The notes under the pieces: model-generated
Seen by the model: the letters and a program-made list of their open reading frames with translations, nothing else
Database searches by the model: none
What the model was told of the DNA's origin: nothing
DNA from: Bifidobacterium asteroides
GTDB taxonomy: Bacteria > Actinomycetota > Actinomycetes > Actinomycetales > Bifidobacteriaceae
Length of the DNA stretch: 64,000 nucleotides
Direction of reading: 5' to 3'
NCBI RefSeq assembly: GCF_030758775.1
Contig: NZ_CP132384.1
Span: forward strand, 868,001 to 932,000
In this document: positions 1-64,000 of the stretch, piece by piece
Numbering within the stretch: the stretch's first letter is position 1
Layout of the letters: every line of letters starts with the position of its first letter
Position numbers and translations under genes: made by a program

Positions 1-384
1 TCCGGGCAGCCGATTTATCGGCAGATCGAGGACCAGATACGTTCGGCCATCCTGACCGGAGACCTGAAAGCGGGGGAGGGACTGCCTTCCCTGCGACATC
101 TCTCACAGGAGCTCAGGGTGTCCGTGCTGACCGTGACCCGCGCCTATACCGAACTCGCTCAAGAGGGTTTGGTGGAGAACATCCAAGGCAAGGGGACCTT
201 CGTGGCCGACAGCGGCGACCAGGTCATGAGGCAGCATCTGGAGGACCGCGTGCAGTCCCTGCTGGGAGAGGCAGTCGATACGGCTCGTCGGGCCGGCATG
301 GAGCCGGATCGGATTCGCGGCCTGCTCGACGGTCTGATTGGCAACAGGGGTTCTGCGCCCGCGTCCGAAGAAGGAAAGGAATAG
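1..384 (+). CDS. GntR-family regulator, YtrA-like (5' partial)
   Basis: The reading frame is open from the first base of the window, so the start lies outside. The visible 127 residues contain a GntR winged helix-turn-helix: the PIYRQIEDQIRSAI opening, then LPSLRHLSQELRVSVLTVTR as recognition helix and GKGTFV as wing. After the DNA-binding domain there are only about 50 residues, too short for a FadR or UTRA effector domain, which is the layout of the short YtrA subfamily. The ABC transporter that follows five bases after the stop is the usual partner and probable target of YtrA repressors. That regulatory link is inferred from position. Confidence 0.9.
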   Translation, partial: SGQPIYRQIEDQIRSAILTGDLKAGEGLPSLRHLSQELRVSVLTVTRAYTELAQEGLVENIQGKGTFVADSGDQVMRQHLEDRVQSLLGEAVDTARRAGMEPDRIRGLLDGLIGNRGSAPASEEGKE

Positions 385-388
385 CAGC

Positions 389-1363
389 ATGTACGCATCA
401 CCGGTGATGACAACCTCTGGCGAAGATGTCGACTATGCCCTGCGCGTCAGTGACCTGGGGAAAAGCTACGCCAAGGCCGACGGCACGGGTTTCCGCCTGC
501 ACCAGGTCACCATGGACCTGCCCATGGGCTACATCATGGGATTGATAGGCCCCAACGGCGCAGGCAAATCCACTCTGATCCGGCTCTTGCTCAATATGAC
601 CCATCGAGACAGCGGAGCAATCAGCATTCTGGGCCGTGATCCCTTGAGCCGGGAGGAGGAGGTCAAAGCAGACCTGGGCGTGGTCTTCGATTCCATTTAT
701 TTCCCGGAGGCATGGAAGGTCAAGGCCGTCGAGCCAGTGATGGCACCCATGTATCCCTCTTGGGACAGTGATCGCTATCAGGACTATCTGCGTCGGTTCG
801 GCCTGCAGGAAAACCGCAAAATCGGCAAGCTTTCCCGCGGCATGCAGATGAAACTGATGCTGGCCGTCGCCCTCAGCCACGATGCAAGGCTCTTGATTCT
901 GGATGAGCCCACCAGTGGTCTGGATGTCCTGGCCAGGGACGAGCTCATGGATATTCTGCTGGACTACATCGGCGACGGCCGTCACTCGGTGCTTTTCTCC
1001 ACGCACATCACCGCGGATCTCGAACGGGTGGCTGACTTCGTCACCTATATCAATCGGGGGTCTGTCTTCTACACCGGCCCCAAGGACGAGTTGATGGAGG
1101 CTTTCCAGGTCGTAAGAGGGGGGCCGGACGATCTGGCTGGAGCGCAAATGCCGCATCTGATGGGCTTGCAGCGCTCCGCCACAGGTTTCGAGGCTCTGGT
1201 GCCCACTGAACGCTTGAAGGATTTTCTGGCATCGGCTTCCCCAACCGCCATGGAGCCTTCAGAGGACCGCTACCTGGTGGAGCGGGCCGACTTCGACAAC
1301 ATCATCAGACTGACCGCGGGCTCACCTGCCGCGACCGACAAGAACAAGGAGGTGGAGTCATGA
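389..1363 (+). CDS. ABC transporter ATP-binding protein
   Basis: A 324-residue nucleotide-binding subunit. The Walker A motif GPNGAGKST lies near residues 54-62, the signature is a degenerate LSRGMQMKL, and Walker B with the D-loop reads LLILDEPTSGLD; the switch His follows in FSTHI. The start at 389 was chosen because an AAGGAAAGGA ribosome site sits just upstream; an in-frame ATG at 338 lies inside the regulator gene. About 100 residues follow the ATPase core, as in exporters paired with ABC-2 permeases. It overlaps the permease gene by four bases (ATGA), so the two are translationally coupled. The substrate cannot be told from sequence. Confidence 0.93.
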   Translation: MYASPVMTTSGEDVDYALRVSDLGKSYAKADGTGFRLHQVTMDLPMGYIMGLIGPNGAGKSTLIRLLLNMTHRDSGAISILGRDPLSREEEVKADLGVVFDSIYFPEAWKVKAVEPVMAPMYPSWDSDRYQDYLRRFGLQENRKIGKLSRGMQMKLMLAVALSHDARLLILDEPTSGLDVLARDELMDILLDYIGDGRHSVLFSTHITADLERVADFVTYINRGSVFYTGPKDELMEAFQVVRGGPDDLAGAQMPHLMGLQRSATGFEALVPTERLKDFLASASPTAMEPSEDRYLVERADFDNIIRLTAGSPAATDKNKEVES

Positions 1364-2076
1364 AGGCGATAGCCGAGCAGATCAGGCTGGACATGCAACG
1401 TTTCTCAGGAGCAGGGAGAACTTGGGTTGGTGTGTTGATTTTCCTGTCCGCGCCGCTCATCGGAATCCTGCTGAACCTGGTCATGGCCCTGACAGGCCAT
1501 GATGGGGATGATGCACGGACTGCCTTGACGGGAGCAGTGGCCGGCATGGGAATCGGACTGATTGTAGGCCTGGTATCTGGTTTGTTTGTCGATTTCAGCA
1601 ATGCGGCGATTCGGTTGAACGGTCTGCTGCCCATAACACGCGATCACCAGGTATTCGGACGCTATGCTGCTGTCAGTCTGCTGGTCCTGGTTCAGTCTTG
1701 CGGCTATGCAATATTCTATTTCTGCGTTGCTGATTCGTTTTTGCAGGGTCAGGACCATTGGCGTGCTACCGTCCTGTTTGCTCTGGGATTGTTCATGTCG
1801 GAGTCTTTGCTCTTTGCAGTAGCTGCGCCCCTGTTTTATTGGCTGGAAATGGCCAAAGCCGTGATAGCTTTTCTGGCGCTTCTTGGTTTGGTACCAATAA
1901 CGGCCCTTGTCGGCAGTTGGCTGCCCTTTGACTGGGGGGCCGTCTGGAATTCAATCATGCGTTTTTTGACATCCGACCTGTGGCGGCCGGTGCTCCTCGG
2001 GCTGGCGGTGATTCTGGCGGCTGATATGGTTTCGATAGCCATATCTCGCAAGGTCTATGCCAGGAAGGAGATCTGA
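1360..2076 (+). CDS. ABC-2 type permease subunit
   Basis: A 238-residue hydrophobic protein with about six membrane segments, for example around residues 22-45, 57-75, 100-125, 132-155, 160-185 and 205-225. It has no ATPase motif. Size and topology fit the ABC-2 permeases found in YtrA-type operons, where permease and ATPase form a drug or lipid exporter. It starts with ATGA overlapping the ATPase stop. The following gene, thrC, is convergent only 17 bases away. Substrate unknown. Confidence 0.85.
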   Translation: MKAIAEQIRLDMQRFSGAGRTWVGVLIFLSAPLIGILLNLVMALTGHDGDDARTALTGAVAGMGIGLIVGLVSGLFVDFSNAAIRLNGLLPITRDHQVFGRYAAVSLLVLVQSCGYAIFYFCVADSFLQGQDHWRATVLFALGLFMSESLLFAVAAPLFYWLEMAKAVIAFLALLGLVPITALVGSWLPFDWGAVWNSIMRFLTSDLWRPVLLGLAVILAADMVSIAISRKVYARKEI

Positions 2077-2093
2077 GCCGATTCGCTCAGGCT

Positions 2094-3575
2094 TCAGGAC
2101 TGCATGACCACGTGGCGGACGTAGTCGGACATGTCTCCTGGATCGATGCAGTCCTGGAAGCGCACAGGCGCGTTTTCCAGGGTGCGCAGAGCCTTGGGGG
2201 GCCTGGTGTTGGTGGCCTCGGCCAGGATGTCCATGCAGTCGAAGTCGCTGTCCGGGGTCTCCAGGCCCAGGGATTGGCAGACCACCCGGGGGAACTTGTA
2301 AGGACTGGCTGTAGACAGCAGTACTCGGGGCACGGCAGGATCCCTGTCGGTCTGCCCGGTCATGACCTGGTAACCGCAGGCCGTGTGCGGATCGATCAGG
2401 TATCCCCGGTTCTCCCAGCAGTTGCCGATGGCTGATCCCACCTGGTCCTCGTCGGCCCAGCCGCAGGAGAAGAGCCCGCGGATTCTGGTCAGCAGGGCCT
2501 CAGGCACCTGGTAGCGTCCCCTGGACTCCAAATCGGCCATAAGCGAGGCGATCAGTTCGGTGTCGCCGTCGGCCATGTAGTAGAGCATCCGTTCCAGGTT
2601 GGAGGAGATCAGGATGTCCATGCTGGGGGAGGTGGTGGTGTAGAAGGGGCGGTTGCGGTCATAGACGCCTGTGGTCAGGAAGTCGTTGAGGACCCGGTTG
2701 CGGTCCGAGGCCACGGTCAGACGGGCCACCGGAAGGCCCATCATCTTGGCGTAGTATCCGGCCAGCACATCGCCGAAGTTGCCGGTGGGCACGCAGAATT
2801 CGACCGGATCCCCAGGTCTGATCACTCCCCGTTCCATAAGGGACCCGTAGGCCAGGAAGTAGTAGACGACCTGCGGGGCCAGGCGGCCCACATTGATGGA
2901 GTTGGCCGACGAGAGAACGGTTGAGGCCTTCTCGTCCAGCTCGCGAGCCAGATCAGCGTCGGCGAAGATGGACTTGACTGCGGACTGGGCATCGTCGAAA
3001 TTGCCCCGAACCGCGCAGACCTGCAGGTTGCCGCCCTCCTGGGTGACCATCTGCAGGCGTTGGATCTGACTGACCTTGCCCTGAGGATAGAAAACAGTGA
3101 TGCCCGTGCCCGGCGCGTCTGCGAAACCGGCCAGCGCCGCCTTGCCCGTGTCTCCGGAGGTGGCCGTAAGCACCATGATTCGTTCGCCATCGTCCCCGGC
3201 CAGGGCCATCAGTCTCGGCAGCAGCTGCAGGGCCACATCCTTGAAGGCCGAGGTGGGCCCGCGGAAGAGCTCCAGTACGAAGTCGTTGCCGCCCAGGTCC
3301 ACCAGAGGGGTGATTGCCGGATCGGACCACTGCTCTCCGTAGGCTGCGTCCAGGCAGGAGTCCAGCTGAGCGGAAGAGTAATCGCTCAGCAGTCTCGAAA
3401 GGACCAGTTTGGCCGTGCCCTTGTAGTCCAGGCCGGCAACGTCGGCAGGGTCGATGGTCAGTGCGTCCAGTCCATCGCTGACGTAGAGTCCGCCGTCAGG
3501 AGCCAGGCCTCGTCTGATGGCCTGCTTGGACTGCAGCTGCTCCTTGCCGCCTCGGGTGCTGTGGTATGTGCTCAT
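2094..3575 (-). CDS. thrC: Threonine synthase
   Basis: Converts O-phosphohomoserine to threonine with pyridoxal phosphate, the last step of threonine synthesis in the cytoplasm. The 493-residue product has the family N-terminus (STRGG) and the PLP lysine in [13 protein letters not shown] (Lys112), followed by the glycine-rich phosphate-binding [12 protein letters not shown]. Length matches bacterial type I ThrC, about 490-500 residues. The start at 3575 is preceded by GGAGGGG nine bases away. The frame is open further upstream, but that extension does not look like ThrC. It diverges from glyA across a 203-bp gap. Confidence 0.96.
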
Positions 3576-3778
3576 GGTTGCCTGCCCCTCCGCCATGTCG
3601 CCGAACTGATCATTACCAGGGCATTCTACCCCGTGCAGGGGTCCGAACCATGGCCTTGCTCGGCTCGCGGAGGAAACTGTCTGTGGACGCCAGGGCCTGC
3701 CAGGGGTCGGCATGGCGTACAGTGTTGCCCACCAGCCCCTGTATCCGAGGCTGTACGTTACAGACAAAGGAGCGACCC

Positions 3779-5086
3779 ATGGTCGAAGAGAACCCGGTAC
3801 AGCAATCCTACGATGTCCTGAACTCTTCGATCTCGCAGGTGGATCCGGAGATCGCAGCACTGCTGGACGGGGAGTTGGAGCGCCAACGCGGCGGTCTGGA
3901 GATGATCGCCTCAGAGAACTTCGTGCCCAAGGCTGTCTTGCAGGCCCAGGGATCCGTGCTGACCAACAAGTATGCCGAGGGCTATCCCGGCAGACGCTAC
4001 TACGGGGGTTGCGAGTGGGTGGACCAGGTCGAGAACCTGGCCCGGGACCGCGCCAAGGCCCTGTTCGGCGCCGAATATGCCAACGTGCAGCCGCATTCGG
4101 GCGCCCAGGCCAACGCCGCCGTCTATCAGGCCCTGATCAAGCCCGGCGACACCGTGCTGGGCCTGGCCCTGGACCATGGCGGCCACCTGACACACGGCAT
4201 GAAGATCAACTTCTCCGGACGCTTTTACCATGCTGAGTCCTACGGGGTCGATCCGGACACCTTCCGCATCGAGCCCGAGATCATCCGCCAGCGGGCCCTG
4301 GAGACCCATCCGGCCCTGATCATCGGCGGGTGGAGCGCTTATCCGCGCATTGAGGACTTTGCAGCCATGAAGGAGATCGCCGATGAGGTGGGGGCCAAGT
4401 TCTGGGTGGATATGGCCCACTTCGCCGGCATGGTTGCGGCCGGTCTGCACCCCAGCCCGGTGCCCTATGCCGATGTGGTCTCCTCCACGGCCCACAAGAC
4501 CCTGGGCGGACCCAGGTCCGGGTTCATCCTGGCCCGTCAGGAGTATGCCAAGAAGCTCAACTCCTCGGTCTTCCCCGGCAACCAGGGCGGCCCGCTCATG
4601 CATGTGATCGCCGCCAAGGCTGTGGCCTTCAAGCTGGCCGGCACGCCCGAATTCAAGGAGCGGATGGAGCGCACTCTGGAGGGCGCCAAGATCCTGGCTG
4701 AGCGCCTGATGGCCAAGGACGTGGCCGACAACGGCATCACCGTGCTCACTGGAGGGACTGATGTCCACCTGGTCATGGTGGATCTGCGCAACAGCGAGAT
4801 GGACGGCCGTCAGGGGGAGGACCTGCTGGCCAGGATCGGCATCACCGTCAACCGCAATACGGTCCCCTTCGATCCGCGTCCTGCCTCTGTGGCCTCCGGT
4901 CTGCGCATAGGTACCTCCGCCCTGGCCACGCGCGGATTCGGCCCGGCCCAGTACGAGGAGGTGGCTGACGTGATCGGCACTGCGCTGGCCCAGGGTCCCC
5001 AGGCGGATCTGGATGCCCTCAAGGCCCGGGTGGACCGGCTTGTGGATGCTTTCCCGCTCTATCCTGAGCTGGATCAGACCCACTGA
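3779..5086 (+). CDS. glyA: Serine hydroxymethyltransferase
   Basis: Interconverts serine and glycine while loading one-carbon units onto tetrahydrofolate; PLP-dependent and cytoplasmic. The 435-residue protein shows the expected blocks: MIASENFVP near residue 42, [15 protein letters not shown] at 63-77, QPHSGAQAN at 104-112, and the Schiff-base lysine in [14 protein letters not shown] (Lys240). AAAGGAG lies seven bases before the ATG at 3779. An upstream in-frame start at 3566 overlaps the divergent thrC start and adds unrelated residues, so it was rejected. Confidence 0.97.
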
Positions 5087-5094
5087 TCGGCCTT

Positions 5095-5129
5095 GGAGGA
5101 GGGAGGTGCAGCAATGCCCTCCCTCCTCC
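5095..5129 (+). terminator. Hairpin after glyA
   Basis: A 12-bp perfect stem, GGAGGAGGGAGG pairing with CCTCCCTCCTCC, with an 11-base loop, placed nine bases after the glyA stop. There is no strong T-run behind it, so it may act as a weak or factor-assisted terminator or as an mRNA 3' stabiliser. Confidence 0.5.
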
Positions 5130-5213
5130 TGTCGTCATTGCCTCCGCTGAGGGTTACAATCGGTACAGAATATGGGTCTGGCAGGCCCGTGAGGGCGAAA
5201 GGATCTGACGAAC

Positions 5214-6518
5214 ATGAGTAAAAACGACGACTCCGATCGTCAGGATGTGTTTGATCGGGTCTGCGCCATGGCCGATGCTGCGGCGGCTGCGCAGGCAGGT
5301 CTGGCAGGTATGACCGGCCAGGCAAGGAATGCCCTCTTGCTGGCCTTGGCCGATGCGCTGATCGATAAGGCTGAGCAGATTGCTGCGGTCAATGAGCAGG
5401 ACTGCGCTCAGGCTTTCGAAGAAGGAATGAGCGCCGGTCTGATTGACCGTCTGCGCTTGGATAAGGTTCGTATTGCGGACGCCGCCCGTGGCGTGCGTAT
5501 GGTGGCGGGGCTGACCGATCCGCTTGGCGAGGTGGTTCGCGGCCATGACATGCCCAACGGCATGCGGCTCAATCAGGTGCGGGTTCCCCTGGGCGTGGTG
5601 GCCATGATCTACGAGGCCCGGCCCAACGTCACCATCGATGTGGTGGCCCTCTGCCTCAAGTCCGGCAATGCGGCCCTCCTGCGGGGAGGTCACGCGGCCC
5701 AGCGCACCAATCGCGCCCTGGTTGAGCTGATAGGCGGGGTCCTTCGCGAACAGGGGTTGGATCCGGCTCTGGTGGCTTCCGTTGACCGATATGGTCGTGA
5801 GGGGGCCCAGGCTCTGATGAAGGCGCGCGGTCATATCGATCTGTTGGTGCCTAGGGGTGGCCGAGGGCTGATCCGCAGCGTAATCGAGCAGGCCACTGTG
5901 CCCACCATCGAGACCGGGGCAGGCAATGTCCATATTTACGTGGACCGCTCAGTGGATATGGATCAGGCCATCCCCATCATCGTCAACGCCAAGACCCAGC
6001 GGGTGGGCGTCTGCAACGCCGCTGAAAAGCTGATCGTGCACAGGGATGTGGCCGCTGAATTCCTGCCCCGCGTGGCCCAAGCGCTGACGCAGGCCCAAGT
6101 TGAGCTGCACCTGGATACGGTCTCCATGGACATCCTTGCCGGGCAGGGTCTGCCTGAGGATCTGCTGGTTCGCGCTGAGGAAGCCGACTGGGACCGTGAG
6201 TATCTGGATCTGAAGATGGGGGTGCGTGTGGTGGACTCCATGGATCAGGCCATCGATCACATCAACCGTCACTCCACCGGCCACACCGAGGCCATCCTGG
6301 CTCGGGACTATGCGGCTGTGGAGGAGTTCTCCCGTCGGGTGGATTCGGCCGTGATCATGGTCAATGCTTCGACCAGATTCACCGATGGCGGCATGTTCGG
6401 CATGGGCGCCGAGCTGGGCATCTCCACCCAAAAGCTGCATGCCCGAGGACCCATGGGTCTGCAGGAGTTGACCACCACCAAGTGGATCGGCTACGGCAGG
6501 GGGCAGGTGCGGCCGTGA
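5214..6518 (+). CDS. proA: Glutamate-5-semialdehyde dehydrogenase
   Basis: Reduces gamma-glutamyl phosphate to glutamate-5-semialdehyde with NADPH, the second step of proline synthesis. The 434-residue product is full length. Family blocks include [17 protein letters not shown] near 125-140, [11 protein letters not shown] at 149-159, and the catalytic cysteine in [12 protein letters not shown] (Cys267). GAAAGGATC precedes the ATG. The stop overlaps the GTG start of the next gene, so proA leads an operon that runs into nadD. No proB is present in this window. Confidence 0.96.
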
Positions 6519-7072
6519 ATGAGAAGATCGAAGAGCTCTTCCAGCGCGAGCACGACAATCCGCGCATCTGGCTGAGGGTGGCTTCCGAACGGCTGAGCCT
6601 GTTGCGGTACGTCTTTTTGGTGCAAATCGAGGATGGTATCCCGGATGCAGACCAGCGCTCCTGCCTTGAGTACGCCGACGCTGTCCTGATTGGCTGGCCT
6701 GACGAGCATGCCGATGATGTGTACGACCTGGACCAGGACCAGCTCAATCAGGTCAGGCACAACATCACCGTCATGGAGGAGCGGGTGCCGGTCTTCCGCA
6801 AACAGGAGCAGGAGGGGCGCATCGCCGACCTGTCCGATTCATTGGTAGCTGTCACCGGATGCGTGGCTCAGGTTCGTCGGGCCTACCAGCCGGGCTTCCC
6901 CCTGCCCACCTATTCCGAGATCCGCCGGGTGGTCCAGGAGGAGTGGAATGCCGACATGGAGCGGATCGATCCTGACCGGGTCGACCCCAGCGCCGAGCAG
7001 ATGCGCCAGGAGGCCAAGTCAGAGAACGAGGAGAACGCCTCGGAAGCTAGACGGGAGGGCGAGCAGGGGTGA
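6515..7072 (+). CDS. Conserved protein of unknown function
   Basis: I do not recognise a domain. The 185-residue product is acidic and soluble, with no signal peptide or membrane segment. Its first 120 residues look helical and its last 30 are a low-complexity Glu/Ala/Arg tail, probably disordered. The GTG start at 6515 overlaps the proA stop by four bases and AGGGGG lies about 11 bases before it. Its own stop overlaps the nadD start. This double coupling says the protein is made with ProA and NadD; it does not define a function. Confidence 0.75.
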
Positions 7073-7758
7073 ACCGGATGATGTCTGAACTGTCCAAGGA
7101 GGGGGAATCCGGGCAGGAGCCATCAGATATTGACGGATCCTGTAGGCCTTCTCACCATAACCGCCGACCCCGGGTGGGGATCATGGGCGGCACCTTCGAC
7201 CCCATTCACAACGGCCACTTGGTGGCTGCCTCGGAGGTGGCCTGGGTCTACGACCTGGATGAGGTCATCTTTGTGCCCACCGGCCGTCCGGCCTTCAAGC
7301 TGAACAAGACGGTGACCAATGCTGAGGACCGCTATCTGATGACCGTGATCGCCACGGCCTCCAACCCCAAGTTCACCGTCTCCCGGGTGGACATTGAGCG
7401 TCCTGGCATCACCTACACCGTGGACACCTTGCGCGACATCAAGCGGATGCGTCCCGACAGCGACCTCTTCTTCATCACCGGGGCGGACGCTGTGGCCGAG
7501 ATCATGCGCTGGAAGGATGCCAACCGGATGTGGGATCTGGCCAAGTTCGTCGCCGTCTCCAGGCCCGGCTATTCCTCCAGCCTGGACGATCTTCAGGTGC
7601 CTGCTCAGCGGGTGGATACCTTGGAGATTCCGGCCCTGTCCATCTCGTCCACAGATGTGCGCCGTCGTTCGGCCAGGGGCATGCCGGTCTGGTACCTGGT
7701 TCCGGACGGGGTGGTGCAGTACATCAACAAGCACGGGCTCTACCGCTCGGCTTCCTGA
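7069..7758 (+). CDS. nadD: Nicotinate-nucleotide adenylyltransferase
   Basis: Joins nicotinate mononucleotide to ATP to give deamido-NAD in NAD synthesis. The nucleotidyltransferase motif [11 protein letters not shown] lies at about residues 40-50 and the second motif ISSTDVRRR near residue 200. The protein is 229 residues because some 35 variable residues precede the first beta strand. The start is taken as GTG 7069, overlapping the upstream stop, with GGGAGG about ten bases before; ATG at 7078 is possible. In many actinobacteria nadD is near rsfS; here rsfS is 3.5 kb downstream. Confidence 0.94.
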
Positions 7759-7861
7759 GCTGCGCATGCTGTCGGACTCGCCAACACGGACAGCCCGGCT
7801 GTGTCAGCGCGCGCCATTATTATGGAGGCTGTCCGCTTCAGCGAAAACAACGTTTGGAGAT

Positions 7862-8878
7862 ATGGTGAGCGCGATACTCAAAGGCAGACCAGGAAAAAAT
7901 CTCATACTTGTCACAGGCCGGACCCATCCCAGACTCGCGGCGGACGTGGCCGATCAACTTGGCATCGACGTCCTGGAGACGACGGCATACGACTTTGCCA
8001 ACGGCGAGATGTATGTGCGTTATACGGAGTCGGTGCGCGGTGCGGATGTCTTCGTCCTGCAGACCCACTCAGACCCGGTCAACAAGTCCATCATGGAACA
8101 GCTGATCATGATCGACGCCCTCAAGAGGGCCTCGGCGCGATCCATCACCGCGGTCTGCCCGCTCCTGGGCTACTCCCGTCAGGACAAGAAGCACCTGGGC
8201 CGCGAGCCCATCTCCTGCCGGCTCATGTTCGACCTGCTCAAGACGGCTGGCGCGGACCGGATCATGTCGGTTGACCTGCACGCCGCCCAGTCCCAGGGCT
8301 TCTTCGATGGGCCTGTGGACCATCTGATCGCCATGCCTGTGTTGGTGGACTATGTGCGCGACCGGATGGACCTGTCCAAGGTGGCCGTGGTCTCGCCGGA
8401 TGCCGGCCGCATCCGGGTGGCCGAGCAGTGGGCCCAGCGCCTGGGAGGCGTGCCTCTGGCCTTCATCCACAAGACCCGTGACATCACCCAGCCCAACAAG
8501 GCTGTGGCCCATCGGGTGGTGGGCGACGTGCGTGGCCTGGACTGTGTGCTGGTGGACGACCTGATCGACACGGGCGGCACCATCACCGAGGCCTGCAACG
8601 TCCTGGAGGAGGCCGGCGCCAACTCCATCACCATCGTGGCCACTCATGGCGTCATGTCCGGGCCTGCCGTGGAACGGCTCAAGTCCTGCCAGGCCAAGGA
8701 GGTCATTGTCACCGACACGGTCCCCATTCCCCAGGAGAAGCGTTGGGATGGATTGACTGTGCTGTCCATCGCGCCCCTGCTGGCCTCGGCCATCAAGGCG
8801 GTCTTTGAGGATGGCTCGGTGGCCCGGCTCTTCGACACGTATCCGGCTCATCACGGCCAGGGCTTCCTCTTTGCCTAA
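7862..8878 (+). CDS. prs: Ribose-phosphate pyrophosphokinase
   Basis: Makes PRPP from ribose 5-phosphate and ATP for nucleotide, His, Trp and NAD synthesis. The 338-residue product has the catalytic stretch SVDLHAAQSQGFF near 136-148 and the PRPP-binding loop CVLVDDLIDTGGT at 228-240. The first ATG at 7862 sits only two bases after GGAG, so GTG at 7865, one codon later, may be the real initiator. The gene follows nadD after 103 bp. Its product links to the nucleoside salvage locus further right, though there is no shared operon. Confidence 0.95.
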   Translation: MVSAILKGRPGKNLILVTGRTHPRLAADVADQLGIDVLETTAYDFANGEMYVRYTESVRGADVFVLQTHSDPVNKSIMEQLIMIDALKRASARSITAVCPLLGYSRQDKKHLGREPISCRLMFDLLKTAGADRIMSVDLHAAQSQGFFDGPVDHLIAMPVLVDYVRDRMDLSKVAVVSPDAGRIRVAEQWAQRLGGVPLAFIHKTRDITQPNKAVAHRVVGDVRGLDCVLVDDLIDTGGTITEACNVLEEAGANSITIVATHGVMSGPAVERLKSCQAKEVIVTDTVPIPQEKRWDGLTVLSIAPLLASAIKAVFEDGSVARLFDTYPAHHGQGFLFA

Positions 8879-8960
8879 AGCCCTGCCTGCCCGGCATGGC
8901 GTGGCGTAATCGTCCGGCTGTGGCATAATAAACCTGGCGGGGCCTCAAGGGTTCCGCCCT

Positions 8961-9031
8961 TCCCCCATGGTGTAAAGGCAGCACACGGGTCTTTGGAACC
9001 CTTAGTCTTGGTTCGAATCCAGGTGGGGGAG
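8961..9031 (+). tRNA. tRNA-Gln (anticodon TTG)
   Basis: The cloverleaf can be drawn by eye: acceptor TCCCCCA with TGGGGGA, anticodon loop CTTTGGA giving TTG, and T-loop GTTCGAATCC. One anticodon-stem pair at the base (C with T) is mismatched. CCA is not encoded. A CATAAT box 32 bases upstream could be the -10 element but no good -35 goes with it. Confidence 0.93.
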
Positions 9032-9098
9032 CTTACGCTCGCCGATTCCGGTCGGAGACGGCCTCCTTGGGGTCGGTGACCAACCGAAAGGAACTGTC

Positions 9099-9896
9099 TT
9101 GGCAGTCAAGAAGATCGAAACCTGGCTCACCGACATGGACGGCGTGCTGGTGCACGAGAACACGGCCCTGCCCGGAGCTGCCGAATTCATCGACACCCTC
9201 AAGCGCAACAACCGCCAATATCTGGTGCTGACCAACAATCCCATCTATACCCCTCGTGACCTTTCGGCCCGCCTTGGTCGTTCGGGCATCGACGTGCCCG
9301 AGGATCGGATCTGGACCTCGGCCCTGGCCACCGCCGACTTCGTGTCCCGGACCATGCCGCGGGGATCGGCCTATGTGATCGGCGAGGCCGGGCTGACCAC
9401 GGCCCTGCACGAGGCCGGGTTCATTCTTTCCGACATCAACCCGGACTATGTGATCCTGGGCGAGACCCGGACATACTCCTTTGAGTCCATCACCACAGCC
9501 ATCCGCCTGATCCTGGGAGGCGCCCGCTTCATCTGCACCAACCCGGACGCCACCGGCCCCAGCGAGAACGGCGTCCTGCCGGCAGCCGGCGCGGTGGCGG
9601 CCCTGGTGACCAAGGCCACCAATCGGGAGCCCTACTTCGTGGGCAAGCCCAACCCCATCATGTTCCGCACGGCCCTGAACAGGGTGGGCGGCCACTCCGA
9701 GACCACGGCCATGATCGGCGACCGGATGGACACCGACGTGGTGGCCGGAGTCGAGGCCGGTCTGAACACCTTCCTGGTGCTGACAGGCATCACCACACGT
9801 TCCGAGGTGGAAACCTTCCCCTATCGCCCTGACCAGGTGGTGGACTCTATTCAGGATCTGATCGACATCGCCGAGAGCGGGGTGGTGGAGTTTTGA
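9099..9896 (+). CDS. HAD-family sugar phosphatase, NagD/IIA subclass
   Basis: A 265-residue hydrolase of the haloacid dehalogenase superfamily. Motif I is TDMDGVLVHE (Asp12 nucleophile, Asp14 acid/base), motif II is LTNNP, the lysine motif is GKPNPIMF, and motif IV is MIGDRMDTDV. The C2-type cap between motifs II and III places it with NagD and p-nitrophenyl phosphatases, which act on small phosphorylated sugars or nucleotides; the substrate is not determined. Start is TTG 9099 with AAAGGAA six bases before. Its TGA overlaps the TTG start of glmU, so it is co-translated with cell-wall precursor synthesis. Confidence 0.88.
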   Translation: MAVKKIETWLTDMDGVLVHENTALPGAAEFIDTLKRNNRQYLVLTNNPIYTPRDLSARLGRSGIDVPEDRIWTSALATADFVSRTMPRGSAYVIGEAGLTTALHEAGFILSDINPDYVILGETRTYSFESITTAIRLILGGARFICTNPDATGPSENGVLPAAGAVAALVTKATNREPYFVGKPNPIMFRTALNRVGGHSETTAMIGDRMDTDVVAGVEAGLNTFLVLTGITTRSEVETFPYRPDQVVDSIQDLIDIAESGVVEF

Positions 9897-11287
9897 GCGG
9901 CGGGAAGACGCTGACCGCTGGCATCATTCTGGCCGCAGGCGAGGGCACTCGCATGCATTCGGCTCATCCCAAGGTTCTGCACACCTTGGCCGGCAAGACC
10001 TTCCTGCAAAGGGTCATGACATCGGTGACCGCCCTGAATCCCGAACTGACGGCCGTGGTGGTTCATCATCAGGCCGACCTGGTGGCGCAGGCTGCACGCT
10101 CTTACGATCCCCAGGTGCGCATCGTGCGTCAGGACAGTCGACCGGGCACAGGGCGTGCGGTCCAGTGCGCCGTGGATCAGCTGGATGGCGAGCTCCAGCA
10201 CGACGGCCAGGTGCTGATCGTGGCCTCGGACATGCCCCTGCTGGACGCGGATACGCTGCAAAGCCTGCTTGACTATCATGTCAATTCCGGCGACGGGGCC
10301 ACCGTGCTGACGGTCAATCTGGACGACCCCACCGGATACGGCCGCATCATTCGTGACCAGGATGGACGGGTTCTGCGCATCGTCGAGCAGCGTGATGCCA
10401 CCGGCACTGAGCTGGCCGTCAAGGAGGTCAACACTTCGGTTTACGTCTTCGAGGCTGACCTGCTTCGACAAGCGGTCCGTGGCTTGGACGACAGCAACGC
10501 CCAGGGGGAGTTCTATCTGACCGATGCCCTGGAGACAGCCCGTCGCTTGGGCCGGGTGGGAGCCTTCGCCGCTCCTGATCCGCTCAAGGTCGAGGGTGTC
10601 AACGACAGGATCCAATTGGCTGATCTGGCCAAGGCCCATAACCTGCGGGTCTGCCAAGAGTTCATGCGCCAGGGGGTGACCATCCTGGACCCGTCCACCA
10701 CCTGGATCGAGGACGACGTGGTCATCCAGCAGGATGCCGTCATCCTGCCCGGATGCTTCCTGCAGGGTCATACCGAGATTGCCTCGGACGCGGTCATCGG
10801 CCCCTATACCACACTGATTGACGCCATCGTCGAGCCGCAGGCCAAGGTGGAGCGTTCCCGCGTGCAGGAGACCAGGATCGGGGCCCGGGCCAACATCGGC
10901 CCTTGGACCTATCTGAGGGCCGGCAACGTCCTTGCCGAGGACACCAAGGCCGGGGCCTTCGTGGAGATGAAGAAGGCCACCATCGACCACGGGACCAAGG
11001 TGCCCCACCTTTCCTACGTGGGTGATGCCCACATAGGCCACGACAGCAACGTGGGCGGCGGGTCCATCACGGCCAACTATGACGGCGTGCACAAGAACCG
11101 CACCGAGATCGGGTCGGAGGTGCACGTGGGCGCAGGAAACCTCTTCGTGGCACCCGTCCAGGTGGGCGACGGGGTCACGACCGGGGCCGGATCGGTCATC
11201 CGTCATCCGGTCGAGGACGGAGCCATGGTCTACTCCACCAATGACCAGCATCAGGTTCCGGACTGGAAACCCGCCTGGGAGCGGTAA
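9893..11287 (+). CDS. glmU: Bifunctional GlcNAc-1-P uridyltransferase / GlcN-1-P acetyltransferase
   Basis: Makes UDP-GlcNAc, precursor of peptidoglycan. The 464-residue product has both halves. The N-terminal pyrophosphorylase domain carries LAAGEGTRM and PK near 13-27. The C-terminal left-handed beta-helix acetyltransferase domain has hexapeptide repeats from about residue 265 and the conserved VEMKKATI, LSYVGDAHIG and GGGSITANYDG blocks. Start is TTG 9893, overlapping the previous stop by four bases. Confidence 0.96.
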   Translation: MSGGKTLTAGIILAAGEGTRMHSAHPKVLHTLAGKTFLQRVMTSVTALNPELTAVVVHHQADLVAQAARSYDPQVRIVRQDSRPGTGRAVQCAVDQLDGELQHDGQVLIVASDMPLLDADTLQSLLDYHVNSGDGATVLTVNLDDPTGYGRIIRDQDGRVLRIVEQRDATGTELAVKEVNTSVYVFEADLLRQAVRGLDDSNAQGEFYLTDALETARRLGRVGAFAAPDPLKVEGVNDRIQLADLAKAHNLRVCQEFMRQGVTILDPSTTWIEDDVVIQQDAVILPGCFLQGHTEIASDAVIGPYTTLIDAIVEPQAKVERSRVQETRIGARANIGPWTYLRAGNVLAEDTKAGAFVEMKKATIDHGTKVPHLSYVGDAHIGHDSNVGGGSITANYDGVHKNRTEIGSEVHVGAGNLFVAPVQVGDGVTTGAGSVIRHPVEDGAMVYSTNDQHQVPDWKPAWER

Positions 11288-11328
11288 TCATGGGAGCATC
11301 GGCTTCACAACAAGGAAAGGCGTGACAA

Positions 11329-11805
11329 GTGCCAGCATTGCAGGAATCCATCGACGCGGTCCTGGTGGCCGCTCGGGCTGCCAACGATGTCAAGGCCATG
11401 GACATCGTGGCCTTCGACGTCTCCCGGCCCATCGCCATCACCGACATCTTCATGGTGGCCACCGGCAGCAACGAACGTCAGGTCCTGGCCATCGCCGAGG
11501 AGGTGGAGAAGCAGCTCCATCTGCAGAAGAACCTGGATCCCCGCTCGCGGGAGGGCGTCCAGGAGGCCCAGTGGGTTCTGCTGGACTACGGTGACTTCGT
11601 CATCCACATCATGCACAAGCAGGCCCGGGCCTACTACGATCTGGAACGGCTCTGGAAGGACTGCCCCCAGGTGGACCTGCAGCTGGAGCACCCCTTTACC
11701 CTCGCCGATGATGACCCGGATAGCCAGCTGGCCTCCAAGGCGGACGATCTGAATGGGGATGATCTGCGCAGCCGTTTCGCCGACCCTCAGGAAAGCCATG
11801 ACTGA
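11329..11805 (+). CDS. rsfS: Ribosomal silencing factor RsfS
   Basis: Binds ribosomal protein L14 and blocks subunit joining when nutrients are low. The 158-residue product has the family core: DIVAFDVSRPIAITDIF near 26-42, MVATGSNERQV at 43-53, and the C-terminal DYGDFVIHIMHKQARAYYDL. About 40 extra acidic residues follow the core. Start is GTG 11329 with AGGAAAGG eight bases before. The stop overlaps the start of the next gene by eight bases. Confidence 0.94.
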   Translation: MPALQESIDAVLVAARAANDVKAMDIVAFDVSRPIAITDIFMVATGSNERQVLAIAEEVEKQLHLQKNLDPRSREGVQEAQWVLLDYGDFVIHIMHKQARAYYDLERLWKDCPQVDLQLEHPFTLADDDPDSQLASKADDLNGDDLRSRFADPQESHD

Positions 11806-12538
11806 CTCGGTTGCCGCCGTCGAGGATGGACGGCATGTGCGCTCCATGACCGTGGTCCGCCACGGACAGACCTCATACAATGCAGGGCACCGGATGCAGG
11901 GCCAGATCGACATCCCCCTCAACAGTGTTGGCCGCTGGCAGGTGGAGAGGGCTGCCGAGGAGCTCCGGGCTGAGTACGTGGATGGCGCTCCTCAAGACCG
12001 TCACCTGCTGGTGGTCTCCTCTGACCTGGGTCGGGCTGCCGCCACCGCCCATGCCTTTGCCGATCCCTTGGGCCAGACGGTCCATCTTGATTCCGGGCTG
12101 CGCGAGCGCAGCTTTGGCGAGTGGGAGGGGGCCAGCGCCGAGGAGGTTCGTCAACGTTGGCCCGAAGACTATGAATCCTGGTCCCGGGGTGCCGGGGGAG
12201 AGCTGCTTCACGGTGCCGAGACCAAGGCCCAGGTAGGCAAACGAGGCTTGGAAACCCTGAATCGTTGGATCCACCGGGCTGGTTCGGATACGGATCTCAT
12301 GGTCTTCTCCCATGGGTCCTTCATAGCCCAGGCCCTCCAGGCTCTGCTGGGCATGGCCAGTGAATATCCCGAATACCTGGGTCTGGTCACCATGCGCAAT
12401 GCCCACTGGGCGCGATTGATGCCACGAGACCTGCCGGACGGCGGTCTGCGCTGGTCCATGATCGACTACAATCGCGGTCCTGCCATCGCCATGCGTGGGG
12501 ACTGGGACAATCCCCGAGGGCTGGTCCAGACCGACTGA
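11798..12538 (+). CDS. Histidine phosphatase (phosphoglycerate-mutase-like)
   Basis: A 246-residue member of the histidine phosphatase superfamily. The phospho-accepting His is in VVRHGQTSYN (residues 19-28); the acid Glu region is LRERSFGEWEG and the second catalytic His is in VFSHGSFI. In actinobacteria an enzyme of this type commonly follows rsfS and may act on a phosphosugar or 3-phosphoglycerate derivative; activity here is not assigned. The start at 11798 (GGAAAG before it) overlaps rsfS. Confidence 0.9.
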   Translation: MTDSVAAVEDGRHVRSMTVVRHGQTSYNAGHRMQGQIDIPLNSVGRWQVERAAEELRAEYVDGAPQDRHLLVVSSDLGRAAATAHAFADPLGQTVHLDSGLRERSFGEWEGASAEEVRQRWPEDYESWSRGAGGELLHGAETKAQVGKRGLETLNRWIHRAGSDTDLMVFSHGSFIAQALQALLGMASEYPEYLGLVTMRNAHWARLMPRDLPDGGLRWSMIDYNRGPAIAMRGDWDNPRGLVQTD

Positions 12539-12612
12539 CCATCACAGGATCGCCATGACGACCAGCTACCATAAGAGCGCAGCAACCAGCCGTTGGATTA
12601 AAAGGGGTCGTA

Positions 12613-13539
12613 GTGAAGCAGTTCTTTCATGACATTTCCTGGGCGCAGATCGTCGCCGGCGCTCTTGCAGCCATGACCTCCTTCTGGCTGGCCGCCAAGA
12701 TCGGCGTGGCGGGATCCATCATTGGCGTAGCCATCGGTTCCATCGTTTCTGCTGTGGCCTCGCAGATCTACAAGAATGTCTTGGAAGCCTCTGGTCAGAA
12801 GCTCCAGGAGTCCGTGGTGGGCAGTGCCGACCAGGATGATGACGATTCCAAGACGGATACGGACAGCGATTCAGCCGCTGATGGGCAGACCAGGGTCTTG
12901 CCGGCACAGGGGAAAGGCGCTTCGGACGATTCCAGCGGTGCTGCCGACGGGTCCACCCAGGTCATGGCGCCGGTTGATGGATCCACCCAGGTCATGCCTC
13001 CTGTCGGTGATGAAAAGACGGCAGCCAAGACCGGCAGAACCATTTCGTCCAACAATGGTCCTCGGGCCCATGCGGCCCCCATCGCGGCAACGAGCAAAAA
13101 GAAACTGGATCAGCGCCGCCGCAACGTCATTATCGTCTCAGTGGTCAGCGCTCTGGTGGCCGTGCTGCTGTCCGCCCTGGCCATCAATGCCCTGACCAAA
13201 GGCGAAGGCACCGACAAGGTGGTCCGCAACGTGGTCAGCCCTTCGACCAGCCAGGTAACCCCCAGCCAGGAGGAGGAGACCCCCTCCAAGCCTGCACAGC
13301 GTACTGAGCAGCCTGAAGACCAGGCGACCCCGGGTGCCCCCCAGAATCAGCCTTCGGGAACGAATCAGCACCAAGGCAACGAACAGGGATCCGGGCAAGG
13401 TCAACAGCAGGGAGGGAACCCCACGAGCTCGCCTTCGCCGTCTGCCGATGCGACCGGCTCCACGCCCAGCCCCTCAAATACGGCTTCCACACCCCAGTCG
13501 TCGCCGACGAGCACGACCAATTCCTTGCCTCATAACTGA
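12613..13539 (+). CDS. Membrane protein with T-x-V repeats and Pro/Ser/Gln-rich tail
   Basis: I do not recognise the family. The 308-residue product has a hydrophobic N-terminal region (about 14-50, one or two helices), a cytoplasmic-looking acidic linker, a second membrane segment at about 172-193, and a 115-residue Ser/Pro/Gln/Asn-rich tail likely outside the cell. The linker carries three similar units: GQTRVLPA near 91-98, GSTQVMAP at 113-120 and GSTQVMPP at 123-130. Their evenly placed threonines resemble targets of actinobacterial Ser/Thr kinases read by FHA domains; this is inference. Start is GTG with AAAGGGG before it. Confidence 0.7.
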   Translation: MKQFFHDISWAQIVAGALAAMTSFWLAAKIGVAGSIIGVAIGSIVSAVASQIYKNVLEASGQKLQESVVGSADQDDDDSKTDTDSDSAADGQTRVLPAQGKGASDDSSGAADGSTQVMAPVDGSTQVMPPVGDEKTAAKTGRTISSNNGPRAHAAPIAATSKKKLDQRRRNVIIVSVVSALVAVLLSALAINALTKGEGTDKVVRNVVSPSTSQVTPSQEEETPSKPAQRTEQPEDQATPGAPQNQPSGTNQHQGNEQGSGQGQQQGGNPTSSPSPSADATGSTPSPSNTASTPQSSPTSTTNSLPHN

Positions 13540-13577
13540 CCGGTCGCACGGCGCGGCACACCCATCTCACCATGTAA

Positions 13578-13593
13578 TGTGACTAGGGTCACT
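13578..13593 (+). promoter_or_regulatory. CRP/GlxR-like half-palindrome before gldA
   Basis: TGTGA-CTAGGG-TCACT is one base off the classical TGTGA-N6-TCACA operator bound by CRP/GlxR-type regulators. It lies 75 bp upstream of the gldA start, in a place where a promoter should be. No CRP-family gene is in the window, so this rests on the motif alone. Confidence 0.3.
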
Positions 13594-13667
13594 TTCAGAC
13601 GGGCCAAGAGGCTCGTCACTAAGGACCTGGTCCCGAAGGCGGGATCAGCGATGAGAAAGGTGTATGT

Positions 13668-14753
13668 ATGCGCAAGGTTCTGTGCTCTCCCGGCTCCTAT
13701 GTTCAGCAGGAGGGCGCCATGGGAAAGCTGGCTGGAGAATACGCGGCTCTGGGCACCAAGGGCGCCCATCTGATCGTCGATCCGGTCATCGACGGGCTCT
13801 ACCATGACGACATTGTCGCCTCCTTTGAGCACGATGGGATCCCCTACGAACTGATGAAATTCGGCGGCGAGTGCTCCATGGAGGAGATCGACCGTCATCG
13901 TGCCCATTTGGGCGACAGCGACGCGGTGATCGGCATCGGCGGCGGCAAGACCTTGGATACCGCCAAGGCTGTGGCCCACTTCGCCCACCTGCCGGTCATG
14001 ATTGTTCCCACGGCGGCCTCCTCGGATGCGCCCTGCTCAAGGCTGTCCGTGCTCTACACGCCCGAGGGCGTCTTTGACCGTTACCTGCCCCTGCCTGCCA
14101 ACCCCAATGTGGTCCTGATGGATACCGACGTGATCGCCAAGGCACCGGTGCGCTTCCTGGTATCAGGACTGGGCGATGCCTTCGCCACCTACTATGAGGC
14201 AGCCGCCTGCGTGCAGTCGAATGCGGTGACCATGACCGGAGGCCACGCCACCATGGCCGCCTTCGCCCTGGCCCGTCTCTGCCGCGACACCCTGCTCGAG
14301 GATGGGGTCAAGGCCGTGGCCGCTGCCAAGGCCGGTGTGCGCACAGCCGCCCTGGAGAAGATCATCGAGGCCAACACCCTGCTGAGCGGACTGGGCTTCG
14401 AGAGCTCCGGACTGGCTGCAGCCCACGCCATCCATGACGGGATGACCGCCCTGGAGGGCACCCACTCCATGCTGCACGGCGAAAAGGTGGCCTTTGGCAC
14501 CTTGGCCCAGCTGGTCCTTGAGGATCGGCCCCTGGAGGAGACCCGCCGGGTCTACGACTTCTTCTGCAGCGTGGGTCTGCCCACCTCCCTGGAGCAGATC
14601 GGCATCGGCCAGGCCAGTGAGGAGGATCTGCTCAAGGTCGGCGAGCATGCCTGCGGCCCTGACGAGACCATGGGCAACATGCCCTTCGAGGTGACCCCGA
14701 CCGATGTGGCTCACGCCCTGCGTGCGGCCGATCAGCTGGGCAAGCAGCTCTGA
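13668..14753 (+). CDS. gldA: Glycerol dehydrogenase
   Basis: NAD-dependent oxidation of glycerol to dihydroxyacetone, cytoplasmic. The 361-residue protein is a full-length member of the iron/zinc alcohol dehydrogenase family. The nucleotide loop GIGGGKTLDTAK is at 89-100 and the metal ligands are Asp170 (GLGDA), His253 (AAHAIHDG) and His270 (LHGEK), the GldA arrangement. Start ATG 13668 follows GAAAGG. It stands alone between a membrane protein gene and a strong terminator. Confidence 0.93.
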   Translation: MRKVLCSPGSYVQQEGAMGKLAGEYAALGTKGAHLIVDPVIDGLYHDDIVASFEHDGIPYELMKFGGECSMEEIDRHRAHLGDSDAVIGIGGGKTLDTAKAVAHFAHLPVMIVPTAASSDAPCSRLSVLYTPEGVFDRYLPLPANPNVVLMDTDVIAKAPVRFLVSGLGDAFATYYEAAACVQSNAVTMTGGHATMAAFALARLCRDTLLEDGVKAVAAAKAGVRTAALEKIIEANTLLSGLGFESSGLAAAHAIHDGMTALEGTHSMLHGEKVAFGTLAQLVLEDRPLEETRRVYDFFCSVGLPTSLEQIGIGQASEEDLLKVGEHACGPDETMGNMPFEVTPTDVAHALRAADQLGKQL

Positions 14754-14787
14754 TACGTCATTCTCTGGTCCCTCGTTGAGAGGCCAA

Positions 14788-14820
14788 GCGGCCGTCGGCA
14801 TGAAGTCGGCGGCCGCCTTT
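14788..14820 (+). terminator. Rho-independent terminator after gldA
   Basis: Twelve-pair stem, GCGGCCGTCGGC with GTCGGCGGCCGC (two G-T pairs), five-base loop, then CTTTGTTT. It separates gldA from the convergent PfkB kinase gene. Confidence 0.8.
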
Positions 14821-14842
14821 GTTTCCTCCGGTTTTGCTCCGG

Positions 14843-15811
14843 TCACCATTGCAGGGAGCTGGCGGCCTTTCGTATGGCTTCTTCACTTGGGCATGTGGCT
14901 GGACCCCGATGGGTAGTGGAAAGTGCTCCTGCACAGTTGGCCAGCACCAGGGCCTCCTCAATGGGCAGACCTTGGAAGATGCCCGCGCAGAGGACACCCG
15001 AGTGTGCATCGCCTGCACCGTTGGTGTCTATGGCATGGACCTGCGGGGTGGGAATGTACTGGCCCTGCATTGCATCCTTGGGCTGGCAGTACCAGGCACC
15101 GTGGGCGCCGGCTCTGAGAACCACCGGACTGTCCAGTCTCAACGAAAGCGAGCGGCAGAGGGATTCCAACTCAGTAACGTCGCCAGTTTCGGGTTGGCAC
15201 CCTAGACGTTTCGCCAGGATTGGTCCCTCGCGTTCGTTGAGGGACCAGATAGGATGCAGACCGTTGACCGCATCAAGCACATCCAATGTAATATCGGCCA
15301 CCATGGGTCCCAAGTCGAAGAGCACCGGAAATCCTTCGCCCTGGTGTTTCTCAGCAAAACCGAGCAGGCTTCGGGTGTTGTCCTTGTGGCAGAAGGAATA
15401 CCCGCTCAGGTAGATGACATCGCCGGGAACCAGGTTCATGCTTTCGTAGGTGCCCTCCGGCACCCGGGTCTCTGCGCCCCTCGCCGATACGAAGGTGCGT
15501 TCGCCCGAGGGCTCGATCATGGCTACCGAATATCCGGTATCACAGTCGTCCAGCACAGGCCCTTGTGCGGGAACCTGCAGGGCAGCAAGGGCTCCACGGG
15601 CCATGTCCGCCATCGGACCTGTGCCGATCGCCCCCATGTAGGCTACGGGCGTTCCCATCCGCCTGGCTGCCTGGATCACGTTGTATCCGCCGCCGACCTT
15701 TATGGCGCTTCGCCTGGCGAAAATGTCCCCTCCGCGTTCCGGGAGGTGGTCGATGTTCATGCTCAGGTCAATCACCACCTGACCGAGATGAAGGATGCTG
15801 GGTTCAGTCAT
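14843..15811 (-). CDS. PfkB-family carbohydrate/nucleoside kinase (YegV-like)
   Basis: A 322-residue ribokinase-fold enzyme. The GG motif is KVGGGYNVIQAARRMG near 38-53 and the anion hole with catalytic base is DTNGAGDAHSG near the C-terminus. PfkB members phosphorylate ribose, fructose phosphates or nucleosides. It is last in a leftward operon behind an NCS1 permease (8-bp overlap) and an ADP-ribosylglycohydrolase homologue, the same set as E. coli yegT-yegU-yegV but with a different transporter family. A nucleoside or ribose substrate is therefore likely, though not proven. Confidence 0.88.
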   Translation of the reverse strand: MTEPSILHLGQVVIDLSMNIDHLPERGGDIFARRSAIKVGGGYNVIQAARRMGTPVAYMGAIGTGPMADMARGALAALQVPAQGPVLDDCDTGYSVAMIEPSGERTFVSARGAETRVPEGTYESMNLVPGDVIYLSGYSFCHKDNTRSLLGFAEKHQGEGFPVLFDLGPMVADITLDVLDAVNGLHPIWSLNEREGPILAKRLGCQPETGDVTELESLCRSLSLRLDSPVVLRAGAHGAWYCQPKDAMQGQYIPTPQVHAIDTNGAGDAHSGVLCAGIFQGLPIEEALVLANCAGALSTTHRGPATCPSEEAIRKAASSLQW

Positions 15812-17270
15812 TACTGCTGCTCCTCACCGCCACGGAGTCCTTGGAGAGGAGGTGCAAAATGGCATAGAGGATTCCTCCCAAGAGGAGGGATACCAGCCAT
15901 GCCAGGCCGTTCCTGCCCAGGAAGCTGCCGGCCAGCGGTCCTGAAAACCAGACCTCGTTCTTGGAGACCTGGGCCGTCACGAACAGGAAGCCGACGACTA
16001 TCCCCACCAGCCAGCTGACGATCGCCGGGAGGTTGATGCCGTGCCAGTACCAGTATGGGGAGTCGGCTCGCAAATTCAGAAGGCCGTCCGAATCGTAGCG
16101 CTTGCGGAAGATCATATCTGACAGGAAGATGCCTGCCCAGGTGCTCAGCGGCACTGCCAAGAGGGAGATGAAGGTGACGAAGGGGCCGTAGAATCCGTCG
16201 GAGCCCAGCGTGAAGTACAGGGCTCCGCAGGTGGTCACCACCACATCGACGACGACCGCATAGACGCGGGGAATTCTGATGCCCAGGGTGATGGTGGTCA
16301 GGCCGGCCGAATATACGGACAGGTTGTTTGACATGAGCAACCCAGCGAAGGCGGCAATCAGATAGGGGATCGAAACCCAGGCGGGCAGGGCGCTTCGAAC
16401 CGCGGCGACCGGATCAGCGGCGGAGGCAATGGTGGAGTTGCCTGCTGTCAGGACCGATCCCAGGCCGATAACCACGACCAGGGGGATGCCGGCGCCGGCT
16501 GCTGCAGTCAGGATCAGAGAGCCGGATTTTACCGAGGTCTTTTGGTAGCGGGCCATGTCTGCGCCGGAATTGACCCAGCCGATGCCCGTCCCTGCGGCTA
16601 TGGTGCCGACTCCGATAAGGAAGGCGCTGGCTGACCCGGGGGCATTGCCGATGAAGGAGGACCAGTCGACGGTCGTGGCCAGATAGATGGCTACCAAGAG
16701 GGTAAGGGCTCCGAATATCCAGGTGGCCCACTTCTGCACAGTGAGGATGAAGGCGTGGCCTGCGGCCGAGACCACCACGGTCAAGGCCACGAACACGGCA
16801 ATACAGACGAAGGTCAGGAAGGGGGAGCGCTTGGCATCAGCTGAGGTGCCGAAGATGATGGCGATCAGGGAGAGCAGGGCAAAAGCGCCAGTCATCGTGT
16901 TCACCGTCTCCCAGCCCAGCCTGGACAGCAGAGCCACCAGTGTGGGGCCCGCATTGCCTCTGACGCCGAAAATGGCTCGGGACAGGGTCAGCGTGGGGGC
17001 GCCGCCTCTTCTGCCGGCTATGGAAATGATGCCGACCAGTGCGAAGGATCCGAAGGCTCCGATGGTCGTGGCGAGCACGGCCTGCCAGAGGTTGAGGCCC
17101 TGGGCAATCAGGGTAGCTCCCAGAGGGATTCCCAGGATCGAGATGTTGGCGGCGAACCAGACCCAGAAGAGCTGACCGGGCGACCCGTTCCTCTGATCCT
17201 CGGGCACGGGTTCGATGCCCCTTTGCTCAACTCTGGAGAGGATGGTGCCCTCTTTTGGTGCAGTTGACAT
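15804..17270 (-). CDS. NCS1 nucleobase:cation symporter (cytosine/purine permease type)
   Basis: A 488-residue integral membrane protein with about twelve hydrophobic helices. The N-terminal hydrophilic stretch, the WFAANISILGIPLGA start of helix 1 and the GRRGGAPTLTLSRAIFG block are typical of NCS1 permeases such as CodB and PucI, which import nucleobases, hydantoins or related vitamins. The start at 17270 was chosen for AAAGGAGA six bases before it; an in-frame ATG 21 bp upstream lacks such a site. Its 3' end overlaps the PfkB kinase start. Confidence 0.9.
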   Translation of the reverse strand: MSTAPKEGTILSRVEQRGIEPVPEDQRNGSPGQLFWVWFAANISILGIPLGATLIAQGLNLWQAVLATTIGAFGSFALVGIISIAGRRGGAPTLTLSRAIFGVRGNAGPTLVALLSRLGWETVNTMTGAFALLSLIAIIFGTSADAKRSPFLTFVCIAVFVALTVVVSAAGHAFILTVQKWATWIFGALTLLVAIYLATTVDWSSFIGNAPGSASAFLIGVGTIAAGTGIGWVNSGADMARYQKTSVKSGSLILTAAAGAGIPLVVVIGLGSVLTAGNSTIASAADPVAAVRSALPAWVSIPYLIAAFAGLLMSNNLSVYSAGLTTITLGIRIPRVYAVVVDVVVTTCGALYFTLGSDGFYGPFVTFISLLAVPLSTWAGIFLSDMIFRKRYDSDGLLNLRADSPYWYWHGINLPAIVSWLVGIVVGFLFVTAQVSKNEVWFSGPLAGSFLGRNGLAWLVSLLLGGILYAILHLLSKDSVAVRSSSND

Positions 17271-17423
17271 GGATTGTCTCCTTTGACTCACGATGTACTG
17301 GATGCAGCGATGGATTGTCTGGTCAGGCCTGTGGTGTGGTCTGGGTGGACCCCATGATCTCGGGGTTGACTGGATTTTACATTCTTGTATTCCTGAAGGA
17401 TTCTGTCGTATCCGTTTTGCGCT

Positions 17424-18419
17424 TTACCTTAGGGTAATCAGGCCACGGGCAGTTTTCTGCAGGTCAAGGTGAGATACCGAAGCCACCTGGGAGCAGAGTG
17501 CAGGGTTAAAGGCCTCGGGGCCGGTGCATGCGCCGGTCATTGCGCCGGTCATGGCAGCGATGGTGTCCGTATCGCCTCCCAGGTTGACTGCGACGAATAG
17601 AGCCGATTGGGGATCGTCGGCGAATCTCCAGGCCAGGGCAAAAGCGGCTGCCACAGACTCATTGGCCTCCACCGAGGTGCCGCAGTCTTCGATGAGGTGG
17701 CGTTCGAAGTCGTCCTCATCGCTGAATTCTTCGGACACTTGTATTGCCTGGCGGGCCCGAGCGGGAACCGATGCCTTAGGGGTCCAGGCTCCGGAGGTTT
17801 CCATGGCGGGTACCAGGCGCAAGGACTCATTCAGTGCCTGGCGAACGGTCATTCCTTCAAGTCCCAGACTGACTGTCGTAGCGATCAGCGCTGCGCCTTG
17901 AAAGCCTGCGACCGTGTCGTGGGTGACCTGGCAGGACTCGTAGATGCGATTGGCCAGCCGTCTGGTGTCTTCGGGCCTGTTGGCTATCCCTACCGGGGCG
18001 ACTCGCATGGCCGCCCCATTGGTGGTGCCGGTCCTTCCTGTTGTCATGATGTCCGCGCCATGGCGAACCTGTTCCAGGGCCAGCTTGGTGGATGGCCCGA
18101 GCAGGTCGAGTGATCCGCGTGACTTCATGCCGTCCTCCCAGGCCAGAAGGCGCTTAGCGAACTCTTTGGGATCGATGTATCCTCTGCCCTCGATGATCAG
18201 TTCTGCGACAATCAGTGCCTGCTCGGTGTCATCGGTCACAGATCCCGCAGGCATACCGGGAGCTATCGGCTGATCCGCAATAGCATCATGAAGGGTGTCA
18301 ACCCTGCCGTAGGCCTCATGGATGGCTGCTGGACTCATGCTCTGTGTGGGCATGCCCAGCGCATCTCCCAAGGACAGCCCAGTAAGTGCGCCCAGTGCGC
18401 CTTCCTCAATCGTGCTCAT
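17424..18419 (-). CDS. ADP-ribosylglycohydrolase family protein (YegU-like)
   Basis: A 331-residue homologue of the DraG/ARH family. The metal-binding motifs are present: GDALGMPTQ near 18-26, VTDDTEQAL at 61-69, and the C-terminal NLGGDTDTIAAMTGA. DraG enzymes remove ADP-ribose from proteins, but operon members beside a kinase and a nucleobase or nucleoside transporter are thought to cleave N-ribosyl compounds. First gene of the leftward operon; GGGAGGGG lies eight bases before the ATG. 153 bp separate it from the permease. Confidence 0.9.
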   Translation of the reverse strand: MSTIEEGALGALTGLSLGDALGMPTQSMSPAAIHEAYGRVDTLHDAIADQPIAPGMPAGSVTDDTEQALIVAELIIEGRGYIDPKEFAKRLLAWEDGMKSRGSLDLLGPSTKLALEQVRHGADIMTTGRTGTTNGAAMRVAPVGIANRPEDTRRLANRIYESCQVTHDTVAGFQGAALIATTVSLGLEGMTVRQALNESLRLVPAMETSGAWTPKASVPARARQAIQVSEEFSDEDDFERHLIEDCGTSVEANESVAAAFALAWRFADDPQSALFVAVNLGGDTDTIAAMTGAMTGACTGPEAFNPALCSQVASVSHLDLQKTARGLITLR

Positions 18420-18485
18420 TGCCGCGCACCCCTCCCGAATTATTCGTTGTTTCGGACCAGGATCTTCTTAGCCTGAGTGAATATT

Positions 18486-18500
18486 ATCAATACTATTGAT
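18486..18500. promoter_or_regulatory. Perfect palindrome upstream of the glycohydrolase operon
   Basis: ATCAATA-C-TATTGAT, seven-base arms around one base, 67 bp upstream of the leftward operon's first start codon. It is AT-rich and lies where that operon's promoter should be, so it could be an operator. Its sequence differs from the GC-centred palindromes on the other side of the gap. Confidence 0.4.
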
Positions 18501-18823
18501 CTGATCAGCTCGATAAGCATGATTCGTCATGATGATTGAACCCTATATCAGCCCAGGTAGGGTAGTACAGTTGCAGTGATCGCTTAATCGTTGAGCAAGC
18601 ATCTTTAAAGGTCGAACGAACCAAGACAGTTGCAAGGATATGCTTCGTGCTCGAATACTATGAGTCGCATTCGTTGGAATCCATTGATCGTTTTGATTGC
18701 TGAGTTCTTGTTGCAATCAGGCAAGGTTTGGGTTTGAGCCTCGCAATGGCTGGGAGCCCATCTTATGTGACCATGAACTCCATCCTGCGTGCTTGCCAAT
18801 CAGCAAAACGGGAAACTCTCAAA

Positions 18824-18909
18824 TTGACAAGGAAAACTACGCGCGTAGAATTTTGCATTGTAGGCAAATGGAAACGCGTAAAAAGTCGCTTCCAATCTAC
18901 GCGGGTAGA
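18824..18909 (+). promoter_or_regulatory. Promoter with overlapping operator pair before the MFS gene
   Basis: A consensus -35 TTGACA (18824-18829) and a -10 TAGAAT (18846-18851) are 16 bp apart. The perfect 12-bp palindrome CTACGCGCGTAG (18837-18848) fills the spacer and overlaps the -10. A second copy with one central mismatch, CTACGCGGGTAG, sits 60 bp downstream (18897-18908). GC-centred palindromes of this kind are typical LacI operators; the LacI gene at 20434 is the obvious candidate regulator, with repression by blocking polymerase and possibly looping. Confidence 0.65.
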
Positions 18910-18959
18910 ACAACGGTATTCAGCATCGAATCGCAATGATCCCCTGCAAGGAGGCATAA

Positions 18960-20381
18960 ATGGGAGTGAACCGGGCCAAGAGAGAAAAACCTGAAACTGT
19001 GTATCAGCGATCCAGGTCAAATTCCGAATTGTCTGATCAACAGGAACAGGCAGCTGATGTCAACTTCCGCACCAAGGAGGGCAGGAAGAGCTTCTGGACC
19101 AATATCGTGGCCGTATGGTTGGGCACAACCATGGAATATGTGGACTTTGCCTTGTATGGTCTGGCTTCAGGGCTCGTCTTTGGCGACATCTTCTTTCCCG
19201 GGCAAACGCCGGTAATCGCTCTGCTCTCTTCATTCGCAACATATGCGGTCGGCTTCCTGGCCAGGCCTGTCGGAGCCTTTGTTCTAGGCAAGATAGGTGA
19301 TAAGCGCGGACGTAAGTTCATCATGGTCTTCACGGTCATGCTGATGGGTCTGTCGACTACAGCCTTGGGGCTTTTGCCGACGTACCAAATGGTGGGTATT
19401 CTTTCTCCTATTCTCTTGATACTTTGCCGCGTATGCCAGGGATTCGGCGCTGGGGCCGAGCTGTCGGGGGGAGCAGTGATGCTCGCCGAGTATTCCCCCG
19501 TCAACCACCGTGGCCTGGTTTCCTCATTGATTGGCATCGGGTCCAATTCGGGCACCTTGCTGGCTTCTGCCGTCTGGCTTCTGGTTCTGCTTTTGCCTCA
19601 CGACAGCCTGATTGCCTGGGGATGGAGGATTCCCTTCCTGGTCTCGATCCTGATTGCGCTTTTCGCTGTCTATCTGCGTCGCTCCATGCAGGAGACGCCC
19701 GCATTTCGTTCCTACCAGGCCAATAGGAAGAAGGAAGAGGCTATTCTGGCTGCCGCAGGCAAGCAGGAGAAGAAGTCCGAGGGTGGCTGGAAGGCCTTCT
19801 TCATCATGCTTGGTCTGCGTATAGGAGAGAACGGTCCCTCGTATCTTTCGCAGAGCTTCCTTATCGGATACGTGGTCACACTGGGCGTGAGCAAATCTGT
19901 GCCGACCACAGCCGTACTGATTGCTTCGTTGCTGGGCTTCCTGATCATCCCCTTCTCCGGATGGCTTTCCGACCGGTTCGGCCGCCGGATTGTCTACCGC
20001 GTCTTCTGCCTGCTTCTGGTCCTTTACGCCTTCCCCGCCTTTGCTCTGTTGCAGTCGAAGAACACCTTAGTTGTCAGCCTGGTGATAATCGTGGGCATGG
20101 GTGTGGCTTCGCTGGGCATCTTCGGAGTCCAAGCGGCCTACGGTGTTGAGCTCTTTGGCATTCAGCACAGGTATTCCCGGATGGCAGTCGCCAAGGAGCT
20201 TGGCTCCATCCTCTCCGGCGGCACGGCTCCGATGATCGCTTCGGCACTGCTGGCAGCCTTCAGCTCCTGGGTGCCTTTGGCTGCCTATTACTGCTTGATG
20301 GCAGCGATCGGTCTGGTCACGACATTCTTCGCCCCTGAAACCCGTGGCCGGGACCTGACCCTAGTTGACGATGCGATCTGA
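18960..20381 (+). CDS. MFS transporter, metabolite:H+ symporter type
   Basis: A 473-residue protein with twelve predicted membrane segments after a polar N-terminus of about 45 residues. The GKIGDKRGRKFIM loop between helices 2 and 3 and the RVCQGFGAGAELSGGAVMLAEY block are those of the ProP/ShiA branch of the major facilitator superfamily. CAAGGAGG lies five bases before the ATG. It is first of an operon with a LacI regulator and a nucleoside hydrolase, so a nucleoside or related solute is a reasonable guess for the substrate. Confidence 0.9.
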   Translation: MGVNRAKREKPETVYQRSRSNSELSDQQEQAADVNFRTKEGRKSFWTNIVAVWLGTTMEYVDFALYGLASGLVFGDIFFPGQTPVIALLSSFATYAVGFLARPVGAFVLGKIGDKRGRKFIMVFTVMLMGLSTTALGLLPTYQMVGILSPILLILCRVCQGFGAGAELSGGAVMLAEYSPVNHRGLVSSLIGIGSNSGTLLASAVWLLVLLLPHDSLIAWGWRIPFLVSILIALFAVYLRRSMQETPAFRSYQANRKKEEAILAAAGKQEKKSEGGWKAFFIMLGLRIGENGPSYLSQSFLIGYVVTLGVSKSVPTTAVLIASLLGFLIIPFSGWLSDRFGRRIVYRVFCLLLVLYAFPAFALLQSKNTLVVSLVIIVGMGVASLGIFGVQAAYGVELFGIQHRYSRMAVAKELGSILSGGTAPMIASALLAAFSSWVPLAAYYCLMAAIGLVTTFFAPETRGRDLTLVDDAI

Positions 20382-20433
20382 TGAATCTCCATTGAATCGG
20401 TAATCTGTAAGGAGACCAGTTGCAAGGAGGGGA

Positions 20434-21543
20434 ATGGTGACGAGGCGTCCGACAAGGGATGACGTGGCCAGGGAGGCGGGTACCTCATCTGCTGTGGTGA
20501 GCTATGTGATCAATCATGGTCCACGTCCAGTCTCCGAGCAGACCAGGCGCAAGGTCTTAGATGCCATCAGGCGAACCGGCTATGTGCCTAACAATATCGC
20601 CAAGTCGCTGGCCAACGGGACCAGCGATACCTACGCCCTGCTGGTGACAGACCTGGCCAATCCCTTCCTGGCACAGATGACCAAGGCTTTGGAGCACAAG
20701 CTTTTCTCCTTGGGCAAGACCCTCCTGGTCGGCGATTCCAGCGATGACCCCAGTCGCCAGATGGAGCTGTTGGAATCCTTCCAGCGTCAGCAGGTCTCTG
20801 GTCTGGTTTGGTATGGCGTGGACCAGCCTCTTCCCATGGATGCCCTTGAAACCTACCCGGGAACCGTGGTTATGCTCAACCAACCGGAAGGACAGGAATT
20901 GAGTCCCGCTGCAGGGCGCCGAGTTCGATTGGGCCTTGACGAAAGCGAAGAGGCCAGGATGGCTACAGCCCATCTGATAGGGCATGGCTATCAAAAGCTG
21001 GCCATCATTGCCGGCCCTCGGGAGCGTCTCAATTCGCGGGAAAGAATCCGTGGGTGGAAGAGGGCCATACGTGAATCCGGCTTTGAGCCAGGGCAGGAGA
21101 TCTTCGTTCCCTACACCTGCCAAGGGGGGTACGAGGCGGCAGAGCTGGTCGATGATCAGGTCGAGGCTGTCTTTGCTTCGAATGAGCTTCAGGCCATGGG
21201 CTTTCTGGCTGGCATGGCCCAGCGTGGCAAAAAAGTGCCTGATGATGTGGCTTTGGCGGCGATGAATGGGACTGACCAATCCGCATATTTGATCCCCTCA
21301 CTGACAGCCGTACAGCTATCTGAGGATGAGATAGCGGATAAGATTGCCAAGGTGTTGCTGAAACCGGACGGCGCCTATCAGGACACTGGCGATGATGGAG
21401 ACGACAAACCAGGGGGTTACGAGACTTCCGTCGCTCCAACAAATCGTTCGGATGCTCCTGTCCGTACTGGTTTAGGCACAATTCCGGCAGCTCCACAGCT
21501 GGTCATTGGCCGTAGCTGTGGATGCAGCCAAAATGAGGTATGA
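20434..21543 (+). CDS. LacI-family transcriptional regulator
   Basis: The N-terminal helix-turn-helix [20 protein letters not shown] is followed by the hinge region [12 protein letters not shown] and a periplasmic-binding-protein-like effector domain. At 369 residues it is about 30 longer than usual; the extra part is a low-complexity segment near residues 310-350 ending in a tail with CGC. AAGGAGG precedes two possible starts, ATG 20434 and GTG 20437, and the GTG has the better spacing. The last codons overlap the nucleoside hydrolase start (ATGA). Probable regulator of both operons facing the 18.4-19.0 kb gap. Confidence 0.92.
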
Positions 21544-22562
21544 AAACAGAAATGAAAGATGCAGTCAACATTATCGTCGACTGTGACCCGGGTAACGGTG
21601 TGCCCGGAGCCAACGTCGATGATGCCCTGGCCATTGCCTATGCCTTGCGTTCCGAAAAGCTCAGGACCAGAGCAATATGGACCGTGTTCGGCAACACTAC
21701 CTCTGATCTCGGTTATTCCAGTGCAGAGGCCTTGCTGAGATCCATGGGACGCATGGATGTTCATGTCCGTCGAGGGGCGGATGGCCCGCTGCAGGGATCA
21801 CGCCAGCCTTGGCTGACCAAGAGGCTGAATGCGGCCAGCAGCCCCGAGGCGCCAGAAGTATGGAGAAATGCCGTGGGATCGCAGGCAGGGTTCCATGCAT
21901 CAAGCGCCGATAAGGTATCAGCCATACCAGAGGTTTCCGGGCCTGATCAGCTTGCGCAGGATGTGCTTGCTTGCAGCGGTCCGGTGTCCATTGCCGCCAT
22001 AGGACCTCTCACCAACCTAGCCAGGCTGATCAGTGATGAGCCTCAGGTCATTGGCCATATTGAGAGGATCAGCATCATGGGCGGTTCCATTGGATTCGGT
22101 GATGAGGTGGACACCAACTTCGCCGTCGATTCGGTGGCAGCCCGGCGGGTGTTGGAATCCAGTATTCCCATCACCTTGGTTCCGCTTGATGTGACCAGGA
22201 CCACGCATCTGAGCCAGCGATGCTGGGATCGTATGATCGCCGAGGCCGATGCAAGCAAGGCGCCGTGGAAGGACTCGATGAACCGTTGGTTGAGACCGTG
22301 GCTGACATACAGCAGACGAACTCGACCGGTCGATGGCATGTGGCTTCATGACCTTGTATCCGTCTTGGCACTGGCTGAAAGGGACCTTGTTGCTCTTCGT
22401 CCTGCACGGGTGAATCTTGCCGACTGCGGCAAGCTGTTATTGGCTGACAGGAATGGTGACCAGCCTGTTAGTGGTGTCAGATCGTATGAGGTGGAACTTT
22501 GCACTGGCGTGGATAATTCGCGCATGATTCAGGTCTGGCAGCAGGCTGTTCTGCCTCGCTGA
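21540..22562 (+). CDS. Ribonucleoside hydrolase (IunH family)
   Basis: Splits the N-glycosidic bond of nucleosides to base and ribose. The 340-residue protein has the family fold, but the N-terminal calcium site reads [18 protein letters not shown]: the usual DxDPGxDD cluster is spread by about seven inserted residues. Later blocks [14 protein letters not shown] and PLDVTRTT match the family. With the MFS symporter, PfkB kinase and NCS1 permease it forms a plausible import-cleave-phosphorylate route. Substrate preference is not readable. Confidence 0.87.
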
Positions 22563-22988
22563 AGTCGCGCGGGTGAGATTTACATCCGGGCCGAGCCCTT
22601 TTCACTATCTCATGAGTTAGTCATGGGGGCTGCAGCACATGTACGCGTCCAGTTATTCCGCAAGTGGTTGGACTCTGCGGTGGCGGTCATGTGCTGTTTG
22701 GCAGCCTCTTGGACCTTCGAAATCCCAGGAATATTGTCAACCTGCTTATAGCAACGACCCAAAACGCTGTCTGTATGACTATCGCCGGTCATGATGCCCA
22801 ATTGCCCGTGGTGACGGCTCTGCCTTGCTTAGGGGTAGCTTTGCCAAAACACAATTGCAAGAGCCGAAAACCATGGCGTTTTCACAGATCGACCACAGTC
22901 AATGATGGCAGTTTGACTGTGCCAACACAGTCATTGGCAATGATCCAGACATGTATCGGCTGTTGCTGAGCATAAGGAAAGAAGAGAG
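22563..22988. other. Non-coding stretch between nucleoside hydrolase and island
   Basis: No convincing gene. A short minus-strand frame (about 22610-22840) has a protein-like composition but starts at a stop and resembles nothing I know; it may be a decayed gene end. No clear terminator follows the hydrolase gene. Confidence 0.4.
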
Positions 22989-23016
22989 CGATCTGGCGTT
23001 TGCAAGCCCAATGAAT
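22989..23016 (+). repeat. Left copy of 28-bp island-boundary direct repeat
   Basis: Reads CGATCTGGCGTTTGCAAGCC then CAATGAAT. It matches 38900-38927 at 26 of 28 positions in the same orientation. Its last base is immediately followed by the GGGCTATAGG end of the first IS, and its partner immediately follows the third IS, so the pair brackets the whole island like a long target duplication or attL/attR. Confidence 0.8.
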
Positions 23017-23017
23017 G

Positions 23018-24371
23018 GGCTATAGGAACTAAACGTGTTGTTTATGTTGGGGGTTTGGCCTTGTGGCTGTAAGCGTGTTGGGTGGTTGTTAATAGGTCGG
23101 GTTGTTAATAGGGGTCTTGCAGGGGTGCCCGTTCCTGTTCGATTGGGGAATGAGAACCAGATCGAAGAGGGCCAGGCATTGCCCCATATGCCATGGGCGG
23201 ATGCGCAGGCATGGGCGCAACAGATCAGGCACGCAGCGCTGGATGTGTCCGTCCTGCTCGATCACGTCCACCGCGCGCAGGCAGGACCGGGCCCGCGCCG
23301 CGCAGTTGAGGGAGTTCCCGGACCGGCCGCTGACGGGCAGGACCCGGGAACAGATGGGGGCCATGGGCGCCAGGGCCTGGCGTAAACGGGTCGGCTGGTG
23401 CTGGAACATCAAGCCGGCAATCACACCGGACGGGGTGGTCCATCACACGCTCATGGCCGACGGCACGTATATGGCACACGGCTGGTGCCTCCTGATAGCG
23501 ATCGACGGGCAGACGGGCCAGGTCATCGACCGGCAGTGGTGCCATCAGGAGAACACGGCGGCCTGCACGGCCCTGTCCTCCCGCATCCCCGGGCCCGACG
23601 TGCTCATCACCGACGGCCTTCGCGGCGTGCAGAAAGCCTGCCATGCCTGCTGCCGGGCACGCGCATCCAACGCTGCCTGGTGCACGTGCAACGCAACACC
23701 AAAACCGACCTGACACTCAAACCACGACTTCAGGCCGGCAAGGAACTCAAGCGACTCTCCGACCAGCTCACCCGGGTCCATACCATCGAGGAAGCGGTGC
23801 GTTGGGGTGAGGCCTTGAACGCCTGGCACGAAAGATGGAAAACCCTCATCGACGAACGCACCATGGCCAAGGACGACCCAGCCAACCCCAAAGCCAGCCA
23901 CCAATCCTGGTGGTGGACCCACCAGGAACTCCGCCGCTGCTACCGCAGGCTCGAACACCTCTTCCAAGACAGGCCGCTCTTCGCCTTCCTGGAACCCGAA
24001 CTCACCGCCGGCGGGCCAGTGGAACGCACCACCAACCGGCCGGAAGGAGGAGTCAACCCACCCATCAAACGCACCCTCCTGCAACACCACGGCCTACCCG
24101 AGAGCCACATGGGACGCGCCTGCGAATGGCGCTGCTGCATGAAAACCGACAACCCCGACCCCGCCAGCCTGATCAGGGACGAACACCACCAGCCACAACC
24201 AGCACCCAAACGGGAAACCAGACAGGAACAGGACGAGCCCGAACACTACGGCACCGCCATCAACTGGAACGAGTTCCACACACCAGTCAGATACCCCAAC
24301 ACCACACTCTGACCAACACACAACCAAACCCACACACAGAACCTAAAACAACGCGTTTAGTTCCTATAGCC
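23018..24371 (+). mobile_element. IS1249-like insertion sequence, copy 1
   Basis: 1354 bp, bounded by inverted ends GGCTATAGGAACTAAACG and CGTTTAGTTCCTATAGCC. Near-identical copies lie at 33258 and 37545, all in the same orientation. Between the left end and the transposase is a 130-bp leader with a direct repeat GTTGTTAATAGG (23085 and 23101). The two flanks share no short target duplication. The single gene is frameshifted. Confidence 0.88.
23150..24312 (+). pseudogene. IS1249-family transposase, frameshifted (copy 1)
   Basis: The N-terminal zinc-ribbon CPICHGRMRRHGRNRSGTQR is followed by the first catalytic Asp in LMADGTYMAHGW and the second in DVLITDGLRGVQ. The frame then breaks. The rest, IQRCLVHVQRNT and the third acidic block TTNRPEGGVNPPIKR, is in the -1 frame. 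Restoring one G at about 23652, as in copy 3, gives an unbroken 387-residue IS1249-type protein. A ribosomal slip is possible, but no standard slippery heptamer is visible there. Confidence 0.85.
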
Positions 24372-24692
24372 CCTGATGCCGGAGAGACCGTTCTGTATCA
24401 GCATAGAGGCTAGATTGGCTGAGCTCTGATAAGGATGCGAAGGGTAAGGAATACGAGCGGTGTCCATCTCAGTTACACCCCTTTAGATAAAAAAGTGCCG
24501 CCCTAGTGTGCATATCATATAAATATGATAGAGGCAGTGGCGGCTTCTAACAAGCTTTAATATACTCGGGATATCAGTTAGAAAGCTTCATCAAGATAAA
24601 GCTTCACAATATAAACACATTTATTATCGGATGGTCTTTCTTCTATCATGAGCTACTGCAGATCACCCTTCAATCGGCAAACATAAAACTGG
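24372..24692. other. AT-rich non-coding stretch with nested hairpin
   Basis: No gene seen. It contains GCCGCC (24497-24502) paired with GGCGGC (24539-24544), enclosing a perfect TATCATAT/ATATGATA hairpin (24513-24530), and three AAGCTT sites nearby. It is much AT-richer than the leader that follows. It could be a leftover terminator or a plasmid-type control region; nothing more can be said. Confidence 0.4.
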
Positions 24693-25027
24693 TCGGCTCG
24701 GCCGGGGTTGTGGTCATCGGCGGCTGCGCCTTGATGTCTGGCCGCCGCTGTCGCACGCCTGCGGCGTGCTGCTGAAGGGGTTGGGAATGTGGTGTTTGTG
24801 CCGCCCCCTTCCATTCTGGCCCGGGCCGCTGCGACTCAAGCCCCGAGCGTCTCCGCCCACACCCCGCTCCGGCCGAGGGGGCCGAACAGCATGCCCCCTC
24901 GGCCTCCGGGGGAGTGTTCGGATCCACGCGGGGGCTTGACTCTCCGCTATACCCGGGCCGCCATTCCAGGCGTCGGCACAAACAGTCCCGGCACCAAGGA
25001 AAGGAACACCCATGAACACCACAACCA
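24693..25027 (+). repeat. 335-bp leader repeat, copy A
   Basis: Matches 27316-27650 with no difference that I can find by eye. It holds a GC-rich leader with a 12-bp hairpin (24871-24882 with 24893-24904), the AAGGAAAGGAA ribosome site and the first five codons (MNTTT) of the parB-like gene. The other copy fronts a different gene. Perfect identity across non-coding DNA implies a recent duplication or gene conversion. Confidence 0.9.
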
Positions 25028-26442
25028 CAGTGACCATGCTGCCCATCGACGCCATCAGGCCCAACGACGCCAACCCCCGAAGCGAGATAGGAGACGTGTC
25101 GGAGCTGGCCATGAGCATCGCGTCCCAAGGCATACAGCAGGCCCTGGTCGTCACACCGGCGAACCAGGAGGGGCGGCACACCCTGGTCATCGGACACCGG
25201 CGGCTGGCGGCCGCCGAGCAGGCCGGCCTTGCAACCGTGCCCTGTATCATCACCGACATGGACGAGCAGACCCAGGCGGAGGTGATGCTGGTAGAGAACA
25301 TACACCGTGACCAGCTCACCGCCCTGGACGAGGCACGCGGATACGCCCACCTCCTGGACCTTGGCGAAGACGTGGACCAGATGGCCAAAGCCACTGGCCG
25401 CAGCCGCAGCACCGTGCAGCGACGGCTCAAAATATCGTCCATCGACGACGAGAAAATACTCGCGCTGCCATCCCAGCTGAGCTTCGAGGAATTGGAGACG
25501 ATAGCCGACTTCCGCGACGACGAAGGCCTGCAAGACCAGCTCATCAAAGCCGCAGGCACCAACAACTGGAACATGACACTGCACCAGGTCCAGGCCAAAC
25601 GGTCGCTGGACAAGTGGATCGAACAGGCCCAGGAAGCCATCAAGCAGGCCGGGCTGCCCATCGTGCCGCTGACACCATCACAATCCTGGTCTGACCCGGA
25701 AGGTTGGCGCACCATCGCCCGATTCTCCCCGGATACCGACCCCGACCCCAAGCAGGCCCTCGACACATGGCTGGAGGAATGGGAAGGCGACAAACCCACG
25801 GCCGCCGGACTGCTCGACCGTGGCGGACAGTGGCGCGTCAAAATCACCCTGCTGGAGCCATACACCCAACAGGACCAGGAGGACGAACGCCGGCAAAGAG
25901 AGGATGACCTGGCCAGGTGGCAAGCCGAACAAGAAGCCGAAATCGCACCGGCCAAGCAACTGGACACGGCAAGCCACGACCTGCGGCTGGCCTACACGCA
26001 ACGGCTCATGTCCCTCAAACGCCCCGCCAAAAACCAGTCCCAGGCCCTGTCCATGCTGGTCATCGCCCAAGCGAGCCAACGCACCTGGTGGGTCAGCCGG
26101 GACCAGGTGCGGGACACATGGCGCGCCATCGTCCAGGACCAGGAAGCCGAGCTGGCGCAAAAGGCCGACCTTGACGAGAGTCGCCGCACCCAGACGGCCT
26201 TCGCCCTGTGCCACGCCATCATGGAGACACAGATCAACCACGAGACCTGGCGCAGCCAAGACGACATAGACGGCCTGCTCAAACCCCTCTACCGTGCCCT
26301 CCAAACCGCAGGCTACGCCATCAGCGACGAAGAGCAATCCGGTCTCGACGGCGACCTGGTGCCCCGACCTGAAGAGGAAGACAACGAAGGGAACGAAGAT
26401 GAAACAGACGACGGCGACCAGGAGGAGGACACCAAAGAGTGA
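25012..26442 (+). CDS. ParB/Srx-like partition protein
   Basis: A 476-residue protein. The N-terminal ParB domain shows IRPNDANPR near 15-23, QGIQQALVVTP near 41-51, GHRRLAAAEQAG near 63-74 and VENIHRDQLTALDEARGY, followed by a helix-turn-helix-like ATGRSRSTVQRRL. About 300 further residues have no match I recognise and end in a very acidic tail. In plasmids and integrative elements ParB binds centromere sites with ParA; no parA is present here, so it may regulate transcription or be an orphan. It starts within the duplicated leader. Confidence 0.85.
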   Translation: MNTTTTVTMLPIDAIRPNDANPRSEIGDVSELAMSIASQGIQQALVVTPANQEGRHTLVIGHRRLAAAEQAGLATVPCIITDMDEQTQAEVMLVENIHRDQLTALDEARGYAHLLDLGEDVDQMAKATGRSRSTVQRRLKISSIDDEKILALPSQLSFEELETIADFRDDEGLQDQLIKAAGTNNWNMTLHQVQAKRSLDKWIEQAQEAIKQAGLPIVPLTPSQSWSDPEGWRTIARFSPDTDPDPKQALDTWLEEWEGDKPTAAGLLDRGGQWRVKITLLEPYTQQDQEDERRQREDDLARWQAEQEAEIAPAKQLDTASHDLRLAYTQRLMSLKRPAKNQSQALSMLVIAQASQRTWWVSRDQVRDTWRAIVQDQEAELAQKADLDESRRTQTAFALCHAIMETQINHETWRSQDDIDGLLKPLYRALQTAGYAISDEEQSGLDGDLVPRPEEEDNEGNEDETDDGDQEEDTKE

Positions 26443-26451
26443 ATGAACCCC

Positions 26452-26485
26452 GCAGCCGGCCCCGCCACCAAGCGGGGCCGGCTGC
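26452..26485 (+). terminator. 14-bp perfect hairpin after the parB-like gene
   Basis: GCAGCCGGCCCCGC pairs with GCGGGGCCGGCTGC around a six-base loop, ten bases after the stop codon. No T-run follows. Two more hairpins come directly behind it (26512-26527 and 26540-26556). Confidence 0.55.
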
Positions 26486-26619
26486 CGGCGGCGGCGCAGC
26501 GATGCCTCGCGCCACCCCACGGGGTGGAATCGGCATCGTCGAACGCCCCGCGTTCGGACAGCCAGACCGCAACGCGAGGAACGCACGACTGGTTTGTATG
26601 TGCAATTTGTACTACACTC

Positions 26620-26889
26620 ATGGTCATGGAGATCGAGATAGAGCAATCAGCCCGCAAGCACGGCTGCGCCGACGACGAAATCAGGCACGCGGTCCTCCAC
26701 TCCATAGGCCACGAACAAATCGAGGGCTACGGCGACGAGATGACGGTGGTCTTCGTCGGCCAGCCACACCCCGGGGCCCTACCCGACAACCTGCTCGAAG
26801 TCATCGTCAGCAAATGGCAGGACGGCCAGCTCCACACCTTCCACGCCATGCCGCTGACCAGCCGGTGGCAACATCTCAGATACCAATAG
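26620..26889 (+). CDS. BrnT-like toxin candidate
   Basis: An 89-residue protein (or 87 from ATG 26626). The pattern, a short strand then SARKHGCADDEIRHAVLHSI, a central GxxxV strand region, LLEVIV and a terminal FHAMPL, is that of small actinobacterial BrnT-like proteins encoded before ribbon-helix-helix antitoxins. No ribosome site is seen; a TACACT box ends seven bases before ATG 26626, so the mRNA may be leaderless. The partner gene follows 24 bp later. Toxicity is inference. Confidence 0.6.
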   Translation: MVMEIEIEQSARKHGCADDEIRHAVLHSIGHEQIEGYGDEMTVVFVGQPHPGALPDNLLEVIVSKWQDGQLHTFHAMPLTSRWQHLRYQ

Positions 26890-26913
26890 ACACAACCAAC
26901 AAGGAGCCAGACC

Positions 26914-27261
26914 ATGACCAACACACAGACACCCGCCGACAGGGCAGCACACGCCGAAGCACTCGACCGCATGGCCGACGCCGGCCAATTCACACCCATC
27001 GAAGGCACCCGGGTATACCGGGGCTACGACGCCGGCCCCCTGACCGACGACGACCTGCTCTCCATCTTCGCCGGCCGCCCCCGCGACGAACTCAAACAAC
27101 CCACCAGCAAAACCTGGCAGGTACGCACCACCCCGGCCCTGGACCAATGGGCCGAAGCCGCCGTCAAAACAGAAGGCACCAACCTATCGGCACTGATCCG
27201 CCAAGCCACCGCCGAATACCTGGCACACCACTACCCAGGACTCCGAAGCCAGATGGCCTGA
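26914..27261 (+). CDS. Ribbon-helix-helix antitoxin candidate
   Basis: A 115-residue protein whose last 45 residues (KTWQVRTTPALDQWAEAA, then TNLSALIRQATAEYLA) fit a ribbon-helix-helix fold; the first 70 are a linker-like region likely to contact the partner protein. AAGGAG lies eight bases before the ATG. Gene order (toxin first) is that of brnTA-type modules, where the antitoxin dimer represses the operon. A strong terminator follows 20 bp after the stop. Confidence 0.6.
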   Translation: MTNTQTPADRAAHAEALDRMADAGQFTPIEGTRVYRGYDAGPLTDDDLLSIFAGRPRDELKQPTSKTWQVRTTPALDQWAEAAVKTEGTNLSALIRQATAEYLAHHYPGLRSQMA

Positions 27262-27281
27262 CCCATCAGGGCAACATCATC

Positions 27282-27309
27282 AAGGGACCCCTCAACGGGG
27301 TCCCTTTTT
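27282..27309 (+). terminator. Rho-independent terminator after the toxin-antitoxin pair
   Basis: AAGGGACCCC and GGGGTCCCTT form a 10-bp stem with a five-base loop, followed by TTTTT. It ends seven bases before the second copy of the 335-bp leader. Confidence 0.92.
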
Positions 27310-27315
27310 CCATGC

Positions 27316-27650
27316 TCGGCTCGGCCGGGGTTGTGGTCATCGGCGGCTGCGCCTTGATGTCTGGCCGCCGCTGTCGCACGCCTGCGGCGTGCTGCTGAAG
27401 GGGTTGGGAATGTGGTGTTTGTGCCGCCCCCTTCCATTCTGGCCCGGGCCGCTGCGACTCAAGCCCCGAGCGTCTCCGCCCACACCCCGCTCCGGCCGAG
27501 GGGGCCGAACAGCATGCCCCCTCGGCCTCCGGGGGAGTGTTCGGATCCACGCGGGGGCTTGACTCTCCGCTATACCCGGGCCGCCATTCCAGGCGTCGGC
27601 ACAAACAGTCCCGGCACCAAGGAAAGGAACACCCATGAACACCACAACCA
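27316..27650 (+). repeat. 335-bp leader repeat, copy B
   Basis: Same sequence as 24693-25027, offset by 2623 bp. Here it supplies the 5' region and the first five codons of the DUF4192-like gene. The repeat starts right after a terminator, so it probably carries its own promoter, although no 17-bp-spaced -35/-10 pair is obvious (TTGACT and TATACC are only six bases apart). Confidence 0.9.
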
Positions 27651-28195
27651 GCCTCCAGGACGACGTCAAGCAACTGAGCCAGGACCCCCAACTCATGCTC
27701 ACCGCAGGCCGACAGGCCCTCGACAGCATCATGCGCATACTCGACGGCACCCACCAGCCCGAAGCCATAGGACACGACCGGCTCACCCGCATGGCCGCGC
27801 TGATAGAAACCTCACTGCCGCACCGCGACGCGCTCCTGGTCGCCGCCATCAACCCCGACACCACCCGAGACGACCTGACCACCATCACCGAACAACCCCA
27901 CGACCCCGCCGCCGTCAAACTCATCTTCACCAGCCTCACCACCTGCTTCGAAGGCCGGACCCCCGTCAACCAGGAACGCGCCGACAGAGCCTACAACCTC
28001 TTCGACCAGCTCACCGCCGCCGTCGGCCCCACCCCACACCTCAGCGCCTCCAGAGCCTACCTGGCCTGGGCCGCCCGCGACCCCGACCAAGCCAGCTCAT
28101 ACATGGTCCAAGCCCTCACCCTCGACCGAACCAACAACCTCGCAGCGCTCATCGCCCTGGCCCTCAGTAAGAACATCAACCCCACCGACGACTAA
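27635..28195 (+). CDS. DUF4192-like protein
   Basis: A 186-residue soluble protein. The C-terminal half, ending SASRAYLAWAARDPDQASSY and a helical LALSKNINP tail, resembles the end of actinobacterial DUF4192 proteins, whose function is unknown; the N-terminal part of that family is shortened. The first five residues and ribosome site are identical to those of the parB-like gene because both lie in the 335-bp repeat. The two are thus likely to be expressed alike. Confidence 0.55.
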   Translation: MNTTTSLQDDVKQLSQDPQLMLTAGRQALDSIMRILDGTHQPEAIGHDRLTRMAALIETSLPHRDALLVAAINPDTTRDDLTTITEQPHDPAAVKLIFTSLTTCFEGRTPVNQERADRAYNLFDQLTAAVGPTPHLSASRAYLAWAARDPDQASSYMVQALTLDRTNNLAALIALALSKNINPTDD

Positions 28196-28216
28196 CACCA
28201 CACACAACCAAACCGA

Positions 28217-28250
28217 AGAGGTCTCCTCCCAAACCAAGGAGGAGACCTCT
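28217..28250 (+). terminator. 13-bp hairpin after the DUF4192-like gene
   Basis: AGAGGTCTCCTCC pairs perfectly with GGAGGAGACCTCT around an eight-base loop. No T-run follows. Same style as the hairpin after the parB-like gene. Confidence 0.55.
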
Positions 28251-28330
28251 CCGCGTCCGATGCGTTTCTCCCGCCCCATAAAAGGGGCACTCGAATCCGC
28301 TTCATTCCCTAGGAATGATTGTTGTTTAGA

Positions 28331-28777
28331 TTAATCATGCTTGTCTGCAGCATCAACGGCATGAATGACGAGTAGGGAGATGAGAATGGTGAGAACCTCA
28401 GTTATCAAAGATGAGAGCGCCATGGCTTCCCACCTGCTGAAGGCCAAGGCCATCAACCCCATGAGAAACACAAAACTCACAACTTCGCTAACAAGCTTCT
28501 TCAAGACCTTGTGACTGCTCATGCTAAACAACACATCCACCAACGCATCAGTTATGTAGGTACCAAAGAACCACAACAGAAAGATAACGATGGTACCCAA
28601 AACCCCACGCCACCCATGCACCCAGGAACGAACGCCACCGAAAGGGAGCAAGCGATAAGTGACACCAATGCCGACCGCAAAAGGAAAGACAAAACCCAAC
28701 AACACAGTTCCGAAAAAACCAACACCGGTAATCGCATCCGAAACCGTTACATGGTCTGATCGTCCACGGTCACTCAT
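28331..28777 (-). CDS. Small predicted membrane protein
   Basis: A 148-residue protein with about four hydrophobic helices (near 18-42, 58-80, 95-112 and 120-140) and a short polar N-terminus. I do not recognise the family. GAGAGGGGTGA lies before the ATG. Its start is 33 bp from a solitary IS end, so its promoter may have been replaced by the rearrangement. Confidence 0.6.
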   Translation of the reverse strand: MSDRGRSDHVTVSDAITGVGFFGTVLLGFVFPFAVGIGVTYRLLPFGGVRSWVHGWRGVLGTIVIFLLWFFGTYITDALVDVLFSMSSHKVLKKLVSEVVSFVFLMGLMALAFSRWEAMALSSLITEVLTILISLLVIHAVDAADKHD

Positions 28778-28799
28778 CGCTCACCCCTCTCTCCATGAA

Positions 28800-30110
28800 T
28801 CAGAGGAACAAAACAACGCGTTTAGTTCCTATAGGCCCATTTAAATCAGTTGAGTCAACATTGTTGTATAGGATATGCCCCGAATCCGGCCTATAAAAAG
28901 CCTCCAATAGGGAAAGCAGCGTAGTTTTACCTGAACCCGACGAGCCCACGATGACGGTTCTTTGGTGTGGGACTGCGCTAAAACTAATGTTCTGCAGAGT
29001 GGTATTTCGTTCATCATCTTTGTCCGCTGTATTGTAAGAAAAGCATACATCTTTGAACTCCAGCGTAATGTTGGCTGTATCAAACGAGGAATGCCCATCT
29101 GGGGAAAGCATATTGCTCGAACTTACGGTTTCGCTTTTATCGCGCAAAGATTCAATGTCTTCTATTCTCCTGAGTGGTCCTAAAGCTTTGAAAGCCGTGG
29201 TTATAGATGAGGAAAAGGAGCTTAGCGAAGAAACAACCATAGTCAAATACATTGAAAAGGAGATGAAATTAGAAATATCAAGATCCCCTTTCGCTATTTC
29301 CGCGCCGCCAAAGGAAAAAACGATTAGTAAGGTCAGCTGTATGGCGCAGTTCACAATGGACCGAATGATTGTTTCCTTGTTGGCCACTTTTACTGTTGCC
29401 CGATACACTTCTTCTGCGGTACCGACTACTCTTTTCGTTTCAGGCACTGTTGCCATAAAGGCCTTAATTGTGCGAATTCCAGCTAATGATCGCAGTATGG
29501 CATTAGACAGTCTTGCTGTCTTAGCTTGTACCAGTTCGGTATAGGCCTGCAGACGAGAAGAAGCAGCAATCATCAACAGAATGGATGTGCACGAAGTTAT
29601 AAGTGCCACGGCAAAGAGTCTGGTATCAATGAACAGCATAGCGACAGCTGATCCGCAAGCTGTTAACAGATTCGCGGCCACTTTAAAGAAGTCTGATGAC
29701 AGGGCTGAGCGTAACTCATTAGTATCTGAGATGACAGTTGAGACATAGTCACCCGACTCCCTCTTATCATACTCTTGTACCGGCAGGCCGAGGATACAGG
29801 TAATGAGATTGCTACGTTTATCGAAAACTATTTTCGCCGCAAGGCGGTTTGCCATATTGGATCCCAAACCATCCAGGACGATGCCTGCTACAAACAAAAG
29901 CGCCAAGACTGCAATTGGTCTCACCAACTTCTGACTCTGTTCTATGGCGTGTAGAAGATAATTGACACACAGAGGTTGTAGTAACGCCAGACCTGAAGAC
30001 ACTATACCCACAGACATCACAACAACAGTGATAGCTGTGTGCGGTTTCAATAGTCTGAATACATTAAAAATTGTGGTTTTTTGACGTTGCTGAGTTTGCA
30101 TAGTTGACAT
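28800..30110 (-). pseudogene. ABC exporter half-transporter, 3' truncated
   Basis: The first 330 residues are a type I exporter membrane domain with six helices and the QEYDKRESGDYVSTVISDTNE coupling region. The nucleotide-binding domain begins, with Walker A at GSSGSGKTTLL, then stops after FYRPDSGHILYNN. The last dozen codons are read from the solitary IS end. Signature, Walker B and switch His are missing, so it cannot hydrolyse ATP. Such proteins export peptides, including lanthipeptides. GCGGAAATC precedes the ATG, eight bases after the permease stop. Confidence 0.88.
28810..28838 (+). repeat. Solitary right end of the IS1249-like element
   Basis: AAAACAACGCGTTTAG then TTCCTATAGGCCC, identical to the right end of copy 3. 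No IS body lies beside it: on the side where the element should be there is only the promoter area of the small membrane protein. It marks a past insertion followed by deletion or recombination. Confidence 0.85.
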
Positions 30111-30118
30111 GATTTCCG

Positions 30119-31564
30119 CTATTCGCCTATGGCTGTTTGGACGGTTTCAATTGCCGATCGCTTCAAACTAGAACGTGCAGAGAAAAATGTGGAAAGTGTT
30201 CCCGCGGCGATAATGGGCACAGCAAGGATAATGAAGAACTTCCAGGGGAAGACCACTACAAAGAGATTCTTGGAAAGAGGGAGGAATGTCACAGCGGTGA
30301 AAACTCCGACGAGCAAGGTGGCCCCCGCAGAGATAAGGATACCGGTGGTCACGAGGATGAAACCATCCAAGGCCGATATGGCAAGTAGCTGTCCGGGCAC
30401 AGCGCCCGCGATGGAGATAAGGGCCAGATCAAGGTTGCGTTCCTTGGCAGAGATGGCGAAACTGGCGACCGCACCGATTACAGCAATGAGCAAGGCCGAC
30501 CACAGGCTGGACATAAGCTCTATCGGTGTGGCTGATCCCATGTCTTTCAACTGGGGAAAGCCACTTATGGCAGCAGTACTGGTTTGACCTGTGATTAACA
30601 ATCCACCGAGCAGGAACAGGCAAGCAGTCAGTGAGATGATGGTGGAGCCGAATGCCTTCCCGCGACTTCTCACAATGGCTTGTGCCCGTGCGATCTTCCA
30701 GACATCGGATTGCACAGGAACCAGATTCGTCCATGTTTTGGTGGCCCATTGGATGATGGGTCCTCCAGAATAGGCCAGAGCGACCAGAAACAGCAGTATC
30801 GCGATGATCGGGCCTAATGACATGGGTTGCATGATGATGCCCAATTGGGTCTTACTCAGAGTTTTGGGGTCGTTCAACACCAGGATAACGGCAGCGACAG
30901 CCGGTGCCAGCAGGGCGATGAAACCACCGATAATAAGGAATCTCCTCAGACCGCGCCCAGCTCTCGTGACGTGGACTTCCTCAGTTCCTGAACCTCTCAG
31001 CAGCTCAACCGGAAGCACTTTCCTCAAAGCACGCAGAGTAAAGAGAGCACCCAACAAAGCCACAATGAAACCGACTGCAAGCCCCCTCAAAGCAAAGTCT
31101 AAGAAACCCTGCCAAGTAAAAGTGATAAGCGGCGGTAACAGCACGGCCTCCAACTGGAACTTTAGAATCCGTGGGGCAAGAATTGGCGCCAGCGCCATAC
31201 CAACGATGGAGGAGATCAGAGTCAGCACGAACACCTGCACCATGGTGAGGGTCAGCACCTGCCTAGGTGTGGCACCAAGCAGGGACAACAATGCAAGTCC
31301 CTTCCGCCGCTGCCTTATGGAAGCCTGAATCGTCACCATAATGACCAGGCAACCCAGGACCATTGCTATCTGGTAGACCGAGTCCACGTTAGTGCTGAGA
31401 TGGTGAGATACCACACCCACTTCCCCCGGGGAATCATGTTTGAGATCATTGATTCCCTTGCATACACTCATGGCGCACAGAATCGTCTGCGTGACCACAA
31501 GCACAAGAAACACACCGGCCCAGATTCCTCTATTGGCTTTCAGATCATTCAACGCCCACTTCAT
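30119..31564 (-). CDS. FtsX/MacB-type ABC permease
   Basis: A 481-residue membrane protein with a helix at 14-33 and about nine more, arranged as two FtsX-like blocks: ASIRQRRKGLALLSLLGATP (residues about 81-100) and ISAKERNLDLALISIAGAVP are the paired cytoplasmic motifs of this family. It lacks the large extracellular domain of MacB. It lies 47 bp after its ATPase gene; GAAAGG precedes the ATG. Together they form an exporter or lipid-level peptide-handling pump in a decayed lanthipeptide locus. Confidence 0.87.
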   Translation of the reverse strand: MKWALNDLKANRGIWAGVFLVLVVTQTILCAMSVCKGINDLKHDSPGEVGVVSHHLSTNVDSVYQIAMVLGCLVIMVTIQASIRQRRKGLALLSLLGATPRQVLTLTMVQVFVLTLISSIVGMALAPILAPRILKFQLEAVLLPPLITFTWQGFLDFALRGLAVGFIVALLGALFTLRALRKVLPVELLRGSGTEEVHVTRAGRGLRRFLIIGGFIALLAPAVAAVILVLNDPKTLSKTQLGIIMQPMSLGPIIAILLFLVALAYSGGPIIQWATKTWTNLVPVQSDVWKIARAQAIVRSRGKAFGSTIISLTACLFLLGGLLITGQTSTAAISGFPQLKDMGSATPIELMSSLWSALLIAVIGAVASFAISAKERNLDLALISIAGAVPGQLLAISALDGFILVTTGILISAGATLLVGVFTAVTFLPLSKNLFVVVFPWKFFIILAVPIIAAGTLSTFFSARSSLKRSAIETVQTAIGE

Positions 31565-31611
31565 GACTTACACCTTTCACGCCGCATCGCCATACAGAAT
31601 CAGGGCAATAA

Positions 31612-32325
31612 CTACGCTTGCTCTTCCACATTCCCTGATGCGACAAATCCGCCATCACTCATGGTGTATACGACGTCGCATTGCCGGGCCAGGCGGAGAT
31701 CGTGTGTGACCACGACCACGCATTTACCGGGTCGATGGGAGAAGTCCCGCAACTGCGAGAAAACCAACTGTCCGGACTTCTGGTCAAGAGCACCTGTCGG
31801 CTCATCGGCGAACACAACATCGGGATCCGCGACCAAGGTGCGAATCAAGGATACCCGCTGCTGCTCACCACCTGAGAGCGAACTAGCTGCGTCATTGTCG
31901 TGCCCGCTCAAGTGGAACTTATCCATGAGGGCATCGATGCTTCCTTGATCGACCTTGCGATGGCTGAGAGTCAAGGGGAGCAGGATATTGTCACGAACGG
32001 TCATGGACGGGACAAGATTGTAGGACTGAAACACAAACCCGATATGCGATCTGCGAAACAAAGCCAAGTTACGCTGGTTCTTCTTAGTTAGTTCCTCACC
32101 CAGCACCCACACATTTCCTTGAGATGGCTGTTCAAGACCAGAAAGGCAATATAGCAAGGTGCTCTTACCACATCCAGAGGGCCCTGTAATTGCGGTCATG
32201 GCACCACCAGCAGCAACAAAAGAAAGATCATTGAATACCACAGTGGGAGTCCCGTCACCCGAGACGAAATTCTTACTTAGCTGTTCAGCTACTACCACAC
32301 CATCACGCATAATATTAACCTTCAT
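31612..32325 (-). CDS. ABC transporter ATP-binding protein, MacB/LolD type
   Basis: A 237-residue ATPase with all motifs: Walker A GPSGCGKST (48-56), Q-loop FVFQSYNLVPSMTV, signature LSGGEQQRV, Walker B DVVFADEPTGALD and switch His VVTHD. The start at 32325 overlaps the stop of the LanKC fragment (ATGA); ATG at 32310, eight bases after AAGG, is an alternative. Partner of the FtsX-type permease that follows. Confidence 0.92.
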   Translation of the reverse strand: MKVNIMRDGVVVAEQLSKNFVSGDGTPTVVFNDLSFVAAGGAMTAITGPSGCGKSTLLYCLSGLEQPSQGNVWVLGEELTKKNQRNLALFRRSHIGFVFQSYNLVPSMTVRDNILLPLTLSHRKVDQGSIDALMDKFHLSGHDNDAASSLSGGEQQRVSLIRTLVADPDVVFADEPTGALDQKSGQLVFSQLRDFSHRPGKCVVVVTHDLRLARQCDVVYTMSDGGFVASGNVEEQA

Positions 32326-32924
32326 GGTACTGAGATCAGAGTATCGCCAGACCTCATGCGATTATAAAGCCCCACGACAACGAGTACTGAATCGGACATT
32401 TCTATTGAAACAAACGCCCCATATCTGAAAAAGATAGGTCCGTTATTGTACCTTAAATCACTGAGGATATAAGGTCCTGGTTCACCGCCTATTGCTTCCT
32501 CTAGTTTGAGGGTTAATCTTTCAAGATGCTCATCAGAAAAGGGATATATGGTTATGAATTTTCCACTAGAGCTGCGTCCTGCATATTTGGTATTGGAGGA
32601 TCGGTACTGTTGTTTATCCCTGAGATATTTGAACATAACATGCTCTGAAATACAGATTTTAGAAACTTTTTCTAAAACTGATTGTGCATTGTCAAGGGAA
32701 GCCGTCACATGAATTTTTCATCCGTGGGTCCTCATTATGCAAGCAGTCGGCTGCATATATGTCCATACTACGGATTTATTTGAAGCCCATCCTATCGGAC
32801 AGTCAGGTTCAGGATCCCATGACTCTTCGGCATGTGCCATGAGACTACGGCTATCGACAAAGAAAGGAGATCCTGGGTGCGTCGCCCGCATGTATACAGC
32901 TTCCCCAATCATTGCGTCTCCCAT
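32322..32924 (-). pseudogene. Class III lanthipeptide synthetase LanKC, N-terminal remnant
   Basis: Reading from 32924, the frame gives HPGSPFFVDSR, then a region ending MRTHG, a TGA stop (32718-32720), and in the same frame KIHVTASLDNAQSVLEKV, FKYLRDKQQYRSSNTKYAGR, SGKFITIYP, GPYILSDLRY and FFRYGAFVSIEM. These are the successive landmarks of the LanKC N-terminal lyase region, where GWKIHV is conserved, so the TGA replaces a Trp codon. The kinase and cyclase domains are absent: after about 200 codons the frame stops at the next gene's ATG. A functional synthetase needs about 850 residues. Confidence 0.8.
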
Positions 32925-32948
32925 CGTTGCGGACTATGCTTTGTAGTA

Positions 32949-32976
32949 ATATTATCAGAACCCGGTTCAGTGTCAA
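32949..32976 (-). promoter_or_regulatory. Promoter of the LanKC remnant operon
   Basis: On the minus strand, TTGACA (32976-32971) and TAATAT (32954-32949) are 16 bp apart. Transcription would begin near 32942, about 18 bases before the ATG at 32924, and run through the LanKC remnant, ATPase, permease and truncated exporter. Confidence 0.55.
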
Positions 32977-33090
32977 CTTCTGTTTTAACTCGCTTCTTGA
33001 ATATTAATAACTTGCTCATTGCCTTTGATAGCTAAGTACCCATACGTCGCCTTTTAAGATGGCAACTTTCCTTTGAGTAGAGATGGACCT

Positions 33091-33255
33091 TCAATTGCTG
33101 CATCCAATGATGTCAAGACACCAAGCCGTTTGCATAGCAAACTTTTCCCAGCGTCTATACTTACCTGATCCTCCCCCGTGGCTTCCATTCTGAATGATAT
33201 TAACGACTGCGTCTGCACCGATTTCCTGGAGCAGTGACACCCACTTCAGAGATTC
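33091..33255 (-). pseudogene. Possible gene end cut by IS copy 2
   Basis: A 54-codon frame is open from the IS boundary to a TGA at 33091. The product, beginning ESLKWVSLLQEIGADAVV and ending WCLDIIGCSN, is not recognised. It could be the 3' end of a gene whose front was removed with the IS insertion, or chance. Confidence 0.3.
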
Positions 33256-33257
33256 TG

Positions 33258-34611
33258 GGCTATAGGAACTAAACGCGTTGTTTATGTTGGGGGTTTGGCC
33301 TTGTGGCTGTAAGCGTGTTGGGTGGTTGTTAATAGGTCGGGTTGTTAATAGGGGTCTTGCAGGGGTGCCCGTTCCTGTTCGATTGGGGAATGAGAACCAG
33401 ATCGAAGAGGGCCAGGCATTGCCCCATATGCCATGGGCGGATGCGCAAGCATGGGCGCAACAGATCAGGCACGCAGCGCTGGATGTGTCCGTCCTGCTCG
33501 ATCACGTCCACCGCGCGCAGGCAGGACCGGGCCCGCGCCGCGCAGTTGAGGGAGTTCCCGGACCGGCCGCTGACGGGCAGGACCCGGGAACAGATGGGGG
33601 CCATGGGCGCCAGGGCCTGGCGTAAACGGGTCGGCTGGTGCTGGAACATCAAGCCGGCAATCACACCGGACGGGGTGGTCCATCACACGCTCATGGCCGA
33701 CGGCACGTATATGGCACACGGCTGGTGCCTCCTGATAGCGATCGACGGGCAGACGGGCCAGGTCATCGACCGGCAGTGGTGCCATCAGGAGAACACGGCG
33801 GCCTGCACGGCCCTGTCCTCCCGCATCCCCGGGCCCGACGTGCTCATCACCGACGGCCTTCGCGGCGTGCAGAAAGCCTGCCATGCCTGCTGCCGGGCAC
33901 GCGCATCCAACGCTGCCTGGTGCACGTGCAACGCAACACCAAAACCGACCCGACACTCAAACCACGACTTCAGGCCGGCAAGGAACTCAAGCGACTCTCC
34001 GACCAGCTCACCCGGGTCCATACCATCGAGGAAGCGGTGCGTTGGGGTGAGGCCTTGAACGCCTGGCACGAAAGATGGAAAACCCTCATCGACGAACGCA
34101 CCATGGCCAAGGACGACCCAGCCAACCCCAAAGCCAGCCACCAATCCTGGTGGTGGACCCACCAGGAACTCCGCCGCTGCTACCGCAGGCTCGAACACCT
34201 CTTCCAAGACAGGCCGCTCTTCGCCTTCCTGGAACCCGAACTCACCGCCGGCGGGCCAGTGGAACGCACCACCAACCGGCCGGAAGGAGGAGTCAACCCA
34301 CCCATCAAACGCACCCTCCTGCAACACCACGGCCTACCCGAGAGCCACATGGGACGCGCCTGCGAATGGCACTGCTGCATGAAAACCGACAACCCCGACC
34401 CCGCCAGCCTGATCAGGGACGAACACCAGCAGCCACAACCAGCACCCAAACGGGAAACCAGACAGGAACAGGACGAGCCCGAACACTACGGCACCGCCAT
34501 CAACTGGAACGAGTTCCACACACCAGTCAGATACCCCAACACCACACTCTGACCAACACACAACCAAACCCACACACAGAACCTAAAACAACGCGTTTAG
34601 TTCCTATAGCC
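33258..34611 (+). mobile_element. IS1249-like insertion sequence, copy 2
   Basis: 1354 bp, same ends and orientation as copy 1. It differs by a handful of single bases, for example one that removes a stop at the end of the first frame. No short target duplication: left flank CAGAGATTCT, right flank AGCAATACTT. It joins the AT-rich lanthipeptide remnant to the GC-rich ABC pair. Confidence 0.88.
33390..34552 (+). pseudogene. IS1249-family transposase, frameshifted (copy 2)
   Basis: Same organisation and the same one-base deletion (about 33892) as copy 1, so both derive from one frameshifted ancestor. A T-to-C change lets the first frame run on to 34058. The C-terminal part with the third acidic residue (RPEGGVN) remains in the -1 frame. 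Confidence 0.85.
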
Positions 34612-34613
34612 CA

Positions 34614-34629
34614 GCAATACTTGTATTGC
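34614..34629. promoter_or_regulatory. Palindrome next to IS copy 2, upstream of the ABC pair
   Basis: GCAATAC-TT-GTATTGC, perfect seven-base arms, two bases from the IS end and 88 bp before the ATPase start. It could be an operator for the transporter genes; the cognate regulator would have been left behind at the IS junction. Confidence 0.35.
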
Positions 34630-34716
34630 GTCTCAGTGTAAAGTTCGCTGTAGCTTTTCGCGTTGTGGATTCGTATGGTGCTCGGGGTTTCGTCGGGCTG
34701 TGGATTGGGGTTGGGT

Positions 34717-35448
34717 ATGGCTGGTGAGTTTCTGTCCCTTGAGGGTGTCTCCTATCATTACGGTTCGGGCGGGGCCGGCATCACCGACGTGTCCCTGCAA
34801 TGCCCGCCTGGGTCGTGGACGGCGATCATGGGGCCCTCGGGCGCGGGCAAGTCGACCCTGCTGAATTGCGCCTCGGGCCTGCTGCCGGTCGACCAGGGCT
34901 TGGTGCACATCGGGCAGCATGACCTGGCCCGGATGGGAGAGGCCGACCTGACACGTGTCAGGCGTGACCTGATCGGGTTCGTGTTTCAGGACTACAACCT
35001 CGTCGAAGCGTTCACATGCCTGCAGAACGTGATGCTGTCCTTCCTCTTCGGCGGGCCGCGCATCGAGGTCGACGACGCCGTGCGGGCCCTGCAGGCGGTG
35101 GGTCTGGATGGTTTCGCCGACGTCTATCCCTCGGACATGTCGGGCGGGCAGCGGCAGCGTGTGGCGGTGGCCAGGGCTTTGGCCTCGAGGCCCTCGGTCG
35201 TCTTTGCCGACGAGCCGACGGGCGCCCTGGACACCGCCGGCTCCCAGCTGGTGCTGGACGCCTTCGGCCAGGTGGCGGCGCGGGGGTCCACGGTGCTGAT
35301 GGTGACCCACGACCCGGATGTGGCGGCCCGTGCTGGCAGCACCGTGTTCCTGGTCGACGGCCGCATCCACTCGGTGTGGTCGGGCTGCACGGCCGAGCAG
35401 CTGGCCATGCACCTGGCCGAGACCACGTTGAGCGGGGCCGACCGGTGA
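34717..35448 (+). CDS. ABC transporter ATP-binding protein, BceA/MacB type
   Basis: A 243-residue ATPase: Walker A GPSGAGKST (39-47), Q-loop FVFQDYNLVEAFT, signature MSGGQRQRV, Walker B VVFADEPTGALD, switch VTHD. The start at 34717 follows GGGGTTGGG; an in-frame start at 34663 adds residues unlike the family. Its stop overlaps the permease GTG start. The pair resembles peptide-resistance or peptide-export transporters of Gram-positives. Confidence 0.92.
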   Translation: MAGEFLSLEGVSYHYGSGGAGITDVSLQCPPGSWTAIMGPSGAGKSTLLNCASGLLPVDQGLVHIGQHDLARMGEADLTRVRRDLIGFVFQDYNLVEAFTCLQNVMLSFLFGGPRIEVDDAVRALQAVGLDGFADVYPSDMSGGQRQRVAVARALASRPSVVFADEPTGALDTAGSQLVLDAFGQVAARGSTVLMVTHDPDVAARAGSTVFLVDGRIHSVWSGCTAEQLAMHLAETTLSGADR

Positions 35449-37481
35449 GCGCGGGCATGGCCTCCCCGGCCCAGCAGGCGAGCCGACCCTGGCGCAAGCG
35501 GCCAACAAGGGCCAGCCTGTCCTTCTCCCTGGTCAGGGCCCACCGCTCCTCCTACTGGATCATGTGCCTGGCCGTGTTCGCCGCCACGACCCTGTCCTGC
35601 GCGACCCTGCAGGCACGTCAGGCGGGCCTGGCCTACGACGGCCTGCACGGCCTGGAGGGCCTGAACGCCTACCACCGCATTCTGACCAAGGCCTACTACG
35701 ACCTGGCATTGAACACTGTGTCGCTGATCGCGCTGGTGTTCTGCCTGCTGGTGACGGTGTTCCTGGTCCTGTCATCGGTGTCCTTCCTGGTCCAGGAAAG
35801 GCGCCGGGAATACGGCCTGATGCGGCTCAACGGCGCCTCGGGCAAACAGGTCGTGGCCATGGCCCTGCGAGAGTTCTCCCTGCCCCTGGCCCTGGCCGAC
35901 GCCGCGGGATGCCTGGCCGGATCCCTGCTGACCGTTCCTGTGGGCATGGCCTTCATAAGGGCCATGGGCACCACGGACATCGACCTGCTCTTCCACCCCA
36001 GGGCCCGCCTGTGGGTGGCGGCCGTGGCCTTCGCCCTGATGATGGCGGTCTGCCTGCTGGGCGTGTGGCTGGCCACGCGCAGGTTCGGGGCCGAGACCCC
36101 CCTGAAGCTGATGACACAACCGGCCGTCAAGGACAAAAAGGCCAGCCGGTTGCGGATCGTATGCTCCCTGGCCCTGTTCCTAGCCTCTATCACGGTCGCC
36201 TTCATGCCGGTCGACCGCTCGGAGTTCTACGACCGGCTGCTGGGCTTGATCGTCCTACTGATAATCACCGTGTACGTGGCCGCCCCCCTGCTGGTCCCCC
36301 CGGTAGCATCCCTGCTGGGCCTGCTGGCCGAAAAAACCGCGGCCGGACCGGGCCTGCTGGCCCGGCAACGGGTCCGCAGGGGCAGGGCAGGCGCCACGGC
36401 CATAGCGTTGCCGGCCATGATGGCGCTGACCATTCTGGTCTCCTTCATCCTCATCATGCAGGCGGGCCGCATGAGCTCGGTGGTGCTCAGCATCGAGCCC
36501 ATGAAGGCCGACGTGGTGGCCTCCTCGGACGACCTGTCCCAGGCCGGCAGGATCTCGCGCACGCTGCAGGGGCTCGGACGGGAGGTCGGCACAGCCGACA
36601 TCTACCAGACCCAGCAATGGGTCCTGACCGACAAGCACGGAAACATCCAGATGGACACCTTCCCCCAGGTCACCTGGGCCCAGGCCCGTGACCTGGCCGA
36701 CCCCAGCCACAAGGACACCGCCCCCAAGGTGCTCCAGGGCAGCCTGGCCGACCTGGGCGCCGGCAAGGTGGCCATAAGCAGAGCATACGACAACCAGCGC
36801 AAGCCGGGCGACACGATCACCCTCATCGACCGCCACGACAAAAGACACCAGGTCCAGGTCGTGGCCGTCATCGAGCCGCCCAAGACCACCCCCCACGTGA
36901 ACATGGACATGCTCACGACCGAGGATGGCCTGCCCAGGGAGGGCGAGAACGGCCGACTGTACGCCTTCATCACCGCCCGCGACCACACCCAGGCCGACGA
37001 CATAGCCCAACAGATAAGGGACACCACCCACAAGATCACCGCCTTGAACAGGCAGGACTTCATCGACGACTACATCAAGACCAGCATCAAGGAGCAGCAG
37101 GGAACACCGCTCATGATAGCCGGCGGCACCATCCTGGCCCTGATATTCCTCGTCCAATCTATAGCCATAGGAATCAGCGAACGACGCATGCAGAACCGGC
37201 GCCTCAACCAGATGGGCGTCACCCGCGGCGCCCTCGCCTGGTCAGCGGCCATCGAGACCACACTCGACGTCACCGCCGGCATCATCCTCTCCCTCGTCGC
37301 CGTGGCCATCACCGAGGCATCCGTGGCGATAAGCTTCGTCCGGGACGGGGTCGGCATACAACACACACCCATCATCGCAGACATCTTCCTACCCATGTCC
37401 CTCCTGCTCCTGGCCGTCGCCATAGCCACCACCATCCTCTGCACACGCCTCACCCACAAGAACCAACCCACAAAACACTAG
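35445..37481 (+). CDS. FtsX-family ABC permease, large
   Basis: A 678-residue membrane protein. A helix near 40-60 is followed by two FtsX blocks: VQERRREYGLMRLNGASGKQ in the first and ISERRMQNRRLNQMGVTRG in the second, about 460 residues apart. Between them lie further helices and an extracellular domain of about 180 residues (roughly 355-540). The GTG start at 35445 overlaps the ATPase stop; ATG 35457 is an alternative. Codon use is GC-rich, unlike the permease at 30.1 kb, so the two pairs have separate origins. Confidence 0.9.
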   Translation: MSAGMASPAQQASRPWRKRPTRASLSFSLVRAHRSSYWIMCLAVFAATTLSCATLQARQAGLAYDGLHGLEGLNAYHRILTKAYYDLALNTVSLIALVFCLLVTVFLVLSSVSFLVQERRREYGLMRLNGASGKQVVAMALREFSLPLALADAAGCLAGSLLTVPVGMAFIRAMGTTDIDLLFHPRARLWVAAVAFALMMAVCLLGVWLATRRFGAETPLKLMTQPAVKDKKASRLRIVCSLALFLASITVAFMPVDRSEFYDRLLGLIVLLIITVYVAAPLLVPPVASLLGLLAEKTAAGPGLLARQRVRRGRAGATAIALPAMMALTILVSFILIMQAGRMSSVVLSIEPMKADVVASSDDLSQAGRISRTLQGLGREVGTADIYQTQQWVLTDKHGNIQMDTFPQVTWAQARDLADPSHKDTAPKVLQGSLADLGAGKVAISRAYDNQRKPGDTITLIDRHDKRHQVQVVAVIEPPKTTPHVNMDMLTTEDGLPREGENGRLYAFITARDHTQADDIAQQIRDTTHKITALNRQDFIDDYIKTSIKEQQGTPLMIAGGTILALIFLVQSIAIGISERRMQNRRLNQMGVTRGALAWSAAIETTLDVTAGIILSLVAVAITEASVAISFVRDGVGIQHTPIIADIFLPMSLLLLAVAIATTILCTRLTHKNQPTKH

Positions 37482-37495
37482 AGGCCAGGCCAACC

Positions 37496-37552
37496 ATGAA
37501 CTTTATCCACGTCGTCAGGAAATACATGCCGGGGCACATTCTTGGGCTATAG
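37496..37552 (+). pseudogene. Gene start cut by IS copy 3 after 16 codons
   Basis: ATG 37496 opens MNFIHVVRKYMPGHIL, then the frame enters the IS and stops at TAG. The peptide looks like the start of an ABC exporter membrane domain. It begins 14 bp after the permease stop, so it was probably a third gene of the transporter operon before the IS arrived. Confidence 0.55.
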
Positions 37553-38898
37553 GAACTAAACGTGTTGTTTATGTTGGGGGTTTGGCCTTGTGGCTGTAAG
37601 CGTGTTGGGTGGTTGTTAATAGGTCGGGTTGTTAATAGGGGTCTTGCAGGGGTGCCCGTTCCTGTTCGATTGGGGAATGAGAACCAGATCGAAGAGGGCC
37701 AGGCATTGCCCCATATGCCATGGGCGGATGCGCAGGCATGGGCGCAACAGATCAGGCACGCAGCGCTGGATGTGTCCGTCCTGCTCGATCACGTCCACCG
37801 CGCGCAGGCAGGACCGGGCCCGCGCCGCGCAGTTGAGGGAGTTCCCGGACCGGCCGCTGACGGGCAGGACCCGGGAACAGATGGGGGCCATGGGCGCCAG
37901 GGCCTGGCGTAAACGGGTCGGCTGGTGCTGGAACATCAAGCCGGCAATCACACCGGACGGGGTGGTCCATCACACGCTCATGGCCGACGGCACGTATATG
38001 GCACACGGCTGGTGCCTCCTGATAGCGATCGACGGGCAGACGGGCCAGGTCATCGACCGGCAGTGGTGCCATCAGGAGAACACGGCGGCCTGCACGGCCC
38101 TGTCCTCCCGCATCCCCGGGCCCGACGTGCTCATCACCGACGGCCTTCGCGGCGTGCAGAGCCTGCCATGCCTGCTGGCCGGGCACGCGCATCCAACGCT
38201 GCCTGGTGCACGTGCAACGCAACACCAAAACCGACCTGACACTCAAACCACGACTTCAGGCCGGCAAGGAACTCAAGCGACTCTCCGACCAGCTCACCCG
38301 GGTCCATACCATCGAGGAAGCGGTGCGTTGGGGTGAGGCCTTGAACGCCTGGCACGAAAGATGGAAAACCCTCATCGACGAACGCACCATGGCCAAGGAC
38401 GACCCAGCCAACCCCAAAGCCAGCCACCAATCCTGGTGGTGGACCCACCAGGAACTCCGCCGCTGCTACCGCAGGCTCGAACACCTCTTCCAAGACAGGC
38501 CGCTCTTCGCCTTCCTGGAACCCGAACTCACCGCCGGCGGGCCAGTGGAACGCACCACCAACCGGCCGGAAGGAGGAGTCAACCCACCCATCAAACGCAC
38601 CCTCCTGCAACACCACGGCCTACCCGAGAGCCACATGGGACGCGCCTGCGAATGGCACTGCTGCATGAAAACCGACAACCCCGACCCCGCCAGCCTGATC
38701 AGGGACGAACACCACCAGCCACAACCAGCACCCAAACGGGAAACCAGACAGGAACAGGACGAGCCCGAACACTACGGCACCGCCATCAACTGGAACGAGT
38801 TCCACACACCAGTCAGATACCCCAACACCACACTCTGACCAACACACAACCAAACCCACACACAGAACCTAAAACAACGCGTTTAGTTCCTATAGGCC
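37545..38898 (+). mobile_element. IS1249-like insertion sequence, copy 3
   Basis: About 1354 bp, same orientation as the others. The right end reads CCTATAGGCCC, with one more G than copies 1 and 2 but identical to the solitary end at 28810. It is immediately followed by the 28-bp boundary repeat. The left end interrupts a gene. Confidence 0.87.
37677..38838 (+). pseudogene. IS1249-family transposase, frameshifted (copy 3)
   Basis: It retains the G that copies 1 and 2 lack at the CTGCTGG site but has lost two A's at about 38160 (GCAGAGCC in place of GCAGAAAGCC). The frame breaks just after the second catalytic Asp (LITDGLRGVQ). The C-terminal part from IQRCLVHV onward is intact in another frame. 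The damage is therefore independent of copies 1 and 2. Confidence 0.85.
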
Positions 38899-38899
38899 C

Positions 38900-38927
38900 C
38901 GATCTGGCGTTTACAAGCCCAACGAAT
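38900..38927 (+). repeat. Right copy of 28-bp island-boundary direct repeat
   Basis: Reads CGATCTGGCGTTTACAAGCC then CAACGAAT, differing from the left copy at two positions. It lies directly outside IS copy 3 and overlaps the T-rich end of the tRNA-Ala terminator region, so the original site was just downstream of that tRNA gene. Confidence 0.8.
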
Positions 38928-38957
38928 ATAAAAAGATCCCGAGGTGACCTCGGGATC
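38928..38957 (-). terminator. Rho-independent terminator of tRNA-Ala
   Basis: On the minus strand, GATCCCGAGG and CCTCGGGATC form a perfect 10-bp stem with a three-base loop, followed by TTTTTATATT. It lies eight bases after the tRNA 3' end. Confidence 0.92.
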
Positions 38958-38964
38958 CTATCTG

Positions 38965-39037
38965 TGGAGCTAGGGGGATTCGAACCCCCGACCTTCTCCA
39001 TGCCATGGAGACGCGCTACCAGCTGCGCCATAGCCCC
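38965..39037 (-). tRNA. tRNA-Ala (anticodon GGC)
   Basis: Acceptor GGGGCTA pairs with TAGCTCC (one G-T pair), the anticodon arm is CTCCA-TGGCATG-GAG with GGC, and the T-arm is GGGGGTTCGAATCCCCC. CCA is not encoded. A likely promoter on the minus strand is TTGCTC (39097-39092) and TACTAT (39074-39069), 17 bp apart. Confidence 0.95.
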
Positions 39038-39250
39038 GTGCTTGCCTTGCTTGGTGAAGCCTTGCTTATAGTACACCGGGATTGGCGAATGGAGCAACTC
39101 AGTGTGTTGCCCCGGAATTGCAGGGATTGTGAGCTATTTGATGGATTTTATCCTCGAATGGTCTTGAGGCATTCCTGAGCTTGCAAGTGCGCTAGCATGA
39201 TGAACAAGGGGCGACCAAGGGGGTCGGCAGCAACGGAAAGGCGGCGGACC

Positions 39251-40276
39251 ATGACCGGCAAAAACGATGCCGAAGTGCGGGTTGAAAAGCGGAACGAGAA
39301 CCATCCTGGGGACCAGCTCATCATCAACTGCCTGCCCTTGGACCAGAGTGAACGACAGGAATTCCTCCAGGCGGCTCCAGGCGTTCGTCAGGAGTTCATT
39401 GTCGACACGGACATGCGGCAGAGCATGCATTGGCTCATCGATGTCCCTGAATCCCTCCGATCGGAGGCCACGATCATTTTGGGTAATCCGCCGGCCGAGC
39501 AGGTAGTTGCCTGCCGTAACCTGGTCTGGCTGCAGACCAGCAGCGCGGGTGTGGATGCCTACATGAAACCGGGGGTTCTGCCTCCGGACGCCATGTTGAC
39601 CAGCGCCTCAGGCGCTTACGGGCAGTCGGTCTCCGAGCACATGTTCGCCATGATGTGGGCTCTGATGAAGGACCTGCCGGCCTACCGGGACAATCAGCGT
39701 TTGGGACGTTGGGAACCTCGCGGGGCCGTCCTTTCGCCGCATGGCTGCCAGGTCCTGGTTTTAGGCACAGGGGATATCGGAGCCTCCTTCGCTCGTCTGG
39801 CCAAGGCCGTAGGCGCTCGGACCATCGGTATCAGGCGCCATCCCGACCAGCCGGTGGAGGGGTTCGACCGTCTGGCTGGTTTTGATGATCTGGATGCCCT
39901 GCTGCCTGAGATGGATGTAGTGGCTCTGGCCCTGCCTTCAACGCCGCAGACCCGGCACATCATCGATGACCATCGTCTTGCATTGATGAAGTCCACCGCC
40001 GTGCTGATCAACGCGGGCAGGGGAGATGCCGTGGACTGCATGGCTCTGGCCCAAGCCCTGGATAAGGACGGCATTTTCGGTGCAGGTCTGGATGTGACCG
40101 AACCGGAGCCCCTGCCTGAAGACCACCCGCTCTGGAGGCAACCACGCTGCCTGCTCACCCCGCATGTGGCCGGGGGAGCCTACCTGCCCTCCAACATGGA
40201 CAAGGTTCGGGAAATCTGCCTGGATAACCTTCATCGGTTCATGGATGGCAGGCCCCTGCGCAACCGGATGAGGTGA
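39251..40276 (+). CDS. D-isomer-specific 2-hydroxyacid dehydrogenase
   Basis: A 341-residue NAD(P)-dependent oxidoreductase. The Rossmann motif is VLGTGDIGASFARLAKAVG. The catalytic set is the Arg of INAGRGDAVD, the Glu of DVTEPEPLPEDHPLW and the His of LTPHVAGG. It resembles enzymes acting on glyoxylate, hydroxypyruvate or branched 2-keto acids; the substrate is uncertain. The start at 39251 has GGAAAGG nine bases before; an upstream ATG at 39197 lacks this. Its stop overlaps the next gene's GTG. Confidence 0.9.
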   Translation: MTGKNDAEVRVEKRNENHPGDQLIINCLPLDQSERQEFLQAAPGVRQEFIVDTDMRQSMHWLIDVPESLRSEATIILGNPPAEQVVACRNLVWLQTSSAGVDAYMKPGVLPPDAMLTSASGAYGQSVSEHMFAMMWALMKDLPAYRDNQRLGRWEPRGAVLSPHGCQVLVLGTGDIGASFARLAKAVGARTIGIRRHPDQPVEGFDRLAGFDDLDALLPEMDVVALALPSTPQTRHIIDDHRLALMKSTAVLINAGRGDAVDCMALAQALDKDGIFGAGLDVTEPEPLPEDHPLWRQPRCLLTPHVAGGAYLPSNMDKVREICLDNLHRFMDGRPLRNRMR

Positions 40277-41097
40277 CCGCTGTGTCTACAGAGCGAAACC
40301 GCGGCGGCCGCAGCCAGCGGCGGACAGTGGTTCTGCGGTGGGCGGCTGTCCTGCTGGCGCTTGCATTGATTGTGGCGGGCTCCTTGGCCCTGGCTGGCAG
40401 GCTGGTGGGCGTCGGGCCTGCTCGCCATTCAGACAATCAAAACTCCTCCGCAAACGGCCCCAGGACCGCTTCTCACGGCCCTCCTGGATATTCTCCAGAG
40501 CAGACCGCGGCCCATTCGCCTCTGACCTCGCCTGTAGACTACAACCATGACGGCGTGGATGACTACACGGCCATGGTGCGTGGAGCCCATCAGGAGGCCC
40601 GCCGCCATCCTCATTATGACAGCGGCTACTACCAGGGCGGCTATCCCCCCGATGACCGAGGCGCCTGCACCGACGAGATCTGGAGGGCCTTCCGACAGGC
40701 CGGCTACGATCTGAAAGCCATGGTTGACGCCGACATCGCCTCGTCTCCTGGGGCCTATGCCGGAGTCATCAGCAGCCCGGATCCGAACATCGATTTCAGG
40801 CGCACCAACGTCCTCGGCGTATTCCTGTCCCGGCATGCCCAGCGTCTGACCAACGACACTGCGACCACCGACCAGTGGCAGCAGGGCGACATCGTCATCT
40901 TCGACACCTCCTGGCACATCGGCATGGCCTCCGATAGAAGGGACAGCCGTGGCATTCCCCTGCTTCTGCACAACATGGGCCAGCGCGACAGGGAGAACGA
41001 CTACCTGGGCTCGCCAGGCCACCGTCCCATCACCGGGCATTTTCGCTTCGACGCCTCCAAAATCCAACCCGCCGTCCTGCGGCCATGGCGGGGATGA
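40273..41097 (+). CDS. DUF1287 domain exported protein
   Basis: A 274-residue protein with an Arg-rich N-terminus, a membrane anchor at about 23-43, a 50-residue Ser/Pro-rich linker and a C-terminal domain with YYQGGYPPDDRGACTDEIWR, the DUF1287 hallmark with a single Cys. QQGDIVIFDTSWHIGMASD supplies a Cys-His arrangement like that of NlpC-type amidases, so a cell-wall role is possible but unproven. GTG start overlaps the dehydrogenase stop. Confidence 0.8.
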   Translation: MTAVSTERNRGGRSQRRTVVLRWAAVLLALALIVAGSLALAGRLVGVGPARHSDNQNSSANGPRTASHGPPGYSPEQTAAHSPLTSPVDYNHDGVDDYTAMVRGAHQEARRHPHYDSGYYQGGYPPDDRGACTDEIWRAFRQAGYDLKAMVDADIASSPGAYAGVISSPDPNIDFRRTNVLGVFLSRHAQRLTNDTATTDQWQQGDIVIFDTSWHIGMASDRRDSRGIPLLLHNMGQRDRENDYLGSPGHRPITGHFRFDASKIQPAVLRPWRG

Positions 41098-41197
41098 CCG
41101 GGGACTACCCTGCGGAATTGAACACGGCGGTAACTGGTTGTCTGCTACTATCGGTTCGGCCAGAAACGTCGGCCAGGTTCGAGCACGAGAGGCGGTG

Positions 41198-42154
41198 ATG
41201 GCGATGATGAGAGTATTCAGCACCATGAACGGGCAGATCGAGCAGATCGGCAAGGCTTCCAAGGGCTCATGGATATGCTTATCGGCGCCCACCGATGTCG
41301 AGCTGGCCAACGTCTCCCAGACCACCGGTATCGACCTGGCTGACCTGCGTGCCCCCCTGGACGATGAGGAGCGCTCGCGTGTGGACGTTGAGGACGAGTA
41401 CACCATGGTCATCGTCGACATTCCCCGGGCTGAGGAACGCGACGGCCGGGACTACTACGAGACCATCCCTCTGTCCATCATCGTCACCGAGGATCTGATC
41501 GTCACCGTCTGCATGCAGGACACCGTCCTGCTTCATCCCTTTATGGAGGGCACCATCCGGGGTTTCAACACCTTCATGAAGTCCCGCTTCATCCTGCAGA
41601 TCCTCTACCGCAACGCCACCCTCTACCTGCGCTACCTGCGCATCATCGACCGCGAGTCGGACCGGCTGGAGCTCAAGCTGCGCCACTCCATGCAGAACCG
41701 CGAAATTCTTATGCTGCTGGAGCTCAACAAGACCTTGGTCTACTTCGCCACCAGCCTCAAGTCCAACGAGATCGTCCTGGAGAAGCTGACCGGGCTGGAG
41801 CGGATCAAGCGCTACCCGGACGACGAGGACCTTCTGGGCGACGTGATCACTGAGAACAAACAGGCCATCGAGATGGCCAACATCTACTCAAGCGTGCTTT
41901 CGAACATGACCGACGCCTTCGCCTCCATCGTTTCCAACAACGTCAACAATGTGATGAGGATCTTCACCATCATCTCCATCAGCCTGTCAGTGCCCACGCT
42001 GATCTTCTCCATGTACGGCATGAACTTCAACCAGGGCATGTTCGGCATGCCCTTCACCGACAAGCCCTGGGGCTTCGCGGTCGTGGTGATTCTGTCAGGT
42101 CTGGTGACCGCCCTGGTGACCTGGTTCCTGACGCGCTCGAGAATGTTCAAGTAG
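41198..42154 (+). CDS. corA: CorA-family divalent cation channel
   Basis: A 318-residue protein with a long cytoplasmic part (residues 1-255, mostly helical) and two C-terminal membrane helices. The first ends in the signature MYGMNF, which forms the magnesium selectivity filter, followed by the loop NQGMFGMPFTDKPWGF and the last helix. This is the CorA/MIT layout, acting as a pentamer. GAGAGG lies before ATG 41198; a long upstream extension covers the previous gene and was rejected. Confidence 0.9.
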   Translation: MAMMRVFSTMNGQIEQIGKASKGSWICLSAPTDVELANVSQTTGIDLADLRAPLDDEERSRVDVEDEYTMVIVDIPRAEERDGRDYYETIPLSIIVTEDLIVTVCMQDTVLLHPFMEGTIRGFNTFMKSRFILQILYRNATLYLRYLRIIDRESDRLELKLRHSMQNREILMLLELNKTLVYFATSLKSNEIVLEKLTGLERIKRYPDDEDLLGDVITENKQAIEMANIYSSVLSNMTDAFASIVSNNVNNVMRIFTIISISLSVPTLIFSMYGMNFNQGMFGMPFTDKPWGFAVVVILSGLVTALVTWFLTRSRMFK

Positions 42155-42163
42155 GGGCCGATC

Positions 42164-42994
42164 ATGTTTGCACGCAGGATTGCGGCGGCTCTGGCGGCGC
42201 TGGTTCTGGCCGTGCCCCTGAGCGGGTGCGGCCGCCAGGAGGATCGCTACCGGGCCGGCTCCATCGGGCCCAAGATCAGCGTGGGCATCTCCTTCGACCA
42301 GCCCGGGCTTGGATTCGCCCAGTCCGGCCAGTACCGGGGTCTGGATGTGGATGTGGCCCAGTACGTGGTCCACGAGCTGGGATACGCCGAGTCGCAGATC
42401 GTCTTCCGCCAGGTGAAGCCTGCAGACCGCGAGCGCATGCTCGAACAGGGTCAGGTGGACATGGTCGTGGCCGGCTACTCCATCACCCAGGAACGGCAGA
42501 AGCTGGTGGATTTCGCCGGACCCTACCTGGCTGCAGGGCAGGATCTGCTGGTTCGTCGAACCCAGAATGACATCGCCGGGGTGGAGGATCTGGCCCAGAA
42601 GCGGGTCTGCGTGGCAGCGGGATCCACCTCCGGGGCTCTGGTGCGCTCGCTAGCACCCCAGGCCCAGGTCCAGGAGCGTGAGGAGTTCCCCGAGTGCGTC
42701 ACGGCCCTGCTCAGCGGGGACACGGATGCCGCCAGCGGCGACGATTTTGCCTTGGCCGGACTGGCTCATGTTCGTGGCGGCGGCCAACTGCGTTTGGTCG
42801 GCAAGCCCTTCTCCAACGAACATTACGGCATCGGCGTGCCCCACGGGGATCCGGAGCTGGTGGATGTCATCGACCAGGCCCTGAAGAGGATGATGCGGGA
42901 CGGATCCTTCAAGGCCGCCCTGGGCCGGGCCTCCAGGTCCATCGGCTATTCCATTGATGCCGCCGCCCGCACGCTGCGGCCCGGCGATCGCTGA
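42164..42994 (+). CDS. Amino-acid-type ABC solute-binding lipoprotein (orphan)
   Basis: A 276-residue family 3 solute-binding protein. The signal peptide ends in the lipobox PLSGC (Cys22). ISVGISFDQPGLGF, GLDVDVAQYVV, MVVAGYSITQER and KLVDFAGPYLAAGQDLLV are the usual landmarks of glutamate/polar-amino-acid binders. No permease or ATPase gene is adjacent; it sits nine bases after the CorA gene and before leuS, so it must use a transporter encoded elsewhere or serve as a sensor. Confidence 0.9.
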   Translation: MFARRIAAALAALVLAVPLSGCGRQEDRYRAGSIGPKISVGISFDQPGLGFAQSGQYRGLDVDVAQYVVHELGYAESQIVFRQVKPADRERMLEQGQVDMVVAGYSITQERQKLVDFAGPYLAAGQDLLVRRTQNDIAGVEDLAQKRVCVAAGSTSGALVRSLAPQAQVQEREEFPECVTALLSGDTDAASGDDFALAGLAHVRGGGQLRLVGKPFSNEHYGIGVPHGDPELVDVIDQALKRMMRDGSFKAALGRASRSIGYSIDAAARTLRPGDR

Positions 42995-43051
42995 GCAAGG
43001 CTTCCGCCAGGATGACGGATACTGGACACTGGCTCGGCCGTGTCCATGTGA

Positions 43052-46039
43052 ATGGCGATAATTCACCATATGAACGCGAATGAAGACAGGGATCATCAGC
43101 AGACCCAGGAATCCGATCAGCCCAAGTTCCGCTACGATGCCGCCATGGCGCAGACCATCGAGGAGCACTGGCAGAAGCGCTGGGACAAGGAGGGCACCTT
43201 CTGGGCAGCCAACACCAAGGGCGACTTGACCGATGCCCAGGGAGATCACGCCGGAGGCCGCAGTCCCTACTTCGTCATCGACATGTTTCCCTATCCCTCG
43301 GGCAAGGGCCTGCATGTGGGCCACCCCCTGGGCTACATCGCCACCGACGTGGTCAGCCGCTACCACCGGATGAAGGGTGAGAACGTCCTGCACGCCATGG
43401 GCTACGATGCCTTCGGCCTGCCCGCCGAGCAGTATGCGGTCCAGACCGGCCAGCATCCCCGGGTAACCACTGAGCAGAACATCGCCAACATGCGCTGGCA
43501 GCTGCACCGGCTGGGGCTCAGCTTCGACGACCGCCGCTCCTTCGCCACCATCGATACGGACTACGTGCGCTGGACCCAGTGGATCTTCTCGCGCATCTAC
43601 GAGTCCTGGTACGACCCCGACTACCGTCGAGCCGACGGGGGGACGGGCTCGGCCAGGCCTATCAGCGAACTGGTCGAAGCCTTCAAGTCCGGCAGCAAGG
43701 CCATCCCTGGCCATCCCGACGCCTCCTGGGAGGACCTGGACGATGCCGAGCGCTCCGAGGTGCTCAACGACTTCCGCCTGGCCTACATCTCACGCTCGCC
43801 GGTCAACTGGTGCCCCGGGCTGGGCACGGTCCTGGCCAACGAGGAAGTGACCGCAGAGGGCCGCTCCGAGCGCGGCAACTATCCGGTCTACCAGCGTGAG
43901 CTCAAACAGTGGTCCATGCGCATCACCGCCTACGGTCACCGGCTTCTGGAGGATCTGGACATTCTGGACTGGCCCGAAAAGGTCAAGCTCATGCAGCGCA
44001 ACTGGATCGGGGAGTCGCACGGGGCCTCGGTGGACTTCACCGTGCCCAGCCCTGACGGCGACCAGACCATGGAAGTCTACACCACCCGTCCCGATACGCT
44101 TTTCGGCGCCACCTTCGCCGTGGTCTCTCCCGAGCACGACCTGCTGCAGCACCTGCCCCAGGAGTGGCCTGAGGATGTGCCTGAGCAGTGGAAGGGCGGC
44201 TATGCCAATCCTGCGGAGGGCGTGCAGGCCTATCGCAGGGCCGCCGAGGCCAAGACCGCCAAGGATCGCGTGGACGAGGGAGGGGCCAAGACAGGCCTGT
44301 TTACCGGGCTGTATGCGCTCAACCCCATCACCGGGGCCAAGCTGCCTATTTTCACCGCTGACTACGTGCTGATGGACTACGGCACTGGAGCCATCATGGC
44401 TGTGCCAGGCGGCGATCAGCGCGATTACGACTTCGCCGTCAAGTATGGCCTGCCCGTCGTCTACACGGTCAGCCCGCTGGCCGATTCCGGACAGACCCTG
44501 GATGACTATCGCGGCAAGGCGCCTTTCGTCTCCCACGACGGCATTGTGGTCAACTCTTCTGTCCAGTCCACTCAGGCCGTTGGCGACCCTCTCAGCCTGG
44601 ACGGTCTGCGGGTTGACCAGGCCATTGAGAAGATCACTGAATGGCTGGAGTCGGCAGGAGTCGGTCATGGGACGGTCTCTTACCGGCTGCGCGACTGGCT
44701 CTTCTCCCGTCAGCGCTACTGGGGCGAGCCCTTCCCGGTGGTCTATGACGACCAGGGCCTGCCCCACCTGCTGCCCGACGACCAGCTGCCGGTGGCCCTG
44801 CCTGATGTGCCCGACTATTCGCCCAAGACCTTCGACCCCGAGGATGCCCAGTCCAGCCCCGAGGCCCCGCTGAGCCGCAACCAGGACTGGGTGAACGTGA
44901 CCCTGGATTTGGGCGACGGCCCCAAGGTCTACCACAGGGACACCAACACCATGCCCAACTGGGCCGGTTCCTGCTGGTACTACATGCGCTACATCGATCC
45001 CAAGGATGACCAGCACATGGTCGATCCGGAGGAATACGACTACTGGCTGGGGCCCAGGCACAACGCCACGGCCGGTGAGTCGGGCGGCGTCGACCTCTAC
45101 GTGGGCGGCGTGGAGCACGCCGTGCTGCACCTGCTCTATGCCCGCTTCTGGCACAAGGTCCTCTACGATCTGGGTTATGTCTCGTCCAAGGAGCCCTTCC
45201 ACAAGCTCTTCAACCAGGGGATGATCCAGGCCTACGCCTACACGGACCAGCGCGGCCAGTACGTGCCCGCCGCCGAGGTGGAGGAGCATGAGGAGGGCGG
45301 CAAGGTCAGCTACACCTGGCAGGGTCAGCCGGTCAACCGCGAGTTCGGCAAGATGGGCAAGAGCCTCAAGAACATCATCACTCCGGACGACATGTACCGC
45401 ACCTATGGGGCCGACACCTTCCGCCTCTACGAGATGAGCATGGGACCCCTGGACGAGTCCAGGCCCTGGAACACGCGCAACGTGGTGGGCGGCATGCGCT
45501 TCCTGCAGCGGCTCTGGCGCAACGTGGTGGACGAGCAGACAGGTGAGGTGGTCCTGGACGAGGGTGAGCCCGACCAGAAGACCCTGAAGCTGCTCAACAC
45601 CACCATCCACGACGTGACCGTGGAGATGGAGGCCATGCGTCCCAACACGGCCATCGCCAGGATGATCGTGCTCAACAATCATCTGACCGGGCTGAATCCG
45701 ACGCCCAGGGCAGCCGTTGAGCCACTGGTGCTCATGCTTTCGCCCATTGCCCCACACATCTGCGAGGAGCTCTGGAGCCGACTGGGTCACAAGGAATCCC
45801 TGGCGCATGCCCAGTGGCCGACATGGGATGATCGCTATCTTGGCGAGGACACGGTCACTGCCGTGGTCCAGATCAAGGGCAAGGTCCGCGGCAAGCTGCA
45901 GGTCAGCCCCGACATCGCACCCGACCAGCTCGAGGCCATGGCCCTGGCACTGCCCGCCGTTCAGGAACGGCTGGGCGGCAAGGAGCCTCGCAAGGTCATC
46001 GTCAAGGCGCCCAAGATCGTTTCGGTCGTGCCGGCCTGA
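43052..46039 (+). CDS. leuS: Leucyl-tRNA synthetase
   Basis: Charges tRNA-Leu with leucine. The 995-residue protein is longer than the E. coli enzyme (860), as in other actinobacteria. Class I motifs: PYPSGKGLHVGHPLGY (HIGH-type, 81-95) and KMGKSLKN near 767 (KMSKS-type). The editing domain between them has TTRPDTLFGATF and MAVPGGDQRDYDFA. The start is uncertain: ATG 43052 gives six more residues than ATG 43070, and neither has a clear ribosome site. Confidence 0.97.
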   Translation: MAIIHHMNANEDRDHQQTQESDQPKFRYDAAMAQTIEEHWQKRWDKEGTFWAANTKGDLTDAQGDHAGGRSPYFVIDMFPYPSGKGLHVGHPLGYIATDVVSRYHRMKGENVLHAMGYDAFGLPAEQYAVQTGQHPRVTTEQNIANMRWQLHRLGLSFDDRRSFATIDTDYVRWTQWIFSRIYESWYDPDYRRADGGTGSARPISELVEAFKSGSKAIPGHPDASWEDLDDAERSEVLNDFRLAYISRSPVNWCPGLGTVLANEEVTAEGRSERGNYPVYQRELKQWSMRITAYGHRLLEDLDILDWPEKVKLMQRNWIGESHGASVDFTVPSPDGDQTMEVYTTRPDTLFGATFAVVSPEHDLLQHLPQEWPEDVPEQWKGGYANPAEGVQAYRRAAEAKTAKDRVDEGGAKTGLFTGLYALNPITGAKLPIFTADYVLMDYGTGAIMAVPGGDQRDYDFAVKYGLPVVYTVSPLADSGQTLDDYRGKAPFVSHDGIVVNSSVQSTQAVGDPLSLDGLRVDQAIEKITEWLESAGVGHGTVSYRLRDWLFSRQRYWGEPFPVVYDDQGLPHLLPDDQLPVALPDVPDYSPKTFDPEDAQSSPEAPLSRNQDWVNVTLDLGDGPKVYHRDTNTMPNWAGSCWYYMRYIDPKDDQHMVDPEEYDYWLGPRHNATAGESGGVDLYVGGVEHAVLHLLYARFWHKVLYDLGYVSSKEPFHKLFNQGMIQAYAYTDQRGQYVPAAEVEEHEEGGKVSYTWQGQPVNREFGKMGKSLKNIITPDDMYRTYGADTFRLYEMSMGPLDESRPWNTRNVVGGMRFLQRLWRNVVDEQTGEVVLDEGEPDQKTLKLLNTTIHDVTVEMEAMRPNTAIARMIVLNNHLTGLNPTPRAAVEPLVLMLSPIAPHICEELWSRLGHKESLAHAQWPTWDDRYLGEDTVTAVVQIKGKVRGKLQVSPDIAPDQLEAMALALPAVQERLGGKEPRKVIVKAPKIVSVVPA

Positions 46040-46091
46040 CCTTGCACTGCCCGCAGCCAGGCTGTGGACAGGCGATGACCTTCGACCACAT

Positions 46092-46122
46092 AGCCCCTCG
46101 ACCTCATATCGGGGGGCTTTTT
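46092..46122 (+). terminator. Rho-independent terminator after leuS
   Basis: AGCCCC pairs with GGGGCT across a 15-base loop that can pair further, followed by TTTTT. It stands 52 bp after the leuS stop and just before comEA. Confidence 0.8.
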
Positions 46123-46139
46123 CATGCCAGGCTGGGTCC

Positions 46140-46805
46140 ATGAGCATCAACATCACCCAGCCGCCGGCGCCGCCCTTGCAAGCTCTGGCTCTGAATCAAT
46201 CTGCCCGGTCAGAGGGGTCAGCCGAAGGCATGGCCGAATCCCAGACTCGGCATAATCGGCCCGTCTGGTCGTTTACCCCGCTTCAGGCCTTGACAGCCAT
46301 TCTTATGCTGGTGGTTGCCCTTGCTGTCAGCCTGACCCTGCTGGTCCAGCAGGAACGGGCGCTGGCTGCAGGAGTAGCAGTCGACGGAACCGGGGGCATG
46401 TCATCGACTCCGGCAAACGGCGATGCCAGCAGTGCTGCACACCGAAGCAAGCATGTTTCAGGAAACGTTCCCAGTCGGAACACCCATGGTGACGAAGGCA
46501 GCGAGCATACTGACTCGGTCTCAGATTCCGCTCAGCATGGTGAAAGGGCGGGCAATCCCTCTGCTGCTCCGGCCACCAGCACCTCCGCGGGAACAGTAGA
46601 TCAGACTGGACGAGTGAATCTCAATAGCGCCAGCCAAGAGGATCTGGAGAATGTCAAGGGAATCGGACCGGTCACGGCAGCAAAAATACTGGAGCATCGT
46701 CGTGCTATCGGCGGTCGCTACGCCTCGGTCGATCAGCTTTTGGATGTCCCCGGCATCGGTGCCAAGACCCTGGCCCGATTACGCCCATATCTGGTGGCGC
46801 AATGA
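46140..46805 (+). CDS. comEA: ComEA-like DNA-binding competence protein
   Basis: A 221-residue membrane-anchored protein. After a 45-residue cytoplasmic N-terminus comes one helix at about 50-70, then a Ser/His/Asn-rich linker, then the C-terminal double helix-hairpin-helix domain: VNLNSASQEDLENVKGIGPV and LLDVPGIGAKTLARLRPYL, the DNA-binding fold of ComEA. In competent bacteria it receives double-stranded DNA for ComEC. Start is uncertain: ATG 46140 lacks a good ribosome site, ATG 46230 is possible. It overlaps comEC by ATGA. Confidence 0.9.
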   Translation: MSINITQPPAPPLQALALNQSARSEGSAEGMAESQTRHNRPVWSFTPLQALTAILMLVVALAVSLTLLVQQERALAAGVAVDGTGGMSSTPANGDASSAAHRSKHVSGNVPSRNTHGDEGSEHTDSVSDSAQHGERAGNPSAAPATSTSAGTVDQTGRVNLNSASQEDLENVKGIGPVTAAKILEHRRAIGGRYASVDQLLDVPGIGAKTLARLRPYLVAQ

Positions 46806-48751
46806 TGGCCGGCCGGGCAGGAGATCGTCCTGCTGCTGATCGAGAAAACGGCAATCGCAATCTTCGTATGCTCCCCGCTGCCTGTCTGGCCTGGGCGATT
46901 GCCCTGCTGGTGCCGTGGCTTCTGGACCGAATCATGGGCGGATCCGTGGCCGGGCCAGCCAAAAGCGGCGGCTGGTCCAAGACGGCAGGGGAGTCCAGAG
47001 GTGGCATAGCTGGTGGGGGCACGGGCATGTCGGTCTGGTTGATGCCGCTTGTCTTGGCGCTTCCATTACTCATAGCTATGGTCCTGCTTGCCTTCAAACT
47101 CGTTTGTTTGGTCGCTGCAGAGAACTCCGATTGCAAGGGTCAGGTATTGCGTCACCCCTCTCGCTCATGCCCACAAAACCACCTGCCCCAAGGTTGTGAG
47201 TCTCCTTGTATCCCCACCGTGCCGACCTTGGCGTCCACTTGGTTTGGTCCTCGGAAACTGCCGACCTTGGCTGTCTTGGCTGCGGTGGCTCTGACTGCAG
47301 CATTGGCCGCCGCAGTCGGTCATGAGTCAGCGCGCAGCGGGCCGGCAGCCCGGCAGATCCGTCAGGGAAAAGCGCTGGCCGAGATTCGTGGCCGGGCTGT
47401 GGGCCCTATGAGTGCATCCTCTCGGCGAGGCTGGGACTGTCAGGCGGAGATCAGGCTGCAATGGGTGACTGTGGCCGGGGTGCGCATGCCTTCCGATGAA
47501 CGGATCATGCTCTTCGCTGGAAGCCGATCATGCCTGCTGCAACAGGGCGGGCAGTATCGTGCGCGGGGCCTGTTGGAGCCCCCTGCTTACGGCCGTCCTA
47601 TTCCCTGGTTGGCTGTGGAAGACGGCACAAAACAGGTCGAGCCGCCAGGCCCCTGTAGACGATTGATCGCCCGTATGCAAAGGGCCTTTCTCGAACAGAC
47701 CGGCAGACTGGACGATCAGGGAAGGATCCTGGTGCCGGGTTTGACCATGGGCATCCTAGGCAACCAGGCCCTGCCCGGATCGGATGGCTCCCTGGGCAGA
47801 CCGGCAGTGGAGCCCGCCTATGCAACCCGTCTGACCCAGGACTTCCGGGCATCGGGCATCCTGCACCTGATGGCTGTCTCCGGCGGGCACTTCATGATCC
47901 TGGCCTCGCTGCTGGTGAGGATCATGCGAGCCCTGCGCTCGCCTCCCTTGCTGATGGCCTTGGTTTTGTCTGCCGCCTATCTGGGTTTGGGCATGCTGAT
48001 GGTTCCCGGGGATTCAGTCTTGCGGGCTCAGGCCATGGGGCTTCTTTCGGCATTGGCTCTGGCCGCCTGCCGGCCTGCCCAGTCATTGAACACGCTGTCC
48101 TGGTGCGTCCTGCTGGTTCTGATCCTGCGACCTTCCATGGCTGCCAGCTTCGGCTTCGCTCTCTCCTGTGGAGCCGTGCTGGGCATCGGCCTGGGTAACC
48201 GGCGGTTGTCGGCCCTCCTTGAGGATCATCTGCCGGCATTTCTGGCACGTCCATTGGCCACGACCCTGTGCGCCCAGGCCGGTACGCTGCCCGTGCAGGT
48301 GCTGATGAGTCCTGGGTTGCCTCTACTGGCTCCGCTGGCCAACCTGCTGGTCACCCCTGTGGTCGACGCTGCCACAGTGACCGGCCTGCTGGCATTGCTC
48401 ACCTCCTGGCTCTGGCCACCAGTGGGTCTGTTGCTGGCCCGACTGACCTCCCTGGGTACCGGAGTCATGGCTTTTGCCGCCACCTGGCTGGGCGAAGCGG
48501 CTGCTCCGGCGGCCTGGCCACCGGGGCCGGTCGGCAGCGCCTGCCTGGTCGGTCTGGGTCTCATGGCCCTGATCGATCATCGGTTGATGCGATTCATCCG
48601 TGCTCGGGGGCGGGACCATTCATGGCCGGCTGTGACAGGGGCGAATTCGGGGGTTCCATTCCGACCGTCGGCCTGGTTGTCAGCCAAGGGCTGGCTGCGG
48701 CAGACCTATGGCCTTCTAGCCCAGCTGGTCTTCAAAAACGACCCAGGTTAA
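46802..48751 (+). CDS. comEC: ComEC/Rec2-type DNA channel, without metallo-beta-lactamase domain
   Basis: A 649-residue membrane protein. Two N-terminal helices and an OB-like external region (about 180-270) precede the competence domain, whose core block HLMAVSGGHFMILASLL is present and is followed by about eight helices. It ends soon after them; the C-terminal metallo-beta-lactamase domain found in Bacillus ComEC, thought to degrade the non-entering strand, is absent. An insert of about 70 residues rich in Gly/Ser/Pro sits after the second helix. Confidence 0.9.
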   Translation: MMAGRAGDRPAADRENGNRNLRMLPAACLAWAIALLVPWLLDRIMGGSVAGPAKSGGWSKTAGESRGGIAGGGTGMSVWLMPLVLALPLLIAMVLLAFKLVCLVAAENSDCKGQVLRHPSRSCPQNHLPQGCESPCIPTVPTLASTWFGPRKLPTLAVLAAVALTAALAAAVGHESARSGPAARQIRQGKALAEIRGRAVGPMSASSRRGWDCQAEIRLQWVTVAGVRMPSDERIMLFAGSRSCLLQQGGQYRARGLLEPPAYGRPIPWLAVEDGTKQVEPPGPCRRLIARMQRAFLEQTGRLDDQGRILVPGLTMGILGNQALPGSDGSLGRPAVEPAYATRLTQDFRASGILHLMAVSGGHFMILASLLVRIMRALRSPPLLMALVLSAAYLGLGMLMVPGDSVLRAQAMGLLSALALAACRPAQSLNTLSWCVLLVLILRPSMAASFGFALSCGAVLGIGLGNRRLSALLEDHLPAFLARPLATTLCAQAGTLPVQVLMSPGLPLLAPLANLLVTPVVDAATVTGLLALLTSWLWPPVGLLLARLTSLGTGVMAFAATWLGEAAAPAAWPPGPVGSACLVGLGLMALIDHRLMRFIRARGRDHSWPAVTGANSGVPFRPSAWLSAKGWLRQTYGLLAQLVFKNDPG

Positions 48752-48779
48752 TGTCCAGCGATAAAGGGAGATTTGAGTC

Positions 48780-49757
48780 ATGACCAAAGCTCAGCAGGAG
48801 AACCCTTCCGTCCATCTGGTGGTCGGCGGCGATCCCTTCCTCAACGCTCAGCGTTTCAAGGAGCTGTGCGCGCAGGCATGCGCCGCCCATCCGGACAGCG
48901 AATACATAGAGCTGGACGCAGCAGACTGCGACGCGTACGCCTTTCAGGAGGCGGTCGGTCCCTCCCTGCTCAGTCAGACGTCTGTGGTTTGTCTGGATGA
49001 TCTGCAGGCGGCTGATGAAGCCCTGAGCCAGGCTCTGATCGATTTCTGCCGTGAGAGCGCAGGGGCCGGATCCAGCATCGTCATCGCACGTCATGACGGG
49101 GGCAACCGGGGTCGCAGGCTTCTGGACCAAATGGCGCGGGCCGGAGCGGTGACGGAGCGGATGCCGGATCTGAAGAAGTTCGACGACAAGGTCGACTTCG
49201 TCTACGGGCGTTTCAAAGCCCATCAGCGCCGCATCCAGCCACGGGCTGCCCAGCGCCTGGTTGATGTCCTGGGCGAGCGCACTCCGGAACTGGCTGCCAT
49301 GTGCTCCCAGCTCTGCTTCGATTTCGACCAGGATCCCATGACCTTGGAGATCGTCAACCGTTATCTGACCGATAACCCGGCTGTATCCGGTTTCGCGGTG
49401 GCGGACAGGGCCCTTGCCGGCAGTCCGGCCCAAGCCGTCGTCGCTCTGCGTACAGCCCTGGAGCAGGGCAACGAACCCGTCTCCCTGATTGGCGTACTGG
49501 CCCTGAAGCTGCGGACGCTGGGCAAGGAGGCGGCCATCGAGTCGGGATCCATTACCACAGCCGAGGCCAAGGCCGCCTACTGGCAGTTGCGGGAGGCCAA
49601 GAGACAGCTGCATGGATGGACCTCCGCCGGCCTGGCGGCCTGCATCGAGGCCTTGGCCCAAGCTGATGAGATCAGCAAAACCAGCAGCGGCGACGCCCGC
49701 TATGCCCTGGAACGGGCAGTGGAGCTGATCGCCGCCAAGGGAAGGACATTGGCATGA
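48780..49757 (+). CDS. holA: DNA polymerase III delta subunit
   Basis: Clamp-loader wrench subunit that opens the beta clamp. The 325-residue protein has the HolA pattern: VHLVVGGDPFLNAQRFKEL at the N-terminus, SQTSVVCLDDLQAADEAL near 65-82 and a helical collar domain at the end with ALKLRTLGKEAAIE. It follows comEC, the usual order in Gram-positives. GGGAG lies nine bases before the ATG. The stop overlaps the tsaE start. Confidence 0.92.
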   Translation: MTKAQQENPSVHLVVGGDPFLNAQRFKELCAQACAAHPDSEYIELDAADCDAYAFQEAVGPSLLSQTSVVCLDDLQAADEALSQALIDFCRESAGAGSSIVIARHDGGNRGRRLLDQMARAGAVTERMPDLKKFDDKVDFVYGRFKAHQRRIQPRAAQRLVDVLGERTPELAAMCSQLCFDFDQDPMTLEIVNRYLTDNPAVSGFAVADRALAGSPAQAVVALRTALEQGNEPVSLIGVLALKLRTLGKEAAIESGSITTAEAKAAYWQLREAKRQLHGWTSAGLAACIEALAQADEISKTSSGDARYALERAVELIAAKGRTLA

Positions 49758-50356
49758 ACTTGCAGGTCAGTGCCCGGCAACAGGACGGATTTGAACTGGC
49801 TGTGCCTACAGGCGAGGACATGCAAGGCCTGGGCAGAAACCTGGCCTCGTGTCTGCAAGGCGGGGACGTGATCCTCCTGTCCGGGCCTCTGGGTGCGGGC
49901 AAGACCACGCTGGCCCAGGGGCTGGGCCACGGACTTGGAGTGGACGGCCCTGTGGTCTCGCCCACCTTCACCATCGCAAGAGAGCTGCATGGCCATCTGT
50001 CCGACGGCTCGCCGGTTACCCTGATCCACGTGGATGCCTACCGGCTGGGTGGACAGGGCTATCTGCCTGGGGAGGATGCCGTGGATCGGCTCCTGGACGA
50101 GCTGGAGTCCCTTGGTCTGGATGAGGAATTGGAAGACCCGGGCCAAAGGACCATCATTCTGATGGAATGGGGCGAGCAGATGGCCTCTGTCCTGGCCGAT
50201 CAACGTCTGGAAGTGACCATCGACCGACACGTGGATCCCCGGGAGGATCCTGAGGCGCCACCCAGCTCCCAGGGTCAGCGTATGGTACGTCTGCGTGGAG
50301 TGGGCCCGTCATGGGCCAATAGAATGGATCAGCTGAGAAAGGCGATGACGGCATGA
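49754..50356 (+). CDS. tsaE: tRNA t6A biosynthesis ATPase TsaE
   Basis: ATPase of the TsaBDE complex that makes N6-threonylcarbamoyladenosine on ANN-reading tRNAs. Walker A is SGPLGAGKTT (43-52), followed by the family blocks VSPTFTIARE and HVDAYRL and a Walker B-like IILMEWGEQ. At 200 residues it is about 40 longer than E. coli TsaE, with an insert near 85-95 and an extra tail. Four-base overlaps link it to holA and tsaB. Confidence 0.95.
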   Translation: MNLQVSARQQDGFELAVPTGEDMQGLGRNLASCLQGGDVILLSGPLGAGKTTLAQGLGHGLGVDGPVVSPTFTIARELHGHLSDGSPVTLIHVDAYRLGGQGYLPGEDAVDRLLDELESLGLDEELEDPGQRTIILMEWGEQMASVLADQRLEVTIDRHVDPREDPEAPPSSQGQRMVRLRGVGPSWANRMDQLRKAMTA

Positions 50357-51141
50357 GCGGGACCGATACGTCCCTTTTGGTGATCGATACCTCATATGGA
50401 TCGACTGTGGGGCTGCCAGGGCGGGAGCCGTGCATCGAGACCGACTCGCGCTCGCACGTTGAACGCCTCCAGGTCAATATCGCCAAGGTCATGGATCAGG
50501 CTGGGCTGTCTGCAGACGATCTGCGGACCATCGTAGTGGGACTGGGGCCTGCGCCTTTCACCGGTCTGCGGGCAGGCATCGTCACCGCCAAAGCCCTGGC
50601 GTTCGCCACGGGTGCCCGTCTGCTGGGACAGGACATCCTGGAGCCGCAGGCCCGCTATGCCTACAGCAGGTTCAAGCAGCAGGGCCAAGACCATGCACGG
50701 CTTCTGGTTCTGGCTGTCAACGATGCTCGACGGCGGCAGCTCTATTACCGTCTCTTTGACGACTTCGGTGGCGCAGAGGCTCCGGCACGGCCGCTGACCG
50801 AAATGAGCATCGACTATCCGGCGGCTATTTGTGAGAAGATCGCGGCCATTGCGGAAGAGCGGGAGTCTGTGGATCAGGACCCTGTCACTCTGGTCATCAG
50901 CGGCCATGGAGCCACCCGCTATGCCGACCAGTGGGAGCGTCTGGATCAGCATTCCGATATGCGGGTTGTGCTGGACGAAGGATCCTTCCTGGAGGATCGG
51001 ACACTGGGGACGGGCCTGATGGCTGCTTGCGCTACCAGACGTGCCCAGCATGGGCTGATCGACCCGGTGGAGCCACTTTATCTTCGCCGGCCGGATGTCT
51101 CCGTGCCCAATCCGCTTAAGCATGTGGCAGTCCAATCATGA
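50353..51141 (+). CDS. tsaB: tRNA t6A biosynthesis protein TsaB
   Basis: Non-catalytic partner of TsaD, an ASKHA-fold protein. The 262-residue product begins LLVIDTSYGSTVGL, carries SHVERLQVNIAKVM, where other members have a similar His-containing helix, and has GLGPAPFTGLRAGI at about 63-76, the family signature. Starts with ATGA overlapping tsaE and overlaps rimI at its end. Confidence 0.93.
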   Translation: MSGTDTSLLVIDTSYGSTVGLPGREPCIETDSRSHVERLQVNIAKVMDQAGLSADDLRTIVVGLGPAPFTGLRAGIVTAKALAFATGARLLGQDILEPQARYAYSRFKQQGQDHARLLVLAVNDARRRQLYYRLFDDFGGAEAPARPLTEMSIDYPAAICEKIAAIAEERESVDQDPVTLVISGHGATRYADQWERLDQHSDMRVVLDEGSFLEDRTLGTGLMAACATRRAQHGLIDPVEPLYLRRPDVSVPNPLKHVAVQS

Positions 51142-51650
51142 TCCGCAGGGCGGTCTTGGAGGATCTGGACCGGTTGGTCGATCTGGAATCGCGCGTCTTC
51201 GGCGACCAGGCCTGGAGCCGGCAGGAGCTGCGGTTCGAGTTGTCTGCGCCTTCACGCACCTACCTGGTATGGGAAGACCAGGGTGCCATACTGGGCTACG
51301 GAGGCTATTGGTCAGGCGAAAGGGATGCCGAGCTGATGACTATCGGGGTGCTGCCGGAAGCCCGGCATCGCGGCATTGCAGGATCTCTGCTGGCCAGGAT
51401 AATTACCGGAGCCGATCGCGAGGGTCTGCAACGCATGAACCTGAAGGTCCGCGTAGACAACCCTGCGGCCATTGACCTCTACAAGGACTTCGGCTTCTCA
51501 CAGACGGGTCTGTGCAAGGGCTACTATCAGCCTGAGGATGTTGACGCCTGGGCTATGACCAGACCTTTAAGCTCGGTTGGATCGGGTCCGGTGGGTTTTG
51601 TCAGCAACAAGCTTTCGGAGGGACAGGAAAGGATCATTGACCATGAGTGA
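51138..51650 (+). CDS. rimI: Ribosomal-protein alanine N-acetyltransferase RimI
   Basis: GNAT-fold acetyltransferase. The 170-residue product has the acetyl-CoA loop in LPEARHRGIAGSLL (the Q/RxxGxG/A motif) and the C-terminal NPAAIDLYKDFGFSQTG. RimI acetylates the N-terminus of ribosomal protein S18 and, in some bacteria, other proteins. It lies between tsaB and tsaD, as in many actinobacteria, with overlaps at both ends. Confidence 0.93.
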   Translation: MIRRAVLEDLDRLVDLESRVFGDQAWSRQELRFELSAPSRTYLVWEDQGAILGYGGYWSGERDAELMTIGVLPEARHRGIAGSLLARIITGADREGLQRMNLKVRVDNPAAIDLYKDFGFSQTGLCKGYYQPEDVDAWAMTRPLSSVGSGPVGFVSNKLSEGQERIIDHE

Positions 51651-52686
51651 GCCCCTGGTGCTGGGCATCGAATCCACCTGCGACGAGACCGCTGCCGCCC
51701 TGGTCCAGGGCAACCGACTGCTGTCCGACGTGGTCGCATCCTCCATGAACGAGCACGCCCGCTACGGCGGCGTCATACCTGAGATCGCCTCGCGGGCACA
51801 CGCTGAGTCCTTTGTGCCGGTCGTCTCCAAGGCCCTGAAGGATGCGGACATGGACCTGTCCCAGGTGGATGCCATAGCGGTCTCGGCTGGTCCTGGACTG
51901 GCTGGATGCCTGGCTGTAGGCGTTTCCGGTGCCAAGGCGCTGGCTTGGGCGGCGAAAAAGCCCTTGTATGGCATCAACCACGTCATAGGACACATAGCGG
52001 TCACCCAGCTCCAGTTCGGCCCCTTCCCTCAGAATGCCCTGGCCCTGATCGTCTCCGGCGGTCACACCTCACTGCTGCATGTGGATGATCTGGCGCGATC
52101 GGTCCAGGTGGTGGGCACCACCTTGGACGACGCGGCGGGGGAGTGCTTCGACAAGATCGCCCGTCTGCTCGGCTTTCCCTATCCGGGCGGCCCCCACATC
52201 GACCGCCACGCCCGTCTGGGCGATCCTCATGCCATCGCCGTGCCCCAGGGGCTGACCAAGGGCCGGGCCGGAGCCGAGCATCCCTATGACTTCAGCTTCT
52301 CCGGGGTCAAGACGGCCGTGGCTCGATGGGTCGAACGCAGACAGCAGGCCGGGCTCGACATTCCCGTGGATGATGTCTGCGCCTCCCTGGCTGATTCCGT
52401 GGCCACGGTCCTGTCCCGCAAGGCCATGGCCGCCTGCCACAGGTTCGGCACGGATACCCTGATTGTCGGCGGCGGGTTCTCGGCCAATTCGCAGCTGCGT
52501 GGCAAGCTCCAGGAGTTCGGCGACCAGGAGGGCATCAAGGTCCGCATTCCGAAAATCAACCTGTGCACGGACAACGGCGCCATGGTGGCCATGCTGGGCG
52601 TCAATCTGGTTCAGGCCGGACTGGCTCCCTCTGCTCCTGACTTCTCCATCGATTCGGCCATGCCCATGGACAGGATTCTCATGTAA
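51643..52686 (+). CDS. tsaD: tRNA N6-adenosine threonylcarbamoyltransferase TsaD
   Basis: Transfers the threonylcarbamoyl group to A37 of tRNA. The 347-residue protein shows LGIESTCDETAAAL at 7-20, the iron ligands in NHVIGHIAV (His113 and His117), and VSGGHTSLLHV, the nucleotide-binding block. The start at 51643 has GGAAAGGA nine bases before and overlaps rimI by eight bases. It ends the t6A operon. The TsaC/Sua5 enzyme, also needed, is not in this window. Confidence 0.96.
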   Translation: MSEPLVLGIESTCDETAAALVQGNRLLSDVVASSMNEHARYGGVIPEIASRAHAESFVPVVSKALKDADMDLSQVDAIAVSAGPGLAGCLAVGVSGAKALAWAAKKPLYGINHVIGHIAVTQLQFGPFPQNALALIVSGGHTSLLHVDDLARSVQVVGTTLDDAAGECFDKIARLLGFPYPGGPHIDRHARLGDPHAIAVPQGLTKGRAGAEHPYDFSFSGVKTAVARWVERRQQAGLDIPVDDVCASLADSVATVLSRKAMAACHRFGTDTLIVGGGFSANSQLRGKLQEFGDQEGIKVRIPKINLCTDNGAMVAMLGVNLVQAGLAPSAPDFSIDSAMPMDRILM

Positions 52687-52699
52687 TCGACACGCCAAG

Positions 52700-52728
52700 T
52701 TGTCGGATACGAGAGTCCTGACTATAGT
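52700..52728 (+). promoter_or_regulatory. Promoter of tRNA-Asn
   Basis: TTGTCG (52700-52705) and TATAGT (52723-52728) are 17 bp apart. Transcription would begin near 52735, 30 bases before the mature 5' end. Confidence 0.65.
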
Positions 52729-52764
52729 ATGGTAATTGTGTTCAGCGAGAGTTGAACGGGACAT

Positions 52765-52837
52765 TCCCGCATAGCTCAGTTGGCAGAGCGTTCGACTGTT
52801 AATCGAAATGTCGCTGGTTCAAGCCCAGCTGCGGGAG
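52765..52837 (+). tRNA. tRNA-Asn (anticodon GTT)
   Basis: Acceptor TCCCGCA with TGCGGGA, D-arm AGCTCAGTTGGCAGAGC, anticodon stem TTCGA/TCGAA with loop CTGTTAA, and T-loop GTTCAAGCC. Discriminator G; CCA is not encoded. Confidence 0.96.
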
Positions 52838-52844
52838 CTTCCAA

Positions 52845-52867
52845 CCGCCGGTCCTCCGGCGGTTTTT
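52845..52867 (+). terminator. Rho-independent terminator of tRNA-Asn
   Basis: CCGCCGG and CCGGCGG form a 7-bp stem (nine with flanking AA/TT) with a TCCT loop, followed by TTTTT. Confidence 0.93.
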
Positions 52868-53120
52868 CTTTATATAAGCATACTGGTGCTATCTGCAACG
52901 AACAGGTTCGTCATTGCAATGGGCTAGCTTATTGGTTTCGACTGAGTGGCTGACAGGAGATAGTCGTGGCTCTGCCTCTCTATGTATTTCCTTTAACTCA
53001 GTGAATAGATAGTCGACTTTGAGCTGTACCTATGGATACAGCAGTCATAAGACCCGACAGATCCCTCAAACATCGTGTAGCTGCGGATGGCGTGTCGCGC
53101 TTCTTTTCAGGCAAATTAGA
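52868..53120. other. AT-rich non-coding stretch
   Basis: No gene or RNA recognised. It is AT-richer than the tsa operon and leads into the control region of the arabinosidase gene. Confidence 0.4.
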
Positions 53121-53255
53121 ACAACGTTGTATGTGTTGTTGAATCAGCTCTTTCTTTTTGTTGTATAGTGTAGGCAGTGATGTGCAGGGTTGCACGAAGA
53201 AAAGCGAGGCAAAGAAATGATACTTCTTCATATTTCGTAGTGAAAACAACGTTGT
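53121..53255 (+). promoter_or_regulatory. Paired ACAACGTTGT operators before the GH51 gene
   Basis: The perfect 10-bp palindrome ACAACGTTGT occurs at 53121-53130 and 53246-53255, 125 bp centre to centre. A possible promoter, TTGAAT (53139) and TATAGT (53164), lies between them with a long 19-bp spacer. The CG-centred palindrome fits a LacI-family operator, and the spacing would allow looping. The LacI gene at 58322 is the likely binder. A further 10-bp inverted repeat (53182-53191 with 53270-53279) could fold in the leader. Confidence 0.55.
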
Positions 53256-53319
53256 ACTCAAAACGTAAAACCCTGCACTGCTGATAGACACAAAAGGCAG
53301 GGGGAAGGAGACCAGATCC

Positions 53320-54855
53320 ATGGAAGAACGGCAACAATCAAAGCCTGGAAAAGCGCATCTGATTCTGGACACGCGGACAAGGTCCATTCCCATCAATGAA
53401 CGCATTTTCGGCTCGTTTGTTGAGCATTTGGGTCGTGGTATCTATACAGGCATCTATGAACCAGACCATCCGACTGCGGACAAGGCGGGATTCAGACAGG
53501 ACGTCATTGATTTGGTAAAGGAGCTTGGTGTCACTGCCATCCGCTATCCCGGCGGGAATTTTGTATCCGGGTATCGCTGGGAGGATGGTGTCGGTCCGCG
53601 CTCCGAACGTCCTAAGCGTATCGATCTGGCCTGGCATTCGGGCGAAAGCAATGAATTCGGTCTTCATGAGATGGCGGATTGGCTGGATGAGTTGGGCGGC
53701 AACGAGCTCATGGAAGCTGTCAATCTTGGTACACGGGGTATTCAAGAGGCCCTTGATCTACTTGAGTACGCCAATATTCCTTCTGGCACGGCTTTGTCTG
53801 ACATGCGTCGACGCAATGGCCGTGAGCAACCGTTTGGAATTCGAATGTGGTGCTTAGGCAATGAGATGGATGGTACTTGGCAGATCGGGCACAAGACCGC
53901 CCACGAATACGCCAGACTGGTTGCTCAGACTGCAACGGCGATGCGCATGGTCGACCCCGATCTAGAGTTGGTGGCCTGTGGCTCTTCTTCGCACAGTATG
54001 CCTACATTTGGTGAATGGGAACGGACTGTACTGGAGGAAGCCTACAATCAAATCGACTTCATCTCCTGCCACGCGTATTATGAGCCGCACAATCGTGATA
54101 TGGCTAGCTTCTTGGCTTCCGGCGTCGATATGGATGAGTTCATCCGCGATGTGGCTTCGGTCATAGCTGCAGTTCGAGGCAGACTCAAGAGCAAGCATCA
54201 GGTCTATATATCTTTCGATGAATGGAATGTCTGGTATCAGGATGCAGAACCGAGTAAGCCTCCAGTAGGCATAGGCAACTGGCCTCAGGGTTCCAGACTT
54301 CTGGAAGATATATATTCGGTTGCTGATGCAGTGGTGTTTGGCGATCTACTGATCACCCTGCTCAGAAATGCTGATATCGTGCATTCCGCCAGTCTGGCTC
54401 AGCTGGTCAACGTCATTGCACCCATCATGACAGAACCCGGCGGCCCTGCTTGGAGACAAACCATCTTCTTCCCATTTGCTCTGACTGCCAAATACGCCAA
54501 GGGTGGCAGTGTCTTACCCTCTCAGGAAGATGCTGAAACATGCGAAACCAGCCAATACGGCGATGTGCCGATGACGGACTCTGTGGTGGTCAGAGGAGCT
54601 GATGGTTCGCTGACTGTTTTTGTTGTCAACCGCAGTCTTGATCGGAGCGTGGAGTATCGTTCCGACCTTTCTGGACTTTATAAAGCTGGGAAAGTGGTTG
54701 TCCAGAGCCTTCATGATGACGATGTTGATGCTCGCAATACGCTTGAGGATCCCGAACGTATCGGTTTGCAGACGCGTAAGGACTTTACCTTTGAGAACGG
54801 CAAACTGAGCATCATGCTTCCTCCGGTTTCGTGGACGGCTATCCACTTAGATTGA
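53320..54855 (+). CDS. abfA: Alpha-L-arabinofuranosidase, GH51
   Basis: Releases terminal L-arabinofuranose from arabinan, arabinoxylan or arabino-oligosaccharides. The 511-residue protein has no signal peptide, so it works in the cytoplasm on imported oligosaccharides. GH51 landmarks: GSFVEHLGRGIYTGIYEP (31-48), RYPGGNFVSGYRWEDGVGP (75-93), acid/base Glu182 in WCLGNEMDG and nucleophile Glu301 in SFDEWNVW. AAGGAGA lies before the ATG. First gene of a sugar-uptake locus. Confidence 0.95.
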   Translation: MEERQQSKPGKAHLILDTRTRSIPINERIFGSFVEHLGRGIYTGIYEPDHPTADKAGFRQDVIDLVKELGVTAIRYPGGNFVSGYRWEDGVGPRSERPKRIDLAWHSGESNEFGLHEMADWLDELGGNELMEAVNLGTRGIQEALDLLEYANIPSGTALSDMRRRNGREQPFGIRMWCLGNEMDGTWQIGHKTAHEYARLVAQTATAMRMVDPDLELVACGSSSHSMPTFGEWERTVLEEAYNQIDFISCHAYYEPHNRDMASFLASGVDMDEFIRDVASVIAAVRGRLKSKHQVYISFDEWNVWYQDAEPSKPPVGIGNWPQGSRLLEDIYSVADAVVFGDLLITLLRNADIVHSASLAQLVNVIAPIMTEPGGPAWRQTIFFPFALTAKYAKGGSVLPSQEDAETCETSQYGDVPMTDSVVVRGADGSLTVFVVNRSLDRSVEYRSDLSGLYKAGKVVVQSLHDDDVDARNTLEDPERIGLQTRKDFTFENGKLSIMLPPVSWTAIHLD

Positions 54856-54899
54856 TAATTACAAATTGTTGGTTTCCACATATATTCAAAGGAGAAATA

Positions 54900-56282
54900 A
54901 TGAGGAGAACTGTGAAAATCATTGCAGCGGCACTCTCGGGAGTCTTGGCGATTTCCATGGCTGCCTGTGGCGGTGGCGGAGGAGCCAAGAATGAAAGTCA
55001 GGCTGAGCACAGCGATAAAACTGCGAATGCTAATGCTCAATGCCAGAACAAGGTCAAGAAGCCAAATGCAGAAAAGGTTACCGTATGGGCCTGGTATCCG
55101 GCCATTCAGAAAGTAGTCGATGACTACAACGAGAATCATGATGATATTCAAGTGTGCTGGACGAATGCTGGTCAGGGAAGTCCCGAGTACACCAAATTCA
55201 ATAATGCTATAAAAGCCAAGTCCGGCGGTCCTGACATCATCCAGCTTGAGTATGAAGCAATGCCGCAATTTGTCGCGGGAGCTCAAAAGCATCTGGTTGA
55301 CCTCAGCAAGTATGGCATGAATGATCACAAGCAGGAGTACACGGAAGGCGCCTGGAAGAGCGTGAGCATGGGCGGCGGCAACTCCGTTTATGGCGTTCCT
55401 GTCGATCTTGGTCCCTTCGTCATGTATGTGCGTCAGGACATCTTCGATAAATACCACGTCAAGGTTCCTACTACTTGGAAGGAATTCGAGCAGGCAGGCA
55501 AGGATCTTAAAGCTGCTGGTTTCGACGGATTCCTGAGCGATTGGGCTCCTAACGGCACTGCTGTCAATCCTGCACTTTTTGCTCAGGCAGGAGAGAAAGT
55601 ATACGAGTATTCGTCAAAGACGCCTGACAAGGTAGGTATTAAGTTGGATACCCCAGGCGTGCAGAAGGTTCTAGAATACTGGCAGAACCTGGTCAAGGAG
55701 GGTCTGGTCGACACCACGGACGCCAATACGACCGACTGGAACAACAATATGATTTCCGGCAAGTATGCCGCCTATGTTCAGGCTTCCTGGCTGACTGGCT
55801 ACATCAAGGGTTTGGACAATTCTTCAAGCGGCAATTTCAGGATTTATAAGGCGCCGGTTTGGGATGACTCCACGCCTCAAGTCAACCAGGGAGGATCTGC
55901 TTGGGCTGTAACTGATCAGGCCAAAGACACCAAAGCAGCGGCCAGCGTTGCTCACGATCTGTTCGATTCAGATACAGCACAGCATATCGGTGTCACCGAT
56001 GGTGCTTTGTTCCCATCTTGGAAGAAGCAGCTCGCATCGGATGCTTTCAAGAACATGCAAGAGCCATTTTTGGGTAACCAAAAGCCTAATGAAGTCACTA
56101 TTCCAGTGGCAAATGCCTGGAAAGGCGACGAGTTCCTGCCCTTCCAGACTTATGCCTATGACGAACAGACTAAGTCTTTCTCTGCGATCGTTAAGAAAGG
56201 CAATGATTGCAAGGAGACCCTGAAGACTCTGGAAACCAAGCTGAACAATTATGCCAAGCAACAAGGTTTCACTACAGAGTGA
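54900..56282 (+). CDS. Sugar ABC transporter solute-binding lipoprotein
   Basis: A 460-residue family 1 binding protein with signal peptide and lipobox SMAAC (Cys23), then a Gly-rich tether. VTVWAWYPAIQKVVDDYNEN and GGPDIIQLEYEAMPQF match oligosaccharide binders. AAAGGAGA precedes ATG 54900. The neighbouring GH51 enzyme suggests arabino-oligosaccharides as ligand. It lies 44 bp after the GH51 gene. Confidence 0.93.
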   Translation: MRRTVKIIAAALSGVLAISMAACGGGGGAKNESQAEHSDKTANANAQCQNKVKKPNAEKVTVWAWYPAIQKVVDDYNENHDDIQVCWTNAGQGSPEYTKFNNAIKAKSGGPDIIQLEYEAMPQFVAGAQKHLVDLSKYGMNDHKQEYTEGAWKSVSMGGGNSVYGVPVDLGPFVMYVRQDIFDKYHVKVPTTWKEFEQAGKDLKAAGFDGFLSDWAPNGTAVNPALFAQAGEKVYEYSSKTPDKVGIKLDTPGVQKVLEYWQNLVKEGLVDTTDANTTDWNNNMISGKYAAYVQASWLTGYIKGLDNSSSGNFRIYKAPVWDDSTPQVNQGGSAWAVTDQAKDTKAAASVAHDLFDSDTAQHIGVTDGALFPSWKKQLASDAFKNMQEPFLGNQKPNEVTIPVANAWKGDEFLPFQTYAYDEQTKSFSAIVKKGNDCKETLKTLETKLNNYAKQQGFTTE

Positions 56283-56296
56283 CTGCTCATTTAATT

Positions 56297-56328
56297 GGAG
56301 GGATGTCGTCATCGGTATCCCTCCTTTT
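56297..56328 (+). terminator. Hairpin between binding protein and permease genes
   Basis: GGAGGGAT pairs with ATCCCTCC around a 12-base loop, followed by TTTT and then the AGGAGG ribosome site of the permease. It probably acts as an attenuator or mRNA stabiliser giving more binding protein than permease. Confidence 0.65.
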
Positions 56329-56341
56329 AGGAGGTTCTGAA

Positions 56342-57268
56342 ATGGCTTCGAACGCAATAGACAAGCCCAGAAAGACGAAATCCAATGTCGGCAGCAGTCA
56401 TAGAGGGATGTGGGGCTGGTTCTTTACTGCTCCTTTTGGGGTCATCTTTCTGTTGTTCCTTGTGATACCGCTTGCTTACGCATTCTATGTATCGTTGTTT
56501 ACTTATACACAGGTCAAAGGGGAGTCCTTCTCGGGGTTCGCCAATTATCAGCGCGTTTTTACTGACTCGATATTTCTGGTCGGTATGGGCCGCGTCATTC
56601 TTTACACCGTTGTCATGGTTCCGATCCAGCTGGGACTAGCGCTGATATTCGCTCTGCTCCTAGACTCCTTTAAGAACAAGTTTGCCTCAGTTTCCCGGCT
56701 GGTTATCTTCCTGCCTTATGCAATTCCTGGAGTCATCGGTGCATTGATGTGGGGATTTATGTACTCCAAGAATATGGGCCCGTTTACTACCATATTCGGG
56801 CTGTTTGGAATGCAGACCCCCGGATTCCTTACTGCCAACGGCATCTTCGGTTCATTGGTCAATGTCGTGACATGGCAATGGACGGGTTACTACATGGTGA
56901 TTTTATATTCGGCCCTGCAGTCCATTCCGCATGAACTCTACGAGTCGGCCAGAATAGATGGGGCATCAGAACTGAAGATTGCTACAAGGATCAAAGTGCC
57001 GATGGTCTCAGGATCATTGGTCATGGTGACCATCTTCTCGCTTATCGGCACCCTGCAGTTCTATACAGAACCCACCATTTTGCGTAATCAGGCGCCGACG
57101 GTCATACCGCCGGAGTACACGCCCAATATGTATGCGCAAGCTCTTGCTTTCAATTACAACCAGACCAACTACTCTGCTACGGTTTCATTCGCGCTGGGAC
57201 TGGTCGTGGTGATATTCAGCGTTTTGTTCATGAGACTGACTCGTAATCAGTCTGGATTGGAGGACTGA
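56342..57268 (+). CDS. Sugar ABC permease, MalF/UgpA type
   Basis: A 308-residue protein with six membrane helices after a 30-residue cytoplasmic N-terminus. The EAA coupling motif reads YESARIDGASELKIATRIKVP near residues 200-220 (split here as YESARIDGASEL and KIATRIKVP). AGGAGG lies seven bases before ATG 56342. It pairs with the permease gene one base downstream. Confidence 0.93.
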   Translation: MASNAIDKPRKTKSNVGSSHRGMWGWFFTAPFGVIFLLFLVIPLAYAFYVSLFTYTQVKGESFSGFANYQRVFTDSIFLVGMGRVILYTVVMVPIQLGLALIFALLLDSFKNKFASVSRLVIFLPYAIPGVIGALMWGFMYSKNMGPFTTIFGLFGMQTPGFLTANGIFGSLVNVVTWQWTGYYMVILYSALQSIPHELYESARIDGASELKIATRIKVPMVSGSLVMVTIFSLIGTLQFYTEPTILRNQAPTVIPPEYTPNMYAQALAFNYNQTNYSATVSFALGLVVVIFSVLFMRLTRNQSGLED

Positions 57269-57269
57269 C

Positions 57270-58169
57270 ATGTCAGCCACAAGAACAAGCGGCGTTCGCA
57301 GAAGCGCCAGACGCATTCAAGGTAATACCAGCGTTTTCGTTTATGTAGTACTGATATTGGCCATGGTCTACTTCCTCCTGCCTGTATGGTGGTTGATCGT
57401 CGCTTCCACAAAGTCAAATTCGGGATTGTTCTTCGGTGCCCATGGCTCTATGTGGTTCGATAAGGATTTCGACCTTTGGAAGAACATCGGTCAGCTTACG
57501 AGCTATCAGGATGGCATTTATTGGCGTTGGATTTTCAACTCCTTCCTATACGCTCTTGTAGGAGGGTTCGGCGCCACAGTAGTGGCGGTTATGGCTGGAT
57601 ATGGTTTCTCCAAGTTCAGATTCCGCGGGCGAAATCTGTACTTCAACATCGTTCTCGGTGCTTTGATGATTCCTTCGACAGCCTTGGTGATACCCACGTT
57701 CCTGTTGATGTCTGACATTGGTATGACCAACACCATTTGGGCTGTGCTTTTGCCATCCCTGCTTAATCCAATGGGTGTTTACTTGATGAGAATCTACTGC
57801 ATGCAATCCCTACCCGATGAAATGATTGAGGCGGCTCGAGTTGATGGGGCAGGTGAGTTGAGAACTTTCACACAAGTTTCTCTGCCTATTATGACCCCAG
57901 CAATTACTACAGTCTTTCTGCTTTCCGTCGTCGGTGCTTGGAACAACTTCTTCCTGCCCCAGGTTGTTCTCACTAATCCAAAGTTGTTCCCGATTACGGT
58001 CGGGCTGACCCAATGGCAGACAAAATCCCAGGCCGGAGCAGCATCAGAACAGGTTTGGAATCTGGTGACTTCTGGAGCCTTCATCTCGATCATTCCCATG
58101 GTCTTGGCTTTCCTCTTCCTACAAAGGTACTGGGTAGGAGGATTGACGGCCGGATCTGTCAAATCATGA
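57270..58169 (+). CDS. Sugar ABC permease, MalG/UgpE type
   Basis: A 299-residue six-helix protein; the EAA motif is MIEAARVDGAGELRTFTQVS. It begins one base after the preceding stop, with TTGGAGGAC before it. No ATP-binding gene is in the cluster, so the importer must use a shared ATPase of the MsiK type encoded elsewhere, as is common for actinobacterial oligosaccharide importers. Confidence 0.93.
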   Translation: MSATRTSGVRRSARRIQGNTSVFVYVVLILAMVYFLLPVWWLIVASTKSNSGLFFGAHGSMWFDKDFDLWKNIGQLTSYQDGIYWRWIFNSFLYALVGGFGATVVAVMAGYGFSKFRFRGRNLYFNIVLGALMIPSTALVIPTFLLMSDIGMTNTIWAVLLPSLLNPMGVYLMRIYCMQSLPDEMIEAARVDGAGELRTFTQVSLPIMTPAITTVFLLSVVGAWNNFFLPQVVLTNPKLFPITVGLTQWQTKSQAGAASEQVWNLVTSGAFISIIPMVLAFLFLQRYWVGGLTAGSVKS

Positions 58170-58240
58170 TTCAAGGGAGGCCTGATGTTAAAGCTACATT
58201 TTCTTAGTTGAGATAAACTGAAAATAGAATTGTTGTTACG

Positions 58241-58291
58241 TATTCCGAATTCGCACAAGTTCACTATGCGGAGTTGTGCGAATTCGGAATA
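58241..58291. promoter_or_regulatory. 18-bp perfect inverted repeat before the LacI gene
   Basis: TATTCCGAATTCGCACAA (58241-58258) and its exact reverse complement (58274-58291) are 15 bases apart, 31 bp before the regulator start. Each arm contains the small palindrome CGAATTCG. There is no T-run, so it is more likely a double operator for autoregulation than a terminator; an mRNA hairpin is also possible. Confidence 0.6.
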
Positions 58292-58321
58292 TATGTAATT
58301 GCCGATTGGTAAGGGGCTCTA

Positions 58322-59416
58322 TTGACAACCAGAGTGACTATCAAGGATGTAGCCAGGCATTCTGGTGTTTCCATCAAAACAGTGTCCAATGTTATCAACG
58401 GTACTGGCAGCATGCGTGATTCCACCAGAAAACGCGTGCAGGACTCCATTCGTGAACTTGGCTACATGGTCAATGTATCGGCCCGTTCATTAAAAACGGG
58501 TGCGACTAAACTTTTAGGTCTGGGAATTTTCGATTTTTCGCAGCCATTCGCCCCTTATTTGGCAGATAAGGTCATAGACATATCACGAAAACATGGATAT
58601 GGAACAGTAATTAGCACTTACGGGTCGGACGGATCAGGTCTGCCTGTCATCATGGATGAAATCACTCAGCTATCAGCAGATGGGTGGCTGCTTTTTTCGG
58701 ACCAACCTTTAAAGAATGAAGGCATCATCCTTGATCAGCCCTATCCTATTGTTCTAGCCGGTGATTACAACTCTTATGATCGTGTTGACTGGGTGACTAT
58801 GCCTAATACGAGAGCCATTCGGTATGTCACAGGCAGGTTGCTCGATATGGGATGTCGTCATATAGCAGTCTTCGGTGCACCGGAAAAGCCAAAGACGCGC
58901 AATGAATACATGTGCGCTACTGAAGGCCTGCAGGAACTGAGGATTAGGGGATATATCGAGGCCTTCGAAGAGCGGGGACTATCGGTGGATTGGCAGATGC
59001 TCCTGCCCAAGGATTGGATGGAAGGAGTTAGCGGCGTACAGGCTGTGACACAAATGTTGTCCAGAGGTATACGTCCGGATGCGATTATTTGCTTGACTGA
59101 TGCCATGGCACTGGGTGCCTTGCATGGTTTGCAGAACGAGGGAATTCGTATTCCTGAAGATGTCCAAGTCGTGGGGTTCGACGATGTGCCGGAATCGTCT
59201 TACTCGACTCCATCGCTAACCACCATTGATCCGTGCCTGAATGACTATGTTGAGCATGCAATTGATATGTTGATTGAGCGCATCAATGGGTACAAGGGCA
59301 AACCGAGGACTTTTGTAACCGATTTCCGGCTCGTAGAGCGTGATTCGACCTTGGCTTTCCCAACAGAAAAACATACTGTAGCAGTGACTGCAACAAACCA
59401 AGCAGATGCGGCTTGA
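58322..59416 (+). CDS. LacI-family regulator of the arabinoside locus
   Basis: The N-terminal helix-turn-helix is TIKDVARHSGVSIKTVSNVI with hinge SARSLKTGATKLLGLGI; a sugar-binding effector domain fills the rest of the 364 residues, ending with the usual PSLTTIDPCLNDYV block. TTG 58322 is the start, with AAGGGG about six bases before. Position at the end of the GH51/ABC cluster indicates that it represses that cluster and probably itself. Confidence 0.92.
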   Translation: MTTRVTIKDVARHSGVSIKTVSNVINGTGSMRDSTRKRVQDSIRELGYMVNVSARSLKTGATKLLGLGIFDFSQPFAPYLADKVIDISRKHGYGTVISTYGSDGSGLPVIMDEITQLSADGWLLFSDQPLKNEGIILDQPYPIVLAGDYNSYDRVDWVTMPNTRAIRYVTGRLLDMGCRHIAVFGAPEKPKTRNEYMCATEGLQELRIRGYIEAFEERGLSVDWQMLLPKDWMEGVSGVQAVTQMLSRGIRPDAIICLTDAMALGALHGLQNEGIRIPEDVQVVGFDDVPESSYSTPSLTTIDPCLNDYVEHAIDMLIERINGYKGKPRTFVTDFRLVERDSTLAFPTEKHTVAVTATNQADAA

Positions 59417-59885
59417 CCTTTGAATGTGATTCGATACTTGCAAGAATGAGATTATTTGTTGAAGTATTTTTTAGTGAATTCAGTTTAAGACTGGCCATCT
59501 CTATGATTCATTGATTTTAATTCGCCGAATTGTCTAGTAGCCTGGAAGTTGTTTCTCAATGGTGTATCTATATTAGATGAAATGTACATGAGGATCTATA
59601 TGCATTCAATAACTGTTAGCGTGGCCTTTACCTACTTTTATTAGAAGGGTTCTCGGTTTACGAAATATAAGATTCAGTCAACGCTTTTGACAAATCTTTT
59701 CCTCATTCCTTGCACTCTTGCACTCTTGCACGAACGATCACTATTAGGTTCCTCGCTGGACGAACTGTGCACGACTCCATATTCGACCACATGTTCCTGC
59801 TTGATTATTGCGGTTCCGGCATCAAGTCCATCATGATGGTGGACGCTCAATCGGGCATCCGTGATGACGGAATGAAGGTGCGATT
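59417..59885. other. AT-rich non-coding stretch
   Basis: No gene, RNA or clear terminator seen. Base composition changes from AT-rich to GC-rich near 59800, which marks the right edge of the arabinoside locus. Confidence 0.4.
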
Positions 59886-60551
59886 ATGGCCTGTGCGCGT
59901 GACCATAAGAAGAAGGGCATCCAGAGGGTTACCGGCCGGATGCCTGACATGCCTTCCGGCTGTCGGCCTCCCTGGTTCCCCAGGTCCCTGCTGGCATTGA
60001 TGCTGGCCTTGGTCCTGTCGGCCGGAGGGCCTACGGCAACCGTCGCGGCTCAGCCTGCGCCGACCCTGCCTTCGGCTGCAGCTCCGGCGCAGATTGATCG
60101 AGTTACCTCATCGACCTCTGCCTGCCGCCGGGGCTGGCTGTGGCCCCTTGAACCTCTGCCTGGCGACAAGGCTGTTCCGCAGGTTATGCGTCCCTTCGAT
60201 CCTCCGGATCATCCATGGCTGAGCGGTCATCGCGGGATTGATCTGGCAGTGCAACAAGGCAGGCGCATCCGGGCCCCGGCAGACGGTGTCATCACTTTCA
60301 CCGGTTCTGTAGCAGGCAAGGACGTGGTCTCCATTCGTCACGGCAAACTGACCTCCACCTATGAGCCAGCGAAGAGCTCGTTGCCGGAGGGAACCCGGTT
60401 GCAGGCAGGCACAGTCTGGGGAAAAGTAGATGGGGTCTCTGACCATTGTGACCAAGATTGCCTGCACTGGGGGCTGAAAGATGGTCACAATCACTATCTG
60501 GATCCAGGCGCTAAAGTCGGACGGCATCGCATTCGTCTCAAGCCTCTATAG
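59886..60551 (+). CDS. M23-family peptidase, exported
   Basis: A 221-residue protein with a basic N-terminus, a signal or anchor helix at about 34-55 ending near VAAQP, and a C-terminal LytM-type domain. The zinc ligands are in GHRGIDLAV (His and Asp) and DCLHWGLKDG (the HxH-equivalent, here with a single visible His). Four cysteines may form external disulfides. Such proteins cut or bind peptidoglycan cross-links. GAAGGTG lies before the ATG. Confidence 0.82.
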   Translation: MACARDHKKKGIQRVTGRMPDMPSGCRPPWFPRSLLALMLALVLSAGGPTATVAAQPAPTLPSAAAPAQIDRVTSSTSACRRGWLWPLEPLPGDKAVPQVMRPFDPPDHPWLSGHRGIDLAVQQGRRIRAPADGVITFTGSVAGKDVVSIRHGKLTSTYEPAKSSLPEGTRLQAGTVWGKVDGVSDHCDQDCLHWGLKDGHNHYLDPGAKVGRHRIRLKPL

Positions 60552-60662
60552 GAGTGCAGGGGTCCGCCTGCAAGACTCGCGCGTCTGCAGACCAAGTATA
60601 TCGCAGGCCCGGGGGAGCGGTTAGAATCGTAAAGCATAACGCCGTTTCAGCAGGGAGTGGTC

Positions 60663-62498
60663 ATGCAGAACATGCAGCAAGAATTTACGCGTCCGCTTGA
60701 GAAGCCCATAGACGCCGATGCCGGTGTCTTCTCCCTGCTTGAGGACAGGGTGAAGCGCCTGGGCGACGATCCTCTGATCGAATACCGGAGCGGACGCGAG
60801 TGGAACACGATAACGGCCCGGGAGTTTCGCGACCGTGTGGTCGCGCTGGCCAAGGGGCTTATGGCCCGGGGGGTAGACCGGGGGGATTCAGTGGCTATCG
60901 TCTCGCACACCCGGTGGGAATGGACTGCCCTGGACATGGCCATCCTGGCTATCGGGGCCGTGACGGTGCCGGTCTACGAGACCGACTCTCCCGATCAGAT
61001 TCGGCGCATCTTCAACGACTCCCATGTCGGCATGGCCTTTCTGGAGGATGACGACATGAGGGCCCGGGTGGATGCGGTTCGCTCCCAGTGTGCCTATCTG
61101 AATGACTTGTATGTGATCACCAGGGGAGCGCTGACCACCATGACCGCCTACGGACGGGCGGTGGACCAGGCAGACTTCCAGGCCCGTGCCGACTCGGTGC
61201 AGGGTTCCGACTTGGCCACCATCGTCTATACCTCAGGCTCCACGGGCAAGCCCAAGGGCATAGAACTCAGTCATAGCAACATCGTCTTCACCGTTCGTTC
61301 GGGTACCCAGGCAGTCCCTGACATCTGCCTTGGTGAGGGCAGACGGCTTCTGCTCTGCCTGCCCCTGGCCCACGCCTTCGCCCGTTGTCTGCAGTTCTTC
61401 GCCATCGCCACGGATCTCACTCTGGGGCTTACCGGGTCCATCCGCAATCTGTTGCAGGACATGCAGACCTTCAAACCCACTTTCATCCTGGCTGTGCCGC
61501 GGATCTTCGAGAAAATCTACAACGCTGCCTCCCAGCGGGCCGGAACAGGTGCCAGGGGCAGGATTTTCCTGGATGCCGCAGGTGTGGCCAGGCAGTGGTC
61601 TCGTCATCAGCAGACCGGAAGCCGGGTTGCCATGTCGCTGAAGACCAAGCACCTCATGTATACGGGCACCGTCTACGATCCCATCCTGGAGGCCTTGGGC
61701 GGCCGGGTCCGGTATGCCATTTCGGGCGGCGCCCCCCTGGACAGGGACATTGCGGACTTCTTCAATGGCATAGGTCTGCCCCTGCTGGAGGGCTATGGCA
61801 TGACCGAGACCATGGGTCCGGTGACGGTCAACCCCACTGAAGGCTACAGGCTGGGCACCATCGGCCTGCCCATGCCCGGCATCACCGTGGGCATCGACCA
61901 GGAGGGCCAGCTATGCGTCAAGGGCCCCGATGTCTGCATGGGCTACCACAACCATCCGGAAATCACCACCAGGCAGATTCGCGACGGCTGGCTGCTGACC
62001 GGCGATCTGGGCAGTCTGGACGAGGACGGGTTCGTTCGGTTGACCGGCCGGCGCAAGGAGATCATCATCACAGCAGGGGGTAAAAACATTTCGCCGTCGT
62101 TGCTGGAAACAGCCGTTGAACGTTCGCCCATCATCAGCCATTGCATGGTCATCGGGGACCGCAGGCCTTTCATTTCGGCCCTGATCACCCTGAATCTTGA
62201 GGAGGTCAACAGGTGGTTGAGGGACCAGGGCGCTGAACCCTTGGACGATGCCGCTTCGGCTGGGGAGAACCCCATCATCCGCACGGAGATCGATCGTGCG
62301 GTAGACGCGGCCAATGCTCAGGTCTCCCGGGCCGAGGGGATCCGTCGCTATCTGATTCTGGACCAGGACTTCACTCGTGAAAATGGACTGCTCACCGCAT
62401 CATACAAGCCCCGTCGTCAGGAGGTTCTCAAGCGGTATGAAGACCAGATCGAGCAGAGGATCTATGCTCAAAGACCTGCGTCGGCTGGCTTGATGTAG
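60663..62498 (+). CDS. Long-chain fatty acid--CoA ligase (AMP-binding)
   Basis: Activates fatty acids to acyl-CoA through acyl-AMP. The 611-residue protein has the AMP-binding motif IVYTSGSTGKPKGIELSH, the LEGYGMTETMGPVTVNP block and the hinge region LLTGDLGSLDEDGFVRLTGR. It belongs to the FAA1/FadD15-like group of actinobacteria. AGGGAG stands five bases before ATG 60663; GTG 60657 is possible. Its last 31 bases overlap the convergent lipoprotein gene. Confidence 0.93.
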   Translation: MQNMQQEFTRPLEKPIDADAGVFSLLEDRVKRLGDDPLIEYRSGREWNTITAREFRDRVVALAKGLMARGVDRGDSVAIVSHTRWEWTALDMAILAIGAVTVPVYETDSPDQIRRIFNDSHVGMAFLEDDDMRARVDAVRSQCAYLNDLYVITRGALTTMTAYGRAVDQADFQARADSVQGSDLATIVYTSGSTGKPKGIELSHSNIVFTVRSGTQAVPDICLGEGRRLLLCLPLAHAFARCLQFFAIATDLTLGLTGSIRNLLQDMQTFKPTFILAVPRIFEKIYNAASQRAGTGARGRIFLDAAGVARQWSRHQQTGSRVAMSLKTKHLMYTGTVYDPILEALGGRVRYAISGGAPLDRDIADFFNGIGLPLLEGYGMTETMGPVTVNPTEGYRLGTIGLPMPGITVGIDQEGQLCVKGPDVCMGYHNHPEITTRQIRDGWLLTGDLGSLDEDGFVRLTGRRKEIIITAGGKNISPSLLETAVERSPIISHCMVIGDRRPFISALITLNLEEVNRWLRDQGAEPLDDAASAGENPIIRTEIDRAVDAANAQVSRAEGIRRYLILDQDFTRENGLLTASYKPRRQEVLKRYEDQIEQRIYAQRPASAGLM

Positions 62499-64000
62499 CC
62501 TGTATCAATCAGAGCCGCCTTGAGATTGGAGGCTGAAACCGCAACCAGTGGCCTTGACAGGCGGCGCAGTTGCTTGCCGTCTTGGTTGACAGTCTGGATC
62601 GTATCCATGGCTGGCACCTTGCCCTGGCTGTTGAGTCCGACACAGGCCTTGGCAATATCAGCCGCAAGCCCCTGTCTGTCCTCCAGACCAGTCATCCACT
62701 GCCGTCCGTCCACGATTTGAGGGATGTTGTCGACGTAGGCGCCGTATCCACTGATGATGGGCCAGGCAGCGTGGTCGTCCGAGGGTGTGGAATCCTGAGT
62801 CCTGCCCGTGCCCTGTGAAGGATCCGCCTGCGACCCCGTCGGATTCTGCGCTGTAGGACTCTGAGCGGGTTTGGGCACGCGATTCCGGTGCAGATCCTGG
62901 CGACCGACCATGGATCCCACAATGCCTGATATTGAGATCTCTGGGTTGACGTCCGCTGAAGAACCCCGATATCCCAGATCCCCGAGCTCAGAGACCACAC
63001 CGGAAACAATGAAGTCGTTCATGGCCAGAATGCCGTCCACCTCGGTGTGGGTCTTGGCGCCATCGTTCATGGCCAGGCGGGTCGCCAGCTCTTTGCCGGT
63101 AGCCGAAGCGTCCTTGCCCGGATCGAAGGCGATCGCCTGCCAGTCCTTCTCGGTGCTGTCTGCCTTCAGAAGCCCCGAGGGGCTGACAGCCCGTCCATCC
63201 TTGAAGTAGGGCCCCAGCACCTGCCAGATTCCAGCGAAAGCCTGGGCGGGGAAGGAATGCTGTTCATCCTGATCCTCTTGCTGGTTCCGCTCAGCCTGGC
63301 CTGCTTCACCGCCCTTGTCAGCAGGGGATTCATCAGATGATGCATCAGTTGTCCGGTTCGGCAGCAGAATCTCGATGCGGCAGGGGTTGTCCTTGCTGGC
63401 CTTGTCCAGCTCCAGCTTGCTGGCCAGCTTGTCCGCCTGCATCTGACCAATGGCCCGTGCATCGGACAATTGCACGAACAGATCCGGCTGGATGCCCGGC
63501 ACTTGGTTGGCCAGCAGAACCACATGCATGCCGGCGCCCGAAGCCAGACGCAGAGACGAGACCAGACGTGCCCGCGCCTTGTCTTTGGAGTCGGCAACCA
63601 GAGACTTGCTGATATAGTCGCCATACTGGCGGGTAATGGAGTCAGGCGAGGTCATGGGTGCCACCACCAGTGTGGTCGGCTCTGAAGCCTTCCCGGTCTT
63701 GCGTTCTGAAAGACGGTTGACCAGGTAATCCTGCAGCTCCTTGCTCTGATCCTCCAGATTTCCGCTGGTGTAGGTGTCGATGTGTTTATCGGAAAGATGC
63801 TCCTTGGCCAGTGCTGCCTTGAGCTCAGGAACCAGCGCGGCCCACTTGTTGATGGGCGTGTGCTGGGAGAGCGTGATGCCGTCGGAGGGAGTGAAAATGG
63901 CCACCCGACCGGGGACATCAGCGGCCGCAGTGGTTCCCTGGCTCTGCGGGGCGCTCGGAGACTGCTGTCCACTGCCCGAGGCCGGACCACCGCAAGCAGC
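62468..64000 (-). CDS. Substrate-binding-like lipoprotein (5' partial)
   Basis: The frame is open to the window edge; the visible part is 510 residues. The first five visible residues, AACGG, look like a lipobox, so nearly the whole mature protein is present and only the signal peptide is missing. A Ser/Gln-rich tether is followed by VAIFTPSDGITLSQ, and ILAMNDFIVSGVVSELGDLG and similar blocks resemble type 1 periplasmic binding proteins of the ribose or galactose class. Two low-complexity inserts rich in Glu/Gln and Pro/Thr are unusual. Ligand unknown. Confidence 0.75.
   Translation of the reverse strand, partial: AACGGPASGSGQQSPSAPQSQGTTAAADVPGRVAIFTPSDGITLSQHTPINKWAALVPELKAALAKEHLSDKHIDTYTSGNLEDQSKELQDYLVNRLSERKTGKASEPTTLVVAPMTSPDSITRQYGDYISKSLVADSKDKARARLVSSLRLASGAGMHVVLLANQVPGIQPDLFVQLSDARAIGQMQADKLASKLELDKASKDNPCRIEILLPNRTTDASSDESPADKGGEAGQAERNQQEDQDEQHSFPAQAFAGIWQVLGPYFKDGRAVSPSGLLKADSTEKDWQAIAFDPGKDASATGKELATRLAMNDGAKTHTEVDGILAMNDFIVSGVVSELGDLGYRGSSADVNPEISISGIVGSMVGRQDLHRNRVPKPAQSPTAQNPTGSQADPSQGTGRTQDSTPSDDHAAWPIISGYGAYVDNIPQIVDGRQWMTGLEDRQGLAADIAKACVGLNSQGKVPAMDTIQTVNQDGKQLRRLSRPLVAVSASNLKAALIDTGYIKPADAGL

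Follow-up and report, generated by a model that had tools for sequence, protein, structure and literature searches.

The DNA analysed here is a 64,000-nucleotide stretch from Bifidobacterium asteroides, hereafter called the window. Between a full insertion sequence (IS) on one side and a leftover IS end on the other, it carries a cassette that consists of a protease tail, a LanKC fragment, an ABC ATPase gene, an FtsX-type permease gene and an IS-cut exporter gene, in that order (Table 1). A preliminary description of this DNA had viewed the minus-strand frame at 32924-32322 as the remnant of a class III lanthipeptide synthetase. The N-terminal landmarks of LanKC that it named are all present in the frame, namely HPGSPFF, G-stop-KIHV, FKYL, SGKFITIYP, GPYILSDLRY and RYGAF, with TKYAGR as its SKYAGR-like element, and the frame contains one internal stop.

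Table 1. Features of the cassette and of the island that surrounds it (positions in the window)
Feature	Position	Strand	Basis
Whole island, three IS copies and one IS end, adjoining tRNA-Ala (38964-39037)	22990..38927	.	Direct repeats
Left IS copy, leftover terminal inverted repeat	28811..28837	.	IS-end comparison
ABC exporter, membrane part and start of ATPase part	28838..30110	-	ABC_membrane and ABC_tran matches
FtsX-type permease, 481 aa	30119..31564	-	PF02687 (E = 7.2e-14); open in 7/7 copies
ABC transporter ATPase (LolD/BceA/PsdA-like), 237 aa	31612..32325	-	Profile and PDB matches; open in 7/7 copies
End of 27-codon ORF, in one frame with the LanKC fragment as a result of an internal deletion	32322..32392	-	Junction comparison
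LanKC N-terminal fragment (part of lyase domain, residues about 1-178)	32393..32924	-	NF038151, RamC_N
In-frame TGA at a conserved Trp codon	32718..32720	-	Sequence; alignment; sister copy L015
36-codon ORF overlapping the LanKC start	32909..33019	-	Read from sequence
Prolyl oligopeptidase (S9) gene, C-terminal end, cut by IS	33091..33257	-	Comparison with L022
Right IS copy, IS1249 family, transposase in two overlapping frames	33258..34611	+	NF033544; repeats

The LanKC remnant

A profile search of the frame against LanKC families with the stop masked as X, which had been proposed as a check, gave a strong match to the class III LanKC model NF038151 (E = 5.9e-54), pairing remnant residues 21-178 with model positions 11-168 of 833. 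The match to the class IV LanL profile was weaker (E = 1.5e-32; 112.8 bits versus 183.7 bits for class III), and both scores are well under the full-length cut-offs. Solved LanKC chains among the PDB sequences were matched with E values as low as 5e-29 (8sap_A), and neither these nor the NCBIfam and Pfam collections held a family that fitted better than the class III synthetases. The half downstream of the stop matched RamC_N (PF25816) by itself (E = 1.8e-38, positions 41-145 of 191), and the 68-residue half upstream had no Pfam match at E 0.1 on its own. The remnant as a whole covers positions 8-145 of the 191 in RamC_N, so that the lyase domain is incomplete.

The last 22 residues of the frame (179-200) are not LanKC. 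They correspond to the final part of a short ORF (27 codons), which precedes the ABC ATPase gene in relatives and whose stop overlaps the ATPase start codon. The kinase and cyclase domains are missing, as the preliminary description had stated: judged by the NF038151 profile, the central kinase domain is absent from the frame, and the C-terminal LanC-like cyclase part of the model has no match anywhere in the 2.08-Mb genome. Five further matches to NF038151 at E <= 0.001 in this genome all fall within model positions 208-470, in stop-free frames of 363-763 codons, and are taken for ordinary protein kinases. Relocation of the remainder of LanKC to another place in the genome was considered and rejected, since the NF038151 search of the 2.08 Mb found none.

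It is near certain, judging from these matches, that the frame represents the first ~178 residues of a decayed class III lanthionine synthetase. With known class III LanKC (NF038151; RamC_N) it shares the N-terminal lyase-type motifs; it differs in its lost domains, cut lyase part and stop, and is not a working enzyme. We saw no sign of any role for the remnant.

Two small ORFs overlap gene starts, the 36-codon ORF that of LanKC and the 27-codon ORF that of the ATPase gene (in L016, L020, L021 and L022; see Table 2). The former had no NCBIfam match at E 0.1. A weak 32-residue match to the LanKC query, with 50% identity, was seen in Candidatus Stammera capleta (L023).

Insertion sequences and the surrounding island

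An IS end interrupts the window exporter after about 425 of 600 residues (600-aa open copies occur in L020 and L021). On the other side, the protease sequence represents the end of an S9 ORF found in L022 (Peptidase_S9, E = 1e-28; DNA identity 95.98% over 448 bases). One transposase frame of the right IS matched NF033544 with E = 9e-72, at 242 bits and below the cut-off of 300. Seven IS ends were found in the genome when up to 3 mismatches were allowed, all of them inside the island. The island is edged by 27-base direct repeats (22990-23016 and 38901-38927; 25/27 alike), which lie around the 15.9-kb island and not around single IS copies or the cassette. The G+C contents of the LanKC (43.0%), protease (47.5%) and exporter (44.3%) pieces, as well as those of the ATPase (52.1%) and permease (53.2%) genes, are below that of the window (59.3%); therefore, the locus looks acquired.

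The 27-base repeat was also found beside an IS end and tRNA-Ala in G004, G007, G020 and G025. Between the second and third IS copies of the island, a second ABC ATPase gene is accompanied by a 674-codon FtsX-type permease gene (34714-37481, plus strand). The left IS end is joined upstream of a 148-codon gene (28331-28777) at the position of the L021 insertion, within 1-2 bases.

Copies of the cassette in related genomes

Of 189 Bifidobacteriaceae genomes, 7 (the window genome among them) contain DNA that is at least 95% identical to the ATPase and permease genes and covers no fewer than 2267 of their 2274 bases (Table 2). Some match at E <= 0.001 to the same query occurs in 77 of the 189, and those beyond the seven are weaker or shorter. 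The Bifidobacterium species that carry copies of the cassette are bee inhabitants. Six copies are 99.7-100% identical over the cassette stretch, and the L022 copy is diverged by 4%. Directly before the ATPase gene, the seven copies have six different junctions, none of which reaches into that gene. The LanKC frame is open in none of the copies and the exporter frame in two; the ATPase and permease frames are each open in all seven, a count that is partly built in, as the copies were collected with the ATPase/permease query. The contigs of L015, L016 and L018 terminate in IS ends on either side. These three and L021 (4/6 of the other copies) are contigs ending in IS, and their setting is seen only that far.

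Table 2. Copies of the cassette and the sequence directly before the ATPase gene in each
Copy	Genome	Strain	Junction
Window			Break inside LanKC, common to window and L015
L015	G022	B. polysaccharolyticum W8117	Same break as window
L016	G010	B. asteroides VRA_9sq_n	LanKC near residue 199 joined to precursor core
L018	G025	Bifidobacterium sp. B4142	LanKC broken after residue 109, out of frame
L020	G026	B. xylocopae XV2	Joined to start of protease gene (matched to L022 by eye)
L021	G009	B. asteroides ESL0200	Joined to 175-codon gene without family match
L022	G052	B. bombi DSM 19703	LanKC residue 38 joined to precursor core

No intact copy of the window lineage was found by queries with the LanKC N-terminus, with the LanKC C-terminus plus precursor, or with the ABC DNA, and neither RamC_N nor the LanKC end with the precursor retrieved further copies of this lineage. 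The preliminary description had suggested a search of related bifidobacteria for an intact locus with the same ABC genes and a class III precursor; a class III-type precursor is present in L021. The cassette had no megablast match in either the plasmid or the phage collection, and a word-11 plasmid search with the ATPase gave one 97-base Streptomyces match.

In L021 (838-6000), the cassette is circularly permuted inside the 175-codon gene, the empty site of which is seen in L075-L078. The four junctions (L021 with L016, L022 and the empty sites) are consistent with a single reciprocal crossover at a TTG that they share, within the final codons of the precursor gene. The arrangement suggests that the cassette locus has a circular form.

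The precursor and the ancestral gene order

A LanKC C-terminus is encoded at L021:5301-5879 (NF038151 positions 679-832, E = 1.8e-29) and is directly followed by an ORF for a class III-type precursor (RamS, E = 3.3e-4; NF038159, E = 2.7e-4; both under the curated cut-offs); in having the precursor after LanKC, L021 resembles known class III LanKC loci. This ORF reached 20.9 bits with NF038159 (cut-off 30) and 21.5 bits with RamS (cut-off 24.3), and a composite precursor with the L016 end scored 21.6 and 22.8 bits, which are likewise below the cut-offs. Among the copies, L021 alone retains the precursor's own start, there with a foreign end. In its leader start, MNVLNLQ, and its two SxxSxxxC motifs, the L021/L016 sequence is like the SapB/labyrinthopeptin-type precursors (NF038159, NF033212 and RamS PF19402), but its scores fall short of the curated cut-offs for such precursors. 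We take it to resemble labyrinthopeptin. In the portion of PMC7268733 consulted, LxLQ and Sx2Sx3C are given as class III features. The window holds no such precursor, and nothing resembling the core of the L021 precursor was found in the window genome.

In L016 and L022, the precursor end, the small 27-codon ORF and the ATPase gene follow one another directly on the same strand. Upstream of the same ABC genes, L022 has a prolyl oligopeptidase gene that is read in three frames (Peptidase_S9_N and Peptidase_S9). Joining the copies by their overlaps, we infer an ancestral order of protease, 36-codon ORF, LanKC, precursor, 27-codon ORF, ATPase, permease and exporter; no single genome seen contains the whole of it. 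An S9 gene beside LanKC likewise occurs in streptococcal class III loci, where the clustered prolyl oligopeptidase is LanPB (PMC7268733, same portion); the cassette lineage differs in its host family, Bifidobacteriaceae, and the window retains only the last codons of the gene. The earlier view of the window as the footprint of a lost lanthipeptide locus fits these neighbours, in that the S9 gene, the LanKC C-terminus and the precursor accompany the same ABC genes in relatives. The locus is not simply lost, however: it is flanked by IS, occurs in several species, and has kept two genes open in every copy.

Other LanKC loci in Bifidobacteriaceae

RamC_N matches were found in 12 of the 189 family genomes. 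The frames are stop-free and 859-933 codons long in G056, G090, G077, G028 and G100; they are damaged or partial in G151 (one stop), G107 (a split frame) and G050 (a weak partial match under the cut-off); and those in G000, G010, G022 and G025 belong to the window lineage. A second locus type is shared by G056, G090, G107 and G151, which are 99.88-99.98% alike over about 17 kb. Like the window lineage, this G056-type locus has LanKC, a prolyl oligopeptidase, an exporter (590 aa), an ATPase and an FtsX permease, but the gene order differs, and identity to the window lineage is 41% for the LanKC N-terminus, 48% for the ATPase, 35% for the exporter and 24% for the permease. Its protease, exporter, ATPase and permease genes are open in 4/4 genomes. 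LanKC is open in 2/4 and broken in G107 and G151 by single-base lesions, which could be sequencing errors; with the pair open throughout, the G056-type lineage is a partial parallel to the window lineage. A 615-codon frame upstream, open in G107, is shortened in G056, G090 and G151, so that lesions also exist beyond LanKC.

No relative of the window permease was found at E 0.01 within 15-18 kb around the full-length LanKC genes of G077, G028 and G100. Therefore, the ATPase/permease pair is not general in class III loci. In G077, two class III precursors over the NCBIfam cut-offs (L038:7905 and L038:8069; NF038154, 23.5 of 22; NF038159, 44.5 of 30) precede the open LanKC.

A candidate orphan immunity pair

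The history that we favour, with a probability of roughly 0.55, is that of a class III locus that became mobile and decayed, leaving its ATPase/permease pair behind as orphan immunity. A class III locus comprising an S9 protease, LanKC, a precursor, an ABC ATPase with an FtsX permease, and an ABC exporter would have been mobilised by flanking IS1249-type elements among bifidobacteria of the B. asteroides group and their relatives. In the window genome, an internal deletion took out all that lay between the interior of the LanKC lyase domain and the small ORF ahead of the ATPase gene. The protease and exporter genes were truncated by IS ends, and the remnant acquired its TGA, most simply at a later stage than the deletion. 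The capacity for production is gone, but the pair has stayed open, as a LolD/BceA-like transporter that most likely still works and shields the cell from the peptide, a predicted immunity without production. The remnant, its IS setting, the differing junctions and the open ATPase and permease frames are read directly from the sequences, whereas we infer the immunity function of the pair and its maintenance by selection; continued protection is suggested because the frames are open in 7/7 copies, because their changes are mostly synonymous, and because the proteins are like those of the Lol, Mac, Bce and Psd systems.

With BceAB, PsdAB and LolCDE/MacB, the pair shares the combination of an ATPase with an FtsX-type permease. 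The peptide-resistance transporters of the BceAB/PsdAB class are termed 'type VII'. Among the many ABC ATPase chains matched by the window ATPase are those of PsdA, BceA, LolD and YtrE, and the permease profile matches LolF, LolC, MacB and, weakly, PsdB (best E = 3e-6; PsdB, 0.0019). PsdB has 646 aa versus 481 aa in the window permease. In a defence-system library, the ATPase had a best match to mad3 (102 bits) and some weak ones; the mad3 match is taken for generic.

It is possible, though less likely than not, that the locus simply decays, the cassette hitchhiking on IS and degrading neutrally, and that the pair is open through recent spread and the choice of query. The near identity of six copies leaves little time for lesions, the pair was itself the query that found the copies, and IS ends truncate genes on both sides. 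Moreover, the pair has four relatives that stand alone; those in G142 and G013 (genomes without a RamC_N match) are open and the other two are damaged, with the ATPase in two frames in G135 and the permease in three pieces in G041. Neutral decay accounts less readily for six different upstream junctions that all stop short of the ATPase gene, or for the diverged L022 copy, in which the exporter gene carries one stop besides four indels, the protease gene is broken, and the pair is clean. All eight L022 lesions, a hand-set minimum, fall outside the pair (P = 0.037). The dN/dS of the pair is low as well. Between the window and L022, the ATPase has a dN of 0.0056 and a dS of 0.136 (21 synonymous and 3 nonsynonymous changes), and the permease a dN of 0.016 and a dS of 0.168 (57 and 17), values that come from a Nei-Gojobori script and the one diverged pair of copies, the six near-identical copies being too young. 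These differences may also predate the breakdown, having been collected while the locus was whole.

A second doubt concerns the task of the pair. It could have another job, such as general resistance to peptides or envelope stress, or lipoprotein handling, and never have served in lanthipeptide immunity. The closest homologues, which lie apart from LanKC, have 69-75% ATPase identity versus 48% in the G056-type locus, and the three LanKC loci of G077, G028 and G100 do without such a permease nearby. We nonetheless regard another job as unlikely. The pair adjoins the precursor end, with the same direction of reading, in L016 and L022, and a similar ATPase/FtsX pair stands beside the protease and LanKC in the G056-type class III locus, so that an ATPase with a membrane partner is found next to biosynthetic genes in both lineages.

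It is very improbable that the shortened LanKC works, as a lyase-only enzyme or a decoy, by readthrough or as a translated fusion. The fusion in L015 is an open 200-codon frame with a stop that overlaps the ATPase start, as such a role would have it, but the RamC_N match ends at 145 of 191, in L018 the frame is lost at the junction that follows residue 109, and the window copy is interrupted by a stop. A structure prediction for the 200-residue fusion from its single sequence gave no usable information (mean pLDDT 32).

The stop had been described as replacing the conserved Trp of GWKIHV, and in a nine-row LanKC alignment the G-W-K-(I/L)-H position is indeed Trp in 8/8 other rows (one of which, L016, is a near-copy of the window). 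The internal deletion of the window is shared by L015, which has a Trp codon instead of TGA; the two differ at 6 of 4421 positions, one of them being this codon, which is changed by one base. The TGA is most simply later than the deletion, because L015 shares the deletion and has Trp, and it is probably not the cause of the death of the gene. Recoding of TGA as Trp was rejected, as the enzyme is truncated regardless and the sister copy reads Trp. That a functional gene lies behind a TGA read as Trp, or behind a sequencing error, is hardly credible: the one-base distance to L015 would suit it, but function is not restored to a copy whose kinase and cyclase parts are absent and not found in the genome, and the ATPase and permease frames have no in-frame stop.

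To return to the favoured history of orphan immunity, a wider form of it is plausible at somewhat less than even odds and is put forward tentatively. In a mobile cassette common to bifidobacteria related to B. asteroides, separate deletions would repeatedly erase class III synthesis, the self-immunity transporter would be kept, and IS-borne resistance without production would spread between species, from a locus able to circularise and reinsert as in L021.

Relation to known loci

The locus is a decayed case of a known locus type, in a host group with few reports, with an informative series of breaks. It offers a small case of the collapse of a peptide locus, in which close relatives show six different breaks and the same two genes are spared each time. 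If the pair protects, the copies form a natural series in which production is lost and protection kept, and the 'cheater' prediction for peptide warfare becomes directly testable.

The view that bifidobacterial class III loci have seldom been described agrees with searches of the open-access literature, but it needs qualification insofar as full-length LanKC frames exist in other Bifidobacteriaceae. No open-access paper that joins 'Bifidobacterium asteroides' with 'lanthipeptide' was found, and the portions of open-access texts searched held no description of the decayed locus, the class III-type precursor or the full-length Bifidobacteriaceae LanKC frames. In the portions consulted, an article on bee-gut RiPPs mentions Bifidobacterium in general terms only (PMC10673953), class II and class IV loci of B. 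longum are tabulated in PMC4289311, and the discussion in PMC8535415 mentions a class III peptide of another genus.

Two further genes near copies of the cassette were noted. In B. bombi, a few kb off the cassette, a further related ATPase gene (L022:4697-5305) has 68% DNA identity over 618 bases, with no permease frame among the frames listed beside it. Near the cassette of B. xylocopae XV2 lies a gene for a SagB-like dehydrogenase (L086:10314-11576; TIGR03605, 60.2 bits, below the cut-off of 78.4), which is possibly a second peptide-modification remnant.
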